From the NCBI GenBank assembly GCA_025965975.1, contig JAOPVX010000066.1, forward strand, positions 1 through 44,005: a stretch of 44,005 nt of DNA, in the 5' to 3' direction. A program made the position numbers and the translations under genes. The notes under the pieces are model-generated. The model saw only the letters and a program-made list of their open reading frames with translations. It was not told where the DNA came from and ran no database searches. Within the stretch, counting starts at the first letter, position 1, and the number at the start of each line of letters is the position of its first letter. Below are positions 1 to 44,005 of this stretch, piece by piece. Source of the stretch: Mycobacterium sp. (GTDB taxonomy: Bacteria > Actinomycetota > Actinomycetes > Mycobacteriales > Mycobacteriaceae).

Positions 1-629
1 GAGACGAATGTCTCCGGGTCGACACCGGCGGCCTGCGCCGAGGATACGGCGGATTGGGCGATCTGCACGTGCGCGGCGAAGATCGAGTTGTTCAGCAGCT
101 TGACCAGAGCGGCATCGCCCAACTCCCCCACGCGCACCGTCGAATTCGCGTAAGAGCGCAGGACCGCTTCGATACGCTCGGTTCCGGCGACGCTCCCACC
201 CAGCACGACCGCGAGGGCCCCGGCACGGATGGCGTCGGCGGTTCCGCTCACGGGTGCGTCGATGATCTCGATCTCCCGTTCGGCGGCGTCGGCCAGGCAC
301 CGCAGGACGGCCGGCGAGGTGGTGGTGTGCACGACGACCGCCGCCCCGTCCGGGGCATGGGCCAGTACACCGTCGGACCCCAGTGCGATGGCTTCGAGCT
401 GGTCCGAGGAGAACGGACACAGGACCACGACCGGCGCGTCACCGACCGCCTCTGCGATGGAGCCCGCCGCCTCCGCGCCCCGCGCCGTGAGCCGTTCACG
501 CACGTCCGCCTTGCGGGCGTACACGGTTACCGGCCACCCGGCCGCCAGCAGACGTTCCACCATCGGCTCGCCCATCGATCCGGCGCCGACGAACCCGATC
601 TTCGGAATCTCAGATCCCGCATCGATCAT
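1..629 (-). CDS. 3-hydroxyisobutyrate dehydrogenase-like NAD(P)-dependent oxidoreductase, C-terminus beyond window
   Basis: The minus strand reads an open frame from an ATG at 627-629 to the window edge, about 209 residues. It begins MIDAGSEIPKIGFVGAG and continues SMGEPM, the N-terminal Rossmann dinucleotide fold of beta-hydroxyacid dehydrogenases. DAPVSG around residue 120 is the substrate-binding signature, and a lysine in ALVKLLNN fits the catalytic lysine of the family. A GAGAGGTG ribosome-binding sequence lies about 7 bases upstream of the ATG. The family reduces or oxidises short 3-hydroxy or 2-hydroxy-3-oxo acids in the cytoplasm; the exact substrate cannot be told. The 3' part lies outside the window, so length and operon partners are unknown. 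It is transcribed away from the small exported-protein genes to its right. Confidence 0.85.
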   Translation of the reverse strand, partial: MIDAGSEIPKIGFVGAGSMGEPMVERLLAAGWPVTVYARKADVRERLTARGAEAAGSIAEAVGDAPVVVLCPFSSDQLEAIALGSDGVLAHAPDGAAVVVHTTTSPAVLRCLADAAEREIEIIDAPVSGTADAIRAGALAVVLGGSVAGTERIEAVLRSYANSTVRVGELGDAALVKLLNNSIFAAHVQIAQSAVSSAQAAGVDPETFV

Positions 630-865
630 CGCTTTTCACCTCTCGACCGGCCCTGGCCCTGTTCGTGTCCGTCGCAGCCTACAACCCGCCGACGTGGCCC
701 ATGTCACGCCCGATCACGGCACGCCCACTCCGCAGAGCAAGCCGGGAGAGGCGTTAAGCACCTTGGCACAGCCAAACCACTTCTGCGTGTGTTCAAGCCG
801 TTTTTCGGAGCTGTCGGGCGTAACCTTGCGCTAGTACTGGCGGAACTATGCGCATTCCCTTCGGA

Positions 866-878
866 TGTCACACAATCC
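866..878 (+). promoter_or_regulatory. conserved upstream box of small exported-protein gene 1 (putative -10 region)
   Basis: TGTCACACAATCC lies 40 bases upstream of the ATG at 919. Nearly the same sequence precedes the two paralogues at 1463-1475 and 1966-1978, at a similar distance. In those copies it contains TACAAT, one base from TATAAT; here the hexamer is CACAAT. A sigma-A-type -10 element is the simplest reading. No convincing -35 is seen. Confidence 0.4.
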
Positions 879-918
879 ACCAGCCGACACTGACAGCAAA
901 ACTACAGAAAGCGTGCCG

Positions 919-1263
919 ATGGCGACCTTCCAGTTTCCAGTACGACGACTGATCATTGCCGGCGGATTCGTTGTCGCGGTCGCCGCGGCACCGGTCGCGG
1001 CCGCCATCGCCGTGCCCAGTGGGGCTTCCTCCGCGCCGGCCGTCGCCGCCTGCGCCAACGGAGAGTCCGAAGACCTCTTCACCGGTCAGTGCACCCCCGA
1101 CATGGTTCCCAACTCGCCGGTAGTAAGCACGATCAATGGCGGTAGCTTGACGGAGGTCGACGGCATCCCCTGCACTGGCGCCAACTCCGGTCAGTGCTAT
1201 GGCTTGTCGGAGAACGCCGTTCCGGAGGTCGTCCCGCACTCGTCGGTCAGCTCCAGCCCGTAG
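919..1263 (+). CDS. small exported protein with four cysteines, Ibp1-like family, copy 1
   Basis: This encodes 114 residues. The N-terminus MATFQFPVRRLIIAGG plus a long Ala/Val-rich stretch to about residue 43 is a signal peptide. The mature part carries C45, C58, C85 and C93 around two conserved blocks, GESEDLFTGQC and DGIPCTGANSGQC, so two disulfides are plausible. The family resembles mycobacterial proteins often annotated as intersectin-EH binding protein Ibp1; I recognise it from memory only, and no function is established. The ATG at 919 is chosen because all three paralogues align from MATFQ; an in-frame GTG at 913 is the alternative, and an AGAAAG sequence lies upstream. It is the first of three tandem copies, and its product is the same length as copy 3. 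Confidence 0.75.
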   Translation: MATFQFPVRRLIIAGGFVVAVAAAPVAAAIAVPSGASSAPAVAACANGESEDLFTGQCTPDMVPNSPVVSTINGGSLTEVDGIPCTGANSGQCYGLSENAVPEVVPHSSVSSSP

Positions 1264-1462
1264 TCGGGCGGGAAAGGCGTTGACGCCAACGAGGCCGTTC
1301 GGCATCACCGCACCGCTGACAGATAGCACTCCCGGCCCCGGCCGGGCAAACGGCACCCATCTGCCCGGCCGGGCCGAAGTCATTCCATGCGCGGCCGCGT
1401 GGGCGGCCGACGACTCCGGGTCGGACATTCGTGTTGATGACGGCGTGCAATTTTCTCGCAGC

Positions 1463-1475
1463 GTCCATACAATCC
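1463..1475 (+). promoter_or_regulatory. conserved upstream box of copy 2 (putative -10 TACAAT)
   Basis: GTCCATACAATCC is identical over 13 bases to the box at 1966-1978 upstream of copy 3, although the flanks have diverged. TACAAT at 1468-1473 ends 47 bases before the ATG at 1521. Its retention upstream of a broken gene suggests recent decay. Confidence 0.4.
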
Positions 1476-1520
1476 GTCGACAGGAGTTTGTCAGCAAATC
1501 CACATAGATAGAGCGTGACG

Positions 1521-1857
1521 ATGGCTACCTTCCAGTTTCCACAACGCCGATTGATGCTTGCCGGTGGATTCGCCCTTGCTATCGCCCCGCCCGCAATCGG
1601 TGTCTTCGCCGTTGCGGCCTCCGCCCCGACGGGTCCTTCCATCGCCGCCTGCACCACCGGGGAGTCGGAAGACCTCTACACCCCAATTGTGTTCCCGATC
1701 TGGTCCCCAATTCGCCCTACACCCAAATCCCGGGCAGCCCGCTACTGGAGATCGATGGCGTCCCCGGCACGGGCCGCGACTCGGGATCTTGCATCGGCTG
1801 GCGGAAAACGCAGTACCGGAAGCGGTCCCGCAATCCACGGCGAGCTCCAGCCCTTAA
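1521..1857 (+). pseudogene. small exported protein, Ibp1-like family, copy 2, double frameshift
   Basis: The first 50 or so codons read MATFQFPQRRLMLAGG through GESEDLYT in good agreement with copies 1 and 3. Against the paralogues one base is missing near 1681-1686; after it a second frame reads NCVPDLVPNSPYTQ and on to GRDSGSCIG. A second single-base loss near 1800 moves the frame again, after which LAENAVPEAVPQ and SSSP lead to TAA at 1855-1857. With both bases restored the product would match the paralogues almost throughout. As it stands the initial frame runs on to 1898 with an unrelated tail. It is either a recently inactivated paralogue or a pair of sequencing errors. An in-frame GTG at 1515 is an alternative start. 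Confidence 0.75.
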
Positions 1858-1965
1858 TTGGCGATGGATCGGGAACGCTAGTAGTAGAGCACGCCTGAGG
1901 CATCCGCAACCCGGGCAAGCATATTCACAGTGAACTCGCGGGAAACCGTGCAGAACTCTCACAAT

Positions 1966-1978
1966 GTCCATACAATCC
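1966..1978 (+). promoter_or_regulatory. conserved upstream box of copy 3 (putative -10 TACAAT)
   Basis: GTCCATACAATCC matches the copy 2 box exactly over 13 bases and lies 44 bases before the ATG at 2023. The conserved spacing in all three copies supports a promoter role rather than a repeat of coding origin. Confidence 0.4.
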
Positions 1979-2022
1979 CCGTGACGAGACCGTCAGTCAG
2001 TCAACTAAAAGAAAGCGTGGCG

Positions 2023-2367
2023 ATGGCGACCTTCCAACTCCCAGCACAACGACTGATCCTTGCCGGTGGATTCGCGATCGCGATTGCGGCCGCTCCGGCG
2101 ATCGTCGCTTTCGCCACCCCGGCATCCGGCCCCACGAACACCGCGTGCCCAACGGGAGAGTCCGAGGATCTCTACACCGGCATCTGCACTGCCGAATTGG
2201 TGCCGAACTCGCCCGCATACGGACTGGTTCCGGGCAGCAACGGCCAAATCGCTGAAATCAACGGAATTCCGTGCACCGGTCGCAACACCGGTCAGTGCAT
2301 CGGGCTCAACGAGAATGCGGCGGCGAGTGAGTTCGTCCCGCCGAAGACTTCCCTGAACGGCCAGTAA
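2023..2367 (+). CDS. small exported protein with four cysteines, Ibp1-like family, copy 3
   Basis: This encodes 114 residues, the same length as copy 1. The signal peptide is MATFQLPAQRLILAGG followed by an Ala/Ile-rich core to about residue 40. The mature domain has C42, C55, C84 and C92 in GESEDLYTGIC and NGIPCTGRNTGQC. The in-frame reading extends upstream to 1930, but that extension crosses the conserved promoter-like box, so the ATG at 2023 with GAAAG 8 bases upstream is preferred. The protein is probably secreted or cell-wall associated. The function is not known, and the nearby otsA offers no clear clue. Confidence 0.78.
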   Translation: MATFQLPAQRLILAGGFAIAIAAAPAIVAFATPASGPTNTACPTGESEDLYTGICTAELVPNSPAYGLVPGSNGQIAEINGIPCTGRNTGQCIGLNENAAASEFVPPKTSLNGQ

Positions 2368-2430
2368 GCCGGACGGCTTTGCTGGTCGGGCGGTGTCTGT
2401 AGCGCCGGCGTCTTCGCCTACAGTTGTGTA

Positions 2431-2595
2431 ATGCCCGCAAAATCTGATCCCGCCGAACTCGGCGACGTCGAACCGCTAGCCGACAGCACCGCGCGACAGG
2501 CCAGGCGTGTCGTCGCCGCGTACGCAACCGACGCCGATGAATGCCGAATCTTCTTGTCGATGCTCGGCATTGGACCGGCGAAGCAAGAGGCGTAA
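2431..2595 (+). CDS. 54-residue conserved microprotein upstream of otsA
   Basis: This short frame (MPAKSDPAELGDVEPL to LSMLGIGPAKQEA) ends at TAA 2593-2595, and the otsA ATG begins at the very next base, so the two are almost certainly co-transcribed and probably translationally coupled. M. tuberculosis has a 54-residue unknown protein, Rv3489, in the same position before otsA (Rv3490), which supports this being real. The protein is acidic at the N-terminus, with a predicted amphipathic helix (ARQARRVVAAYATDADE) and one cysteine at residue 38. It has no signal peptide or membrane segment. The function is unknown; modulation of OtsA is only an inference from the arrangement. Confidence 0.75.
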   Translation: MPAKSDPAELGDVEPLADSTARQARRVVAAYATDADECRIFLSMLGIGPAKQEA

Positions 2596-4065
2596 ATGGG
2601 TTCGGGGGGCGGCGCAGGGGCCGGCTCCGGCGACTCCGACTTCGTAGTGGTGGCCAACCGGCTGCCCATCGACATGGAGCGGTTTCCGGACGGAACCACC
2701 GAGTGGAAGCGCAGCCCGGGGGGGCTGGTTACTGCGCTGGAGCCGTTGCTACGGCGCCGGCGGGGCGCATGGATCGGCTGGCCGGGGATTCCCGACAGCG
2801 ACGAGGAACCGATAGTCGAGGATGACCTCCGGCTGTATCCGGTGAGCTTGTCCGCCGATGACGTCGCTCAGTACTACGAGGGCTTCTCCAACGCCACGCT
2901 CTGGCCGCTGTATCACGACGTCGTCGTCAAACCCGAGTACCACCGGCAATGGTGGGATCGTTACGTCGACGTCAACCGGCGCTTTGCCGAAGCCGCCTCA
3001 CGGGCGGCGGCCCATGGTGCCACCGTGTGGGTGCAGGACTATCAGCTGCAGCTGGTGCCGAAGATGCTGCGGATGCTGCGACCCGACCTGACGATTGGCT
3101 TCTTTCTGCACATCCCGTTCCCGCCGGTGGAACTGTTCATGCAGTTGCCGTGGCGGACCGAGATCATCGAAGGCCTGCTCGGCGCCGACCTGGTGGGGTT
3201 CCACCTTCCCGGCGGTGCGCAGAACTTCCTGTATCTCTCCCGCCGGCTCGTCGGGGCCAACACCTCGCGGGCATCCATCGGTGTGCGATCGCGGTTCGGC
3301 GACGTTCAGGTCGGCTTCCGCACCGTCAAAGTGGGCGCCTTCCCGATCTCCATCGACTCGGGGGATCTGGACCAGAAGGCCCGCAAGCGGGAGATCCGCC
3401 AGCGCGCCCGCGAGATCCGCGCGGAGTTGGGCAACCCGCGCAAGATCCTGCTGGGCGTGGACCGGCTGGACTACACCAAGGGCATTGACGTTCGGCTGGA
3501 AGCGTTTTCGGAGTTACTCGCCGAGGGCCGCGCCAAGCGTGGCGACACCGTGCTGGTGCAGTTGGCGACTCCGAGCCGGGAACGCGTTGACGCCTACAAG
3601 GTTCTGCGCAGCGACATCGAGCGCCAGGTCGGCCACATCAACGGCGAATACGGTGAGGTCGGCCACCCGCTCGTGCACTATCTGCATCGACCGATCCCCC
3701 GCGACGAACTGATCGCCTTCTTCGTTGCCGCCGACGTCATGCTGGTCACTCCCTTGCGCGACGGGATGAACCTGGTGGCGAAGGAATACGTCGCCTGCCG
3801 AAGCGACCTGGGCGGCGCGTTGGTGCTCAGCGAGTTCACCGGGGCCGCAGCCGAACTCCGACAGGCCTACCTCGCCAACCCGCACGACCTGGAGGGCGTC
3901 AAAGACGCCATCGAGGCCGCGCTGGGTCAGACACCCGAAGAGGGCCGCAGGCGGATGCGTGCGCTACGCCGGCAGGTCCTAGCCCATGACGTCGACCGCT
4001 GGGCGCGGTCGTTCCTGGACGCCCTGGCGACGACACGCCCCGATTCGGGACGCGACAGTCCCTAG
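2596..4065 (+). CDS. otsA: alpha,alpha-trehalose-phosphate synthase (UDP/GDP-glucose)
   Basis: OtsA transfers glucose from a nucleotide sugar to glucose-6-phosphate to give trehalose-6-phosphate, the first step of the OtsA-OtsB trehalose pathway in the cytoplasm. The 489-residue product is a full-length GT20 enzyme. VVANRLPI (18-25) and SPGGLVTAL (40-48) form the N-loop region, [10 protein letters not shown] (146-155) and HIPFPP (172-177) line the acceptor site, [12 protein letters not shown] (287-298) is the donor-site block, and [12 protein letters not shown] (387-398) with SEFTGA (412-417) binds the nucleotide sugar. The ATG directly follows the microprotein stop. The stop lies within a CTAG shared with the convergent gene on the other strand, leaving no room for a terminator between them. 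Confidence 0.95.
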
Positions 4066-4556
4066 ATCGGGGTGATGTAGTTGATCAGCCACTTGCCGTC
4101 GACCTTCTGGTAGTCGACCCGCAACCGGCTGCCGTCGTACACCGGCTGACGCGACTTGTCGGTCACCGTGCGGTTCAGGTACACCATCACCGATGCCGAA
4201 TTTCGTTGTGCAGCAAGCACTCCGACACCGACGACGCTCGCCTGACTCACCACCTGGCGTTGGCGTGCCTGCGGGATGATGTCCTTGTTGGCACGGTCCT
4301 CGAACTCGTGGCGGTAACCGGGAGTCAGCAGGGTGTACGCATCGGTGAGGCTGCGTTCCACCGTCTGGTAGTCGTAGCCGAACACCTCCGGGATCTGCTT
4401 GGCCGCCAGCGGCCCGACCTCGGCGCGTGCCGACTGGTCGGCGCGCATCTCGAACCGGTTCCAGTAGAGCCAACCTCCTGCGCCTGCCAGCGCGACGAAA
4501 CCGGCGACGAGCAGCACCGCGACCAGGCCCACCAGCCTGGTGGCCCACTTCCGCAT
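4062..4556 (-). CDS. Mce4-associated membrane protein (Rv3492c-like)
   Basis: This 164-residue protein is the last gene of the mce4 operon. It has a short basic N-terminus (MRKWATR), one membrane segment at about residues 8-30, and a C-terminal extracytoplasmic domain ending in [10 protein letters not shown], typical of Mce-associated proteins with an NTF2-like fold. Such proteins accompany every mce operon and are thought to assemble with or stabilise the Mce importer. The ATG overlaps the stop of the upstream gene by one base (TGATG). Its TAG shares a CTAG with the otsA stop on the other strand. A direct role in sterol transport is inferred from position. Confidence 0.85.
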
Positions 4557-5257
4557 CAGTTGCCGCCCTCGGGATACTTCAGGTCGTATCCAGTCATGTG
4601 TCCGTTGTCGTCCTCATGCACGACGACGCGCATCCGGTACGGCTGCGACGGCTTGTTGACGCCGTCGATGTCGGTCACCGTGACGCGAACGGAGACCAGC
4701 ACCGAGCCGTTCTTGGCGATCTCGTCGATCCCTTCCAGCGCCGCACCGTTGATCACCGCCTCGGAGCTGGCGTTGGTATCGCGGAAGATGGCCTTGAGGT
4801 TGTCGACATTGTTGTTCTGACTGAGCATGTCCCGCAGCGGCCCGCTGGTGCTGTTGACGAACCGGTTGACGCTGTCGTCGATGTTCTGCTGGTTGTAGCT
4901 GAACATGTTCACCACCGTCTGGCTGGCGGTGTCGACAAAGCGCTGGTCACGGTCCTCGGCGGCCTTCGCGTGGTTTTGCTGAACGAGCAGCACGGCGACA
5001 ACTGCGGCCGCCGCCGCGGTGGCGACGAACACGAACGCCAGCGCGGCTATGCCGACCAGCCTGCGGTTCGCCGGCCGGCGCGGCGGCGGCCCCGCCGGTC
5101 GTGCCAGCCGCGCCTTGGTGACGGGGGTCGACTCAAGCGTCACCGCAGACGCCGTTGCGGTCGTGGCTGCCGCCGGGGAGCCGTTCGCGGCACCCTTCGC
5201 CGGGCCGGCGGCCCGCGACGCGCGTCGCCTGGCCGTCTGCTTGGTTTCTGTCGTCAT
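4556..5257 (-). CDS. Mce4-associated membrane protein (Rv3493c-like)
   Basis: This encodes 233 residues from the ATG at 5255-5257, which overlaps the mce4F stop (TAATG). The minus-strand frame stays open much further upstream, but that part lies inside mce4F and is only its shadow. The N-terminal 70 residues are Ala/Arg/Pro-rich and cytoplasmic, followed by a single membrane segment (LVGIAALAFVFVATA, about residues 69-90). The C-terminal domain beginning near QNHAKAAEDRDQRFVD belongs to the Mce-associated, NTF2-like class. It is probably an accessory subunit of the Mce4 importer, working with the neighbouring paralogous protein. Confidence 0.85.
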   Translation of the reverse strand: MTTETKQTARRRASRAAGPAKGAANGSPAAATTATASAVTLESTPVTKARLARPAGPPPRRPANRRLVGIAALAFVFVATAAAAAVVAVLLVQQNHAKAAEDRDQRFVDTASQTVVNMFSYNQQNIDDSVNRFVNSTSGPLRDMLSQNNNVDNLKAIFRDTNASSEAVINGAALEGIDEIAKNGSVLVSVRVTVTDIDGVNKPSQPYRMRVVVHEDDNGHMTGYDLKYPEGGN

Positions 5258-6963
5258 TAAGCCTGCCTGGGGTCGAGCATCAGATCCACCCAGTTCTCCG
5301 CGGTCGACCCGTTCGCCGCGCCGGGTGCATACACACCTACGCCGCCGTTCGGGTCGGCGAAGGTTCCGGTCTTCTGATCGTAGGTGGTGTACGCCGGACC
5401 ACTGGCCTGCGGTGTCGATCCGCCGGCCTGTGGCGCCTCGGCGGGCAGTGGACCGGGAGCCGGTGGCGGTGCCTCGGCGGGAGCTGGCGGCGGTGCCGGA
5501 GGCTGCACGCCGTACGGCGGCACCCGTAGCTCCGGCGGCGAGTAGTACGGCCACGGCGCGGGCGGCGGACCGTCCACCGGTGGGACCGGCAGCGGGAACG
5601 GCGCGTTTGGCGCAGGCCCTGGCCCCGGTGGCACGCCCGGTGGCAGTTGCACGACCGGAGGGCCGGGATCCGGATCCGTCTGCGGTGGAATGATCGGGAA
5701 TTTGTTCGGCGGCAGGATGTTTCGGGGATCGGTGATCGGCGTTCCGAGCGGTACCGGCGGACCCCGCCACGGGTTGCTACCGATCGGGACGTAACCCCGC
5801 GGGTCCCGGCACAGTTGGATGGTCGGCGCCCGCTTGCCCGGGAACTCCTGGCAGGGGTAGTTGCGCGCACCGCGCACCACCGACGGATCGTTCTGCGGCA
5901 CCTTGCAGTACAGATCGTTGGGCAGGTCGCGGACGGTCTCGTCGGCAGGTGTGCGGATCAGGGGTGGCGGGATGAACCCGGTCGAACATCCTGGCGGGTC
6001 CTGCAGATCGATCTTGAAGTCGAGCTTGCCGCCTTCGTCACCGGGCACCCCGCCGGCCGTGGTGATCAGGGCCGCGATCAGGGCCGGAAAGATCACCAGG
6101 GTCTGCTCGACGGCTTTGTTGTAGATCACCCCGACACGACCGAGATTCGCCAGGTTGGCGGCCAGGATCGGAAAGTTCGGCCGGATACCGCTGAAGGTCG
6201 TGCTAGCTTCGCCGGCGGCGCCCGGCGCGGTCTGCAGTGTCGACCGCAGCTGTGGGTCTGCCTGCTGCACCTCGCTGGTGAAGCGGGCCAGCCCGTCGGC
6301 CAGTGACCTGATGTCGTCTCCGCTGCGGATCTGCGAATCCAGGAACGGTCCGGCCTGGTCGATGAGCTGGGTGGTCTGACCGTAGTTCGAGTTGGCCTCG
6401 TCGATCAGCAACCTCGAGGACTGGATCAGGCGAGACAGTTCAGGTCCGGAACCGTTGAACGCCTTGAAGGTCTCGCGCAGCAGATCCTGAAGGCGGCTGT
6501 TGCCGACGCTGCTGACCAGTGCGTCGGCCTCGTTCAGCAGCCCCGCGATGTCCTGGCCGATCGCGGTGTTCTTCCGGTCGATCCGGGAGCCGTCGCGCAG
6601 CGGCGCCTGGGTGGATCCGTCCGGCGGAACCAGGTCGACATACTGCTCACCGACCGCGGACACACTCTTGACGGTGGCGGTGACGTTCAACGGGATCTTG
6701 GTATTGCTGTTGAGTCGCATGTGGGCGTCGACGCCGTCGTTGGTAAGCCCGACGGATTCCACCCGGCCCACAGTCACGCCACGGTAGGTGACGTTGGCGT
6801 TCTGATAAAGGCCACCTGCCGCCACAAAATTCGCGGTGACGTTGTAGGACCCAATTCCCACCGCCGCAGGAAGATGCAGGTAGAACAGCGAGATCGCGCC
6901 GACGGTGAGCACCGTGACGATGGCGAAGAGCGTCAGTTGAAAACGCGCCAGACGGTCCAGCAT
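5257..6963 (-). CDS. mce4F: Mce-family substrate-binding protein Mce4F
   Basis: This 568-residue protein is the sixth Mce subunit of the importer. A membrane anchor lies at about residues 8-30 (QLTLFAIVTVLTVGAI), then an MCE/MlaD domain (NVTANFVAAGGLYQNANV, VTYRGVTVGRV, with YVDLVPP near residue 111), then a long helical MCE C-terminal domain to about residue 300. The last 170 residues are strikingly proline-rich (PPGVPPGPGPAPNAP and similar) and probably cross the cell wall. Mce subunits form a lipid-conducting tunnel from the outer layer to the YrbE permease. The start overlaps the mce4E stop by one base. Mce4 imports cholesterol in M. tuberculosis and Rhodococcus. Confidence 0.93.
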   Translation of the reverse strand: MLDRLARFQLTLFAIVTVLTVGAISLFYLHLPAAVGIGSYNVTANFVAAGGLYQNANVTYRGVTVGRVESVGLTNDGVDAHMRLNSNTKIPLNVTATVKSVSAVGEQYVDLVPPDGSTQAPLRDGSRIDRKNTAIGQDIAGLLNEADALVSSVGNSRLQDLLRETFKAFNGSGPELSRLIQSSRLLIDEANSNYGQTTQLIDQAGPFLDSQIRSGDDIRSLADGLARFTSEVQQADPQLRSTLQTAPGAAGEASTTFSGIRPNFPILAANLANLGRVGVIYNKAVEQTLVIFPALIAALITTAGGVPGDEGGKLDFKIDLQDPPGCSTGFIPPPLIRTPADETVRDLPNDLYCKVPQNDPSVVRGARNYPCQEFPGKRAPTIQLCRDPRGYVPIGSNPWRGPPVPLGTPITDPRNILPPNKFPIIPPQTDPDPGPPVVQLPPGVPPGPGPAPNAPFPLPVPPVDGPPPAPWPYYSPPELRVPPYGVQPPAPPPAPAEAPPPAPGPLPAEAPQAGGSTPQASGPAYTTYDQKTGTFADPNGGVGVYAPGAANGSTAENWVDLMLDPRQA

Positions 6964-8156
6964 CAGCGTGGCGCCCCCTGACCCGAAGCCGACTTCGGCG
7001 GCACCTTGAACGGATCGGCCGCCTGCCCGGACAGATTGGCCATCTCGCCGGTCAAGAAGTCCGGCGGATTGATGACTTCACTCATGTGCCTCATGTTCGG
7101 ATCGAGGGGGGAGGTGGTGAAGACCGATTCGCCCAGGCGACGCAGCGTCAGGTCGAAGGTGACGAACACATTCAGGTAGTCCCCGCGGACCGCATTTCTC
7201 AAGTATTTGGTCGAGAAGGGGAAGGTCGGCAGCAGCTGTAGTGCCGACACGAAGTCGTCGGAATTGTCGGCCAGTGACTTCACCACCGGATACAGACTCT
7301 TCAGGTCGGCGGCGAAATCCACTTTGGTCTGTGCGAGGATGTTCGACGCGACGGTCGCGAAGCTGCGCAGCGCCCCGAACGCGTCGACGATGTTCGTCCG
7401 GTTGTCGTTCAGGACGCGCAGCGCGGCGGGCAACGAATCCAGTGCGCGGCCCAGGCTGTCCTTGCTGTTGGCGAGGATCCCGGAGAAGCGGTTGAGGCCG
7501 TCGGCGGCGGCGATGATGTCGTTGGTCTGCTGGTTCAACGACGCGGTCAGTTCGGCCAGCCGGGGCACCAGATCGACGAAGCTCCCGGCTCGTCCCGCGA
7601 CGGCGGCGTACGCCTCGTCGGTGATGTCCTGCAGCGCACCGAGATTGCCCTTGTTGACCACCACGCCCAGCGAGGAGAGCACTTCTTCGGTGGTCGGGTA
7701 CCGTCCCGTCCGATTCAGCGGAATGTTCGATCCATCGCTGAGCTTGCCGGTCGCCGGTCCGTCTGCCGGCGGCGCCAGGTCTATGTGCTGGGAGCCCAGC
7801 AGCGAGGTCTGGGCGACCTTGGCGGTGGCGTTCGCGGGCAGGTTGACGTTGTTCTCAAGAGACAGTTTCACCGCGGCGTAGAAACTGCCGTCCGGTTTCT
7901 GGACGGCCTCGACGCCGGAGACGCTGCCCACGGTGACGTCGTCGACCATCACCGGCGAGTTCTGCGGCAGGGTCGCCACGTCGGGCAGTTCCACGGTGAC
8001 GGAGTACGAACCGGGGCCGTGACCCTTGGTGCCGGGCATGTTGAGCGAGTTCAGCCCGCCGAACTGGCACCCGGCGAGCAGCACGGCGCCCGACCCGACC
8101 GCCACGGTACGGAAGCCGACCCGTGATGCTCTGGCGCGCAACATCTTCGGGATCAT
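6963..8156 (-). CDS. lprN: Mce-family lipoprotein Mce4E (LprN)
   Basis: This 397-residue protein is the fifth Mce subunit, the position always held by a lipoprotein. A basic N-terminus and hydrophobic stretch lead to the lipobox LLAGC, with the lipidated cysteine at residue 30. The MCE/MlaD domain follows (YSVTVELPDVATLPQN, VMVDDVTVGSV, HIDLAPP), then the helical domain. The ATG at 8154-8156 overlaps the mce4D stop by four bases (ATGA), which supports this start over the methionine at residue 5. It acts at the cell envelope as part of the sterol importer. Confidence 0.93.
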   Translation of the reverse strand: MIPKMLRARASRVGFRTVAVGSGAVLLAGCQFGGLNSLNMPGTKGHGPGSYSVTVELPDVATLPQNSPVMVDDVTVGSVSGVEAVQKPDGSFYAAVKLSLENNVNLPANATAKVAQTSLLGSQHIDLAPPADGPATGKLSDGSNIPLNRTGRYPTTEEVLSSLGVVVNKGNLGALQDITDEAYAAVAGRAGSFVDLVPRLAELTASLNQQTNDIIAAADGLNRFSGILANSKDSLGRALDSLPAALRVLNDNRTNIVDAFGALRSFATVASNILAQTKVDFAADLKSLYPVVKSLADNSDDFVSALQLLPTFPFSTKYLRNAVRGDYLNVFVTFDLTLRRLGESVFTTSPLDPNMRHMSEVINPPDFLTGEMANLSGQAADPFKVPPKSASGQGAPR

Positions 8157-9598
8157 CCGCCCGCTCCCGGTGGGCTCGGTTGGGCGCCCTGCTCGGCGGG
8201 CAGCGGTACTGGAGCCGGTGTGCCGGGATCAGCGGGTGCCGGGCCCGGTGCCGGGCCGATGCCTTGCGGCTGCGCTGCGGCGGGGACCGACTGGCCGGTC
8301 GCGGCGGCGTCGGGCGCCGGCGGCAGCAGCAACGAGCTGAGGTCCGCATTGGACGGGATAACCGGTGGTGTCACACCGGGCAACGGTTGCCACTGCAACT
8401 GATTCAGCGGGGTCTGCGCCTTCGCTTGGGTTTCGGGGGTGTCGTAGATGATCTGGCCCTTGTAGGCCGTGATGCTGTTGATCGGATGGAACAGGATGGG
8501 CGGGAAGTTCATTGAGATACGCCGCAGCACCGGAGCCATCCGCTGGCGGCAGATCTCGGCGCGCTTGTAGTTGTCCGGGTTGGCGCCGACGTCGAAGGTG
8601 CCGCCGCAGATGAACTGCACCGGGTTGGCGAAGTTCGGCAGCGTCAAGATCCCACCCACGGTGCCCTGGGCCGGGTTGTAGATGTTGTAGAAGTTCGCCA
8701 GGCCGTTCGGCGTGACGTGCAGGACCTGCTCGATGTCGTCACTCTGGTTGGACAGGATCTTGGTGAAGTCGGCGAGCTTGTTGACCTGGCCGATCAGTGC
8801 CTCATTGTTGGTGCGCAGGAAGCCCTTGACGTCGGTGAGCGCCTGGTTGAGGGTGGCCAAGGTGCCGTCCAGGTTCGTGGAGCTGTCGGCCAACACCTGT
8901 GACACCGACGCGACGTGGTTGGAGAACTGCACGATCTGCTCGTTGCTCGATGACAACGCGTTGATGAGGATCTGCAGGTTCCTGATCGTGCCGAACAGGT
9001 CGGTGCGGGAGTCACCCAGGCGCCCCGCGGTCTGCGACAGTTCGCGCAGGGCCTGCCGGAACGAGTCACCGTTGCCGTCGAAGGTGTCGGCGGCCTGATT
9101 GACGAAGCTGCTCAGAGGCCCCTGCAGATCGCCCTGCCGCGGGCCGAGCTGCGCGCTCAGCTTCGTCAGTTGGTCCTTGACCTCGTCCCATTCGACCGGC
9201 ACCCCGGTACGGTCCAGATTGATGCTGGCTCCAGCGGCCAGCTTCGCCCCACCCGTGTATGCGGGGGTCAGCTGAATGAACCGGGCCGATACCAGGTTCG
9301 GCGCCACGATGATGGCCTTGGCGTCCGCAGGCAGGTCAACGCCGTCCTGCACCGTCATGGTGATCTTCACGTCCGAGGGCCTCGGCTCTATCGAGTCGAT
9401 CGTGCCGACCGGCACGCCCACCACCCTGACCTCGTCACCCTTGTAGAGCCCCACCGCGGAGCTGAAGTATCCGGTCACCTTGTGTCCGCCACGGGACGGC
9501 CACACCAGGTAGGCGCCTACGGCAAGCGTCACCACCAGCACGGCGGCGAGGGCGGGGCGGAGCCAGCGGCTGCGGTCGATGCGCGCGTTATGGGTCAT
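8153..9598 (-). CDS. mce4D: Mce-family substrate-binding protein Mce4D
   Basis: This encodes 481 residues. A single N-terminal membrane anchor (LRPALAAVLVVTLAVGAYLVW) precedes the MCE/MlaD domain (TGYFSSAVGLYKGDEVRVVG, VPVGTIDSI, FIQLTPAY) and a long helical domain to about residue 290. The C-terminal 80 residues are Pro/Ala-rich (AQPQGIGPAPGPAPADPG), as is common in Mce D and F subunits. The start overlaps the mce4C stop by four bases (ATGA), so translation is coupled. It is one of six Mce subunits thought to form a hetero-hexameric lipid tunnel. Confidence 0.93.
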   Translation of the reverse strand: MTHNARIDRSRWLRPALAAVLVVTLAVGAYLVWPSRGGHKVTGYFSSAVGLYKGDEVRVVGVPVGTIDSIEPRPSDVKITMTVQDGVDLPADAKAIIVAPNLVSARFIQLTPAYTGGAKLAAGASINLDRTGVPVEWDEVKDQLTKLSAQLGPRQGDLQGPLSSFVNQAADTFDGNGDSFRQALRELSQTAGRLGDSRTDLFGTIRNLQILINALSSSNEQIVQFSNHVASVSQVLADSSTNLDGTLATLNQALTDVKGFLRTNNEALIGQVNKLADFTKILSNQSDDIEQVLHVTPNGLANFYNIYNPAQGTVGGILTLPNFANPVQFICGGTFDVGANPDNYKRAEICRQRMAPVLRRISMNFPPILFHPINSITAYKGQIIYDTPETQAKAQTPLNQLQWQPLPGVTPPVIPSNADLSSLLLPPAPDAAATGQSVPAAAQPQGIGPAPGPAPADPGTPAPVPLPAEQGAQPSPPGAGG

Positions 9599-10656
9599 GG
9601 TGACTTCGGCCTGATAATCAGCCGCTCGGCGATGAAGCCTCGCAGGTAGTCGGCCAGGCTGTCCGGCAGCTTGCCGGGCTGGAAGTAGGTGTCGAGCAGG
9701 ACTTCGGCCAGCGACGCGGGCGGCAGGCCGTACAAGTTGATCTGGAAGCCGGGAGCGGAGCCGACCACCTCGCCCAGGGCCGTCGCGTACGGTGGCAGCC
9801 GCTTGAGCGCTTCGCTGATGTGGTCCTTATGCGCATTCAGGTTGTCCAGCACCAGGTTCAACTTGGTCAGTGCGGGGCCGAACTCGGTCTTGTTATCCGC
9901 GACGAATCCTGAAAGTTGCTGTGACACATCGTCGATACCGGCGATCAGGTTGCTCAGCGCCTGACGGCGTTCATCGAGTGCGGCGAACAACTGATTGCCG
10001 TCGACGATGAGTTGGTTGACCTGATCGGCCCGCTTCGCCAACACGTCCGAAACCGACTTCGCGCGGAACAGCAGTTGTTGCAGTGCCTCATCGCGCGCGT
10101 TGAGGCTGCGCGACAGCGAGGCCACACCGTCGAGTGCACCGCGCAGTTGCGGGGTGGCGTCGTGCAGGGTGTCGGTCAGCACACCCAACGCCTGCTCGAA
10201 CTTCGGCTTGTCCAGGTCACTGGCGTTCTGACCGAGATCCTGCAGCGCCGTGTTGAGGGTGTAGGGCGTCGTCGTGCGGCCGAGCGGGATCGTCCTTGAC
10301 GTGCCGCCGCCGCCGGGGGTCACCGCAAGGGACTTCTGACCTAGGACGGTGTCGGTCTTGATCGCCACCAGGGACTGGTCACCGACCTTGACGCTGCGGT
10401 CGACGGTGAAACTCACCTTGGCGGAGTCGCCGGCCAGCGCCACCGACGACACCGATCCGACCTTGATGCCCGACACGTTGACGTCGTTGCCCGGGGTGAT
10501 CCCGCCGGCGTCGGTGAAGTAGGCCTCGTACACCTTGCCCTGCGGGAAGAACGGCAGCTTGCTGTAGCCGAACGACACCAGCACCAGGCATGCCACCAGC
10601 GCGATCCCAAAGATCCCGGTGCGCAGCGGATTTGGTTCCTTCCTATTGTTTGACAG
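9595..10656 (-). CDS. mce4C: Mce-family substrate-binding protein Mce4C, probable CTG start
   Basis: MCE/MlaD domain (YEAYFTDAGGITPGNDVNVS, IKVGSVSSV) followed by the helical domain and a conserved end (ADYLRGFIAERLIIRPKSP). The first usual start codon is a GTG at 10594-10596 (333 residues), but it falls inside the membrane anchor. The same frame is open upstream and reads SNNRKEPNPLRTGIFGIAL, matching the PLRTGIFG seen in Mce4C proteins as I recall them. No ATG, GTG or TTG occurs there. A CTG at 10654-10656 lies 7 bases after AAGGGGAGG, a strong ribosome-binding site, and gives 353 residues. This start overlaps the mce4B 3' end by 14 bases. Family and domain are certain; the CTG start is an inference. 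Confidence 0.85.
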   Translation of the reverse strand: MSNNRKEPNPLRTGIFGIALVACLVLVSFGYSKLPFFPQGKVYEAYFTDAGGITPGNDVNVSGIKVGSVSSVALAGDSAKVSFTVDRSVKVGDQSLVAIKTDTVLGQKSLAVTPGGGGTSRTIPLGRTTTPYTLNTALQDLGQNASDLDKPKFEQALGVLTDTLHDATPQLRGALDGVASLSRSLNARDEALQQLLFRAKSVSDVLAKRADQVNQLIVDGNQLFAALDERRQALSNLIAGIDDVSQQLSGFVADNKTEFGPALTKLNLVLDNLNAHKDHISEALKRLPPYATALGEVVGSAPGFQINLYGLPPASLAEVLLDTYFQPGKLPDSLADYLRGFIAERLIIRPKSP

Positions 10657-11680
10657 GAGCGCACCTCCCCTTGGACGGGTCCGGCGGACCGCCGAACGGG
10701 ATCAGAATGTCGCTGCCGGCCGGACCGTTGATCTTCATCCGGATCGAGCAGTAGTAGATGTTGAAGAACGAGCCGTACGCGCCCAATGCGTTGAGCCGCA
10801 GATAGTTTTCGGCGAGCGGCTCGATCACGGAATTGACGTCGGCCTTCCGGTCATCCAGCCTCGTCGCCAGTGGCCGGACGTTCTCGATCACGCCCTGCAG
10901 GGGCCGCCGGGAGGTCTTCAACAGATCGGTCAGGTCCGACGAGGCCGACGCCAACGGCGGGATCGCCCCGGCGATGGAATCGCGGCCCTGGGCCAGTCCG
11001 GTGATCAGCTGCTGAAGTTGGTCGACGGAGGCATCGAACTGGGCAGCTTTTCCGTCGACAGTGCCCAAAACGGTGTTGAGGTTGTTGATCACGTCGCCGA
11101 TGAGCTGATCCCGGGCGGCAAGCGTAGTGGTGAAGGATCCGGTGGTCGACAACAGATCGGCCAACGCGCCGCCCTGGCCCTGCAGCAGCTCGATGACGGC
11201 GTTGCTGACCTCGTTGATCTTCGTGCCGTCGAGGCCCTTGAGGACCGGGCGCAAGCCGCCCAGCAGCGCATCCAGATCCAGGGCCGGCTGGGTGTTGCCC
11301 TTGACGATGGTGCCGCCCGGCGGAAGCTTCCGGAGGTCACCAGGTCCCGATGTGATCTCCAGATAGCGGTCGCCGACCAGGTTCTGGTAGCGGATCACGG
11401 CCTTGCTCGAGGTGTACAGCTGATACTTCTTGAGGACGTCGAAGGTGATGTCGACGGAGTTGTCGGGTGCGAGCTTGACGTCCTTGACCTTGCCGACCGG
11501 CACCCCGGCGATCCGGACGTCCTGCCCGGCCTTCAGCCGAGACGCGGTCTCGAAGTTGGCGTGATAGGTGCTGCCCGCCGCGAACCGGAACTGGCCGAAG
11601 GTGATCACCAGCCCCGCCGCGACGAGCAGCATCGCGACCGTGAAGATCACGACCTTGATCAGAGTCCTGTTGCCGCTCAT
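10643..11680 (-). CDS. mce4B: Mce-family substrate-binding protein Mce4B
   Basis: This encodes 345 residues. A membrane anchor lies at about residues 8-28 (IKVVIFTVAMLLVAAGLVI), then the MCE/MlaD domain (YHANFETASRLKAGQDVRIA, VPVGKVKDV, YLEITSGPG near residue 108) and the helical C-terminal domain ending without a proline tail. The start shares one base with the mce4A stop. The C-terminal codons contain the AAGGGGAGG that probably serves as ribosome-binding site for mce4C. Confidence 0.93.
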   Translation of the reverse strand: MSGNRTLIKVVIFTVAMLLVAAGLVITFGQFRFAAGSTYHANFETASRLKAGQDVRIAGVPVGKVKDVKLAPDNSVDITFDVLKKYQLYTSSKAVIRYQNLVGDRYLEITSGPGDLRKLPPGGTIVKGNTQPALDLDALLGGLRPVLKGLDGTKINEVSNAVIELLQGQGGALADLLSTTGSFTTTLAARDQLIGDVINNLNTVLGTVDGKAAQFDASVDQLQQLITGLAQGRDSIAGAIPPLASASSDLTDLLKTSRRPLQGVIENVRPLATRLDDRKADVNSVIEPLAENYLRLNALGAYGSFFNIYYCSIRMKINGPAGSDILIPFGGPPDPSKGRCAPVKQ

Positions 11681-12885
11681 CAGTAGTTATTCCGTTGGGC
11701 GTAGGCGCCGTTGAACAGGAACTGCAACGTCGACGGCGCGTCGAACTGCAGTTCGGTGTTGGGCTGGAACGGGACGTAGGCGTTGTCGGTCACCAGGAAT
11801 GGCGCGTGATACCACGATCCGCCGTACTGCTTGTTCGGGATGTCGGGCAGGCCGCGGCAGTTCGGGCCACCTGAGGCGTTGACGATCGGCAGGCTCTCCG
11901 GATAGGTGTACGCCGGCGCACCGGGCAGGAAGTTCGACGAGACGAACAGCCCGGGTTTGGTGCCGCCGATGATCGGACCGAACTTGTTCGCAGCCGTCAC
12001 CACTGCCTTCAGGAAGCAACCGAACTCCGGCGAGTAGTCGCCGAGCAGCTTCGTCGGCGCGCGGAACCGCTGGATCGCGGCGATGAAGTTGTCCTGCGCC
12101 GGAGCCAGGGTGTCGTACCCGTTGTTGGCCAGGCCGGTCGCGGCCAACAGTGTGGCGTTGAGGTTGTCCTGCTGGTCGACGATGGTGTTGCTGATGATGG
12201 GCACGTTGTTCAGCACGGTGACCAGGCCGGGCGCGGCGTCTCCGTACACGTTGGCCACCGCAGCCGTCTTCTGAAAGTCCTGTTGCAGCGTCGGCAGCTT
12301 CGGATTGAGCTGGGCCAGATAGCTGTTCAGCCCCGCCGTGGTTTGGCCGAGGTTGTCGCCGTTGCCCCGCAGGCCCTCCGCCAGGGCGCTGAGAGTCGCG
12401 TTCAGATCGACCGGGTCGACTTTGTGCAAGACGTCGACCAGCGTCTGGAACAGCGTGTTCACCTCGAGTTGCACCGACGAGGCCTGCACCTGACTACCCG
12501 GGCGCATCGGGGTCGGCGATGGCTTGCCCGGGGGCAGGAACTCCACCGACTTGGCGCCGAAAATCGTTGTGCCGGCGATGCGAACCACCGAATTGGACGG
12601 AACATAGCGCAACTGGCTGCTTTGCACCGCCAGCGTGAGCTTCGCCTGGTTGCCGGCGTACTCGATATCCTTGACCTTGCCGATCTGGATTCCGCGGTAC
12701 TTGACCTTGGCGTCTTTCTCCATCACCAGACCGGCCCGTGGCGATGTCACCGTCACCGGGTCCGTCGAGACGAAAGCCTGGTTGTACGAGAGGTATGTGA
12801 AGACGGCGGCAGCCACGATCAGCGCCGCGAGGATCGCTGCCGCGATCCTGACGTGCGTACGCTTCGCGCTGATATCCGACGCCAT
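11680..12885 (-). CDS. mce4A: Mce-family substrate-binding protein Mce4A
   Basis: This encodes 401 residues. The anchor is at about residues 12-32 (RIAAAILAALIVAAAVFTYL), followed by the MCE/MlaD domain (VTSPRAGLVMEKDAKVKYRG, IQIGKVKDI, SVEFLPPG) and the helical domain. The first Mce subunit of mce4 is the one most often tied to cholesterol uptake in M. tuberculosis. The ATG follows yrbE4B by nine bases and has its own AGAGGGG ribosome-binding site, the only clear gap among the transporter genes. Four cysteines occur in the mature part (GCFL, NCRG region). Confidence 0.93.
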   Translation of the reverse strand: MASDISAKRTHVRIAAAILAALIVAAAVFTYLSYNQAFVSTDPVTVTSPRAGLVMEKDAKVKYRGIQIGKVKDIEYAGNQAKLTLAVQSSQLRYVPSNSVVRIAGTTIFGAKSVEFLPPGKPSPTPMRPGSQVQASSVQLEVNTLFQTLVDVLHKVDPVDLNATLSALAEGLRGNGDNLGQTTAGLNSYLAQLNPKLPTLQQDFQKTAAVANVYGDAAPGLVTVLNNVPIISNTIVDQQDNLNATLLAATGLANNGYDTLAPAQDNFIAAIQRFRAPTKLLGDYSPEFGCFLKAVVTAANKFGPIIGGTKPGLFVSSNFLPGAPAYTYPESLPIVNASGGPNCRGLPDIPNKQYGGSWYHAPFLVTDNAYVPFQPNTELQFDAPSTLQFLFNGAYAQRNNY

Positions 12886-12894
12886 TGTTCCCCT

Positions 12895-13749
12895 CTAACC
12901 GGAGAGGTTGAAGTTACCGGTCCCGCCGTAAACGGCGAGAGAGATGAACAAAGTGATGACCACGACCACGACCAGCGACGTGCGGACGGCCTGCCCGACT
13001 GCGATGCCGACGCCGACCGGGCCACCGGATGCGTTGTAGCCGTAGTAGGTATGCACCAACATGACGGCGATCGACATCACGATGGCTTGCAGGAATGACC
13101 ACAGCAGGTCAGTCGGGATCAGGAAGGTGTTGAAGTAGTGGTCGTACAGGCCCGCGGACTGGCCGTTGATGAACACGGTGGTGAACCGGGCGGCGAAGAA
13201 GGCGGCCAGCACCGACAGCGAGTACAGCGGGATGATGGCGATCAGGCCGGCGATCAGCCGGGTGGACACCAGGTAGGACACCGAGTGCACTGCCATGGAT
13301 TCGACGGCGTCGATCTCCTCAGCGACGCGCATGGCGCCGAGCTGGGCGGTAGTGCCCGCGCCGATCGTGGCGGCCAGCGCGATGCCGGCCACCACCGGCG
13401 CGACGATGCGGACGTTGAGGAACGCCGAGAGGAAGCCGGTCAGCGCCTCGATGCCGATGTTGCCCAGCGATGAGTAGCCCTGCACGGCGATGACGCCGCC
13501 GGAGGCGAGGGTGAGGAAAGCCGCGACACCGACGGTTCCGCCGATGATCACCAGCGCGCCGGTCCCCATCGTCATCTCGGCGATCAGCCGCACGGTTTCC
13601 TTGCGGTACTTGGTGACCGCGTTGGGGATGTAGCGCACCGACTGGCCGTAGAACAGCGCCTGCTCACCGAAGTTGTCGACCGCCCGGGGCACCCGCGAGA
13701 AAAAGCGCCGCAGCCGCAGCGTGGTGTCGTAGCTCGTGAAGCCGCTCAT
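12895..13749 (-). CDS. yrbE4B: YrbE4B, MlaE-family permease of the Mce4 importer
   Basis: This 284-residue integral membrane protein of the MlaE/YrbE family is the second permease half of the ABC-type Mce4 importer; the ATPase (MceG/Mkl) is encoded elsewhere. Hydrophobic segments include GALVIIGGTVGVAAFLTLA and LIAGLIAIIPLYSLSVLAAF. The conserved cytoplasmic loop AMRVAEEIDAVESMAV carries the EExDA signature thought to contact the ATPase. The ATG overlaps the yrbE4A stop by four bases (ATGA). Confidence 0.94.
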   Translation of the reverse strand: MSGFTSYDTTLRLRRFFSRVPRAVDNFGEQALFYGQSVRYIPNAVTKYRKETVRLIAEMTMGTGALVIIGGTVGVAAFLTLASGGVIAVQGYSSLGNIGIEALTGFLSAFLNVRIVAPVVAGIALAATIGAGTTAQLGAMRVAEEIDAVESMAVHSVSYLVSTRLIAGLIAIIPLYSLSVLAAFFAARFTTVFINGQSAGLYDHYFNTFLIPTDLLWSFLQAIVMSIAVMLVHTYYGYNASGGPVGVGIAVGQAVRTSLVVVVVITLFISLAVYGGTGNFNLSG

Positions 13750-14510
13750 CGGACCAGAACCCGGACGCCGATGGCGGTCATGATGACGTTGATGACGAAC
13801 AGGCAGATGAAGGCGTAGACCACCGTCTCGTTGACCGCCGTCCCAACGCCTTTCGGTCCACCCTTCACGGTAAGGCCGCGGTAGCAGCCCACCAATCCGG
13901 CGACCACGCCGAACAGCAGGGCCTTGATCTCGGCCAGCACCAACTCACCGAGCCCGGTCAGCACCGTCAGTCCGTTGATGAACGCACCCGGGTTGACGCC
14001 CTGCAGGAACACCGAGAAGACGTAACCGCCGGCAATGCCGATCGCGCACACCAGCCCGTTGAGCAGGAGCGCGACGAAGGTGGAGGCGAGCACGCGCGGA
14101 ACCACCAGCCGCTGGATCGGATCGATACCAAGCACCCGCATCGCGTCGATTTCCTCGCGGATGGTGCGGGCACCGAGGTCGGCGCAGATCGCGGTCGCTC
14201 CGGCCCCCGCGACGACCAGCACGGTGACCACCGGGCCGAGCTGGGTGATGGTGCCGAACGCCGTGCCCGCGCCGGACAGGTCGGCAGCCCCGAGCTCACG
14301 AAGAAGGATGTTGAGGGTGAACGCCACCAGCACGGTGAACGGAATCGCGACCAGAAGCGTCGGGACGAGGGATACCCGCGCGATCATCCAGGTCTGATCA
14401 AGGAATTCCCTGAACTGGAACGGCCGCCGGAAAATTTTCGCGAAGGTGTCCAGGGACATTTCGACGAAACCGCCCACGGCCCGGGCCGGGGCCGCGAGCT
14501 GTTCGATCAA
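13746..14510 (-). CDS. yrbE4A: YrbE4A, MlaE-family permease of the Mce4 importer
   Basis: This 254-residue MlaE-family membrane protein is the first gene of the mce4 operon. Its EExDA loop is TIREEIDAMRVLGIDP. Hydrophobic segments include VSLVPTLLVAIPFTVLVAF and the C-terminal VVYAFICLFVINVIMTAIGV. The start is TTG at 14508-14510 (MIEQLAAPARAVGG), preceded by AGAAGGG with a 9-base spacer; this N-terminus agrees with my memory of the M. tuberculosis protein. The promoter region upstream holds two KstR boxes and a TATGAT -10-like element. Confidence 0.94.
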   Translation of the reverse strand: MIEQLAAPARAVGGFVEMSLDTFAKIFRRPFQFREFLDQTWMIARVSLVPTLLVAIPFTVLVAFTLNILLRELGAADLSGAGTAFGTITQLGPVVTVLVVAGAGATAICADLGARTIREEIDAMRVLGIDPIQRLVVPRVLASTFVALLLNGLVCAIGIAGGYVFSVFLQGVNPGAFINGLTVLTGLGELVLAEIKALLFGVVAGLVGCYRGLTVKGGPKGVGTAVNETVVYAFICLFVINVIMTAIGVRVLVR

Positions 14511-14627
14511 CCTCGGTTCCCTTCTCCGGGCGGTGCGTTCTGAATGTCCGCCATGGCGAAGAGTCGGTGACTATTCGTCGTGGCGTCCCTTCCACCGCTC
14601 GTTCGGACGTCGCTCTGTGTGAGCCGG

Positions 14628-14633
14628 ATCATA
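14628..14633 (-). promoter_or_regulatory. putative -10 element of the mce4 operon
   Basis: On the minus strand this reads TATGAT, one base from TATAAT. It lies 5 bases downstream of the KstR box at 14639-14652 in the direction of yrbE4A, so a repressor bound there would block the promoter. The predicted start of transcription is about 14621, giving a leader of roughly 110 bases. No -35 element was recognised. Confidence 0.45.
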
Positions 14634-14638
14634 CTAAC

Positions 14639-14652
14639 TAGAACACGTTCGC
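14639..14652. promoter_or_regulatory. KstR operator-like site 1 (mce4 promoter)
   Basis: TAGAACACGTTCGC matches the KstR consensus TnnAACnnGTTnnA except for the last base. KstR is the TetR-family repressor of cholesterol catabolism, released by sterol CoA thioesters. The site lies about 130 bases upstream of the yrbE4A start and adjoins a TATGAT -10-like element. Confidence 0.8.
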
Positions 14653-14727
14653 AGTGTCAAAGAACGGAAAATTATGACGATTTCACAGGATTTGTCCAGG
14701 TCAGAGCTAGTGTCATGCAAGTCATTC

Positions 14728-14741
14728 TGTAACGTGTTCTA
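14728..14741. promoter_or_regulatory. KstR operator-like site 2 (upstream of mce4)
   Basis: TGTAACGTGTTCTA is an exact match to TnnAACnnGTTnnA. It lies 75 bases beyond site 1, in the space between the hsd4A stop and yrbE4A. Since hsd4A ends here and does not start, both sites probably serve the mce4 promoter, giving it two operators. Confidence 0.85.
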
Positions 14742-14777
14742 GTGCAAACGCAACATTGCCACCGCGCACTGGCGCGA

Positions 14778-15722
14778 TCACGAGCCCATCAGCCCGGTCG
14801 CCGCGAAATTCAGCTTTGGGTCGCGTCCAGCAAAGTAATCGCGCATCGTGGAGCTGAGGTCGGCGAGCTCCCAGGCGTCCGCGTCGGCAGTGAATTGCCG
14901 CTCGGCACTCGGCGCAGACAGCAGGGTCACAGTTGGACCGTAGACGATGAACACCTGAGCGTTGACGCCTTCTGCCGCCGGCGAGGCCAGAAACCGGACC
15001 AGCGTCACCACATGTTCGGGCGACAGCGTGTCGGTCTGCCCCTCGTCCAGTTCCGGCGCGTCACCGAACACGTCGGCCGTCATCGCCGTGCGGGCCCGCG
15101 GGCAGATCGCGTTGGCGCGGACTCCGTAGCGTTCCAGCGCGCGGGCCGCCGACAGGGTCAACGCCGTGATACCCGCCTTGGCGGCGCCGTAATTGGCCTG
15201 TCCCTCTGGTCCGACCAGGCCGGCCTCCGACGACGTGTTGATGATCCGGCCGTACACCGACCCGGCAGTGCCTGATGTCGCCGGCCGAGCGGCTCCGGCC
15301 GCCTTGGCCTTCGACCGCCAGTAGGTGGCCGCGTTTCGGGTCAGCAGGAAGTGCCCGCGCAGATGCACGGCGATCACCGCATCCCACTCCTCGTCGGACA
15401 TGTTGAACAACATGCGGTCTCGGGTGATGCCCGCGTTGTTGACGACGATGCTCAGACCACCCAGCCCGTCGGCACAGCTCACCAACTCGTCCGCGGTGGC
15501 GCGCTGGCTAATATCGCCGGCTACCGCGACGGCCTTTGCTCCGGCGCTGCTGATCTCGTCAATCACGTCGGAGGCGTCCAGGGCGGCCGCGATGTCGTTG
15601 ACCACGACCGTCGCGCCGGCACGGGCCAGGCCGATCGCTTCCGCGCGCCCTAACCCGGCCGCCGCGCCCGTCACCACCGCGACCAGTCCGGAGAGATCGG
15701 TCGCGTCACCGTTTTCAGTCAA
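14778..15722 (-). CDS. hsd4A: short-chain dehydrogenase Hsd4A (Rv3502c-like, steroid side-chain 3-hydroxyacyl-CoA dehydrogenase)
   Basis: This 314-residue SDR has the NAD-binding TGAAAGLG (18-25), NNAG (95-98), a catalytic serine in NTSSEAG (about 164) and the YxxxK pair Y178/K182 in YGAAKAG. Orthologues oxidise the 3-hydroxyacyl-CoA of the sterol side chain and also show 17-beta-hydroxysteroid dehydrogenase activity. The internal loop before residue 150 (KAAGAARPATSGTAG) and the C-terminal extension past residue 260 are longer than in FabG. The start is TTG at 15720-15722, with AGAGGT overlapping the fdxD stop as ribosome-binding site, so it is read from the fdxD transcript. The promoter is probably the KstR-controlled one near 16044. 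Confidence 0.85.
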   Translation of the reverse strand: MTENGDATDLSGLVAVVTGAAAGLGRAEAIGLARAGATVVVNDIAAALDASDVIDEISSAGAKAVAVAGDISQRATADELVSCADGLGGLSIVVNNAGITRDRMLFNMSDEEWDAVIAVHLRGHFLLTRNAATYWRSKAKAAGAARPATSGTAGSVYGRIINTSSEAGLVGPEGQANYGAAKAGITALTLSAARALERYGVRANAICPRARTAMTADVFGDAPELDEGQTDTLSPEHVVTLVRFLASPAAEGVNAQVFIVYGPTVTLLSAPSAERQFTADADAWELADLSSTMRDYFAGRDPKLNFAATGLMGS

Positions 15723-15735
15723 TTTATGAATACCT

Positions 15736-15927
15736 CTAGCCTCGGCGGATCAGCGCGGCACGAGGGCATTCGGCGATCGCCTGCTCGGCCAGCTGCTCCT
15801 GGTCGGGGGGTACTTCATCCGTCTTGACGACGGCGTAGTCCTCGTCGTCAAGGTCAAACAACTCGGGAGCGATTCCCACGCACACGGCGTTACCCTCACA
15901 CCGATCACGGTCCACTTCCACTCGCAC
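15736..15927 (-). CDS. fdxD: 3Fe-4S-type ferredoxin FdxD
   Basis: This 63-residue acidic ferredoxin has three cluster cysteines: C10 and C16 in CEGNAVC, and C54 in CPRAA. The fourth ligand position of a 4Fe-4S cluster is N13, so a 3Fe-4S cluster is expected, as in other mycobacterial P450-associated ferredoxins. It may pass electrons to P450s such as Cyp142 or take them from acyl-CoA dehydrogenases; the partner is not shown by the sequence. The start is GTG at 15925-15927 with a very strong AAGGAGG ribosome-binding site. It precedes hsd4A by 13 bases. Confidence 0.88.
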   Translation of the reverse strand: MRVEVDRDRCEGNAVCVGIAPELFDLDDEDYAVVKTDEVPPDQEQLAEQAIAECPRAALIRRG

Positions 15928-16043
15928 GACTCAACCTCCTTGCACCCTGTGGGGCTGCCGGTCCATACCAGTCTCAGCTGGCTGCCCCACAATACGACCC
16001 GATCGGGGCCGGTTCGTGGACAACCGTCGCTGGACCCCAAGAC

Positions 16044-16057
16044 TAGAACGTGTTACA
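16044..16057. promoter_or_regulatory. KstR operator-like site 3 (fdxD-hsd4A / fadE26)
   Basis: TAGAACGTGTTACA is an exact match to TnnAACnnGTTnnA in the divergent region between fdxD (start 15927) and fadE26 (start 16102). On the minus strand the box runs straight into TAGTCT, a possible -10 hexamer for fdxD. It probably controls both directions. Confidence 0.88.
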
Positions 16058-16101
16058 ACCAGGGTGGTTGACGGGTACATCTAATAGCAGAGGACGACCG
16101 G

Positions 16102-17283
16102 ATGCGGATCAGTTATACCCCAGCTCAGGAGGAGCTGCGCCGCGAACTGCGGTCGTATTTCGCCGGGCTGATGACCCCCGAGCGCAGCGAGGCTCTCAGC
16201 TCGACGCTGGGCGAATACGGCACGGGCAATGTCTACCGGGAAACGGTTGCCCAGATGGGCAAGGACGGCTGGCTCACGCTGAGCTGGCCCACCGAGTACG
16301 GCGGTCAGGGCCGGCCGCCGATGGACCAGCTGATCTTCACCGACGAGGCCGCGGTCGCCGGCGCGCCGGTTCCGTTCCTGACGATCAACAGCGTCGCGCC
16401 GACCATCATGGCGTTCGGCTCCGATGCGCAGAAGGATTTCTATCTGCCCAGGATCGCGTCCGGCGACCTGCATTTCGCGATCGGCTACTCCGAACCGGGC
16501 GCGGGCACCGATCTGGCCGCCCTGCGGACCACTGCAGTGCGCGACGGCGACGAGTACGTGGTCAACGGCCAGAAGATGTGGACCAGCCTCATCCAGTACG
16601 CCGACTACGTCTGGCTGGCCGTGCGCACCAACACCGAGGCCAAGAAGCACCGCGGCATCTCGATGCTGATCGTACCCACTGACGCGCCCGGCTTCTCCTG
16701 GACGCCGGTGCACACGATGGCTGGTCCGGACACCAGCGCGACCTACTACCAGGATGTCCGGGTTCCAGTGTCCAGCCGCGTCGGCGAGGAGAACGGCGGC
16801 TGGAAGCTGGTCACCAACCAGCTCAACCACGAACGCGTCGCGTTGGTGTCGGCCCAACCGATCTTCATGGCGCTCAACGGGGTCCGCGAATGGGCGCAGA
16901 ACACCAAGGATGCCCGTGGCGCGCGGCTGATCGACTCGGAATGGGTGCAGCTGAACCTGGCCCGCGTGCACGCCAAGGCCGAGGTGCTCAAGCTGATCAA
17001 CTGGGAACTGGCATCGACCGAGGATGCCGCTCCCTCGCCCGCCGACGCATCGGCCGCCAAGGTGTACGGCACCGAGCTGGCCACCGAGGCCTACCGATTG
17101 CTGATGGAGGTGCTTGGCACGGCGGGCACGCTCCGGTCGAAGTCCCCTGGCGCGCTGCTGCGCGGACGCGTCGAGAGGATGCACCGCAGCTGCCTGATTT
17201 TGACGTTCGGCGGCGGCACCAACGAGATTCAACGCGACATCATCGGAATGGTCGCGCTCGGCCTGCCCAGGGTCAACCGGTAA
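16102..17283 (+). CDS. fadE26: acyl-CoA dehydrogenase FadE26 (ChsE4)
   Basis: This 393-residue flavoenzyme is the larger half of the ChsE4-ChsE5 heterotetramer, which dehydrogenates the steroid side-chain CoA ester during beta-oxidation. The flavin-binding motif is GYSEPGAGTDLAA (128-140) with GQKMWTS (156-162). The glutamate in LNHERVAL (E244) is where I expect the catalytic base of this family. FGGGTNEIQRDIIG near the C-terminus is the conserved flavin/CoA segment. fadE27 follows after 8 bases, consistent with subunits made together. The ATG lies 44 bases after the KstR box. Confidence 0.92.
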   Translation: MRISYTPAQEELRRELRSYFAGLMTPERSEALSSTLGEYGTGNVYRETVAQMGKDGWLTLSWPTEYGGQGRPPMDQLIFTDEAAVAGAPVPFLTINSVAPTIMAFGSDAQKDFYLPRIASGDLHFAIGYSEPGAGTDLAALRTTAVRDGDEYVVNGQKMWTSLIQYADYVWLAVRTNTEAKKHRGISMLIVPTDAPGFSWTPVHTMAGPDTSATYYQDVRVPVSSRVGEENGGWKLVTNQLNHERVALVSAQPIFMALNGVREWAQNTKDARGARLIDSEWVQLNLARVHAKAEVLKLINWELASTEDAAPSPADASAAKVYGTELATEAYRLLMEVLGTAGTLRSKSPGALLRGRVERMHRSCLILTFGGGTNEIQRDIIGMVALGLPRVNR

Positions 17284-17291
17284 GGAACATC

Positions 17292-18413
17292 ATGGATTTC
17301 ACGACAACCGAAGCCGCGGACGATCTGGGCGGCCTGGCCCGCACCATCACTGAATCTGTCTGCACTGCCGAACACCAGCGGAAGCTCGACGGGCTGGAGG
17401 GACGTGTCGACCGCGACCTGTGGGGCAAGCTGATCGAGGCCGACATCCTGTCCACCGCCGCGCCGGAATCATTGGGCGGCGGCGGTTTCGGAGTACTCGA
17501 GCAGGTGGCGGTGCTGGTGGCGCTGGGCCGTCAGCTCGCCGCGGTGCCCTACCTGGAGTCGGTGGTGCTCGGCGCGGGGGCGCTGGCGAAGTTCGGCTCC
17601 GAGTCGCTGCAGCGGGAGTGGGCGGCGCCCGCGATCAACGGGGAGAAGATCCTCGCGGTGGCGCTCGACGGCGAGATGGGCCAGGGTCCGGTGCGGGCGA
17701 CGGCAAACGGAGCCGCGGAAGCGGCGACATCCGGCGCGAGCGGCGGGTTTCGTTTAACCGGCTCGCGCACGCAGATCGCGTACGGCCCGGTCGCTGACGC
17801 ATTCCTGGTTCCCGCCGAGACGGATTCGGGCACGAAGGTTTTCCTGATCGCGGCGGACGACCCTGGCGTGACGGTCAGCGCGCTTGACACCACTGGGCAC
17901 GGCAGCGTCGGGCATCTCGACCTGCGCGGCGTCGAGGCGGATCGCGTTGTCGGTGGCGACGATGTCGTCGCCTGGCTCACCACACACGGCGACCTGGGCC
18001 GCAGCGCATATCAGCTCGGCGTGCTCGAGCGGGCGCTGGAGCTCACATCGGAGTACGCGCGCGAGCGTGAGCAGTTCGACCGGCCGATCGGCAGCTTCCA
18101 GGCCGTCTCATCGCGGCTGGCCGACGGGTACATCGACGTCAAGGGACTGCGGCTGACGGTGACCCAGGCGGCGTGGCGATTGTCGGAAGATCTACCGGCA
18201 GACATCGAGGTCGGCACGGCCGCGTTCTGGGCGGCAGACGCCGGACATCGCGTGGCGCACACCACCGTTCACGTGCATGGCGGCGTCGGGATCGACATAG
18301 ACCATCCGGTTCACCGTTACTTCCTGGCGGCCAAGCAAACGGAGTTCGCGGTCGGCAGCGCGACCGGGCAGCTGCTGCGCATCGGCCGTGAGCTGGCCGA
18401 CACACCCGCCTGA
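17292..18413 (+). CDS. fadE27: acyl-CoA dehydrogenase FadE27 (ChsE5), partner of FadE26
   Basis: This encodes 373 residues from the ATG at 17292, with GGAAC just upstream. It has the acyl-CoA dehydrogenase fold (EYAREREQFDRPIGSFQA and HVHGGVGIDIDHPVHRYF in the C-terminal domain), but the flavin-binding loop is degenerate and no clear catalytic glutamate matches that of FadE26. This fits the known division of work in actinobacterial steroid ACADs, where two unlike subunits build one FAD site. The upstream open extension of this frame lies within fadE26 and is a shadow. Confidence 0.92.
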   Translation: MDFTTTEAADDLGGLARTITESVCTAEHQRKLDGLEGRVDRDLWGKLIEADILSTAAPESLGGGGFGVLEQVAVLVALGRQLAAVPYLESVVLGAGALAKFGSESLQREWAAPAINGEKILAVALDGEMGQGPVRATANGAAEAATSGASGGFRLTGSRTQIAYGPVADAFLVPAETDSGTKVFLIAADDPGVTVSALDTTGHGSVGHLDLRGVEADRVVGGDDVVAWLTTHGDLGRSAYQLGVLERALELTSEYAREREQFDRPIGSFQAVSSRLADGYIDVKGLRLTVTQAAWRLSEDLPADIEVGTAAFWAADAGHRVAHTTVHVHGGVGIDIDHPVHRYFLAAKQTEFAVGSATGQLLRIGRELADTPA

Positions 18414-18414
18414 T

Positions 18415-18447
18415 CAGCGATGAGCGCTCGCGCGAAGAGCAGACGGC
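18415..18447 (+). repeat. dispersed short repeat, copy A, between fadE27 and fadD17
   Basis: This 33-base stretch contains GATGAGC, a 7-base GC-rich middle, then CGAAGAGCAGAC. It closely resembles the two tandem units inside fadD17 (18524-18589) and the copy at 31100-31123. The fadD17 TTG start follows directly, and the GAAGAG within the repeat sits where its ribosome-binding site should be. Confidence 0.6.
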
Positions 18448-18448
18448 G

Positions 18449-20020
18449 TTGAGCGAGGGTCTGCCGACAGTCACCGGCCTGCTGACGCCGCTTGTCGGGG
18501 TTCACGATCGGGGCGTGTACTTCGCCGATGAGCCTCTTGGGCGAAGAGGAGACAACGCCGATGAGCCTCGTGGGCGAAGAGGAGACCACAGAGACTCCTT
18601 CATCAGCTGGCGTGCCCATATCGGGCACGGCGCCGCGATCGCTGCCGCCTTGAAGGCTCGTCTGGATCCCGAGCGCCCGCCGCACGTCGGGGTGTTGCTG
18701 CAGAACACCCCGGTCTTCTCGGCGGTTCTGGTCGCCGCCGCCCTTACGGGCATCGTGCCGGTGGGGCTGAACCCGGTTCGACGGGGCGCGGCGCTGGCCC
18801 GCGACGTCACGCACGCGGATTGTCAGGTGGTGCTGGCTGATTCGGCATCGGCAACGGCCCTCGACGTCGACTACATCGACATCGATTCGCCGCAGTGGGC
18901 GGCCGAGGTGGCCGAGCACAAGGACGTGCCGGTGGTCGCGTACGACGCCGATCCGAGCGACCTGTTCATGTTGATCTACACGTCGGGCACCAGCGGTGAA
19001 CCCAAGGCGGTGAAGTGCAGCCAGGGCAAGGTCGCGATCGCAGGCGTCACGATGACGCAACGCTTCTCGCTGGGACCCGACGACGTCTGTTATGTGTCGA
19101 TGCCGTTGTTCCATTCCAATGCGGTGCTTGTCGGCTGGGCGGTAGCGCTCGGGTGCAGGGGCTCACTTGTGTTGCGGCGCAAGTTCTCTGCATCGCAGTT
19201 CCTCCCGGACGTCCGGCAGTACGGCGCGACGTATGCGAACTATGTCGGCAAGCCGTTGTCCTACGTGCTCGCCACACCCGAGCGTGCCGACGACGCGGAC
19301 AACCCGCTGCGGGCCGTCTACGGCAACGAGGGCGCACCCGCCGACGTCGAGCGGTTCGCCAGCCGGTTCGACACCGAGGTGATGGACGGGTTCGGGTCGA
19401 CAGAGGGCGGGATCGCGCTCAGCCGCACACCGGATACCCCGCCCGGTGCGCTCGGCCCGCTGCCAGAAGGCACCGAGATCGTCGACGTGGAAACCGGTGA
19501 GCCGTGCCCGCCCTGGGTTACCGGTGAGCTGGTAAACGTCTCGGACGCAGGGCGTTTCGAGGGTTACTACAACGACCCCGATGCCGAGGCCGAGCGGATG
19601 CGCGGCGGTAGGTACCACAGCGGGGACCTTGCCTACCGCGACGAGAACGGCTACGCCTACTTCGCCGGCAGGCTCGGCGACTGGATGCGCGTCGACGGCG
19701 AGAACCTCGGGTCGGCACCGATCGAACGGGTGCTGCTGCGCCATCCCGACGTGGTCGAGGTGGCGGTGTACGGAATCCCCGCTCCCGATGTCGGCGATCA
19801 GGTGATGGCCGCGTTGGTGCTAACGGGCGGCGCGGAGTTCGATGCCGAGAAGTTCGTTGCCTTCCTGGCCGAGCAGCCCGATCTCGGGCCCAAGCAGTGG
19901 CCGTCGTTCGTGCGTGTCGGCGCCGAGCTGCCGCGGACCGAGACATTCAAGGTGATCAAGCGCCAGCTGTCCGCCGAGGGCACCGAGTGTGCCGACCCGG
20001 TGTGGCCGATCGCGCGTTAG
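18449..20020 (+). CDS. fadD17: acyl-CoA synthetase FadD17 with in-frame repeat insertion
   Basis: This 523-residue AMP-forming ligase activates fatty or steroid side-chain acids as CoA thioesters. YTSGTSGEPKAVK (177-189) is the P-loop, GFGSTEGG the acyl/AMP segment, YHSGDLAY the hinge-domain aspartate, and K501 in TETFKVIK fits the catalytic lysine. The start is TTG at 18449 (MSEGLPTVTGLLTPL), which agrees with the M. tuberculosis N-terminus as I recall it. Residues 26-48 are odd: two 11-residue units (ADEPLGRRGDN, ADEPRGRRGDH) sit between GVYF and DSFISWR, where the M. tuberculosis protein continues directly. It is the third gene of the fadE26-fadE27-fadD17 operon. Confidence 0.9.
   Translation: MSEGLPTVTGLLTPLVGVHDRGVYFADEPLGRRGDNADEPRGRRGDHRDSFISWRAHIGHGAAIAAALKARLDPERPPHVGVLLQNTPVFSAVLVAAALTGIVPVGLNPVRRGAALARDVTHADCQVVLADSASATALDVDYIDIDSPQWAAEVAEHKDVPVVAYDADPSDLFMLIYTSGTSGEPKAVKCSQGKVAIAGVTMTQRFSLGPDDVCYVSMPLFHSNAVLVGWAVALGCRGSLVLRRKFSASQFLPDVRQYGATYANYVGKPLSYVLATPERADDADNPLRAVYGNEGAPADVERFASRFDTEVMDGFGSTEGGIALSRTPDTPPGALGPLPEGTEIVDVETGEPCPPWVTGELVNVSDAGRFEGYYNDPDAEAERMRGGRYHSGDLAYRDENGYAYFAGRLGDWMRVDGENLGSAPIERVLLRHPDVVEVAVYGIPAPDVGDQVMAALVLTGGAEFDAEKFVAFLAEQPDLGPKQWPSFVRVGAELPRTETFKVIKRQLSAEGTECADPVWPIAR
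18524..18589 (+). repeat. 33-bp tandem duplication inside fadD17
   Basis: There are two adjacent 33-base units, 18524-18556 and 18557-18589, differing at only four positions. Each holds GATGAGC, an 8-base middle and CGAAGAGGAGAC, so each is related to the intergenic repeat 80 bases upstream. Because 33 is a multiple of three, each unit adds 11 residues without shifting the frame. The sequence reads as a mobile or slippage-expanded repeat tolerated in a surface segment of the enzyme. Confidence 0.8.
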
Positions 20021-20260
20021 GGCGCTCGGCGGGGCGCTGTCGTGAAGAAGTCGGACACATCGTCACATGTGCCGGTGGCCCTCTGGACTCGCAGAGCAAA
20101 CCATCTCGGGTAAGTCCACCCGTATCCGGTTCGAAAGAATAAGTTGATCTACTCACCCTGCATAAGCGCACTTTGCACTTCGCTTCGCTACGGCGTCCCA
20201 TCGAACACAGTTGCCGTCCACGGCAACGTAGCGAAAACAGCAGACTGACAGGAGTTATTG
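20021..20260. other. intergenic region between fadD17 and the lipoprotein gene
   Basis: This is 240 bases without a credible ORF. An imperfect inverted repeat at about 20053-20073 (GGACACAT then ATGTGCC) could end fadD17 transcription, but it lacks a U-tract. The promoter of the lipoprotein gene must lie in the AT-richer stretch 20120-20170; no convincing -10/-35 pair or KstR box was found there. Confidence 0.4.
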
Positions 20261-20980
20261 ATGAGACGAACGGCAATCTCCGGGGCAGCCGCCGTGACTG
20301 CGGCCCTTGCGATCGTGCTGTCCGGTTGCGGCTCAAACACCAAGACCGCACCCAGCACCTCCACGTCGGCGTCGAAGACCACGAGCGCGACGACGAGCGC
20401 CAAGGCCGCCCCGTCGTCAAAGCCCAAGGTGTCGCCGCGCCAAGGGGACTCGAGCGGACCGAACCCGACGATCGCCAGCTACATCCGGCAGAACAACATC
20501 CAGGAGACACCGGTCAAGATGGGTGATCCCGGATCACCGACCATCGATTTGCCGGTGCTCGATGGTTGGGAGCCTGCCGGCGAGGACACGCCGGATTGGG
20601 CCTACGGCGCGATCGTCTACACCGGCCCGGAGGGTGCCGAGTACACGCCTAGCATCGTCGCGCTGGTGTCGAAGCTGACCGGCAACGTCGACCCGCAGAA
20701 GATCATCGACCTGGCGCCGGGCGAGTTGCAGAACCTGCCTGGCTGGAAGGCAAGCAACGAGGGCCAGGCCAGCACACTGGGTCAGTACCCAGCCTTCCAG
20801 CTGGGCGGCACCTGGACGCAGGACGGCCAGACCAAGATCGTCGCGCAGAAGACGGTCGTGATCCCTGGCAATGGCGGCGTCTATGTCCTGCAGCTCAATG
20901 CAGATGGGCTCGAGGACCAGGGCGAGATCGTGGGCTCTGCAACCAACGTGATCGACGAACAGACGAAGATCACTCCCTGA
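20261..20980 (+). CDS. LpqN/LpqT-like secreted lipoprotein
   Basis: This encodes 239 residues from the ATG at 20261, which has AGGAG six bases upstream; a TTG one codon earlier is less likely. A lipoprotein signal peptide ends at the lipobox LSGC with C23. A low-complexity Ser/Thr/Ala/Lys linker (about 25-60) follows, then a globular domain (TIDLPVLDGWEPAGED, VALVSKLTGNVDPQKI, YVLQLNADGLEDQGEI) of the kind found in mycobacterial LpqN and LpqT lipoproteins. It is anchored to the outer face of the membrane. The role is unknown; there is no KstR box, so it may not belong to the sterol regulon. It fills a position where M. tuberculosis carries PE_PGRS genes. Confidence 0.8.
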   Translation: MRRTAISGAAAVTAALAIVLSGCGSNTKTAPSTSTSASKTTSATTSAKAAPSSKPKVSPRQGDSSGPNPTIASYIRQNNIQETPVKMGDPGSPTIDLPVLDGWEPAGEDTPDWAYGAIVYTGPEGAEYTPSIVALVSKLTGNVDPQKIIDLAPGELQNLPGWKASNEGQASTLGQYPAFQLGGTWTQDGQTKIVAQKTVVIPGNGGVYVLQLNADGLEDQGEIVGSATNVIDEQTKITP

Positions 20981-20992
20981 TGTCGCAAGGCC

Positions 20993-21029
20993 ACGCCGCC
21001 GGGGTGCACCCAATGCACTTCGGCGGCGT
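20993..21029. terminator. nested hairpin between convergent genes, likely bidirectional terminator
   Basis: ACGCCGCCG at 20993-21001 pairs perfectly with CGGCGGCGT at 21021-21029. Inside the loop GTGCA (21004-21008) pairs with TGCAC (21014-21018). It lies between the lipoprotein stop at 20980 and the convergent flavoprotein stop at 21059. There is no long U-tract, as is common for mycobacterial hairpin terminators. Confidence 0.7.
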
Positions 21030-21058
21030 TCGGCTATCTGGGCGCTAGTTGATGCAGA

Positions 21059-22180
21059 TCAGCTGTCGCGGATGCCATCCAGTCGCTGGGTGGCGTCATC
21101 GAAGCCCTTTACGAGTTCGGCGATGATGTCGGCGACGGGCCGGATCTCATTCATCCGGCCGACGATCTGGCCGACCGGCATCGCAACAGTATCGGGGTTG
21201 TCCGATTCGTTCATCCGCTGATGTGCCTCGCTGACGAGGATGTTCTGCAGCGGCATCGGCAACGGCTCGGGCGCATCCGGCGCGTCCCATGCGTCGGTCC
21301 AACGAGTCTTGAGCAGTCGCGCTGGCTTGCCCGTATAGATGCGGCGGCGCACCGTGTCGCTGGAATTCGCGCGCAGCAACGCTTCCTGGATCGTCGAAAC
21401 GCCGCTCGGCTTGCGGTGGCCGAGGTCGTATTCGGCGGAGGTGAGGAACGCCGAGCCCATCCACACGCCCTGTGCTCCGAGCGCCAGCGCGGCGGCCACC
21501 TGACGGCCGGTCCCGATGCCGCCAGCGGCGAGCACCGGCGCCTTACCACCCAGCGCGTCAACAATTTCCGGCCACAAAACCATCGACCCGATCTCGCCGG
21601 TGTGCCCGCCTGCCTCATGGCCCTGGGCCACGACGATGTCGACACCGCTCTCAACGTGGCGCTGCGCGTGCTTGGCGCTGCCGGCCAGCGCGGCCACCGG
21701 GACGCCAGCCTCGTGGGCCTGGTCGATGACGTCGGGGGGCGGTGAACCCAGGGCGTTGGCGATCAGCTTGATCGGATGTTTGAGCGCCACCTCGACGTGC
21801 GAGCGGGCGACCGAATGCAACCAGCCCAGCACGCCTTCGTTGCGCGCCTCGTCGTCGGGCAGCGGCGGAACGCCAAGATCGGCAAGGGTTTTGGCGACGA
21901 AGTCGCGGTGCGATTGCGGGATCACCTTGTTGATGTCGACCGAGGTGCCCTCGGTAGGCATCTTGGCGGGCATGACGATGTCGACGCCATACGGGCTGCC
22001 GTCGGTGTTCTCGTCCATCCAGTGCAGGACGTTTTCGAGGTCGTCGGCGTCGTTGAACCGGACGCAGCCGAGGACGCCGAGCCCGCCTGCCTTGGTGACC
22101 GCGGCGGCGACCTTCTCCGATGGGGTGAAGACGAAGATCGGATAGTCGATGCCGAAGCGGTCACACAGCTCGGTTCTCAT
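21059..22180 (-). CDS. nitronate monooxygenase-family flavoprotein (NPD-like) coupled to fadD19
   Basis: This is a 373-residue TIM-barrel FMN protein of the 2-nitropropane dioxygenase family. GHEAGGH (187-193) carries the active-site histidine region, AAGGIGTG (218-225) the phosphate-binding loop, and MGSAFL (241-246) the end of the flavin site. The family includes nitronate oxidases and FMN-dependent enoyl reductases (FabK type). Its ATG overlaps the fadD19 stop by one base (TGATG), so it is made with a steroid side-chain CoA ligase under a KstR promoter; an enoyl-CoA or sterol-related substrate is therefore more likely than a nitroalkane. M. tuberculosis has a related protein, Rv3553, in its KstR regulon, but not at this position. 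Confidence 0.85.
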   Translation of the reverse strand: MRTELCDRFGIDYPIFVFTPSEKVAAAVTKAGGLGVLGCVRFNDADDLENVLHWMDENTDGSPYGVDIVMPAKMPTEGTSVDINKVIPQSHRDFVAKTLADLGVPPLPDDEARNEGVLGWLHSVARSHVEVALKHPIKLIANALGSPPPDVIDQAHEAGVPVAALAGSAKHAQRHVESGVDIVVAQGHEAGGHTGEIGSMVLWPEIVDALGGKAPVLAAGGIGTGRQVAAALALGAQGVWMGSAFLTSAEYDLGHRKPSGVSTIQEALLRANSSDTVRRRIYTGKPARLLKTRWTDAWDAPDAPEPLPMPLQNILVSEAHQRMNESDNPDTVAMPVGQIVGRMNEIRPVADIIAELVKGFDDATQRLDGIRDS

Positions 22181-23841
22181 CAGGTTGGCGTTCCCACATG
22201 GTTGGCGTGCACGTCGTCGGCGGGCCGCTCCTCGGTCTGGTCCTTGGCCCAGCGGTAGTCGGGCTTGCCTGCCGGTGACCGCTTCACCTCATCGACGAAC
22301 CAAAGGCTGCGCGGCACTTTGTATCCGGCGATCTCGGAGCGCACGAACGCGTCGAGTTCAGCCAGCGTCGGTTGCGCGCCTTCTCGCGGCTGCACGACGG
22401 CGGCCACGTGCTGACCGAAGCGCGGGTCAGGCACGCCGACCACCAGCGCGTCGAACACGTCGGGATGGCCCTTGAGCGCGGCTTCCACCTCTTCTGGGTA
22501 GATCTTCTCGCCGCCGCTGTTGATCGACACCGAACCGCGGCCCAGCATCGTGACCGAGCCGTCCTCCTCGACCTCGGCGTAGTCACCGGGGATCGCATAG
22601 CGCACGCCGTTGAAGGTCTTGAACGTCTCGGCGGTCTTCTTCTCGTCCTTGTAGTAGCCGACCGGGATGTTGCCCTTCTTCGCGATGACACCTCGCACAC
22701 CGGAGCCGGGCTTGACCTCGTTGCCGTGTTCGTCGAGGACGACCGTGCGGTGATCGATCGTCACGCGCGGTCCGCCCATGTGGTGCTCGCCCTTGGCGAC
22801 GATGCTGGTGCCGCCGAATCCGGTTTCCGACGAGCCGATCGAGTCGGTAATGACCCGGTTGGGCAGCAGTTCGAGCAGCTTCTCCTTGATGCTCGTCGAG
22901 AACAGCGCGGCGGTGCTGGCCAGCAGGAACAGCGACGACAGGTCGTAGTCCTCGCCCTTGTCGTGCGCGGCCTGCAGCGCGTCGAGCAGCGGCCGGGCCA
23001 TCGCGTCGCCGGTGAAGAACAGCAGGTTCACCTTGTGTTCGTGAATCGCACGCCATACCTCGTCGGCGTTGAATTCCGGTGCCAGCACAGTGGTTTGGCC
23101 AGAGAAGATCGACATCCAGGTGGCCGACTGCGTGGCGCCGTGGATCATCGGCGGGATCGGGTAGCGGATCATCGGCGGGTTCGCCGCGGCCGCCTTGGCC
23201 AGGTCGTACTCGTCCTTGACGAATTCGCCGGTCGCAAAGTCGGTGCCACCGAACAGCACCCGGTAGATGTCCTCGTGACGCCACATCACGCCCTTGGGGA
23301 AACCGGTGGTCCCACCGGTGTAGAGCAGATAGATCTCGTCGGCGCTGCGCTCACCGAAGTCGCGTTCGGGTGAGCCCTGCTCCAACGCGCAGTAGAACTC
23401 GACGCCGCCGTAGCGCTGAAAGGCCTCATCTTTTACGTCACTACCGTCCTCGACCACCAGGGTCGTCTTGACGTTCGACGTCTCCGGCAGCACGTTGGCG
23501 ACACGGTCGGCATAGCGGCGCTCATGCACGAGGGCGACCATGTCGGAGTTCACGAACAGGTACTTCAGCTCGCCCTCGACGTAGCGGAAGTTGACGTTGA
23601 CCAGGATGGCGCCGGCCTTGACGATGCCGAGCATCGCGATCACGATCTCGATGCGGTTGCGGCAGTACAGCCCGACCTTGTCGTCCTTCTTGACACCCCG
23701 GTCGATGAGGTAGTGGGCGAGGCGGTTGGCCTTCTCCTCCAGCTGTCCATAGGTGATCTGCTCGTCTGCGCAGATCAAGGCGACACGGTCAGGCACAGCG
23801 TCGATGGCGTGCTCGGCAAGATCGGCAATATTCAGGGCCAC
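22180..23841 (-). CDS. fadD19: steroid side-chain acyl-CoA synthetase FadD19
   Basis: This 553-residue AMP-forming ligase is the orthologue of Rv3515c, which activates the C27-type side-chain carboxylate of 3-oxo-cholestenoate and is needed for C24-branched sterol breakdown in Rhodococcus. YTGGTTGFPKG (174-184) is the P-loop, SSETGFGG the acyl-AMP segment, and K526 in SPAGKPDYRW the C-terminal catalytic lysine. The start is GTG at 23839-23841, with no ribosome-binding site. The KstR box lies only 10 bases upstream, and the TAATTT between them fits a -10 element for a leaderless mRNA. The flavoprotein gene follows with a 1-base overlap. Confidence 0.93.
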   Translation of the reverse strand: MALNIADLAEHAIDAVPDRVALICADEQITYGQLEEKANRLAHYLIDRGVKKDDKVGLYCRNRIEIVIAMLGIVKAGAILVNVNFRYVEGELKYLFVNSDMVALVHERRYADRVANVLPETSNVKTTLVVEDGSDVKDEAFQRYGGVEFYCALEQGSPERDFGERSADEIYLLYTGGTTGFPKGVMWRHEDIYRVLFGGTDFATGEFVKDEYDLAKAAAANPPMIRYPIPPMIHGATQSATWMSIFSGQTTVLAPEFNADEVWRAIHEHKVNLLFFTGDAMARPLLDALQAAHDKGEDYDLSSLFLLASTAALFSTSIKEKLLELLPNRVITDSIGSSETGFGGTSIVAKGEHHMGGPRVTIDHRTVVLDEHGNEVKPGSGVRGVIAKKGNIPVGYYKDEKKTAETFKTFNGVRYAIPGDYAEVEEDGSVTMLGRGSVSINSGGEKIYPEEVEAALKGHPDVFDALVVGVPDPRFGQHVAAVVQPREGAQPTLAELDAFVRSEIAGYKVPRSLWFVDEVKRSPAGKPDYRWAKDQTEERPADDVHANHVGTPT

Positions 23842-23851
23842 GGCCCTAAAT

Positions 23852-23865
23852 TAGAACGTGTTACA
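23852..23865. promoter_or_regulatory. KstR operator-like site 4 (fadD19 / echA19)
   Basis: TAGAACGTGTTACA is an exact match to TnnAACnnGTTnnA between divergent fadD19 and echA19. On the minus strand the box ends in TA, the first two bases of TAATTT; on the plus strand its end forms TACATT. Both are -10-like and point outward, so one operator probably overlaps two promoters. Confidence 0.9.
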
Positions 23866-23909
23866 TTTTCTGACAAGTCTGTGGCGACGACGCAGGAAGG
23901 CGGACACCC

Positions 23910-24722
23910 GTGAGCGGTGCTGACTCTAGTACTCCAACTGGTCCCGACGCCCTCATTGAGCAGCGCGGACACACTCTGATCCTCACGCTGAACCGGCCAG
24001 AGGCGCGCAACGCACTTTCGACCGAGATGCTCTCGATTATGGTCGAGGCGTGGGACCGGGTCGACAACGATTCCGAGATCAGATCGTGCATCCTGACCGG
24101 CGCAGGCGGGTACTTCTGCGCGGGCATGGATCTCAAGGCGGCGACGGCCAAGCCGCCGGGCGACTCGTTCAAGGACGGCAGCTACGACCCGTCCCGCATC
24201 GACTCGCTGCTCAAGGGCCGGCGGCTGACCAAACCGCTGATCGCGGCGGTCGAGGGCCCGGCCATCGCGGGTGGCACCGAGATCCTGCAGGGCACCGACA
24301 TCCGCATCGCGGGTGAGAGCGCCAAGTTCGGCGTCTCCGAGGCCAAGTGGAGCCTGTACCCGATGGGCGGCTCAGCGGTGCGGCTGGTCCGCCAGATTCC
24401 CTACACGTTGGCGTGCGACATACTGCTGACCGGGCGTCACCTCACCGCCGCGGAAGCCAAGGAGATGGGCCTGATCGGCTACGTCGTCCCTGACGGCACG
24501 GCGCTCGAGAAGGCTTTGGAGATCGCCGAGGTGATCAATAAGAACGGACCGCTTGCGGTGCAGGCGATCCTGAGGACGATCCACGAGACCGAGGGCATGC
24601 ATGAGGACGACGCCTTCAAGATCGACACCAAGATCGGCATCGAGGTGTTCGTCTCCGACGACGCCAAGGAAGGTCCGCTGGCGTTCAAGGAGAAGCGCGC
24701 GCCGAACTTCAAGCTGCGCTAG
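23910..24722 (+). CDS. echA19: enoyl-CoA hydratase EchA19 (steroid side chain)
   Basis: This 270-residue crotonase-fold enzyme is the orthologue of Rv3516, which hydrates steroid enoyl-CoA intermediates. FCAGMDLKA (69-77) supplies the first oxyanion-hole NH and AIAGGTEIL (118-126) the second. E124 and E144 (in SEAKW) occupy the two catalytic glutamate positions of classical hydratases, so hydration activity is expected. The start is GTG at 23910. M. tuberculosis has Rv3517 next; it is absent here and a hairpin follows directly. Confidence 0.92.
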
Positions 24723-24784
24723 CGAGAACCGTAACGTCACGGCGGACAATCCGTCGATATTCCGCCGTAGCGTTACGGTTTCGC
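24722..24784. terminator. long hairpin between echA19 and cyp142, likely bidirectional terminator
   Basis: The left arm 24722-24746 (GCGAGAACCGTAACG then TCACGGCGGA) pairs with the right arm 24761-24784 (TCCGCCGTAGCG then TTACGGTTTCGC), with a single unpaired base, two mismatches and a 14-base loop. It starts at the last base of the echA19 stop and ends 11 bases before the cyp142 stop, so it can serve both convergent units. Confidence 0.75.
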
Positions 24785-24794
24785 GTGGCTGGCC

Positions 24795-25988
24795 TCAGCC
24801 CAGCGGCTTGGTTGGGGTGAACCTGACCGGCATCTTCTCGAGGCCGCTGACGAAGTTCGCCGGCCGCAGGGGCAGGTCGGCGTCCGAAGTCAAGCGCATA
24901 TCCGGCAGCCGCTTCAGCAGACGCGCCTGCATGATCGACAGCTCGAGTCGAGCGAGCTGGTTGCCAAGGCAGAAGTGCGTGCCGAAGCCGAACGCGAGGT
25001 GGTTGTTCGGGTATCGCTCGATGTTGAAGCTCTCCGGGTCCCCGAACACCTTCTCGTCGAAGTTGGCCGACTCGAACAACAGGATCATCTTCTCGCCCTC
25101 TTTCAGGCGAGCGCCGTGAAACTCCGTGTCCGCGGTGATCGTTCGGGCCATGTTCTTCACGGGAGCGGTCCAGCGCAGCATTTCTTCAATCGCATTGGGC
25201 AGTAACTCCAAGTCGTTAGCGAGGCGCTGGTGCTGATCGGGGTGGCGCAGCAATTGTCTTGTGCCACCGGACAACGTGTGGCGAGTGGTCTCGTCGCCAC
25301 CGATCAAGAGCAGCAGAACCTCGGTGACGATTTGATGGTCCTCCAGTCGTGATCCTTCGACCTCCGCGTGCACGAGGACACTCACCAAGTCGTCGGTCGG
25401 CTGCTCTTTGCGAGCCGCGATCATGCCCATCATGTACTCGGTGTAGGCCGCGAAGGCATCCATCGTGACCTGCATGTCCGCTTCGGCCGCAGTACTGCTC
25501 AAGGAGCTGACCAGGTCGTCGGACCACTTGAGGAACATCTCGCGTTCCTCGGGACGCACCCCGAGCATGTCACCGATGACCGCCATCGGCAGCGGCGCGG
25601 CGAGGTCCCAGACGAAGTCGCACTCCCCTCGCTCGCACACCGCATCGATGAGCATGTCGCACAGGGAACGGATGGATGCCTCAAGATCCTTCACCCGTTT
25701 GCGCGTGAAGCCCGCGTTGACGAGCTTGCGCCGCAACAGATGTTGGGGATCGTCCATCTCGATCATCATCTCGACCCCCGGCTGGTCGGGCCGGATGCCG
25801 CCCGCGTTGGAGAACAACTCGGGTTGCCGCTCGGCCTCGATCACCGCCTGGTAGGTGGCCGCGGCGGCCAAGCCGTTGCGGTCGCGGAAGACGGGTTCGT
25901 TCTCCCGCATCCAGCGGTAGACGGCCCGGGAGTCACCGGCGTAGAACGCGCCGTCGGTGAGGTCTACGTCCGGTTTGGTCGTCGTCAT
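24795..25988 (-). CDS. cyp142: cytochrome P450 CYP142 (steroid C26/C27 oxidase)
   Basis: CYP142 oxidises the terminal methyl of the cholesterol side chain to the carboxylic acid, which FadD19 then activates. The 397-residue product has the I-helix GGDETTRH (230-237), the ExxR pair E269/R272 in EEMLRW, and the heme-binding FGFGTHFCLG with the ligand C340. The ATG at 25986-25988 is preferred because GGAGG lies 7 bases upstream; a TTG two codons earlier overlaps the previous stop. It is second in the operon after the acetoacetate-decarboxylase-like gene. Ferredoxin FdxD is a plausible electron donor. Confidence 0.93.
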   Translation of the reverse strand: MTTTKPDVDLTDGAFYAGDSRAVYRWMRENEPVFRDRNGLAAAATYQAVIEAERQPELFSNAGGIRPDQPGVEMMIEMDDPQHLLRRKLVNAGFTRKRVKDLEASIRSLCDMLIDAVCERGECDFVWDLAAPLPMAVIGDMLGVRPEEREMFLKWSDDLVSSLSSTAAEADMQVTMDAFAAYTEYMMGMIAARKEQPTDDLVSVLVHAEVEGSRLEDHQIVTEVLLLLIGGDETTRHTLSGGTRQLLRHPDQHQRLANDLELLPNAIEEMLRWTAPVKNMARTITADTEFHGARLKEGEKMILLFESANFDEKVFGDPESFNIERYPNNHLAFGFGTHFCLGNQLARLELSIMQARLLKRLPDMRLTSDADLPLRPANFVSGLEKMPVRFTPTKPLG

Positions 25989-25990
25989 TG

Positions 25991-26710
25991 TCAAACCTCC
26001 TGCGCATCGCCGAACGACATCTCCACGTTGCCAGCTGAACTCGAGACCAGCGCGCGCTTCGGGAAGCCTAGCGAGGCCAGCTCTTTCGCGTATGGATGTT
26101 CGCCGAGTCGAACTCGTGCACCACCTAGCCGGTACCGCACACCGGTCAGCGACATCTCCCCGAGGGTTTCGCGCAAGACGCGGTCACGATACGAGTACGT
26201 AGGGTGTGCCTGCGGACGCGAGGTGAGGGCCGACGGCACGGGCAGGCCGGGCCGGAACTCCATGCCCACCGCCAGCTGGCCGTCGATGCTGACGTCGAAT
26301 CCGAACTGCCGACCATCGCGCACGGTGAAGTCGGCCATCACCTTCGGGTAGCCCCAAATCGTCTGTCCCGCCTCCAAAGTGAACGCCTGGTCGACGGGAA
26401 GGTGGTGAATGAAGGCGCCGGCCGACTGCAGTGCCCGCGGGCCGCTCGCCGTCGACCCTGGCGGATTCACCATCACGTTGGTGCCGTATTCGTAGTACTG
26501 GCCCAAGTCACCGTCGACGTAATGCATGAGCATCAGGACCACGATGGCCCGCCCTGGCAGATACCGGCAGACCTGCATGCCGCTGTAGTCGATCATCTGC
26601 TGGGCGGCATCGGCATCGACGGAGAACATCGCCATGTGCTGGTTGGCCTTGCGGATCTTCACCGGCATCGTGAGAACCGTGCCGGCGATGGTGTGCTGCG
26701 AGGCAGTCAT
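25991..26710 (-). CDS. acetoacetate decarboxylase-like protein (Rv3519-like)
   Basis: This 239-residue protein of the acetoacetate decarboxylase superfamily shows the telltale stretch GQTIWGYPKVMADF (116-129), where K123 matches the Schiff-base lysine of the decarboxylases (IWGFPKK in the classical enzyme). This leaves room for Schiff-base chemistry on a keto-acid or ketosteroid. No substrate is known for the mycobacterial Rv3519 group. The ATG at 26708-26710 lies 10 bases downstream of a palindromic KstR box, with TAGATT in the -10 position, so the mRNA is probably leaderless. The cyp142 start follows the stop closely, so the two are co-transcribed. Confidence 0.8.
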   Translation of the reverse strand: MTASQHTIAGTVLTMPVKIRKANQHMAMFSVDADAAQQMIDYSGMQVCRYLPGRAIVVLMLMHYVDGDLGQYYEYGTNVMVNPPGSTASGPRALQSAGAFIHHLPVDQAFTLEAGQTIWGYPKVMADFTVRDGRQFGFDVSIDGQLAVGMEFRPGLPVPSALTSRPQAHPTYSYRDRVLRETLGEMSLTGVRYRLGGARVRLGEHPYAKELASLGFPKRALVSSSAGNVEMSFGDAQEV

Positions 26711-26720
26711 CCGGTCAATC

Positions 26721-26734
26721 TAGAACGCGTTCTA
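26721..26734. promoter_or_regulatory. KstR operator-like site 5 (Rv3519-like/cyp142 promoter)
   Basis: TAGAACGCGTTCTA is an exact and fully palindromic match; with its flanks the palindrome spans 26720-26735. It lies 10 bases upstream of the ATG at 26710. On the other side is the end of the luciferase-like gene, so this site serves only one direction. Confidence 0.9.
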
Positions 26735-26753
26735 GTTGCGCGTCTATACCACG

Positions 26754-27785
26754 TCAGGCGAGTGTCGCCAGCTCGTGGATCTGCTCGGCGTTGCGGCCGG
26801 TCACGACCATCATCGTGACGCCAGCGGCCTCCCACACCTTGATCTGCTCACGCACGTAGTCCAGATCGCCGACGATCGCGGCGTCGTCGACCAGCTCGTC
26901 GGGGATGACCGTCGCCGCCTCGTCCTTGCGGTCAGTGCGGAACAGCGTGGTCACGTCGTCGACCACCTCGGCGTATCCCATCCGGCGGTACACGTCGGCG
27001 TGGAAGTTGGTGTCCTCGGCGCCCATGCCGCCCATGTAGAGCGCCAGGTAGGGCTTCATCGCCGCGAACGCGGCGCTGCGGTCGTCGGTGATCACGATGT
27101 TGGCTGTCGCGCAGATCTCGAAGTCCTCCCGGCCGCGGCGGGCGCCTGGCCGCGCGAACCCCTCGTCGAGCCAGTCGTTGTAGGTGTCGGCCATGCGTGG
27201 CGTGTAGAAGATCGGCAGCCATCCGTCGCAGATCTCGGCGGCCATCGCCACGTTCTTCGGGCCTTCTGCGCCAAGCATGATCGGGATGTCGGCGCGCAGC
27301 GGGTGGGTGATCGGCTTCAGCGCCTTGCCCAAGCCGGTGGTGCCCTCCCCGGTCAGCGGCAGCGGGTAGTGCGGGCCGTCGCTGGTCACCGGCGCCTCGC
27401 GGGCCCAGACCTGCCGGATGATGTCGATGTACTCCCGCGTGCGGGCCAGCGGCTTGGGGAAACGCTGCCCGTACCAGCCCTCCACGACCTGCGGTCCCGA
27501 CACCCCGAGCCCGAGGAGGTGCCGCCCGCCGGACAGGTGATCCAGTGTCAGCGACGCCATCGCGCAGGCGGTCGGCGTACGCGCCGACAGCTGCACCACC
27601 GACGTGCCAAGCCGCATCCGACTGGTCGACGCTCCCCACCAGGCCAGCGGCGTGAACGCGTCCGACCCCCACGCCTCGGCGGTGAACACGGTGTCGAACC
27701 CGGCGTCCTCGGCCGCGGCGACCAGTTCCGGCGCGTTCGTCGGTGGCTGCGCGCCCCAATATCCGAGCTGTAGTCCGAGCTTCAT
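26754..27785 (-). CDS. F420-dependent LLM-class oxidoreductase (Rv3520c-like)
   Basis: This 343-residue luciferase-like TIM-barrel protein (MKLGLQLGYWGAQPP, AAEDAGFDTVFTAEAWGSDA, LTLDHLSGGRHLLGLGVSGP) belongs to the class that uses coenzyme F420 in mycobacteria. The M. tuberculosis orthologue Rv3520c lies at the same place, and a role in sterol catabolism is inferred from the KstR regulon. The ATG at 27783-27785 is chosen; the frame extends upstream through the promoter and the KstR box, which rules out the longer form. It is divergent from the DUF35 gene. Confidence 0.87.
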   Translation of the reverse strand: MKLGLQLGYWGAQPPTNAPELVAAAEDAGFDTVFTAEAWGSDAFTPLAWWGASTSRMRLGTSVVQLSARTPTACAMASLTLDHLSGGRHLLGLGVSGPQVVEGWYGQRFPKPLARTREYIDIIRQVWAREAPVTSDGPHYPLPLTGEGTTGLGKALKPITHPLRADIPIMLGAEGPKNVAMAAEICDGWLPIFYTPRMADTYNDWLDEGFARPGARRGREDFEICATANIVITDDRSAAFAAMKPYLALYMGGMGAEDTNFHADVYRRMGYAEVVDDVTTLFRTDRKDEAATVIPDELVDDAAIVGDLDYVREQIKVWEAAGVTMMVVTGRNAEQIHELATLA

Positions 27786-27832
27786 GCGAGCCGCCTTTCT
27801 TGGCCGTCCGGACCGTACCTTGAAACCATTCT

Positions 27833-27846
27833 TAGAACCTGTTCTA
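27833..27846. promoter_or_regulatory. KstR operator-like site 6 (Rv3520c-like / DUF35-ltp4-ltp3)
   Basis: TAGAACCTGTTCTA is an exact match in the divergent region. The GTG of the DUF35 gene starts 9 bases to the right and the luciferase-like ATG lies 47 bases to the left. The rightward unit therefore looks leaderless, though its -10 hexamer is weaker than at fadD19. Confidence 0.9.
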
Positions 27847-27855
27847 CTCGATGCC

Positions 27856-28848
27856 GTGACCACCAGCCAAAGCAGCCCGGTGCAGATCGACCCGCATGAG
27901 CCGCCCCTTTCGGCACCGCTGAAGCTGTCCTTCGACTACACCCGTTCAGTCGGACCACTCCTCAGCCAGTTCTTCACCGCCCTGCGCGAGCGAGGCATCG
28001 TGGGCGTGCGCGGTTCGGACGGGCGAGTGCATGTGCCGCCTGCCGAATTCGACCCCGTCACCTATGGACGACTGACCGAGATCGTACCGGTGGCCAGCGT
28101 CGGGACCGTGGTGTCGTGGACCTGGCAGCCTGCCCCGCTGGAGGGCCAGCCGCTCGACCGGCCGTTCGCGTGGGCACTGATCAAGCTCGACGGTGCGGAC
28201 ACCCCGCTGCTGCACGCGGTCGACGCCGGTTCCTCCGACGCGATCAAGTCCGGCACCCGGGTGCACGTGCACTGGGCCGACGAACCGGTCGGCGCGATCA
28301 CCGACATCGCCCACTTCGCGCTTGGCGACACGGCCGAGGCGGTGCCGGACACGACGGACGACCGTGACCCGGTCACCGTGCAGGTGACGCCATCCGCGAT
28401 CGAGATTCAGCACACCGCTTCACTTCCCGAGAGCGCCTACCTGCGGGCGTTGCAGCAGGGCAAGCTCCTCGGTGGACGGACCGGCAAGGACGGGAAGGTC
28501 TACTTCCCAGCGCGCGAAGCCGATCCCGCGACCGGCCGGCAACTCGACGACTTCATCGAGTTGCCGGACAAGGGCACCGTGACGACGTTCGCTGTCATCA
28601 ACATCCCCTTCGCCGGCCAGCGCATCAAGCCGCCGTACGTCGCGGCGTACGTTCTGCTCGACGGTGCCGACATCGCGTTTCTGCACCTGATCCAGGAGAT
28701 CGACGCCACCGAAGTCCGGATGGGCATGCGTGTCGAGGCGGTGTGGATACCCAGCGAGGAGTGGGGCCTTGGCATCGACAACATCGAGTACTTCCGGCCG
28801 ACCGGCGAACCTGACGCCGATTACGACACCTACAAGCACCACCTGTAA
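27856..28848 (+). CDS. tandem DUF35-type OB-fold protein without cysteines (Rv3521-like)
   Basis: This encodes 330 residues from the GTG at 27856; the open frame upstream crosses the promoter and is not coding. Two similar halves are visible: residues 26-154 (FDYTRSVGPLLSQFF to TDIAHF) and 185-314 (IQHTASLPESAYLRAL to DNIEYFRP). Each has a helical hairpin, a would-be zinc-ribbon loop (GVRGSDGRVHVPPAE, GGRTGKDGKVYFPAR) and an OB fold with an FAWALIKLDGAD or VAAYVLLDGAD strand. DUF35 proteins normally carry four zinc cysteines in that loop; this one has no cysteine anywhere. DUF35 domains are partners of thiolase-like proteins (ChsH2 with Ltp2), and the next two genes are ltp4 and ltp3. It is probably a structural or acyl-CoA-binding subunit for both. 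Confidence 0.82.
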   Translation: MTTSQSSPVQIDPHEPPLSAPLKLSFDYTRSVGPLLSQFFTALRERGIVGVRGSDGRVHVPPAEFDPVTYGRLTEIVPVASVGTVVSWTWQPAPLEGQPLDRPFAWALIKLDGADTPLLHAVDAGSSDAIKSGTRVHVHWADEPVGAITDIAHFALGDTAEAVPDTTDDRDPVTVQVTPSAIEIQHTASLPESAYLRALQQGKLLGGRTGKDGKVYFPAREADPATGRQLDDFIELPDKGTVTTFAVINIPFAGQRIKPPYVAAYVLLDGADIAFLHLIQEIDATEVRMGMRVEAVWIPSEEWGLGIDNIEYFRPTGEPDADYDTYKHHL

Positions 28849-28861
28849 GAGGGATTGGACC

Positions 28862-29926
28862 GTGACTGAACGCGACATAGCTGTCGTCGGCTTCGCCCAC
28901 GCGCCGCACGTGCGCCGCACCGACGGAACCACCAACGGCGTCGAAATGCTGATGCCCTGCTTCGCCTCGATATACGAAGAGCTGGGCCTGAAGCAGACCG
29001 ATATCGGCTTCTGGTGCTCCGGATCGTCGGACTATCTTGCGGGTCGGGCATTTTCGTTCATTTCGGCCATCGACTCGATCGGGGCGGTGCCGCCGATCAA
29101 CGAGTCGCATGTCGAAATGGACGCGGCATGGGCGCTCTACGAGGCCTACATCAAGCTGCTGACCGGTCAGGTCGACACCGCGGTCGTCTACGGGTTCGGC
29201 AAGTCCTCGGCGGGTACCCTGCGCCGGGTCCTCGCGCTGCAGACCGATCCCTATACCGTCGCGCCCCTGTGGCCCGACTCCGTTTCGATAGCCGGCCTGC
29301 AGGCGCGGTTCGGCCTTGACGCAGGCAAGTGGACGGCCGAGCAGATGGCCCAGGTGGCGCTGGATTCGTTCGCGGTCGCCCAACGTACCGACTCGGAGAA
29401 ACCCGCCAAGAGCATCGACGAACTGCTCGCCCGCCCGTACTTCGCGGATCCGCTGCGCCGTCACGACATCGCACCGATCACCGATGGCGCGTCCGCGATC
29501 GTGCTTGCGGCGGGCGACAAGGCCCGTGAGCTCCGCGAGAACCCGGCGTGGATAACCGGTTTCGAGCACCGCATCGAGACCCCGGTGCTTGGCGCGCGGG
29601 ACCTGACGACCTCGCCGTCGACCACGGCGTCGGCCAAGGCCGCGACGGGCGGCGACACCGGCTCCATCGAGGTGGCCGAGATCTACGCGCCGTTCACCCA
29701 TCAGCACCTGATCCTGACCGAGGCGATCGGCCTTGGGGGGTCGACGAAGGTGAACCCGTCGGGGGGCGCGCTGGCGGCCAACCCGATGTTCTCCGCAGGC
29801 CTCGAGCGCATCGGCTTCGCCGCGCAGCACATCTTCAACGGCTCGGCCCGGCGGGTGCTCGCGCACGCCACGAGTGGCCCCGCGCTGCAACAGAATTTGG
29901 TGGCGGTCCTGGAAGGAAAGAACTGA
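28862..29926 (+). CDS. ltp4: thiolase-like lipid-transfer protein Ltp4
   Basis: This 354-residue thiolase-superfamily protein starts at GTG 28862 after AGAGGG. The usual nucleophile cysteine is absent: the corresponding segment reads INESHVEMDA (79-88). The HDAF/HDCF histidine is replaced by tyrosine in AEIYAPFTH (Y275), and the C-terminal CGH block by NPSGG (298-302). This pattern is that of steroid retro-aldolases such as Ltp2, not of thiolases. ltp3 and ltp4 are reported as essential for C24-branched sterol side-chain degradation in Rhodococcus rhodochrous. It lies 13 bases after the DUF35 gene and overlaps ltp3 by one base. Confidence 0.88.
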   Translation: MTERDIAVVGFAHAPHVRRTDGTTNGVEMLMPCFASIYEELGLKQTDIGFWCSGSSDYLAGRAFSFISAIDSIGAVPPINESHVEMDAAWALYEAYIKLLTGQVDTAVVYGFGKSSAGTLRRVLALQTDPYTVAPLWPDSVSIAGLQARFGLDAGKWTAEQMAQVALDSFAVAQRTDSEKPAKSIDELLARPYFADPLRRHDIAPITDGASAIVLAAGDKARELRENPAWITGFEHRIETPVLGARDLTTSPSTTASAKAATGGDTGSIEVAEIYAPFTHQHLILTEAIGLGGSTKVNPSGGALAANPMFSAGLERIGFAAQHIFNGSARRVLAHATSGPALQQNLVAVLEGKN

Positions 29927-31095
29927 TGGCGGGGCAGTTGGCCGCGGTGCTCGGCACCGGGCAGACGAAGTACGTCGCCAAGCGGCAAGACGTGTCGATG
30001 AACGGCCTTGTCCGCGAGGCGATCGACAAGGCGCTTGCGGACTCGGGGTGCACGTTCGACGACGTCGACGCCGTTGTGGTCGGTAAGGCGCCCGATTTCT
30101 TCGAGGGCGTGATGATGCCCGAGCTGTTCATGGCCGACGCCGTCGGCGCCACCGGCAAGCCGCTGATCCGCGTGCACACCGCAGGCTCGGTGGGCGGCTC
30201 GACGGCCGTGGTGGCCGCCAGCCTCGTGCAGTCGGGCAAGTACCGGCGGGTGCTGGCAATGGCGTGGGAGAAGCAGTCGGAGTCGAATGCCATGTGGGCG
30301 TTGAGCATTCCGGTGCCGTTCACCAAGCCGGTCGGCGCGGGCGCCGGTGGGTATTTCGCGCCGCACGTGCGGGCATACATCCGTCGTTCGGGCGCGCCGG
30401 CGCACATCGGCGCGATGGTGGCGGTCAAGGACCGCCTCAACGGGGCCAAGAACCCGTTGGCCCATCTGCACCAACCCGACATCACGCTGGAGAAGGTGCT
30501 GTCGTCGCAGATGCTGTGGGATCCCATCCGTTTCGACGAGACGTGCCCCTCCTCAGACGGCGCGTGCGCGCTGGTGATCGGCGACGAGGCCGCCGCCGAT
30601 GCGCGCGTCGCCGACGGCCATCCCGTCGCGTGGATCCACGCGACGGCGCTGCGCACGGAACCGCTGGCATACTCGGGCCGCGACCAGGTCAACCCCCAGG
30701 CAGGACGCGATGCGGCCGCCGCGCTGTGGAAAGCGGCCGGGATCACCAGCCCGATCGACGAGATCGACGTCGCCGAGGTTTACGTCCCGTTCTCGTGGTT
30801 CGAGCCGATGTGGCTGGAGAACCTCGGTTTTGCGCCAGAAGGTGAGGGCTGGAAGCTCACCGAAGCGGGTGAGACTGCAATCGGCGGCCGCATCCCCTTC
30901 AACCCGTCCGGCGGCGTGCTGTCGTCGAATCCGATCGGCGCGTCGGGCATGATCCGCTTCGCCGAAGCGGCGATTCAGGTGATGGGCAAGGCCGGTGACC
31001 ACCAGGTCGAGGGCGCCCGCAAGGCGCTTGGACACGCATACGGCGGCGGGTCGCAGTACTACTCGATGTGGGTCGTTTCGGCGGACAAGCTGTGA
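29926..31095 (+). CDS. ltp3: thiolase-like lipid-transfer protein Ltp3
   Basis: This encodes 389 residues from the ATG at 29926, which shares one base with the ltp4 stop (TGATG). The thiolase fold is clear (VGGSTAVVAASLVQSGKYRR), but the nucleophile segment is VHTAGSVGG (83-91) without cysteine. The histidine motif reads AEVYVPFS with Y286, and the end motif is NPSGG (326-330). Together with Ltp4 and the DUF35 protein it probably forms a mixed complex that cleaves a C-C bond of the activated side chain by retro-aldol chemistry. Substrate and product cannot be read from sequence. Confidence 0.88.
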   Translation: MAGQLAAVLGTGQTKYVAKRQDVSMNGLVREAIDKALADSGCTFDDVDAVVVGKAPDFFEGVMMPELFMADAVGATGKPLIRVHTAGSVGGSTAVVAASLVQSGKYRRVLAMAWEKQSESNAMWALSIPVPFTKPVGAGAGGYFAPHVRAYIRRSGAPAHIGAMVAVKDRLNGAKNPLAHLHQPDITLEKVLSSQMLWDPIRFDETCPSSDGACALVIGDEAAADARVADGHPVAWIHATALRTEPLAYSGRDQVNPQAGRDAAAALWKAAGITSPIDEIDVAEVYVPFSWFEPMWLENLGFAPEGEGWKLTEAGETAIGGRIPFNPSGGVLSSNPIGASGMIRFAEAAIQVMGKAGDHQVEGARKALGHAYGGGSQYYSMWVVSADKL

Positions 31096-31099
31096 CGCT

Positions 31100-31123
31100 G
31101 ACGAGCGCTTGCGCGAGGAGTCG
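31100..31123 (+). repeat. dispersed short repeat, copy D, between ltp3 and the LLM gene
   Basis: GACGAGC, then GCTTGCG, then CGAGGAGTCG follows the ltp3 stop. It shows the same architecture as copy A at 18415-18447. The GAGGAG inside it lies 6 bases before the next start codon and is the evident ribosome-binding site. Confidence 0.55.
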
Positions 31124-31126
31124 ATC

Positions 31127-32008
31127 ATGATGCAGTACACCTGCAGCGTGGCGATGGGTCCGATCGACCAGCTGATCGAGATCGCCAAGACCGCAGAGGA
31201 AGTCGGGTTCGACTCGATCGCGCTGCCGGACTCGGTGTTCTACATGGAGAAGCAGTCCGCGGACTATCCGTACACCGCCGACGGCTCACGGATGTGGAAT
31301 GAGGACACGCCATGGGCCGATCCGCTCATCGCCGCCGGTGCCATGGGTGCGGTGACCTCGAAGCTGCGGTTCTACACGAACGTGATGAAGCTCGGATCCC
31401 GCAACCCTCTTCTACTGGCACGCCAGGTGGGGTCGGTGGCCAACCTGACCAAAAACCGCTTCGGGTTCGGCGTCGGAATCGGCTGGGCACCTGAGGAATT
31501 CGAATGGTGCGGCGTGCCCTATGCGAAGCGCGGCAAGCGTGTCGACGAGATGATCGAGGTGATCAAGCTCGTCCTCGACGGCGGCATGGTCGAGTTCCAC
31601 GGCGAGTTCTACGACTTCGATAGGCTGCAGATGAGCCCCGCGCCGAGCAAGCCGGTGCCGTTGTACGTCGGCGGCCACACCGAGGTGGCTCTGCGGCGTG
31701 CCGCCCGGATCGGCGACGGCTGGACCAGTGCGATGATGACCTGCGACCAGCTGGCCGAGACCATCGGCAAGATCAACGCATTGCGGGCCGAATACGGCCG
31801 TGGCAACGAGCCGTTCGAATTCCAGGCGGTGTGTATCGACAAGTTCGGTGTCGACGGGCACCGCGAGCTCGCCGAGGCGGGCGTCACCGACAACATCGTC
31901 ATCCCGTGGATATTCGACGGGCTGAGTTTCGACGCTCCGATCGACAAGAAGAAGGACTCGCTGAAGCGCTTCGCCGACACCTACATCCACTCGGGATGGC
32001 AACGGTGA
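31127..32008 (+). CDS. LLM-class F420-dependent oxidoreductase, second copy
   Basis: This 293-residue luciferase-like protein starts at the ATG at 31127, or the adjacent ATG at 31130. Typical segments are EIAKTAEEVGFDSIALPDSV, LTKNRFGFGVGIGWAPEEF and PLYVGGHTEVALRRAARIGD. It is unlike the Rv3520c-like protein in detail, being shorter and closer to the TIGR03619 type. It is read from the ltp4-ltp3 transcript and overlaps the NTF2-like gene. A redox step on a sterol intermediate is inferred from context only. I do not recall it at this spot in M. tuberculosis. Confidence 0.82.
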   Translation: MMQYTCSVAMGPIDQLIEIAKTAEEVGFDSIALPDSVFYMEKQSADYPYTADGSRMWNEDTPWADPLIAAGAMGAVTSKLRFYTNVMKLGSRNPLLLARQVGSVANLTKNRFGFGVGIGWAPEEFEWCGVPYAKRGKRVDEMIEVIKLVLDGGMVEFHGEFYDFDRLQMSPAPSKPVPLYVGGHTEVALRRAARIGDGWTSAMMTCDQLAETIGKINALRAEYGRGNEPFEFQAVCIDKFGVDGHRELAEAGVTDNIVIPWIFDGLSFDAPIDKKKDSLKRFADTYIHSGWQR

Positions 32009-32409
32009 CCGACTCCCCCGTCCACTTGGCGGGCAAGCGCTCCCGCGAAGCCGCCATGGCTCGCGACAAGGAGGCCTGGCTGGCGGTGTTCGCCGACGAT
32101 GCCATCGTCGAGGATCCGATCGGACCGTCGCACTTCGACCCGGAGGGCAAGGGCCACCGCGGCAAGGAGGCGATCGCAAAGTTCTACGACATGGCGATCG
32201 CACCGAGCGAGCTCACGTTCAACTTCGAGAAGACCTACCAGTGCGGCAACGAGGAAGCCAACGTCGGCAACATCGTGATCAAGGCCGCCGGATACGAGGT
32301 CACCGCGGAGGGTGTGTTCACCTACCGGGTCGACGACGAGGGCAAGATCGTAGCGCTGCGCGCATACTGGGAACTCGACCGCGCGACCGCCAGCGCACGA
32401 AAGATCTAG
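32005..32409 (+). CDS. NTF2-like (SnoaL/ketosteroid isomerase-fold) protein
   Basis: This encodes 134 residues from the GTG at 32005, which overlaps the previous stop (GTGA); an ATG at 31996 would add three residues. The pattern AWLAVFADDAIVEDPIGPS and GKEAIAKFYDMAI is typical of the NTF2/SnoaL alpha+beta cone. Ketosteroid isomerase has this fold with a catalytic Asp and Tyr; several acids (DDAIVEDP, D31-D38 region) could serve, but the identity is not certain. The context with sterol genes makes an isomerase or hydratase role reasonable. It is the last gene of the ltp4-ltp3 unit. Confidence 0.8.
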   Translation: MTDSPVHLAGKRSREAAMARDKEAWLAVFADDAIVEDPIGPSHFDPEGKGHRGKEAIAKFYDMAIAPSELTFNFEKTYQCGNEEANVGNIVIKAAGYEVTAEGVFTYRVDDEGKIVALRAYWELDRATASARKI

Positions 32410-32456
32410 TCTGCCATTGATTTCGGGCAGCGCGGTCACCGCCGTAGCTTTGCATC

Positions 32457-32780
32457 ATGCACGAATGGGACACCTTCGCGGTCGTCGTAGGAGGCTCGGC
32501 CGGAGCGCTGGTCGGGCTGCTGTTCGTCGCGATATCAATCCATGCCGCGCGGATGGCGGCATCGCCAGACCTACGTGGCAGGGCCGCGCAAACGCTGGTG
32601 ATCTTCGCCGCGTTGTTGTTGATCGCACTGCTGCTCGCGATTCCCGAGCAATCGCAGCGTGTCCTTGGGGCCGAATTCCTTCTGCTGGCTGCGCTCGTGG
32701 CTACGGCACTGATCTGGCTCGATCACCGTGCCCGACAGACTGATTCGCCCCGGCCGGTAGCGCGCTTGCGGGTGGGCTGA
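32457..32780 (+). CDS. small membrane protein, 107 residues
   Basis: Three hydrophobic segments are visible: AVVVGGSAGALVGLLFVAISI (about 8-28), TLVIFAALLLIALLLAI (about 46-62) and LLLAALVATALIW (about 74-87). The C-terminus is short and basic. No family function is recognised. A tiny second membrane ORF overlaps its stop (TGATG), so the two are coupled. It sits where M. tuberculosis has Rv3524, but is far shorter and not obviously related. Confidence 0.7.
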   Translation: MHEWDTFAVVVGGSAGALVGLLFVAISIHAARMAASPDLRGRAAQTLVIFAALLLIALLLAIPEQSQRVLGAEFLLLAALVATALIWLDHRARQTDSPRPVARLRVG

Positions 32781-32890
32781 TGGTATCTGGCGTCGACTGG
32801 GCGGACTTCGCCCTGGTACCAGTCATCTGCGCGGCGATGGTCGGCGGGCTGGCAAGTGCCTGGCTGTTGTTGACCAAGTTGACCGACTGA
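32780..32890 (+). CDS. 36-residue membrane microprotein coupled to the preceding gene
   Basis: The ATG at 32780-32782 shares a base with the preceding stop. The product, MVSGVDWADFALVPVICAAM then VGGLASAWLLLTKLTD, is almost one transmembrane helix with an acidic N-terminal flank. It ends 8 bases before the convergent carbonic-anhydrase-like gene. The overlap with an upstream membrane-protein gene is the main evidence; it may form a small complex with that protein. Confidence 0.5.
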   Translation: MVSGVDWADFALVPVICAAMVGGLASAWLLLTKLTD

Positions 32891-32897
32891 TGCGGCG

Positions 32898-33437
32898 TCA
32901 CGGTCGCTGTTCGTGGACCTCCGCGAGCCCAGCCAGGTACCGGCGGGCCAGGTCCTGATACGCGGCCGGGTTTCCGTTCACCCAGGTCTCCGCGCCGGTA
33001 CCGGCGATCGGGCCCCTGACCTTCGCCGGCGCCCCCGTCACGACCACCTCGTCGGGAATCTTCGTGCCACCGACCACCAGCGAGTGGGCGGCGATCAGGC
33101 TGCGCGACCCGATCACCGCGCCGTCCAGCACAGTGCAGTGGTTGGCGAGGACGGCCTGGGCCCCGATGTGCACCCCGTGTACGACGCAGCCGTGTGCGAC
33201 GGTGGCGCCCGGTCCGACGTCGACCGGAATGCCCGGCGGGGCGTGCAGCACGCAGCAGTCCTGCACGTTGGCGCCCTCGCGAACGATGATGGGGGCGAAA
33301 TCGGCCCGAAGCACGGCGTTGAACCACACCGACGCGCCCGCCTCGACGTGAACGTCGCCGATCAGGGTGGCGGTGGGGGCAATGAACGCGGCTGGGTCGA
33401 TCGTCGGTGATCGGCCCTCGAATGAGTACAACGGCAT
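32898..33437 (-). CDS. gamma-carbonic anhydrase-family protein (Rv3525c-like)
   Basis: This 179-residue left-handed beta-helix protein contains hexapeptide repeats (FIAPTATLIGDVHVEAGASVW). The three metal histidines of gamma-carbonic anhydrases are present: H65 in VQDCCVLHA, and H82 and H87 in VAHGCVVHG. Such homotrimers may hydrate CO2 or act on CoA esters as in CaiE/PaaY-type proteins. It is divergent from kshA across a KstR box, which places it in the sterol regulon; the physiological reaction is unknown. Confidence 0.87.
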   Translation of the reverse strand: MPLYSFEGRSPTIDPAAFIAPTATLIGDVHVEAGASVWFNAVLRADFAPIIVREGANVQDCCVLHAPPGIPVDVGPGATVAHGCVVHGVHIGAQAVLANHCTVLDGAVIGSRSLIAAHSLVVGGTKIPDEVVVTGAPAKVRGPIAGTGAETWVNGNPAAYQDLARRYLAGLAEVHEQRP

Positions 33438-33493
33438 CGTCTAGATATACCGCAGGTAAAACGCATTTAGATTGCGCATAGGCAGGCAAAAAC

Positions 33494-33507
33494 TGTAACG
33501 TGTTCTA
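33494..33507. promoter_or_regulatory. KstR operator-like site 7 (Rv3525c-like / kshA)
   Basis: TGTAACGTGTTCTA is an exact match to TnnAACnnGTTnnA. kshA begins 30 bases to the right, with its own GGGAGG. The carbonic-anhydrase-like gene starts 56 bases to the left; on that strand the box ends in TACAGT, a possible -10. Confidence 0.9.
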
Positions 33508-33537
33508 GTTAGACGGCACAGATTGGGAGGCCCAAGG

Positions 33538-34692
33538 GTGACCACCGAAACCGCAGGCATTCGCGAGATCGACACCGGCGCGCTGCCGGACAGGTACGCG
33601 CGTGGCTGGCACTGCCTTGGCCCAGTGAAGGACTACCTGGACGGCAGGCCGCACGGCGTAGACATTTTCGGCACCATGTTGGTGGTCTTCGCCGACTCCC
33701 ATGGCGACGTCAAAATCCTCGATGGTTACTGCAGGCATATGGGCGGCAACCTCACCCAGGGCACCATCAAGGGCGACGAGGTCGCCTGCCCGTTCCACGA
33801 CTGGCGCTGGGGCGGCGACGGCAAGTGCAAGCTGGTGCCCTACGCCAAGCGCACACCGCGACTGGCCCGCACCCGTTCGTGGACGACCGATGTTCGCAGC
33901 GGTCTGCTGTTTGTCTGGCACGACCACGAGGGCAATCCGCCGCAGCCCGAGGTCCAGATTCCCGATATTCCGGAGTTCGCCAACGACGAGTGGACCGACT
34001 GGCGGTGGAACTCGATCCTCATCGAGGGCTCCAACTGCCGCGATATCATCGACAACGTCACCGACATGGCGCACTTCTTCTACATCCATTTCGGTCTCCC
34101 GACGTACTTCAAGAATGTGTTCGAGGGCCACATCGCTTCGCAGTACCTGCACAACGTCGGCCGCCCCGACATCAACGACATGGGCACGACCTACGGCGAG
34201 GCGCACCTGGATTCCGAGGCGTCGTACTTCGGCCCGTCGTTCATGATCAACTGGCTGCACAACAACTACGGTGGCTACAAGGCCGAATCGATCCTGATCA
34301 ACTGCCACTACCCGGTCACTCAGGATTCCTTCGTGCTGCAGTGGGGCGCCATGGTCGAGAAGCCGAAGGGCCTTGACGAGGCGATGACCGATAAACTGGC
34401 CAAGACCTTCACCGAAGGGGTCAGCAAGGGCTTCCTGCAGGACGTCGAGATCTGGAAACACAAGACCCGCATCGACAATCCGCTGCTGGTCGAGGAGGAC
34501 GGCGCCGTCTATCAGATGCGTCGCTGGTATCAGCAGTTCTATGTGGATGCGGCCGCGGTCAGCGCAGATATGACCGACCGCTTCGAGATCGAGATCGACA
34601 CCACGGCGGCCAACGAGAAGTGGCACGTCGAGGTCGAGGAGAACCTCAAGCAGCAGGCGGAAGAGAAAGAGAAGGCGCAGCCGGCGCGATGA
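33538..34692 (+). CDS. kshA: 3-ketosteroid 9-alpha-hydroxylase oxygenase KshA
   Basis: KshA, with reductase KshB encoded elsewhere, hydroxylates C9 of 3-ketosteroids so that ring B opens. The 384-residue product has the Rieske motif C65-R-H67 and C84-P-F-H87 binding the 2Fe-2S cluster. The catalytic iron ligands are D176, H179 and H184 in DNVTDMAHFFYIH, with D302 as the fourth position; these sit two residues before the M. tuberculosis numbers I recall. The start is GTG at 33538, with GGGAGG 7 bases upstream. Confidence 0.95.
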   Translation: MTTETAGIREIDTGALPDRYARGWHCLGPVKDYLDGRPHGVDIFGTMLVVFADSHGDVKILDGYCRHMGGNLTQGTIKGDEVACPFHDWRWGGDGKCKLVPYAKRTPRLARTRSWTTDVRSGLLFVWHDHEGNPPQPEVQIPDIPEFANDEWTDWRWNSILIEGSNCRDIIDNVTDMAHFFYIHFGLPTYFKNVFEGHIASQYLHNVGRPDINDMGTTYGEAHLDSEASYFGPSFMINWLHNNYGGYKAESILINCHYPVTQDSFVLQWGAMVEKPKGLDEAMTDKLAKTFTEGVSKGFLQDVEIWKHKTRIDNPLLVEEDGAVYQMRRWYQQFYVDAAAVSADMTDRFEIEIDTTAANEKWHVEVEENLKQQAEEKEKAQPAR

Positions 34693-35147
34693 GCCCGCGC
34701 GAGGAGGCACCGGACGTCGACCGGCTGGCCCGGTCGATGCTGATGCTCTACGGCGCGCACGACGATCACGACGAACACGAGGCCAGCGGCGGCGCTCGGA
34801 GTTTTTCCAAACCACCGAATTTCGCGGCTGACCCCGACCGCGCCGCTGCCGTGCGGGAGGCCACACAACGTGACCGCGAGCGCTACCTGACGTCGGGTCT
34901 GGTGTCCGTCGACTGCCGCTTCTGTCACGTCGCGGTGCAGGTCAAGAAACTCGGCCCGGCGCACACGAGCGTGCAGTGGAACGGCGAAGCCTCCCGGCGC
35001 TGCGCATACTTCGCCGAGATCCGGCAGTCCGGCGGCGAGTCCGCGCGCGTTCGGGCATGCCCGAAGCTTGCCGACAGCATCAAACACGCAGTGGCCGAGG
35101 GATGTTTGGAGGACGTCTCGTCCGCCCCCTCCCCCGGCGACGGCTAG
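34689..35147 (+). CDS. cysteine-rich conserved protein coupled to kshA (Rv3527-like)
   Basis: This encodes 152 residues from the ATG at 34689, which overlaps the kshA stop by four bases (ATGA). The N-terminal half is acidic and probably unstructured (GAHDDHDEHEASGG). The C-terminal half has C76-R-F-C79-H80, C105 and C124, a spacing that could hold one zinc or an iron-sulfur cluster. The orthologue Rv3527 has no known function. Tight coupling to kshA suggests a role in the oxygenase system, for instance assembly, which is inference. Its TAG shares a CTAG with the convergent sulfotransferase gene. Confidence 0.78.
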   Translation: MSPREEAPDVDRLARSMLMLYGAHDDHDEHEASGGARSFSKPPNFAADPDRAAAVREATQRDRERYLTSGLVSVDCRFCHVAVQVKKLGPAHTSVQWNGEASRRCAYFAEIRQSGGESARVRACPKLADSIKHAVAEGCLEDVSSAPSPGDG

Positions 35148-36295
35148 CTCTGCAACCCCTTGAAGCGGTCCTTCACCTGCTCGTCGGTCAGGCCGTAGTC
35201 GGCCAGCGAGTAGGTGTGCTTGGGCGCGCGTGGACCCTTCTTGCTCTCGGCGTGGCTCTCCTCGATGGCCGCCCGCGCCGCGTCGGTCACCTCAATGCCG
35301 AAGTGACGGTAGATCGCCTCGACCTCGCGCACCGGGTCGGCGATCAACTCGAAGTAGTCCATGTCGTAAAACTGGGCCGAATCATGTTTGACCCGTTCGG
35401 CATTGAACAACTCCAGCCCGCGAGACCAGGTCTGAAGTGAGTCCTGGCCGATCGTCGTGCCGACGAAGCTCGTCGACCAGCCCTCGGTGGTGTGCTGCGC
35501 CAGTGAACACATCGACGCCATGAGGGTCTCCGCCGGCCGGTGGCACTGGATGACCAGGGCATCGGGGTACGTGGCGAACAACGCGTCGAGCGCGAACAAG
35601 TGGCTCGGATTTTTCAGCACCCACCGTTTCTCGGCGTCGTTCATGCCGATCAGCTGAAGGTTCTTGCGATGCCGCTGATACGGCATCGTCCAGTCCTGCT
35701 TCGCCAGCCACCGCGCGTAGGTCGGGACATGCGCCAACGTCTCGTAGGACACCGAGTGCAGCGACTGACGCAGCAGCTGCCAGCACTCCTCCACCTCGTC
35801 GGCGGTCATGTAATGCAGGCCGGTGTAGTCGGGGTTCTCGTTGTGCGCCTTGGTGAACTGCGCGTCGAGCTGCTGGAAAACCGGATTCTCCGACCAGGTT
35901 TCGCGCGGCGGGCGCGGCTGCGGGAATTCGGCCAGCCACAGCTGAAGACCCTGATGCCTTGGATCCGCGCTCAGCAACCGGTGCAGCGCGGTGGTGCCGG
36001 TGCGCGGCAGGCCCGTGACGAAGATGGGCCGTTCGATCGCCACCTCGGCGTGCTGCGGGTACCGCTTCCACGCGGCCTCCGACAGCAGCCGGGCCACCAG
36101 CGCGTTGCGCGCGAAGAACCGGGACATCTTGCTGCCCAGCTCGGTGAAACCGGCCTCACGCGCATACGAGTCGAGCAGCACGCCGAGCGCTTCGCGGTAG
36201 TTGTCGTCGTCGGCGCCGAAATCGTCAAGACCGCACGCCTTGGTGGCCGAGGCGTGCAGTTCGTCGACGGTTCCGACGTCGGTTCGTGCCGTCAT
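35144..36295 (-). CDS. sulfotransferase-family protein (Rv3529c-like)
   Basis: This 383-residue protein has the PAPS 5'-phosphosulfate loop GLPRTGTT (95-102) and downstream sulfotransferase segments (KNPSHLFALDALFATYPDA, IQCHRPAETLMASM, SLQTWSRGLELFN). The family transfers sulfate from PAPS to hydroxyl groups; a steroid acceptor is suggested by the context but not shown. It is third in a minus-strand run behind the DUF1214 and SDR genes; its ATG overlaps the SDR stop by one base. Confidence 0.87.
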   Translation of the reverse strand: MTARTDVGTVDELHASATKACGLDDFGADDDNYREALGVLLDSYAREAGFTELGSKMSRFFARNALVARLLSEAAWKRYPQHAEVAIERPIFVTGLPRTGTTALHRLLSADPRHQGLQLWLAEFPQPRPPRETWSENPVFQQLDAQFTKAHNENPDYTGLHYMTADEVEECWQLLRQSLHSVSYETLAHVPTYARWLAKQDWTMPYQRHRKNLQLIGMNDAEKRWVLKNPSHLFALDALFATYPDALVIQCHRPAETLMASMCSLAQHTTEGWSTSFVGTTIGQDSLQTWSRGLELFNAERVKHDSAQFYDMDYFELIADPVREVEAIYRHFGIEVTDAARAAIEESHAESKKGPRAPKHTYSLADYGLTDEQVKDRFKGLQS

Positions 36296-37077
36296 CAGGC
36301 CTTATACTCCCCGCAGTTGACGTCAAGGGTCTGGCCGGTGATGCCGCTGGACAGGTCGCTGGCCATGAACAGGATCGCCGACGCAACTTCCTCCTCGGTG
36401 GGCAGCCGCTTCAGATCGGAGTTCACGGCGGCCGCATCGTAGATCTGCTCGACTGTGGTGCCGTACTTGCCTGCCTGGTGGTTGAAGTAGCCCTTCAGGG
36501 TGTCGCCCCAGATGTAGCCCGGCACCACCGAGTTGACACGGATGCCCTGTTCGCCGAGCTCGGTGGCCAGCGACTGCGACATCGCCAGCAGCGCCGACTT
36601 CGCCATCTTGTAGGCGCCGTACTTGGCCTGTGAATGCCGGACCACCATCGAGTTAACGTTCACCACCGAGCCGTTGGTCTCGGCCAGCGCAGGCGTGAAG
36701 CCCTGGGTGATCCGTAGCGCGCCGAGCACGGTGAGCTCGATCGCATCGCGGATGTGCTGGAACGTGGTGTTGGCCAACGGTTTCATCGATGGCACCCGGA
36801 ACGCGTTGTTGATCAGCACGTCCACCCTGCCGTACGCGGCCAGCGAGGCCTCTACGAGGTTGTTGACCTGATCCTCGTCGGTGATGTCGGTGCCGATGGC
36901 CACCGCGCGCCTGCCCATGTCGGTGATCTGCTTGGCAACATCGTCGAGGCGTTCGACGGTGCGCGCCGCCAGCACCAGGTCAGCGCCCGCCTCGGCGCAT
37001 CGGCGCGCCAGCGTGGTGCCAAGGGCGGGCCCAACGCCGCTGATCACAACGACCTTGTTGTCCAGCAATCCGGCCAT
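36295..37077 (-). CDS. short-chain dehydrogenase/reductase (Rv3530c-like)
   Basis: This encodes 260 residues from the ATG at 37075-37077, four bases after the DUF1214 stop; a longer reading to 37146 would overlap that gene. The NAD(P) loop is GVGPALG (14-20). NNAF replaces the usual NNAG at 90-93. The catalytic set is S143, Y156 and K160 in YKMAK. The C-terminal ITGQTLDVNCGEY is typical of classical SDRs. It probably oxidises or reduces a hydroxy/keto sterol intermediate. Confidence 0.87.
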   Translation of the reverse strand: MAGLLDNKVVVISGVGPALGTTLARRCAEAGADLVLAARTVERLDDVAKQITDMGRRAVAIGTDITDEDQVNNLVEASLAAYGRVDVLINNAFRVPSMKPLANTTFQHIRDAIELTVLGALRITQGFTPALAETNGSVVNVNSMVVRHSQAKYGAYKMAKSALLAMSQSLATELGEQGIRVNSVVPGYIWGDTLKGYFNHQAGKYGTTVEQIYDAAAVNSDLKRLPTEEEVASAILFMASDLSSGITGQTLDVNCGEYKA

Positions 37078-37081
37078 CTGT

Positions 37082-38209
37082 CTATCCCACCATCCTGTCG
37101 GCAATCTGCTTCTGGCGCAGCGCGATCCGGGTGCGCCAATCCTCATCGGAGATCTTGTTGGTTTCGTGATACGGCAGCGCGGCGGCCACCTTGTCGATGT
37201 CGACGACCTCGACGGTCGGGCCGTCGGCCTCGGTCAGCTCACGAGACACCCGCTGCCACCGGAACTGCAGGAAGCCCTTGCGGTGGTCGAGCGTCTCCAC
37301 CCAGTTGGTCACCCCTGGGTTCTGATCGGAAACGACGATACGGATCTTGCCGTCCGGATCCGCCTGCGCCTGAGTGGCATTCAGCGAGGTCTGGTGGTTG
37401 ATGTAGTCCAGCGAGATGTACCACAGGCTGCCCAGCTGGAACCCGAGATAGGGCGCGTCGGTGACGGGCAGGGTGATGATCAGCGCCTGCTCGGGGGCCA
37501 AGTCGAAGTGCCCGGCCGAGGAGTACTGGGTGGCCAGGCCACCTGGTGTCAGGCGCGGCGCCACCATGGTGTTGACCGGGATGTTCATGTAGAACCATTG
37601 GGGAAACTGCAACCACGTCTTGACCCGCTGAATCAACTGCTTACCCGCGACCGCGTAACGCTTTTCGATCAGCTCACGGGTCAGGGGCGGCGGCGCGGTG
37701 CCGACGGTGTCGGTGCGCGCGATCGCGAAGGATCCGCGTTGCGCGGACCAGTCGTTGTACACCTCGCGGATGACGAGCTGGGCCGGACCGGTGGGCGTGA
37801 ATCGCCACTCGAAGGTGCCGTCGGAGGCGATGTCGAGCTTGCGGTCGTCGAACGCCGTCTCACTGTCGGGCACGTTGTCGTCGGTGTACTCACCGCCGAG
37901 CAGCTGGAAGCTCACGTCGGTGGTGGTGCCGCGCCTGCCGGTGACGAGGTACTCGTGGTTGGCCTGCACCCGGGTACCGAAGTACATGGTGTCGGGGTTG
38001 TCCAGGCCCATCTTGGTGAACGGCCCGGTGCCGGTGTGTAGGAACGGGTGGTCGCGGTCGTAGTCGAACGCCACATGCGTGCACGCAGCGATGCAGCCGG
38101 CGAGGTATTGCAAGCCCTCGAGGAGGTCGGCTTCGGACTCGATCAACGGTGCGGCCGTGACCAGATTCTCGGCTTCGGCGATCGCTTCGGCCAACGGTGT
38201 CGAGAACAT
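37082..38209 (-). CDS. DUF1214-containing protein (Rv3531c-like)
   Basis: This 375-residue soluble protein starts at the ATG at 38207-38209. The DUF1214 part is in the C-terminal half (APYLGFQLGSLWYISLDYIN, IRIVVSDQNPGVTNWVETLD). An N-terminal domain from about residue 60 (TKMGLDNPDTMYFGTRVQAN) resembles the companion domain common in this family. There is no signal peptide or membrane segment and no known reaction. It is the first gene of the minus-strand unit with the SDR and sulfotransferase, under KstR site 8. Confidence 0.82.
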   Translation of the reverse strand: MFSTPLAEAIAEAENLVTAAPLIESEADLLEGLQYLAGCIAACTHVAFDYDRDHPFLHTGTGPFTKMGLDNPDTMYFGTRVQANHEYLVTGRRGTTTDVSFQLLGGEYTDDNVPDSETAFDDRKLDIASDGTFEWRFTPTGPAQLVIREVYNDWSAQRGSFAIARTDTVGTAPPPLTRELIEKRYAVAGKQLIQRVKTWLQFPQWFYMNIPVNTMVAPRLTPGGLATQYSSAGHFDLAPEQALIITLPVTDAPYLGFQLGSLWYISLDYINHQTSLNATQAQADPDGKIRIVVSDQNPGVTNWVETLDHRKGFLQFRWQRVSRELTEADGPTVEVVDIDKVAAALPYHETNKISDEDWRTRIALRQKQIADRMVG

Positions 38210-38270
38210 TGGTTTGGTTGCCTCCGTGGTTCAACAGTGGACCGAACTGGTCGAGATACGGCTCTGAGAT

Positions 38271-38284
38271 TAGAACGTGTTCTA
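38271..38284. promoter_or_regulatory. KstR operator-like site 8 (DUF1214-SDR-sulfotransferase unit)
   Basis: TAGAACGTGTTCTA is an exact match. On the minus strand the box runs into TAATCT, a good -10 hexamer, giving a start of transcription about 50 bases before the ATG at 38209. The IclR gene lies on the other side and may or may not respond. Confidence 0.9.
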
Positions 38285-38324
38285 GTTCGCGTCAACGCCC
38301 GATGGGCCCGCCTCGGTCCATATC

Positions 38325-38341
38325 TGTACCAGTCGGTTACA
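38325..38341. promoter_or_regulatory. inverted repeat and -10 element of the IclR gene, possible autoregulatory operator
   Basis: TGTACC, four bases, then GGTTACA form an imperfect inverted repeat. TACAAT at 38338-38343 overlaps its right arm and lies 6 bases before the ATG at 38350, the spacing of a leaderless mycobacterial mRNA. An IclR protein binding here would block its own promoter. Confidence 0.5.
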
Positions 38342-38349
38342 ATTCTGCA

Positions 38350-39270
38350 ATGCCGGCTCGCGAATCCCCAGGTCGGGCCTCACCGCCCACCGAACGGGTG
38401 GTGGCCATTCTCGACTTCCTGGCACATCATCCGCACGACCGGTTCGGGTTGTCGGAGTTGGCCCGGCGACTCGACCTGAGCAAGCCGACGTGTCTTGGCA
38501 TCGTCACCACGCTGACGGAGTCCGGGTACCTGCTGCGCGACGCGCAGGACAAGTCGTATCGGCTGGGACCGGCACTCATCACGCTTGGACACACCGCCCA
38601 GGAATCGATGCGGGTCAACCCCGCCGCCCGCGAGGAACTGCGCCGCCTCTCGACCGCGTACGGCACCACCGCCGCGCTATCCGCAGTCATCGATGACCGC
38701 ATCACCCTGCTGGAGCTCGTCGGGCCGCCGGGCGCGGACGTGGGCGTCATGGTGGGCCAGAGCTACCCGTTCGCCCCGCCGGTGGGTCTGATGTTCGTGG
38801 TGTGGGACGACGAGGCCCTGCGCGACTGGCTGGCCAAGGAGCCGACGATTCCGCTGCGCACCGACTCCGACCGGCTGGACCGGGTAATCGCCGAATGCCG
38901 CACGTCGGGCTATCTGGTGGAGCGACTGACACCGGGCGGGCGGCGGCTCTACGCGTTGATGGCTGGCATGTCGAGCACGCTGCCCGACGAACTGCGGGCC
39001 CTGCTCGGCGAGTTGGTCTCCGACGTGGGCGAGCGGGTATATCTGCGCGGCGAGGCCACCGCGCGTCAGCGTCATGACGTCAGCGTCATCTCGGCACCCG
39101 TCTACGACCATCACCGGCGCCAGGCGATGGTGGTGTCACTGCAGATCGGGCGTGCGCTGACCGACGCCGAGATCACGAAGCAGGCTCGCGGTCTGGTCTC
39201 CAGCGCAGACGTTCTCACCGCCCGGCTGGGTGGGACCAAGCCGGATCACCGCCCCTTGCCTGCGGTCTAG
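38350..39270 (+). CDS. IclR-family transcriptional regulator
   Basis: This encodes 306 residues from the ATG at 38350. The N-terminal winged helix-turn-helix spans about residues 16-75 (RVVAILDFLAHHPHDRFG, LSELARRLDLSKPTCLGIV, SGYLLRDAQDKSYRLGP). The C-terminal IclR effector domain follows (SYPFAPPVGLMFVVWDDEAL and SAPVYDHHRRQAMVVSLQIG). The effector is unknown. It diverges from the DUF1214 unit, which it may regulate in addition to itself. Its TAG shares a CTAG with the convergent hemophore-like gene. Confidence 0.9.
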   Translation: MPARESPGRASPPTERVVAILDFLAHHPHDRFGLSELARRLDLSKPTCLGIVTTLTESGYLLRDAQDKSYRLGPALITLGHTAQESMRVNPAAREELRRLSTAYGTTAALSAVIDDRITLLELVGPPGADVGVMVGQSYPFAPPVGLMFVVWDDEALRDWLAKEPTIPLRTDSDRLDRVIAECRTSGYLVERLTPGGRRLYALMAGMSSTLPDELRALLGELVSDVGERVYLRGEATARQRHDVSVISAPVYDHHRRQAMVVSLQIGRALTDAEITKQARGLVSSADVLTARLGGTKPDHRPLPAV

Positions 39271-39650
39271 ACGTCGGCGAGCACAGTGAGGGCGTCGGTG
39301 GGCGACACCTGCATGCCGCAGCGATCCTTGTAGGCGCCCAGCGGCGCCTGAATCGCCCTAAGGTCGTCGCCCTGCTGGGGATGGTCCTTGAAGTAGCTGT
39401 CGAACTGTCCGACCGCGACGGACGACGGCTGCTTGGTGGCGTCGATCAGCGCCTGGTTGACGTCCGGATGCGCCGCGAAGTACTCCGACAGCGACACCGT
39501 CACCGAGCTAATGGTCTTCGCCAGTCCGGCGGCGTTGCAGTCGTCGGCGACGGGATCGGCGCTCGCCGAGGGAAGCGTGAACGCCGCAGCGGTAACACCC
39601 GCTGCCAGCAGTGCATACACGGTTCGCCGGACGGTCACGGCACGGGTCAT
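39267..39650 (-). CDS. hemophore-related secreted protein
   Basis: This encodes 127 residues. A signal peptide (VRRTVYALLAAGVTAAAF) ends near residue 31 (PSASA then DP). The mature part has two cysteines, C38 and C111, probably one disulfide, and the pattern SVSLSEYF-like TVSLSEYFAAHPDVN followed by YFKDHP. This matches the mycobacterial hemophore-related family of Rv0203, whose members bind heme outside the cell. Whether this member binds heme is not shown; Y57, H61 and H90 are candidate ligands. Confidence 0.75.
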   Translation of the reverse strand: MTRAVTVRRTVYALLAAGVTAAAFTLPSASADPVADDCNAAGLAKTISSVTVSLSEYFAAHPDVNQALIDATKQPSSVAVGQFDSYFKDHPQQGDDLRAIQAPLGAYKDRCGMQVSPTDALTVLADV

Positions 39651-39760
39651 GGGGGCGCTCCATTCGTTTGGGTTTGTTCAGGCCACTGCTGATGAATTCG
39701 CTGCAAACCGGCGTGCTGTTACCAATGTGACGGGCGAGAATACCGAGAAGGCCCGTTCGG

Positions 39761-41848
39761 CTAGCCCACACTGGCCAGCGCGAACGGCAGCACCTGCGGC
39801 GCGCCGGCCTCGCGCACGACGCGCGCCGCCATCGTCAGGGTCCATCCGGTATCGGTCATGTCGTCGACCAGCAGCACCGGGCCTGCGGCCGCAGCGATCG
39901 CGGCGGGGTCCGGCGGGTCCCAAGAGCCGTCCAGAGCGGCCACCCGATACGCGGAGTTCGCCGCGGTCACGGGCCGCCGCTGCGGTGAGTACCGCATGAC
40001 ACCGAGGTTGGTCAGCCGGCCGAGTCGGGCGACGGCGTCGGCAAGGGAACCGATCAGCACCGGGTGAGTGGCCGAGTCCAGGGCCAGCACCGCGGTCGGC
40101 CGCGTCTCCCAGTCCCAAACCCCGAGCACCTTCACCACGGCCTGCACCACGTCGTCCGACACCTCGCCGTCCGGCTCGTCGAGAATGCGGCGCAACCGGG
40201 CACCCCAGCCGAGATCGGTGATGCGGCCGATCACTCGACCGGGGGCGGGGCCGTCGGCGATGCGACCGCTCAGGTTCAGGCCGAGCTTGCTCAGCCCGGA
40301 GGGCCACTGCTTGCGCGGGGTAATCTCCACGCCGGGGCGCATGAACCGCTTTCGGGTGGCCTCTGTCGCGGCGGTATCGACGGCGGCGCCGTAGCGGGTG
40401 CCCGCGCAGTTGTCGCACCGACCGCAACGGTCACCCTCGCGCAGTTCGGGGTCGTCCAGTTGGCGGCGCAGGAAGACCATCCGGCAGCCGTCGGTGTGTT
40501 GGTAGTCGAGCATGGCCTGCTGTTCGCGCCTGCGCGCTTGGTCGAGCTTGCGGTAACGCTCCTCGTCGTAGTACCACTGCTCGCCGGTGCCGATCCAGCC
40601 ACCCTTGACGCGCCGGACCGCCCCGTCGACGTCGAGCACCTTCAAGACCATCTCCAGCCGGGTCCTGCCGAGATCCACCAGCGGCTCAAGCGCGGGCGTC
40701 GACTGTGGACGGTCGGGTTCGAGGGCACAAATGACGTTGCGCACCATGGCTTCCGATGGAAACGCCACCGAGGCAAAGTAGCGCCAGACATCCTGGTCCT
40801 CGCGCCCTGGCAGCAGGATCACCTCGGCGCTGGCCGTCGACCGGCCGGCGCGACCAACCTGCTGGTAGTACGCGATGGGAGAGGATGGGGCGCCGAGGTG
40901 GACCACGAAGCCGAGGTCGGGCTTGTCGAAGCCCATCCCAAGCGCCGAGGTGGCGACCAGCGCCTTGAGCCGGTTGGCGAGCAGATCACCCTCGAGTTGT
41001 TCACGTTCGGCGGCCTCGGTGGAGCCGGTGTAGGCGGCGACCCGGTGCCCCTGCTCGCGCAGGTCCGCCGCAATATCGTTGGCCTGCGCGACGGTCAGCG
41101 TGTACACGATCCCCGAGCCAGGCATCGAAGCCAGATGTGCGGCAATCCATGCCGCACGCTGCACCGGGTTCCCTGCCTTCACCACCGACAGCCGCAACGA
41201 CTCGCGATCCAGCCCGCCCCGCAGCACCAGCGTGTCCCTACCGCCGACGCCCAACTGGGTCGCCACGTCATCGACCACCCGGTCGTTCGCGGTCGCCGTC
41301 GTCGCGAGCACCGGGACGTCGGTCCCCAGTTCGGCGATCAGAGTGCGGATGCGCCGGTAGTCGGGACGGAAGTCGTGGCCCCAGTCGGAGACGCAGTGCG
41401 CCTCATCGACGACCACCAATCCGGCGTCGCGCGCCAATGCGGGCAGCACCTCATCACGAAACTCCGGGTTGTTGAGTCGTTCCGGGCTGACCAGCAGGAC
41501 GTCGAGTTGCCCCTGCTCTGTCCGTTGGTGGATGTCCTTCCAGTCGGCGACGTTGCCCGAGTTGATGGTGGCGGCGCGGACCCCGGCGCGTTCGGCGGCG
41601 TTCACCTGGTTGCGCATCAGCGCCAACAACGGCGACACGATCACCGTCGGTCCGTGGCCTGCGGAGCGCAGCAGCTTGGCGGCGATGAAGTACACCGCCG
41701 ACTTGCCCCAGCCGGTGCGCTGGACGACCAGCGCCTGACGACGTTGCACCACCAGCGCCTCGATCGCGGTCCACTGGTCGTCGCGCAGCGTGGCCTCCGG
41801 TCCGGCCAGCTGTTCGAGGAGCACCTGAGCCTGTTCGCGGGTCGCCAT
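39761..41848 (-). CDS. recQ: RecQ-type DNA helicase fused to a C-terminal phosphoribosyltransferase-like domain
   Basis: This encodes 695 residues from the ATG at 41846-41848 (MATREQAQ); ten further upstream codons are open but less likely. Helicase motifs are QRTGWGKS (43-50, motif I, with W where many RecQ have S), DEAH (148-151), ATTATA (182-187) and QQVGRAGRS (329-337). The RecQ zinc site is C455, C475, C478 and C481. Residues from about 500 are extra: they end in the PRPP-loop-like VLLVDDMTDTGWT (658-670) of type I phosphoribosyltransferases. This lets the helicase be coupled to nucleotide sensing or salvage, which is inference. It stands alone between membrane or exported-protein genes, with no link to sterols. 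Confidence 0.9.
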   Translation of the reverse strand: MATREQAQVLLEQLAGPEATLRDDQWTAIEALVVQRRQALVVQRTGWGKSAVYFIAAKLLRSAGHGPTVIVSPLLALMRNQVNAAERAGVRAATINSGNVADWKDIHQRTEQGQLDVLLVSPERLNNPEFRDEVLPALARDAGLVVVDEAHCVSDWGHDFRPDYRRIRTLIAELGTDVPVLATTATANDRVVDDVATQLGVGGRDTLVLRGGLDRESLRLSVVKAGNPVQRAAWIAAHLASMPGSGIVYTLTVAQANDIAADLREQGHRVAAYTGSTEAAEREQLEGDLLANRLKALVATSALGMGFDKPDLGFVVHLGAPSSPIAYYQQVGRAGRSTASAEVILLPGREDQDVWRYFASVAFPSEAMVRNVICALEPDRPQSTPALEPLVDLGRTRLEMVLKVLDVDGAVRRVKGGWIGTGEQWYYDEERYRKLDQARRREQQAMLDYQHTDGCRMVFLRRQLDDPELREGDRCGRCDNCAGTRYGAAVDTAATEATRKRFMRPGVEITPRKQWPSGLSKLGLNLSGRIADGPAPGRVIGRITDLGWGARLRRILDEPDGEVSDDVVQAVVKVLGVWDWETRPTAVLALDSATHPVLIGSLADAVARLGRLTNLGVMRYSPQRRPVTAANSAYRVAALDGSWDPPDPAAIAAAAGPVLLVDDMTDTGWTLTMAARVVREAGAPQVLPFALASVG

Positions 41849-41888
41849 GAGGCAATGGTGCCCGCAGGGTGCGACCAATACGCAGGCG

Positions 41889-42608
41889 CTAGTACGCGTA
41901 GGTGTTCGCCGGCTTGTCGACGCGGGTCACGCTCGACACGATCAAGGTCGGGACGAAGTTGCTCGCCGGCTGCGCTGAGCCCGGCTGGATCTGGCCCTGC
42001 AGCTGCAGCCAGGTGTCCTCGGGGTAACCAGCCGCGAGGTCGGCCGCCGGACCGGCGAGATGGATGCGAGCGAGTTGGGCGTCGGCCGCACAGCAGACGA
42101 TGACGACGCGGCCGAGGTCGACGCCGTCGGGGTAGTGCAGCGTGAACCCGGTCAGGGAGATCGTCCGGCCGTCGAGCGTGTGTGCGGAGTCGGCTGCCGC
42201 CCGCATGACGGTTTCGGGTACCGACAACACGGGCGCAGGTCCTGGTGGCAGCTGCGGAAACGGGTGGCGCGCAGGCTCACTGGTCGCGGCAGGCGGCGAC
42301 GCGGCACCGCGGGCATCCATCGGCGGCGGTACCACGAACGCGACCATCGCTATCGGAATGAGGAGTAGCCACCCCAGCCCCGCGCGATGCCGATGCCCGG
42401 CATGGGTTCCTTCGCCCCCGTCGTCGTTGACGTGCCGCAGGTCTCGGACGATGGCGACCAGCCCGAGCGCGACGATGACCACCGCTGCCGCGATCAGCCA
42501 CCACAGCAACCCCGGTTTCACGTAATTCAGGTAGGTCCCCTTGACGAGCATCACCGCTGTACTCAACCCGACGAGCAGCAATACGACGTTCTGCGTGGTG
42601 CGGCTCAC
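41889..42608 (-). CDS. TIGR03943/YcgQ-type membrane protein
   Basis: This 239-residue protein has membrane segments at about 5-22 (NVVLLLVGLSTAVMLVKG), 34-55 and 78-94, and a His-rich cytoplasmic or loop stretch (GTHAGHRHRAG). The C-terminal extracytoplasmic domain contains VVIVCCAADAQ and an OB-like end. It always pairs with a YcgR-type permease; its start overlaps that gene's stop by four bases. In Bacillus the homologous pair is linked to zinc limitation, so metal transport is the best guess. Confidence 0.8.
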   Translation of the reverse strand: MSRTTQNVVLLLVGLSTAVMLVKGTYLNYVKPGLLWWLIAAAVVIVALGLVAIVRDLRHVNDDGGEGTHAGHRHRAGLGWLLLIPIAMVAFVVPPPMDARGAASPPAATSEPARHPFPQLPPGPAPVLSVPETVMRAAADSAHTLDGRTISLTGFTLHYPDGVDLGRVVIVCCAADAQLARIHLAGPAADLAAGYPEDTWLQLQGQIQPGSAQPASNFVPTLIVSSVTRVDKPANTYAY

Positions 42609-43612
42609 CGGTTGCCTCCGAGCAACACCGACCCGACGAGTGTCGCGACAACCGTGGCCACGACGAACGTCGCGGGACCGAATCGAACGGCGAACCGCGG
42701 CCCGAACAGGCCGGCCTGCATCGCCGATAGCTTCACGTCGACCGCCGGCCCCACCACTAGGAACACCAGCCGGGGAAGCAGCGGCAGCATGGTCAGGCTG
42801 GCCGCAACGAACGCATCCGCCTCAGAGCACAGCGCCAGCACCACCGCGAGCAGCGCCATCGTCAGCACCCCGACGACCAGGTGGCCGGCGAGGTGCTGGA
42901 ACAGCCAGGCGGGCACCAGCACACGCAACGTCGCAGCCGCGGCGGCACCCAGGACGAGGTAGGACGCCGCCTGCAGGAAGTCGTGCCGCGCGGCCTCAGT
43001 GAACACCGTCCATCGCGAGGCTGCCGTGTCGTGGGGAGCGGGCAGCGATCGCGTCACCCACTCGTCGCGACCGAACCGCAACCACAGCATCCCCATCACC
43101 ACCGCGGTGGTCAGCGAGGCGACGCAGCGGGCCAGCACCATGGCCGGCGCGCCAGGGAACGCCACGGCGGTGGCGACCAGCACGACCGGATTGATCGCCG
43201 GCGCCGAGAGCATGAACGTCAGCGCCGCCGCCCCCAGCCGTCGCGAGGACGCGCCCGCCCCGAAGAGGCGACGAGCGACCGGAACGGATCCGCACTCGCA
43301 CCCAGGCAGTGCGGCGCCGCCGACACCGGCGACCGCGATGGCCAGTGCGGGCCTGCGCGGCAGCCAGCGAGACAGCCGCTCGGCGCTCACGAAGGCTGCG
43401 ATCAGCCCGCTGAGGACGACGCCGAGCACCAGGAAGGGCAAGGCCTGCACGAAGACGCCGCAGAAGACCGTCGTCGCGACGCTCAGATCGGGGTTGCCCG
43501 ACACGAACGCACTGATCGCGCCTGCGGAAACCGCCAGCGCGATGAGGCTTACGAGCAAGACCTCCATGGAACCGACGCGTCGCCTGCGATCGGTCGGGGG
43601 GGCTGTCACCAC
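42605..43612 (-). CDS. UPF0718/YcgR-type permease
   Basis: This 335-residue integral membrane protein has about eight hydrophobic segments and the family signature PGCECGSVPVARRL (103-116), with the two cysteines thought to matter for substrate handling in ArsP-like relatives. The start is GTG at 43610-43612, preceded by GAGGAGG with a 9-base spacer; the next codon is also GTG. Members move arsenicals or possibly metals. No Zur-type operator was recognised upstream, but a 12-base tandem repeat lies there. Confidence 0.83.
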   Translation of the reverse strand: MVTAPPTDRRRRVGSMEVLLVSLIALAVSAGAISAFVSGNPDLSVATTVFCGVFVQALPFLVLGVVLSGLIAAFVSAERLSRWLPRRPALAIAVAGVGGAALPGCECGSVPVARRLFGAGASSRRLGAAALTFMLSAPAINPVVLVATAVAFPGAPAMVLARCVASLTTAVVMGMLWLRFGRDEWVTRSLPAPHDTAASRWTVFTEAARHDFLQAASYLVLGAAAAATLRVLVPAWLFQHLAGHLVVGVLTMALLAVVLALCSEADAFVAASLTMLPLLPRLVFLVVGPAVDVKLSAMQAGLFGPRFAVRFGPATFVVATVVATLVGSVLLGGNR

Positions 43613-43623
43613 CCCATCCTGCC

Positions 43624-43646
43624 TCCTCTAAACAGTCCTCTAAACA
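43624..43646. repeat. 11-bp direct repeat before the permease gene
   Basis: TCCTCTAAACA occurs twice, at 43624-43634 and 43636-43646, separated by one base. In the direction of the permease it reads TGTTTAGAGGA twice, so the GAGGA of the ribosome-binding site is doubled. It could be a regulator half-site pair on one helix face or a slippage product. Confidence 0.6.
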
Positions 43647-43840
43647 ATGGGGAGCCTGACCCAAGGCCGAAGGCCGCAGGCTGAAAAAGGGCAAATGTCG
43701 GGTTGGTCCGCTATGAGCCGGTGCGCAGTGGCGTGGCTGGGATGTTGTCGTCGCCCCGCCCCGGCGGCGGCTCACCCGAGGCGGCTTTCACCTGCCACTT
43801 GACTTTCTTTCTACATATCAGGTGTCAGAGCGACTTCAGC

Positions 43841-43863
43841 GCGCCGAGCACCTGGTTCGGCGC
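43841..43863. terminator. hairpin downstream of hsaF
   Basis: GCGCCGA (43841-43847) pairs perfectly with TCGGCGC (43857-43863) around a 9-base loop, 7 bases past the hsaF stop. There is no U-tract. It probably ends the hsa operon transcript. The rest of 43647-43870 contains no credible gene. Confidence 0.6.
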
Positions 43864-43870
43864 CACCCGC

Positions 43871-44005
43871 CTAGCCGGCCGCCGTGGCGTCCTGCTCGCG
43901 TTTGATCTCCAGCGCGATGTCGATGAGCTGGTCCTCCTGGCCGCCAATGAGCTTGCGCTGGCCCGCGCGGTGCAGCAGCTGATGGGCGGGCACGCCGTAA
44001 CGCTC
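43871..44005 (-). CDS. hsaF: 4-hydroxy-2-oxovalerate aldolase HsaF, 3' end
   Basis: Only the last 44 codons and the TAG are inside the window. The reading [18 protein letters not shown] then [19 protein letters not shown] is the C-terminal segment of the class II aldolase that splits the 4-hydroxy-2-oxoacid from steroid ring degradation into pyruvate and an aldehyde. The aldehyde is then passed to HsaG. The catalytic parts lie outside. This matches Rv3534c, the gene at the far end of the M. tuberculosis cholesterol locus. Confidence 0.9.

Follow-up and report, generated by a model that had tools for sequence, protein, structure and literature searches.

A tandem DUF35 protein with two unlike thiolase-like proteins as a probable asymmetric retro-aldolase of the plant-sterol side chain in Mycobacterium sp.

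Described DUF35-partnered aldolases and the ltp4-ltp3 locus

The closest described relatives of the locus analysed here are Ltp2-ChsH2(DUF35) (PDB 6ok1) and Sal-Shy(DUF35) of Comamonas (PDB 9myr). Ltp2-ChsH2 shares with Ltp3 and Ltp4 a thiolase fold without the nucleophile and a DUF35 gene alongside, and the placement of its catalytic tyrosine at the HxxF position is a likeness that belongs to Ltp3, but it is a homodimer with two equal sites and one DUF35 type rather than two. Sal has a tyrosine base, a glycine at the nucleophile position and no Tyr344, as does Ltp3; it differs in its catalytic Cys304 (YDCY), which is a proline in both Ltp3 and Ltp4 of our window (the whole 44,005-nucleotide stretch of DNA that was analysed), in the C3H1 zinc finger of its DUF35 and in being a homodimer. 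PMC12329534, which does not mention Ltp3 or Ltp4, describes the Sal complex as alpha-beta-beta-alpha, each aldolase carrying a single DUF35 as it does in Ltp2, and gives Tyr294 (TcLtp2) and Tyr302 (CtSal) as the catalytic bases.

That ltp3 and ltp4 encode a C24-branched sterol aldol-lyase is already known from genetics. As conveyed by citing papers including PMC10398937 and PMC6593523, Wilbrink 2012 assigned the two genes as C24-branched sterol aldol-lyases, a 2019 review calls their product a "heteromeric aldol-lyase" (PMC6678751), and a rise of about 97-fold on phytosterol has been described (PMC6593523). Single ltp3 or ltp4 knock-outs of M. neoaurum WIII still produced 4-HBC from phytosterols (PMC10398937), so that neither gene is strictly essential in that strain. 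Rhodococcus rhodochrous Ltp3/Ltp4 and Rv3522/Rv3523 of the KstR regulon are equivalent genes (NF005924, NF006180), and the accessible portions of the literature on them held no mention of a DUF35 partner, of subunit asymmetry or of zinc. The open-access literature likewise yielded no paper that treats a DUF35 protein as partner to Ltp3/Ltp4 and no description of the asymmetry, 2:2 make-up or zinc loss of the system. A two-module tandem DUF35 architecture was mentioned in general terms in 2010 (PMC2954200), where, in the accessible part of the text, the tandem form is not tied to paired Ltps or to zinc-ligand loss.

The operon in our window comprises a tandem DUF35 gene followed by ltp4 and ltp3, the latter two sharing one base:

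27833..27846, forward strand: KstR operator-like palindrome TAGAACCTGTTCTA, an exact match to TNNAACNNGTTNNA
27856..28848, forward strand: tandem DUF35 protein, 330 aa, GTG start, no cysteine; Rv3521 equivalent by gene context
27856..28350, forward strand: DUF35 N-half, residues 1-165; a PPxE[FYW]DP-like loop replaces the zinc set
28351..28845, forward strand: DUF35 C-half, residues 166-330; zinc ligands lost in the window lineage
28862..29926, forward strand: ltp4, 354 aa thiolase-fold protein without the nucleophile (NCBIfam NF005924)
29114..29116, forward strand: Ltp4 Glu85 codon, placed on the thiolase nucleophilic cysteine by profile alignments
29684..29686, forward strand: Ltp4 Tyr275 codon (YAPF), the catalytic tyrosine of the initial annotation; not conserved in family alignments
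29926..31095, forward strand: ltp3, 389 aa thiolase-fold protein, presumed catalytic subunit (NCBIfam NF006180)
30781..30783, forward strand: Ltp3 Tyr286 codon (YVPF), aligned with the catalytic bases Tyr294 (TcLtp2) and Tyr302 (CtSal)
31039..31041, forward strand: Ltp3 Tyr372 codon (HAYGGG) in the C-terminal active-site loop, candidate general acid

Nine bases separate the palindrome from the DUF35 start codon. DUF35-ltp4-ltp3 sit in a KstR-type sterol cluster; the window holds 8 TNNAACNNGTTNNA-type KstR sites against 0.15 expected, and the neighbouring sterol genes encode FadD17, EchA19 and six MCE proteins. In the accessible part of PMC1995591, the same KstR core lies between Rv3520c and Rv3521, giving Rv3521-Rv3523 the same core upstream of the DUF35 gene as in our window. 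Literature genetics, the KstR site and conserved synteny all back the initial annotation's reading of the locus as a side-chain aldolase system.

DUF35 modules, their zinc ligands and their co-inheritance with two Ltps

The tandem DUF35 protein matches Pfam OB_ChsH2_C (PF01796) in two stretches (E 2.3e-26), with a whole-protein score of 91.9 bits against a curated cut-off of 27.1 that both domains exceed in the genome scan; the two-half assignment has a Pfam and sequence basis, and the coordinates and letters of a cysteine-free tandem protein hold as first annotated. Cysteine content of proteins is roughly 1%. The lack of cysteine across 330 residues is by itself unremarkable and expected in a few per cent of cases, and it becomes meaningful because the homologous zinc ribbons have four cysteines and because 52 of 58 tandem DUF35 proteins (loci L144-L202) are cysteine-free.

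The two halves differ in their ligands. No zinc set was found in any of 56 aligned N-halves, one of which has a single cysteine and all of which carry aspartate at the third cysteine position, and 45 of the 60 relatives aligned have zinc-type C-halves (29 CCCC and 16 CCCD). The four-cysteine ribbon is absent from the window protein, whose C-half reads TDDT at the ligand positions. It had also been claimed that such a zinc-free architecture is unlike ChsH2-Ltp2, and we dropped it as a distinguishing mark because the ChsH2 DUF35 of the same genome also has no cysteine (6 of 10 Ltp2 loci searched yielded a ChsH2-type DUF35) and because the C-halves of most relatives are zinc-type. Judged from these alignments, missing zinc ligands are a derived trait and not a defining one.

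Turning to gene content, the order DN-DC-Ltp4-Ltp3 was found in 53 of 60 loci picked by DUF35 match, with the modules fused in 39 and split in 14; two of the seven exceptions are cut by contig ends and five are distant variants. Among 80 named loci found by Ltp4, the DUF35, Ltp4 and Ltp3 genes are all intact in 76, and in the other four, contig ends truncate or remove Ltp3 twice and DUF35 once, and the Ltp3 of L204 lies in two frames. Ltp4 is present in 64 of 200 genomes of the order, 63 of which match this DUF35 protein (E <=1.3e-30; the two genome lists were compared by eye). Nine loci carry a fusion of an Ltp3-like protein with one DUF35, and in each a separate second DUF35 adjoins it. The set of two Ltps and two DUF35 modules recurs across fused, split and rearranged loci, which bears out the proposal that two modules accompany two Ltps. 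In all nine fusions the DUF35 fits the C profile better, but we claim no pairing of DUF35-C with Ltp3 from this, because cysteines bias that profile and the backbone of the tree lacks resolution.

Active-site positions of Ltp3 and Ltp4

The SCP2 thiolase marks (nucleophilic Cys, HDCF and GHP) are absent from both Ltp3 and Ltp4, themselves thiolase-type paralogues; among 22 thiolase-like paralogues aligned as controls, seven have the nucleophile cysteine and GHP. None of the cysteines of Ltp3 (42, 207 and 214) or Ltp4 (33 and 52) lies on the nucleophile position, at or near which stand Gly87 of Ltp3 and Glu85 of Ltp4, and the nucleophile is missing from both proteins as initially described. The spacing from Gly87 to a conserved lysine (K116) is 30 residues, as is that from Glu85 to K114. 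Profile alignments place Glu85 on the cysteine of 7yvy, 6esq and 6hsj with no gap nearby, whereas the multiple alignment places it three residues off the nucleophile column. The fold assignment of Ltp3 comes from its sequence; a predicted Ltp4 structure matched 6ok1_A with a TM of 0.64 (Foldseek), and this model, weak in the critical region (residues 56-86 with pLDDT <50, three of five models averaging 44-47), supports the fold class only.

The initial annotation further held that a tyrosine replaces the catalytic histidine in both proteins, which is right for the window sequences but holds across the family for Ltp3 only. Y286 of Ltp3 is invariant in two sets that may have species in common (53/53 and 78/78), and Y372 is kept in 51/53 and in 77/78 with one gap; among Ltp3-like proteins beyond the family itself, the Y286 position is not always tyrosine, some having H, F or Q. 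Position 275 of Ltp4 reads Y34/H33/C14 in 81 relatives and H37/Q8/Y5/C2/N1/A1/gap1 in a second set of 55, such that 47/81 and 49/55 (one gap aside) are not tyrosine, and it changes 9 times on a quick tree of the 81 sequences. Because the position varies between Tyr, His and Cys with so many changes, Y275 is, as far as these alignments indicate, not a conserved catalytic residue, and we rejected the idea that Ltp4 provides another active site equivalent to that of Ltp3. As a family, Ltp3 alone of the pair keeps the Ltp2/Sal base tyrosine. Conservation in Ltp4 lies elsewhere, with S82, H83, E85, D87 and H280 present in 81/81 and Glu85, within an HVEMD motif, read as E in 54 of the 55 and as D in the other.

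Nor do the two proteins follow the Ltp2 pattern that had been ascribed to both of them. The Ltp2 acid Tyr344 (GEAY) and the YDHF motif are replaced by SNP and YVPF in Ltp3 and by ANP and YAPF in Ltp4, that is, Asn-Pro for GEAY and Pro for the His of YDHF; the eight aligned Ltp2s have YDHF in 8/8 and GEAY in 7/8, with SEGY in the remaining one. At the catalytic cysteine position of YDCY in Sal, Ltp3 has Pro288 in 53/53, and Pro277 of the window Ltp4 is a proline in 41/55 of its family.

Trees of the window and 10 other loci, drawn from 53 Ltp3s and 55 Ltp4s, were built without and with paralogues, 22 of which entered from 27 loci (L227-L253); of the other five, two were Ltp2s, two partial sequences were left out by hand and L240 was removed by a length and position filter. 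Ltp3, Ltp4 and 10 distant Ltps split from the 22 paralogues and 8 Ltp2s (branch 100/98), and the Ltp4-side branch had support of 99/90 in the paralogue-containing tree. One distant pair (L073) divided between the Ltp3 and Ltp4 sides in the tree without paralogues and no longer did so once these were added (AU p 0.306 for the alternative). Opposite HVEMD, one partner in each of five distant pairs has a V-[E/A]-x-D stretch, with Glu in three and Ala in two.

A proposed asymmetric heteromer and competing explanations

Taken from these comparisons, the product of the operon is probably a retro-aldolase that acts on the C24-branched side chain of plant sterols, a heteromer whose asymmetry would lie in a catalytic Ltp3 and a non-catalytic Ltp4. 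An Ltp3-Ltp4 heterodimer would stand at the centre in place of the Ltp2/Sal homodimer, flanked on each side by one DUF35 module, which we infer as a 1:1:1 assembly with one Ltp per DUF35 half. In the hydrated CoA thioester, Tyr286 of Ltp3 would take the proton from the hydroxyl at C24; cleavage between C24 and C25 would follow, and the acyl-CoA enolate would be re-protonated by Tyr372 or by water held by Asn335. Ltp4 would turn over no substrate and would complete the dimer, its vacated pocket perhaps housing the sterol nucleus, which is far from C24, and the DUF35 modules would shape the pocket via protein contacts for which zinc would not be needed in the window lineage. Counting against this model, neither the Tyr344 acid of Ltp2 nor the Cys304 acid of Sal is found in Ltp3 or Ltp4. 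The low-confidence Ltp4 structure, the L073 pair, the H, F or Q of some Ltp3-like proteins and the 4-HBC made by the WIII knock-outs (PMC10398937) likewise speak against it. Ketosynthase/chain-length-factor pairs are thiolase-superfamily pairs with one inactive member. The PhlABC acyltransferase is another, PhlA being the inactive member (accessible part of PMC2954200), and differs in acylating phenols and in having one DUF35 per PhlC (PMC12329534).

The invariance of Glu85 on the nucleophile position together with His83, and the match of V-[E/A]-x-D to HVEMD in the partner of all five distant pairs, could instead mean that a rebuilt Ltp4 site (His83, Glu85 and Asp87) catalyses another step of the pathway or lends Glu85 across the interface to Ltp3. 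We consider this unlikely, as the Glu position is Ala in two of the five pairs, the invariance may also reflect structural constraint where the two subunits of the dimer meet, Glu85 is shifted by three residues in the multiple alignment and the loop model is unreliable. The symmetric arrangement of the initial annotation, with both Ltps active through their own tyrosines and one held by each DUF35 half, draws on the tyrosines of both window proteins and on the strong conservation of Ltp4 elsewhere, and is made quite improbable by the turnover at Ltp4 position 275. We give still less credence to another role altogether, whether decarboxylation, a Claisen-type step or acyl-CoA carriage without catalysis: the two missing acids, the proposal of DUF35 proteins as acyl-CoA delivery proteins (accessible part of PMC2954200) and the 4-HBC of the WIII knock-outs (PMC10398937) would fit it, but the published genetics, as far as accessible, assigns aldolytic C24-branch cleavage, and Ltp3 keeps the base tyrosine with Gly for the nucleophile as in CtSal. 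Two separate aldolases of different specificity sharing an operon with no hetero-complex are very improbable, for although Ltp3 and Ltp4 are linked here by gene order and co-inheritance only, the set of two Ltps and two DUF35 modules outlasts rearrangement, splitting and fusion, and the nine Ltp3-like-DUF35 fusions retain a separate DUF35 beside them.

Beyond the asymmetric heteromer proposed above, with Ltp3 as its catalytic subunit, we tentatively raise the possibility of an old Actinomycetota class of obligate heterodimers, each with two unlike Ltps and two unlike DUF35s, in which the nucleophile position of Ltp4 may have become an invariant Glu (HVEMD) and the vacated pocket may have been rebuilt for substrate binding or for donation of Glu85 to the partner site, with zinc ancestral and lost stepwise, from the N module before the mycobacterial C module. 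Plant sterols are a main feedstock for mycobacterial steroid drugs, and the Ltp3/Ltp4 step removes the C24 branch; should catalysis fall to one subunit and only pocket-shaping to the other, assays and engineering would need all the proteins jointly and would be aimed at Ltp3. Heteromeric enzymes that retain only some of their active sites are a pattern in sterol degradation, which Ltp3/Ltp4 would, if this is true, join, and many uncharacterised paired systems in Actinomycetota would be indicated.

Operon setting and KstR-type sites

The aldolase genes and their immediate neighbours are arranged as follows.

25991-26710, reverse strand: acetoacetate-decarboxylase-family protein, with its own KstR-type site at 26721-26734
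27833-27846: perfect KstR-type palindrome, upstream of the tandem DUF35 gene
27856-28848, forward strand: tandem DUF35 protein, 330 aa
28862-29926, forward strand: Ltp4, 354 aa (NCBIfam NF005924, above cut-off)
29926-31095, forward strand: Ltp3, 389 aa (NCBIfam NF006180, above cut-off)
31127-32008 and 32011-32409, forward strand: luciferase-like F420-type enzyme, then SnoaL-like protein, directly 3' of ltp3

The tandem protein proved to be free of cysteine, as initially annotated, and Pfam finds the ChsH2-type OB domain in it twice, while the Ltp names follow the initial annotation and the gene order of Rv3521-Rv3523. KstR-type sites number eight in the window against 0.15 expected, and sterol genes among the neighbours include FadD17, EchA19 and six MCE proteins, alongside F420-type enzymes and an acyl-CoA synthetase that, by its position, we take to be FadD19. 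The genome is 7.4 Mb; among the 59 closest named loci (L144-L202), 55 carry the label Mycobacterium, Mycolicibacterium or that of a close relative. The acetoacetate-decarboxylase-family gene adjoins the aldolase genes; were carboxylation of the C28 branch to precede cleavage, the aldol reaction would yield a beta-keto acid and a decarboxylase there would make sense.

The three-gene system is real and conserved, and for the most part already known, as a sterol aldol-lyase. In the accessible parts of the sources, an identical KstR core is given between Rv3520c and Rv3521 (2007 KstR paper, PMC1995591), published genetics is the basis for assigning cleavage of the C24 branch by a retro-aldol reaction (Wilbrink 2012, as cited in PMC10398937, PMC6678751, PMC4761994, PMC8708139 and PMC6593523), a 2019 review terms Ltp3-Ltp4 a heteromeric aldol-lyase (PMC6678751), and phytosterol induces ltp3 and ltp4 by ~97-fold in a Mycobacterium (PMC6593523); we also drew on PMC6429209 and PMC2954200. 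M. neoaurum WIII with ltp3 or ltp4 knocked out still forms 4-HBC from phytosterols (PMC10398937), which argues against strict essentiality. Within the open-access literature searched, we found no description of Ltp3/Ltp4 subunit asymmetry, of a 2 Ltp : 2 DUF35 composition other than in fused form, of a Glu at or near the Ltp4 nucleophile position, or of stepwise zinc-ligand loss in the DUF35 modules.

Non-equivalence of the two Ltps

Conservation was evaluated in two sequence sets that possibly overlap in species (53 Ltp3 and 55 Ltp4; 78 and 81 from named loci). In Ltp3, Y286, P288 and N335 were invariant in 53/53 sequences and Y372 was present in 51/53, with the named set giving Y286 in 78/78 and Y372 in 77/78, the remaining one being a gap. 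The initial annotation had also assigned a catalytic Tyr to Ltp4 (Y275), a role that comparison does not support: the position holds Y34, H33 and C14 in the 81 named sequences, with at least nine changes on a quick tree, and H37, Q8, Y5, C2, N1, A1 and one gap in the 55. What is invariant in Ltp4 (81/81, named set) is S82, H83, E85, D87, H236, R246, H280 and H335. Profile alignments to 7yvy, 6esq and 6hsj place Glu85 on the thiolase nucleophile with no nearby gap, and the spacing to a conserved Lys is identical (E85-K114 in Ltp4, G87-K116 in Ltp3), but the multiple alignment puts Glu85 three residues off that column. The single-chain Ltp4 prediction (mean pLDDT 69, pTM 0.74) is unreliable around Glu85 and in the active-site loop, three of its five models averaging 44-47; Foldseek matched it to thiolases, 6ok1 and 9myr among them. 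Judged from residue conservation, Ltp3 and Ltp4 are non-equivalent.

Among known aldolases, TcLtp2 uses Tyr294 (YDHF) and Tyr344, and CtSal uses Tyr302 and Cys304, according to the accessible text of PMC12329534; in our alignment YDHF is present in 8/8 Ltp2s and GEAY in all but one, which has SEGY. The Ltp2 pattern initially ascribed to both proteins thus holds for the base Tyr of Ltp3, the sole catalytic residue in common, and not for the rest, where Ltp3 has YVPF and SNP. Because only the base is shared, we propose an acid anew, with Tyr372 in the C-terminal active-site loop as the candidate. Like CtSal, Ltp3 has Gly at the nucleophile position, and so do, as aligned here, 48/48 distant Ltps covering that column.

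A tree that included 22 paralogues from two genomes and eight Ltp2s separated Ltp3, Ltp4 and 10 distant Ltps, as one group, from the rest by a branch with support 100/98, with Ltp4 (99/90) and Ltp3 (93/93) sides within that group. Four of the five distant pairs were split between these sides; the fifth was not, and a test did not reject a tree in which it is split (p 0.306). Without paralogues all five were split (93/89 and 86/71). The deepest splits are moderately supported, and the backbone of the DUF35 tree is weak.

Zinc ligands of the DUF35 modules

With the four zinc-binding cysteines of TcChsH2 as reference, no N-half carries the zinc set (0/56 sequences); one has a single Cys, and the third position is always Asp. 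The C-half (n=60, including five distant relatives, all CCCC) has CCCC in 29, CCCD in 16, and none or one ligand Cys in 15, the window among these. Distant loci have 4-6 Cys in both modules within the ~70-residue ribbon region, as counted without mapping individual ligands. The N module of this family would therefore appear to have given up zinc first, with the C module following in mycobacteria and some others. The contrast first drawn with ChsH2-Ltp2 stands against the Thermomonospora protein and fails against the window genome's own ChsH2 DUF35, which has 0 Cys; among ChsH2-type DUF35s in 6 of 10 Ltp2 loci (a duplicate row for the same gene in an overlapping locus not counted), two have 0 Cys (this genome and another of the genus), one has 1 and three have 4.

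The window genome (G000) has 20 PF01796 matches, 19 above cut-off. One further DUF35 partner without a full zinc set, L123 (G000:C47:34627-34815), has one ribbon Cys and adjoins a YDCF thiolase-like protein (L251, C47:33320-34435), possibly an Atf1/ChsH4-type aldolase, a name taken from PMC10398937. Two more DUF35 domains lack ribbon cysteines (L129 and L130, on C169 and C325), and L129 adjoins a thiolase-like protein retaining Cys, HDCF and GHP (L227).

Two Ltps with two DUF35 modules

Among 60 loci chosen by DUF35 match, the order DUF35N-DUF35C-Ltp4-Ltp3 was found in 53, with the DUF35s fused in 39 and separate in 14; two of the others are cut by contig ends and five are distant variants. 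All three genes are whole in 76 of 80 named loci found via Ltp4, the exceptions being two that end inside or before Ltp3 (L207, L221), one with Ltp3 in two reading frames (L204) and a 3.1-kb contig without a DUF35 gene (L172). This last contig is labelled a Bifidobacterium breve MAG and has ltp4-ltp3, its Ltp4 83% identical to the window's; our guess is binning contamination. Ltp4 (E 1e-30 or better) occurs in 64 of 200 genomes of the order, and a DUF35 match (E 1.3e-30 or better) in 63 of these, the lists being matched by eye; the sole exception (G128) is 77% complete in 520 contigs. Two Ltps with two DUF35s also recur in the five distant loci and in 17 of 20 further regions selected by DUF35 matches, the other three being cut by contig ends, and arrangements in distant loci include DUF35-Ltp-Ltp-DUF35 and Ltp-Ltp-DUF35-DUF35.

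The most economical reading of these sequence comparisons is an asymmetric heteromer in which Ltp3 would be catalytic and Ltp4 a non-catalytic partner, each carrying one DUF35 module, so that the Ltp3-Ltp4 heteromer would stand in place of the Ltp2 or Sal homodimer with two DUF35 domains.

In nine loci from other members of the phylum (L254-L261 and L073, one cut at a contig end), an Ltp3-like protein is fused to one C-terminal DUF35 with a second DUF35 alongside, and these fusions would be good single-chain models of the Ltp-DUF35 interface.
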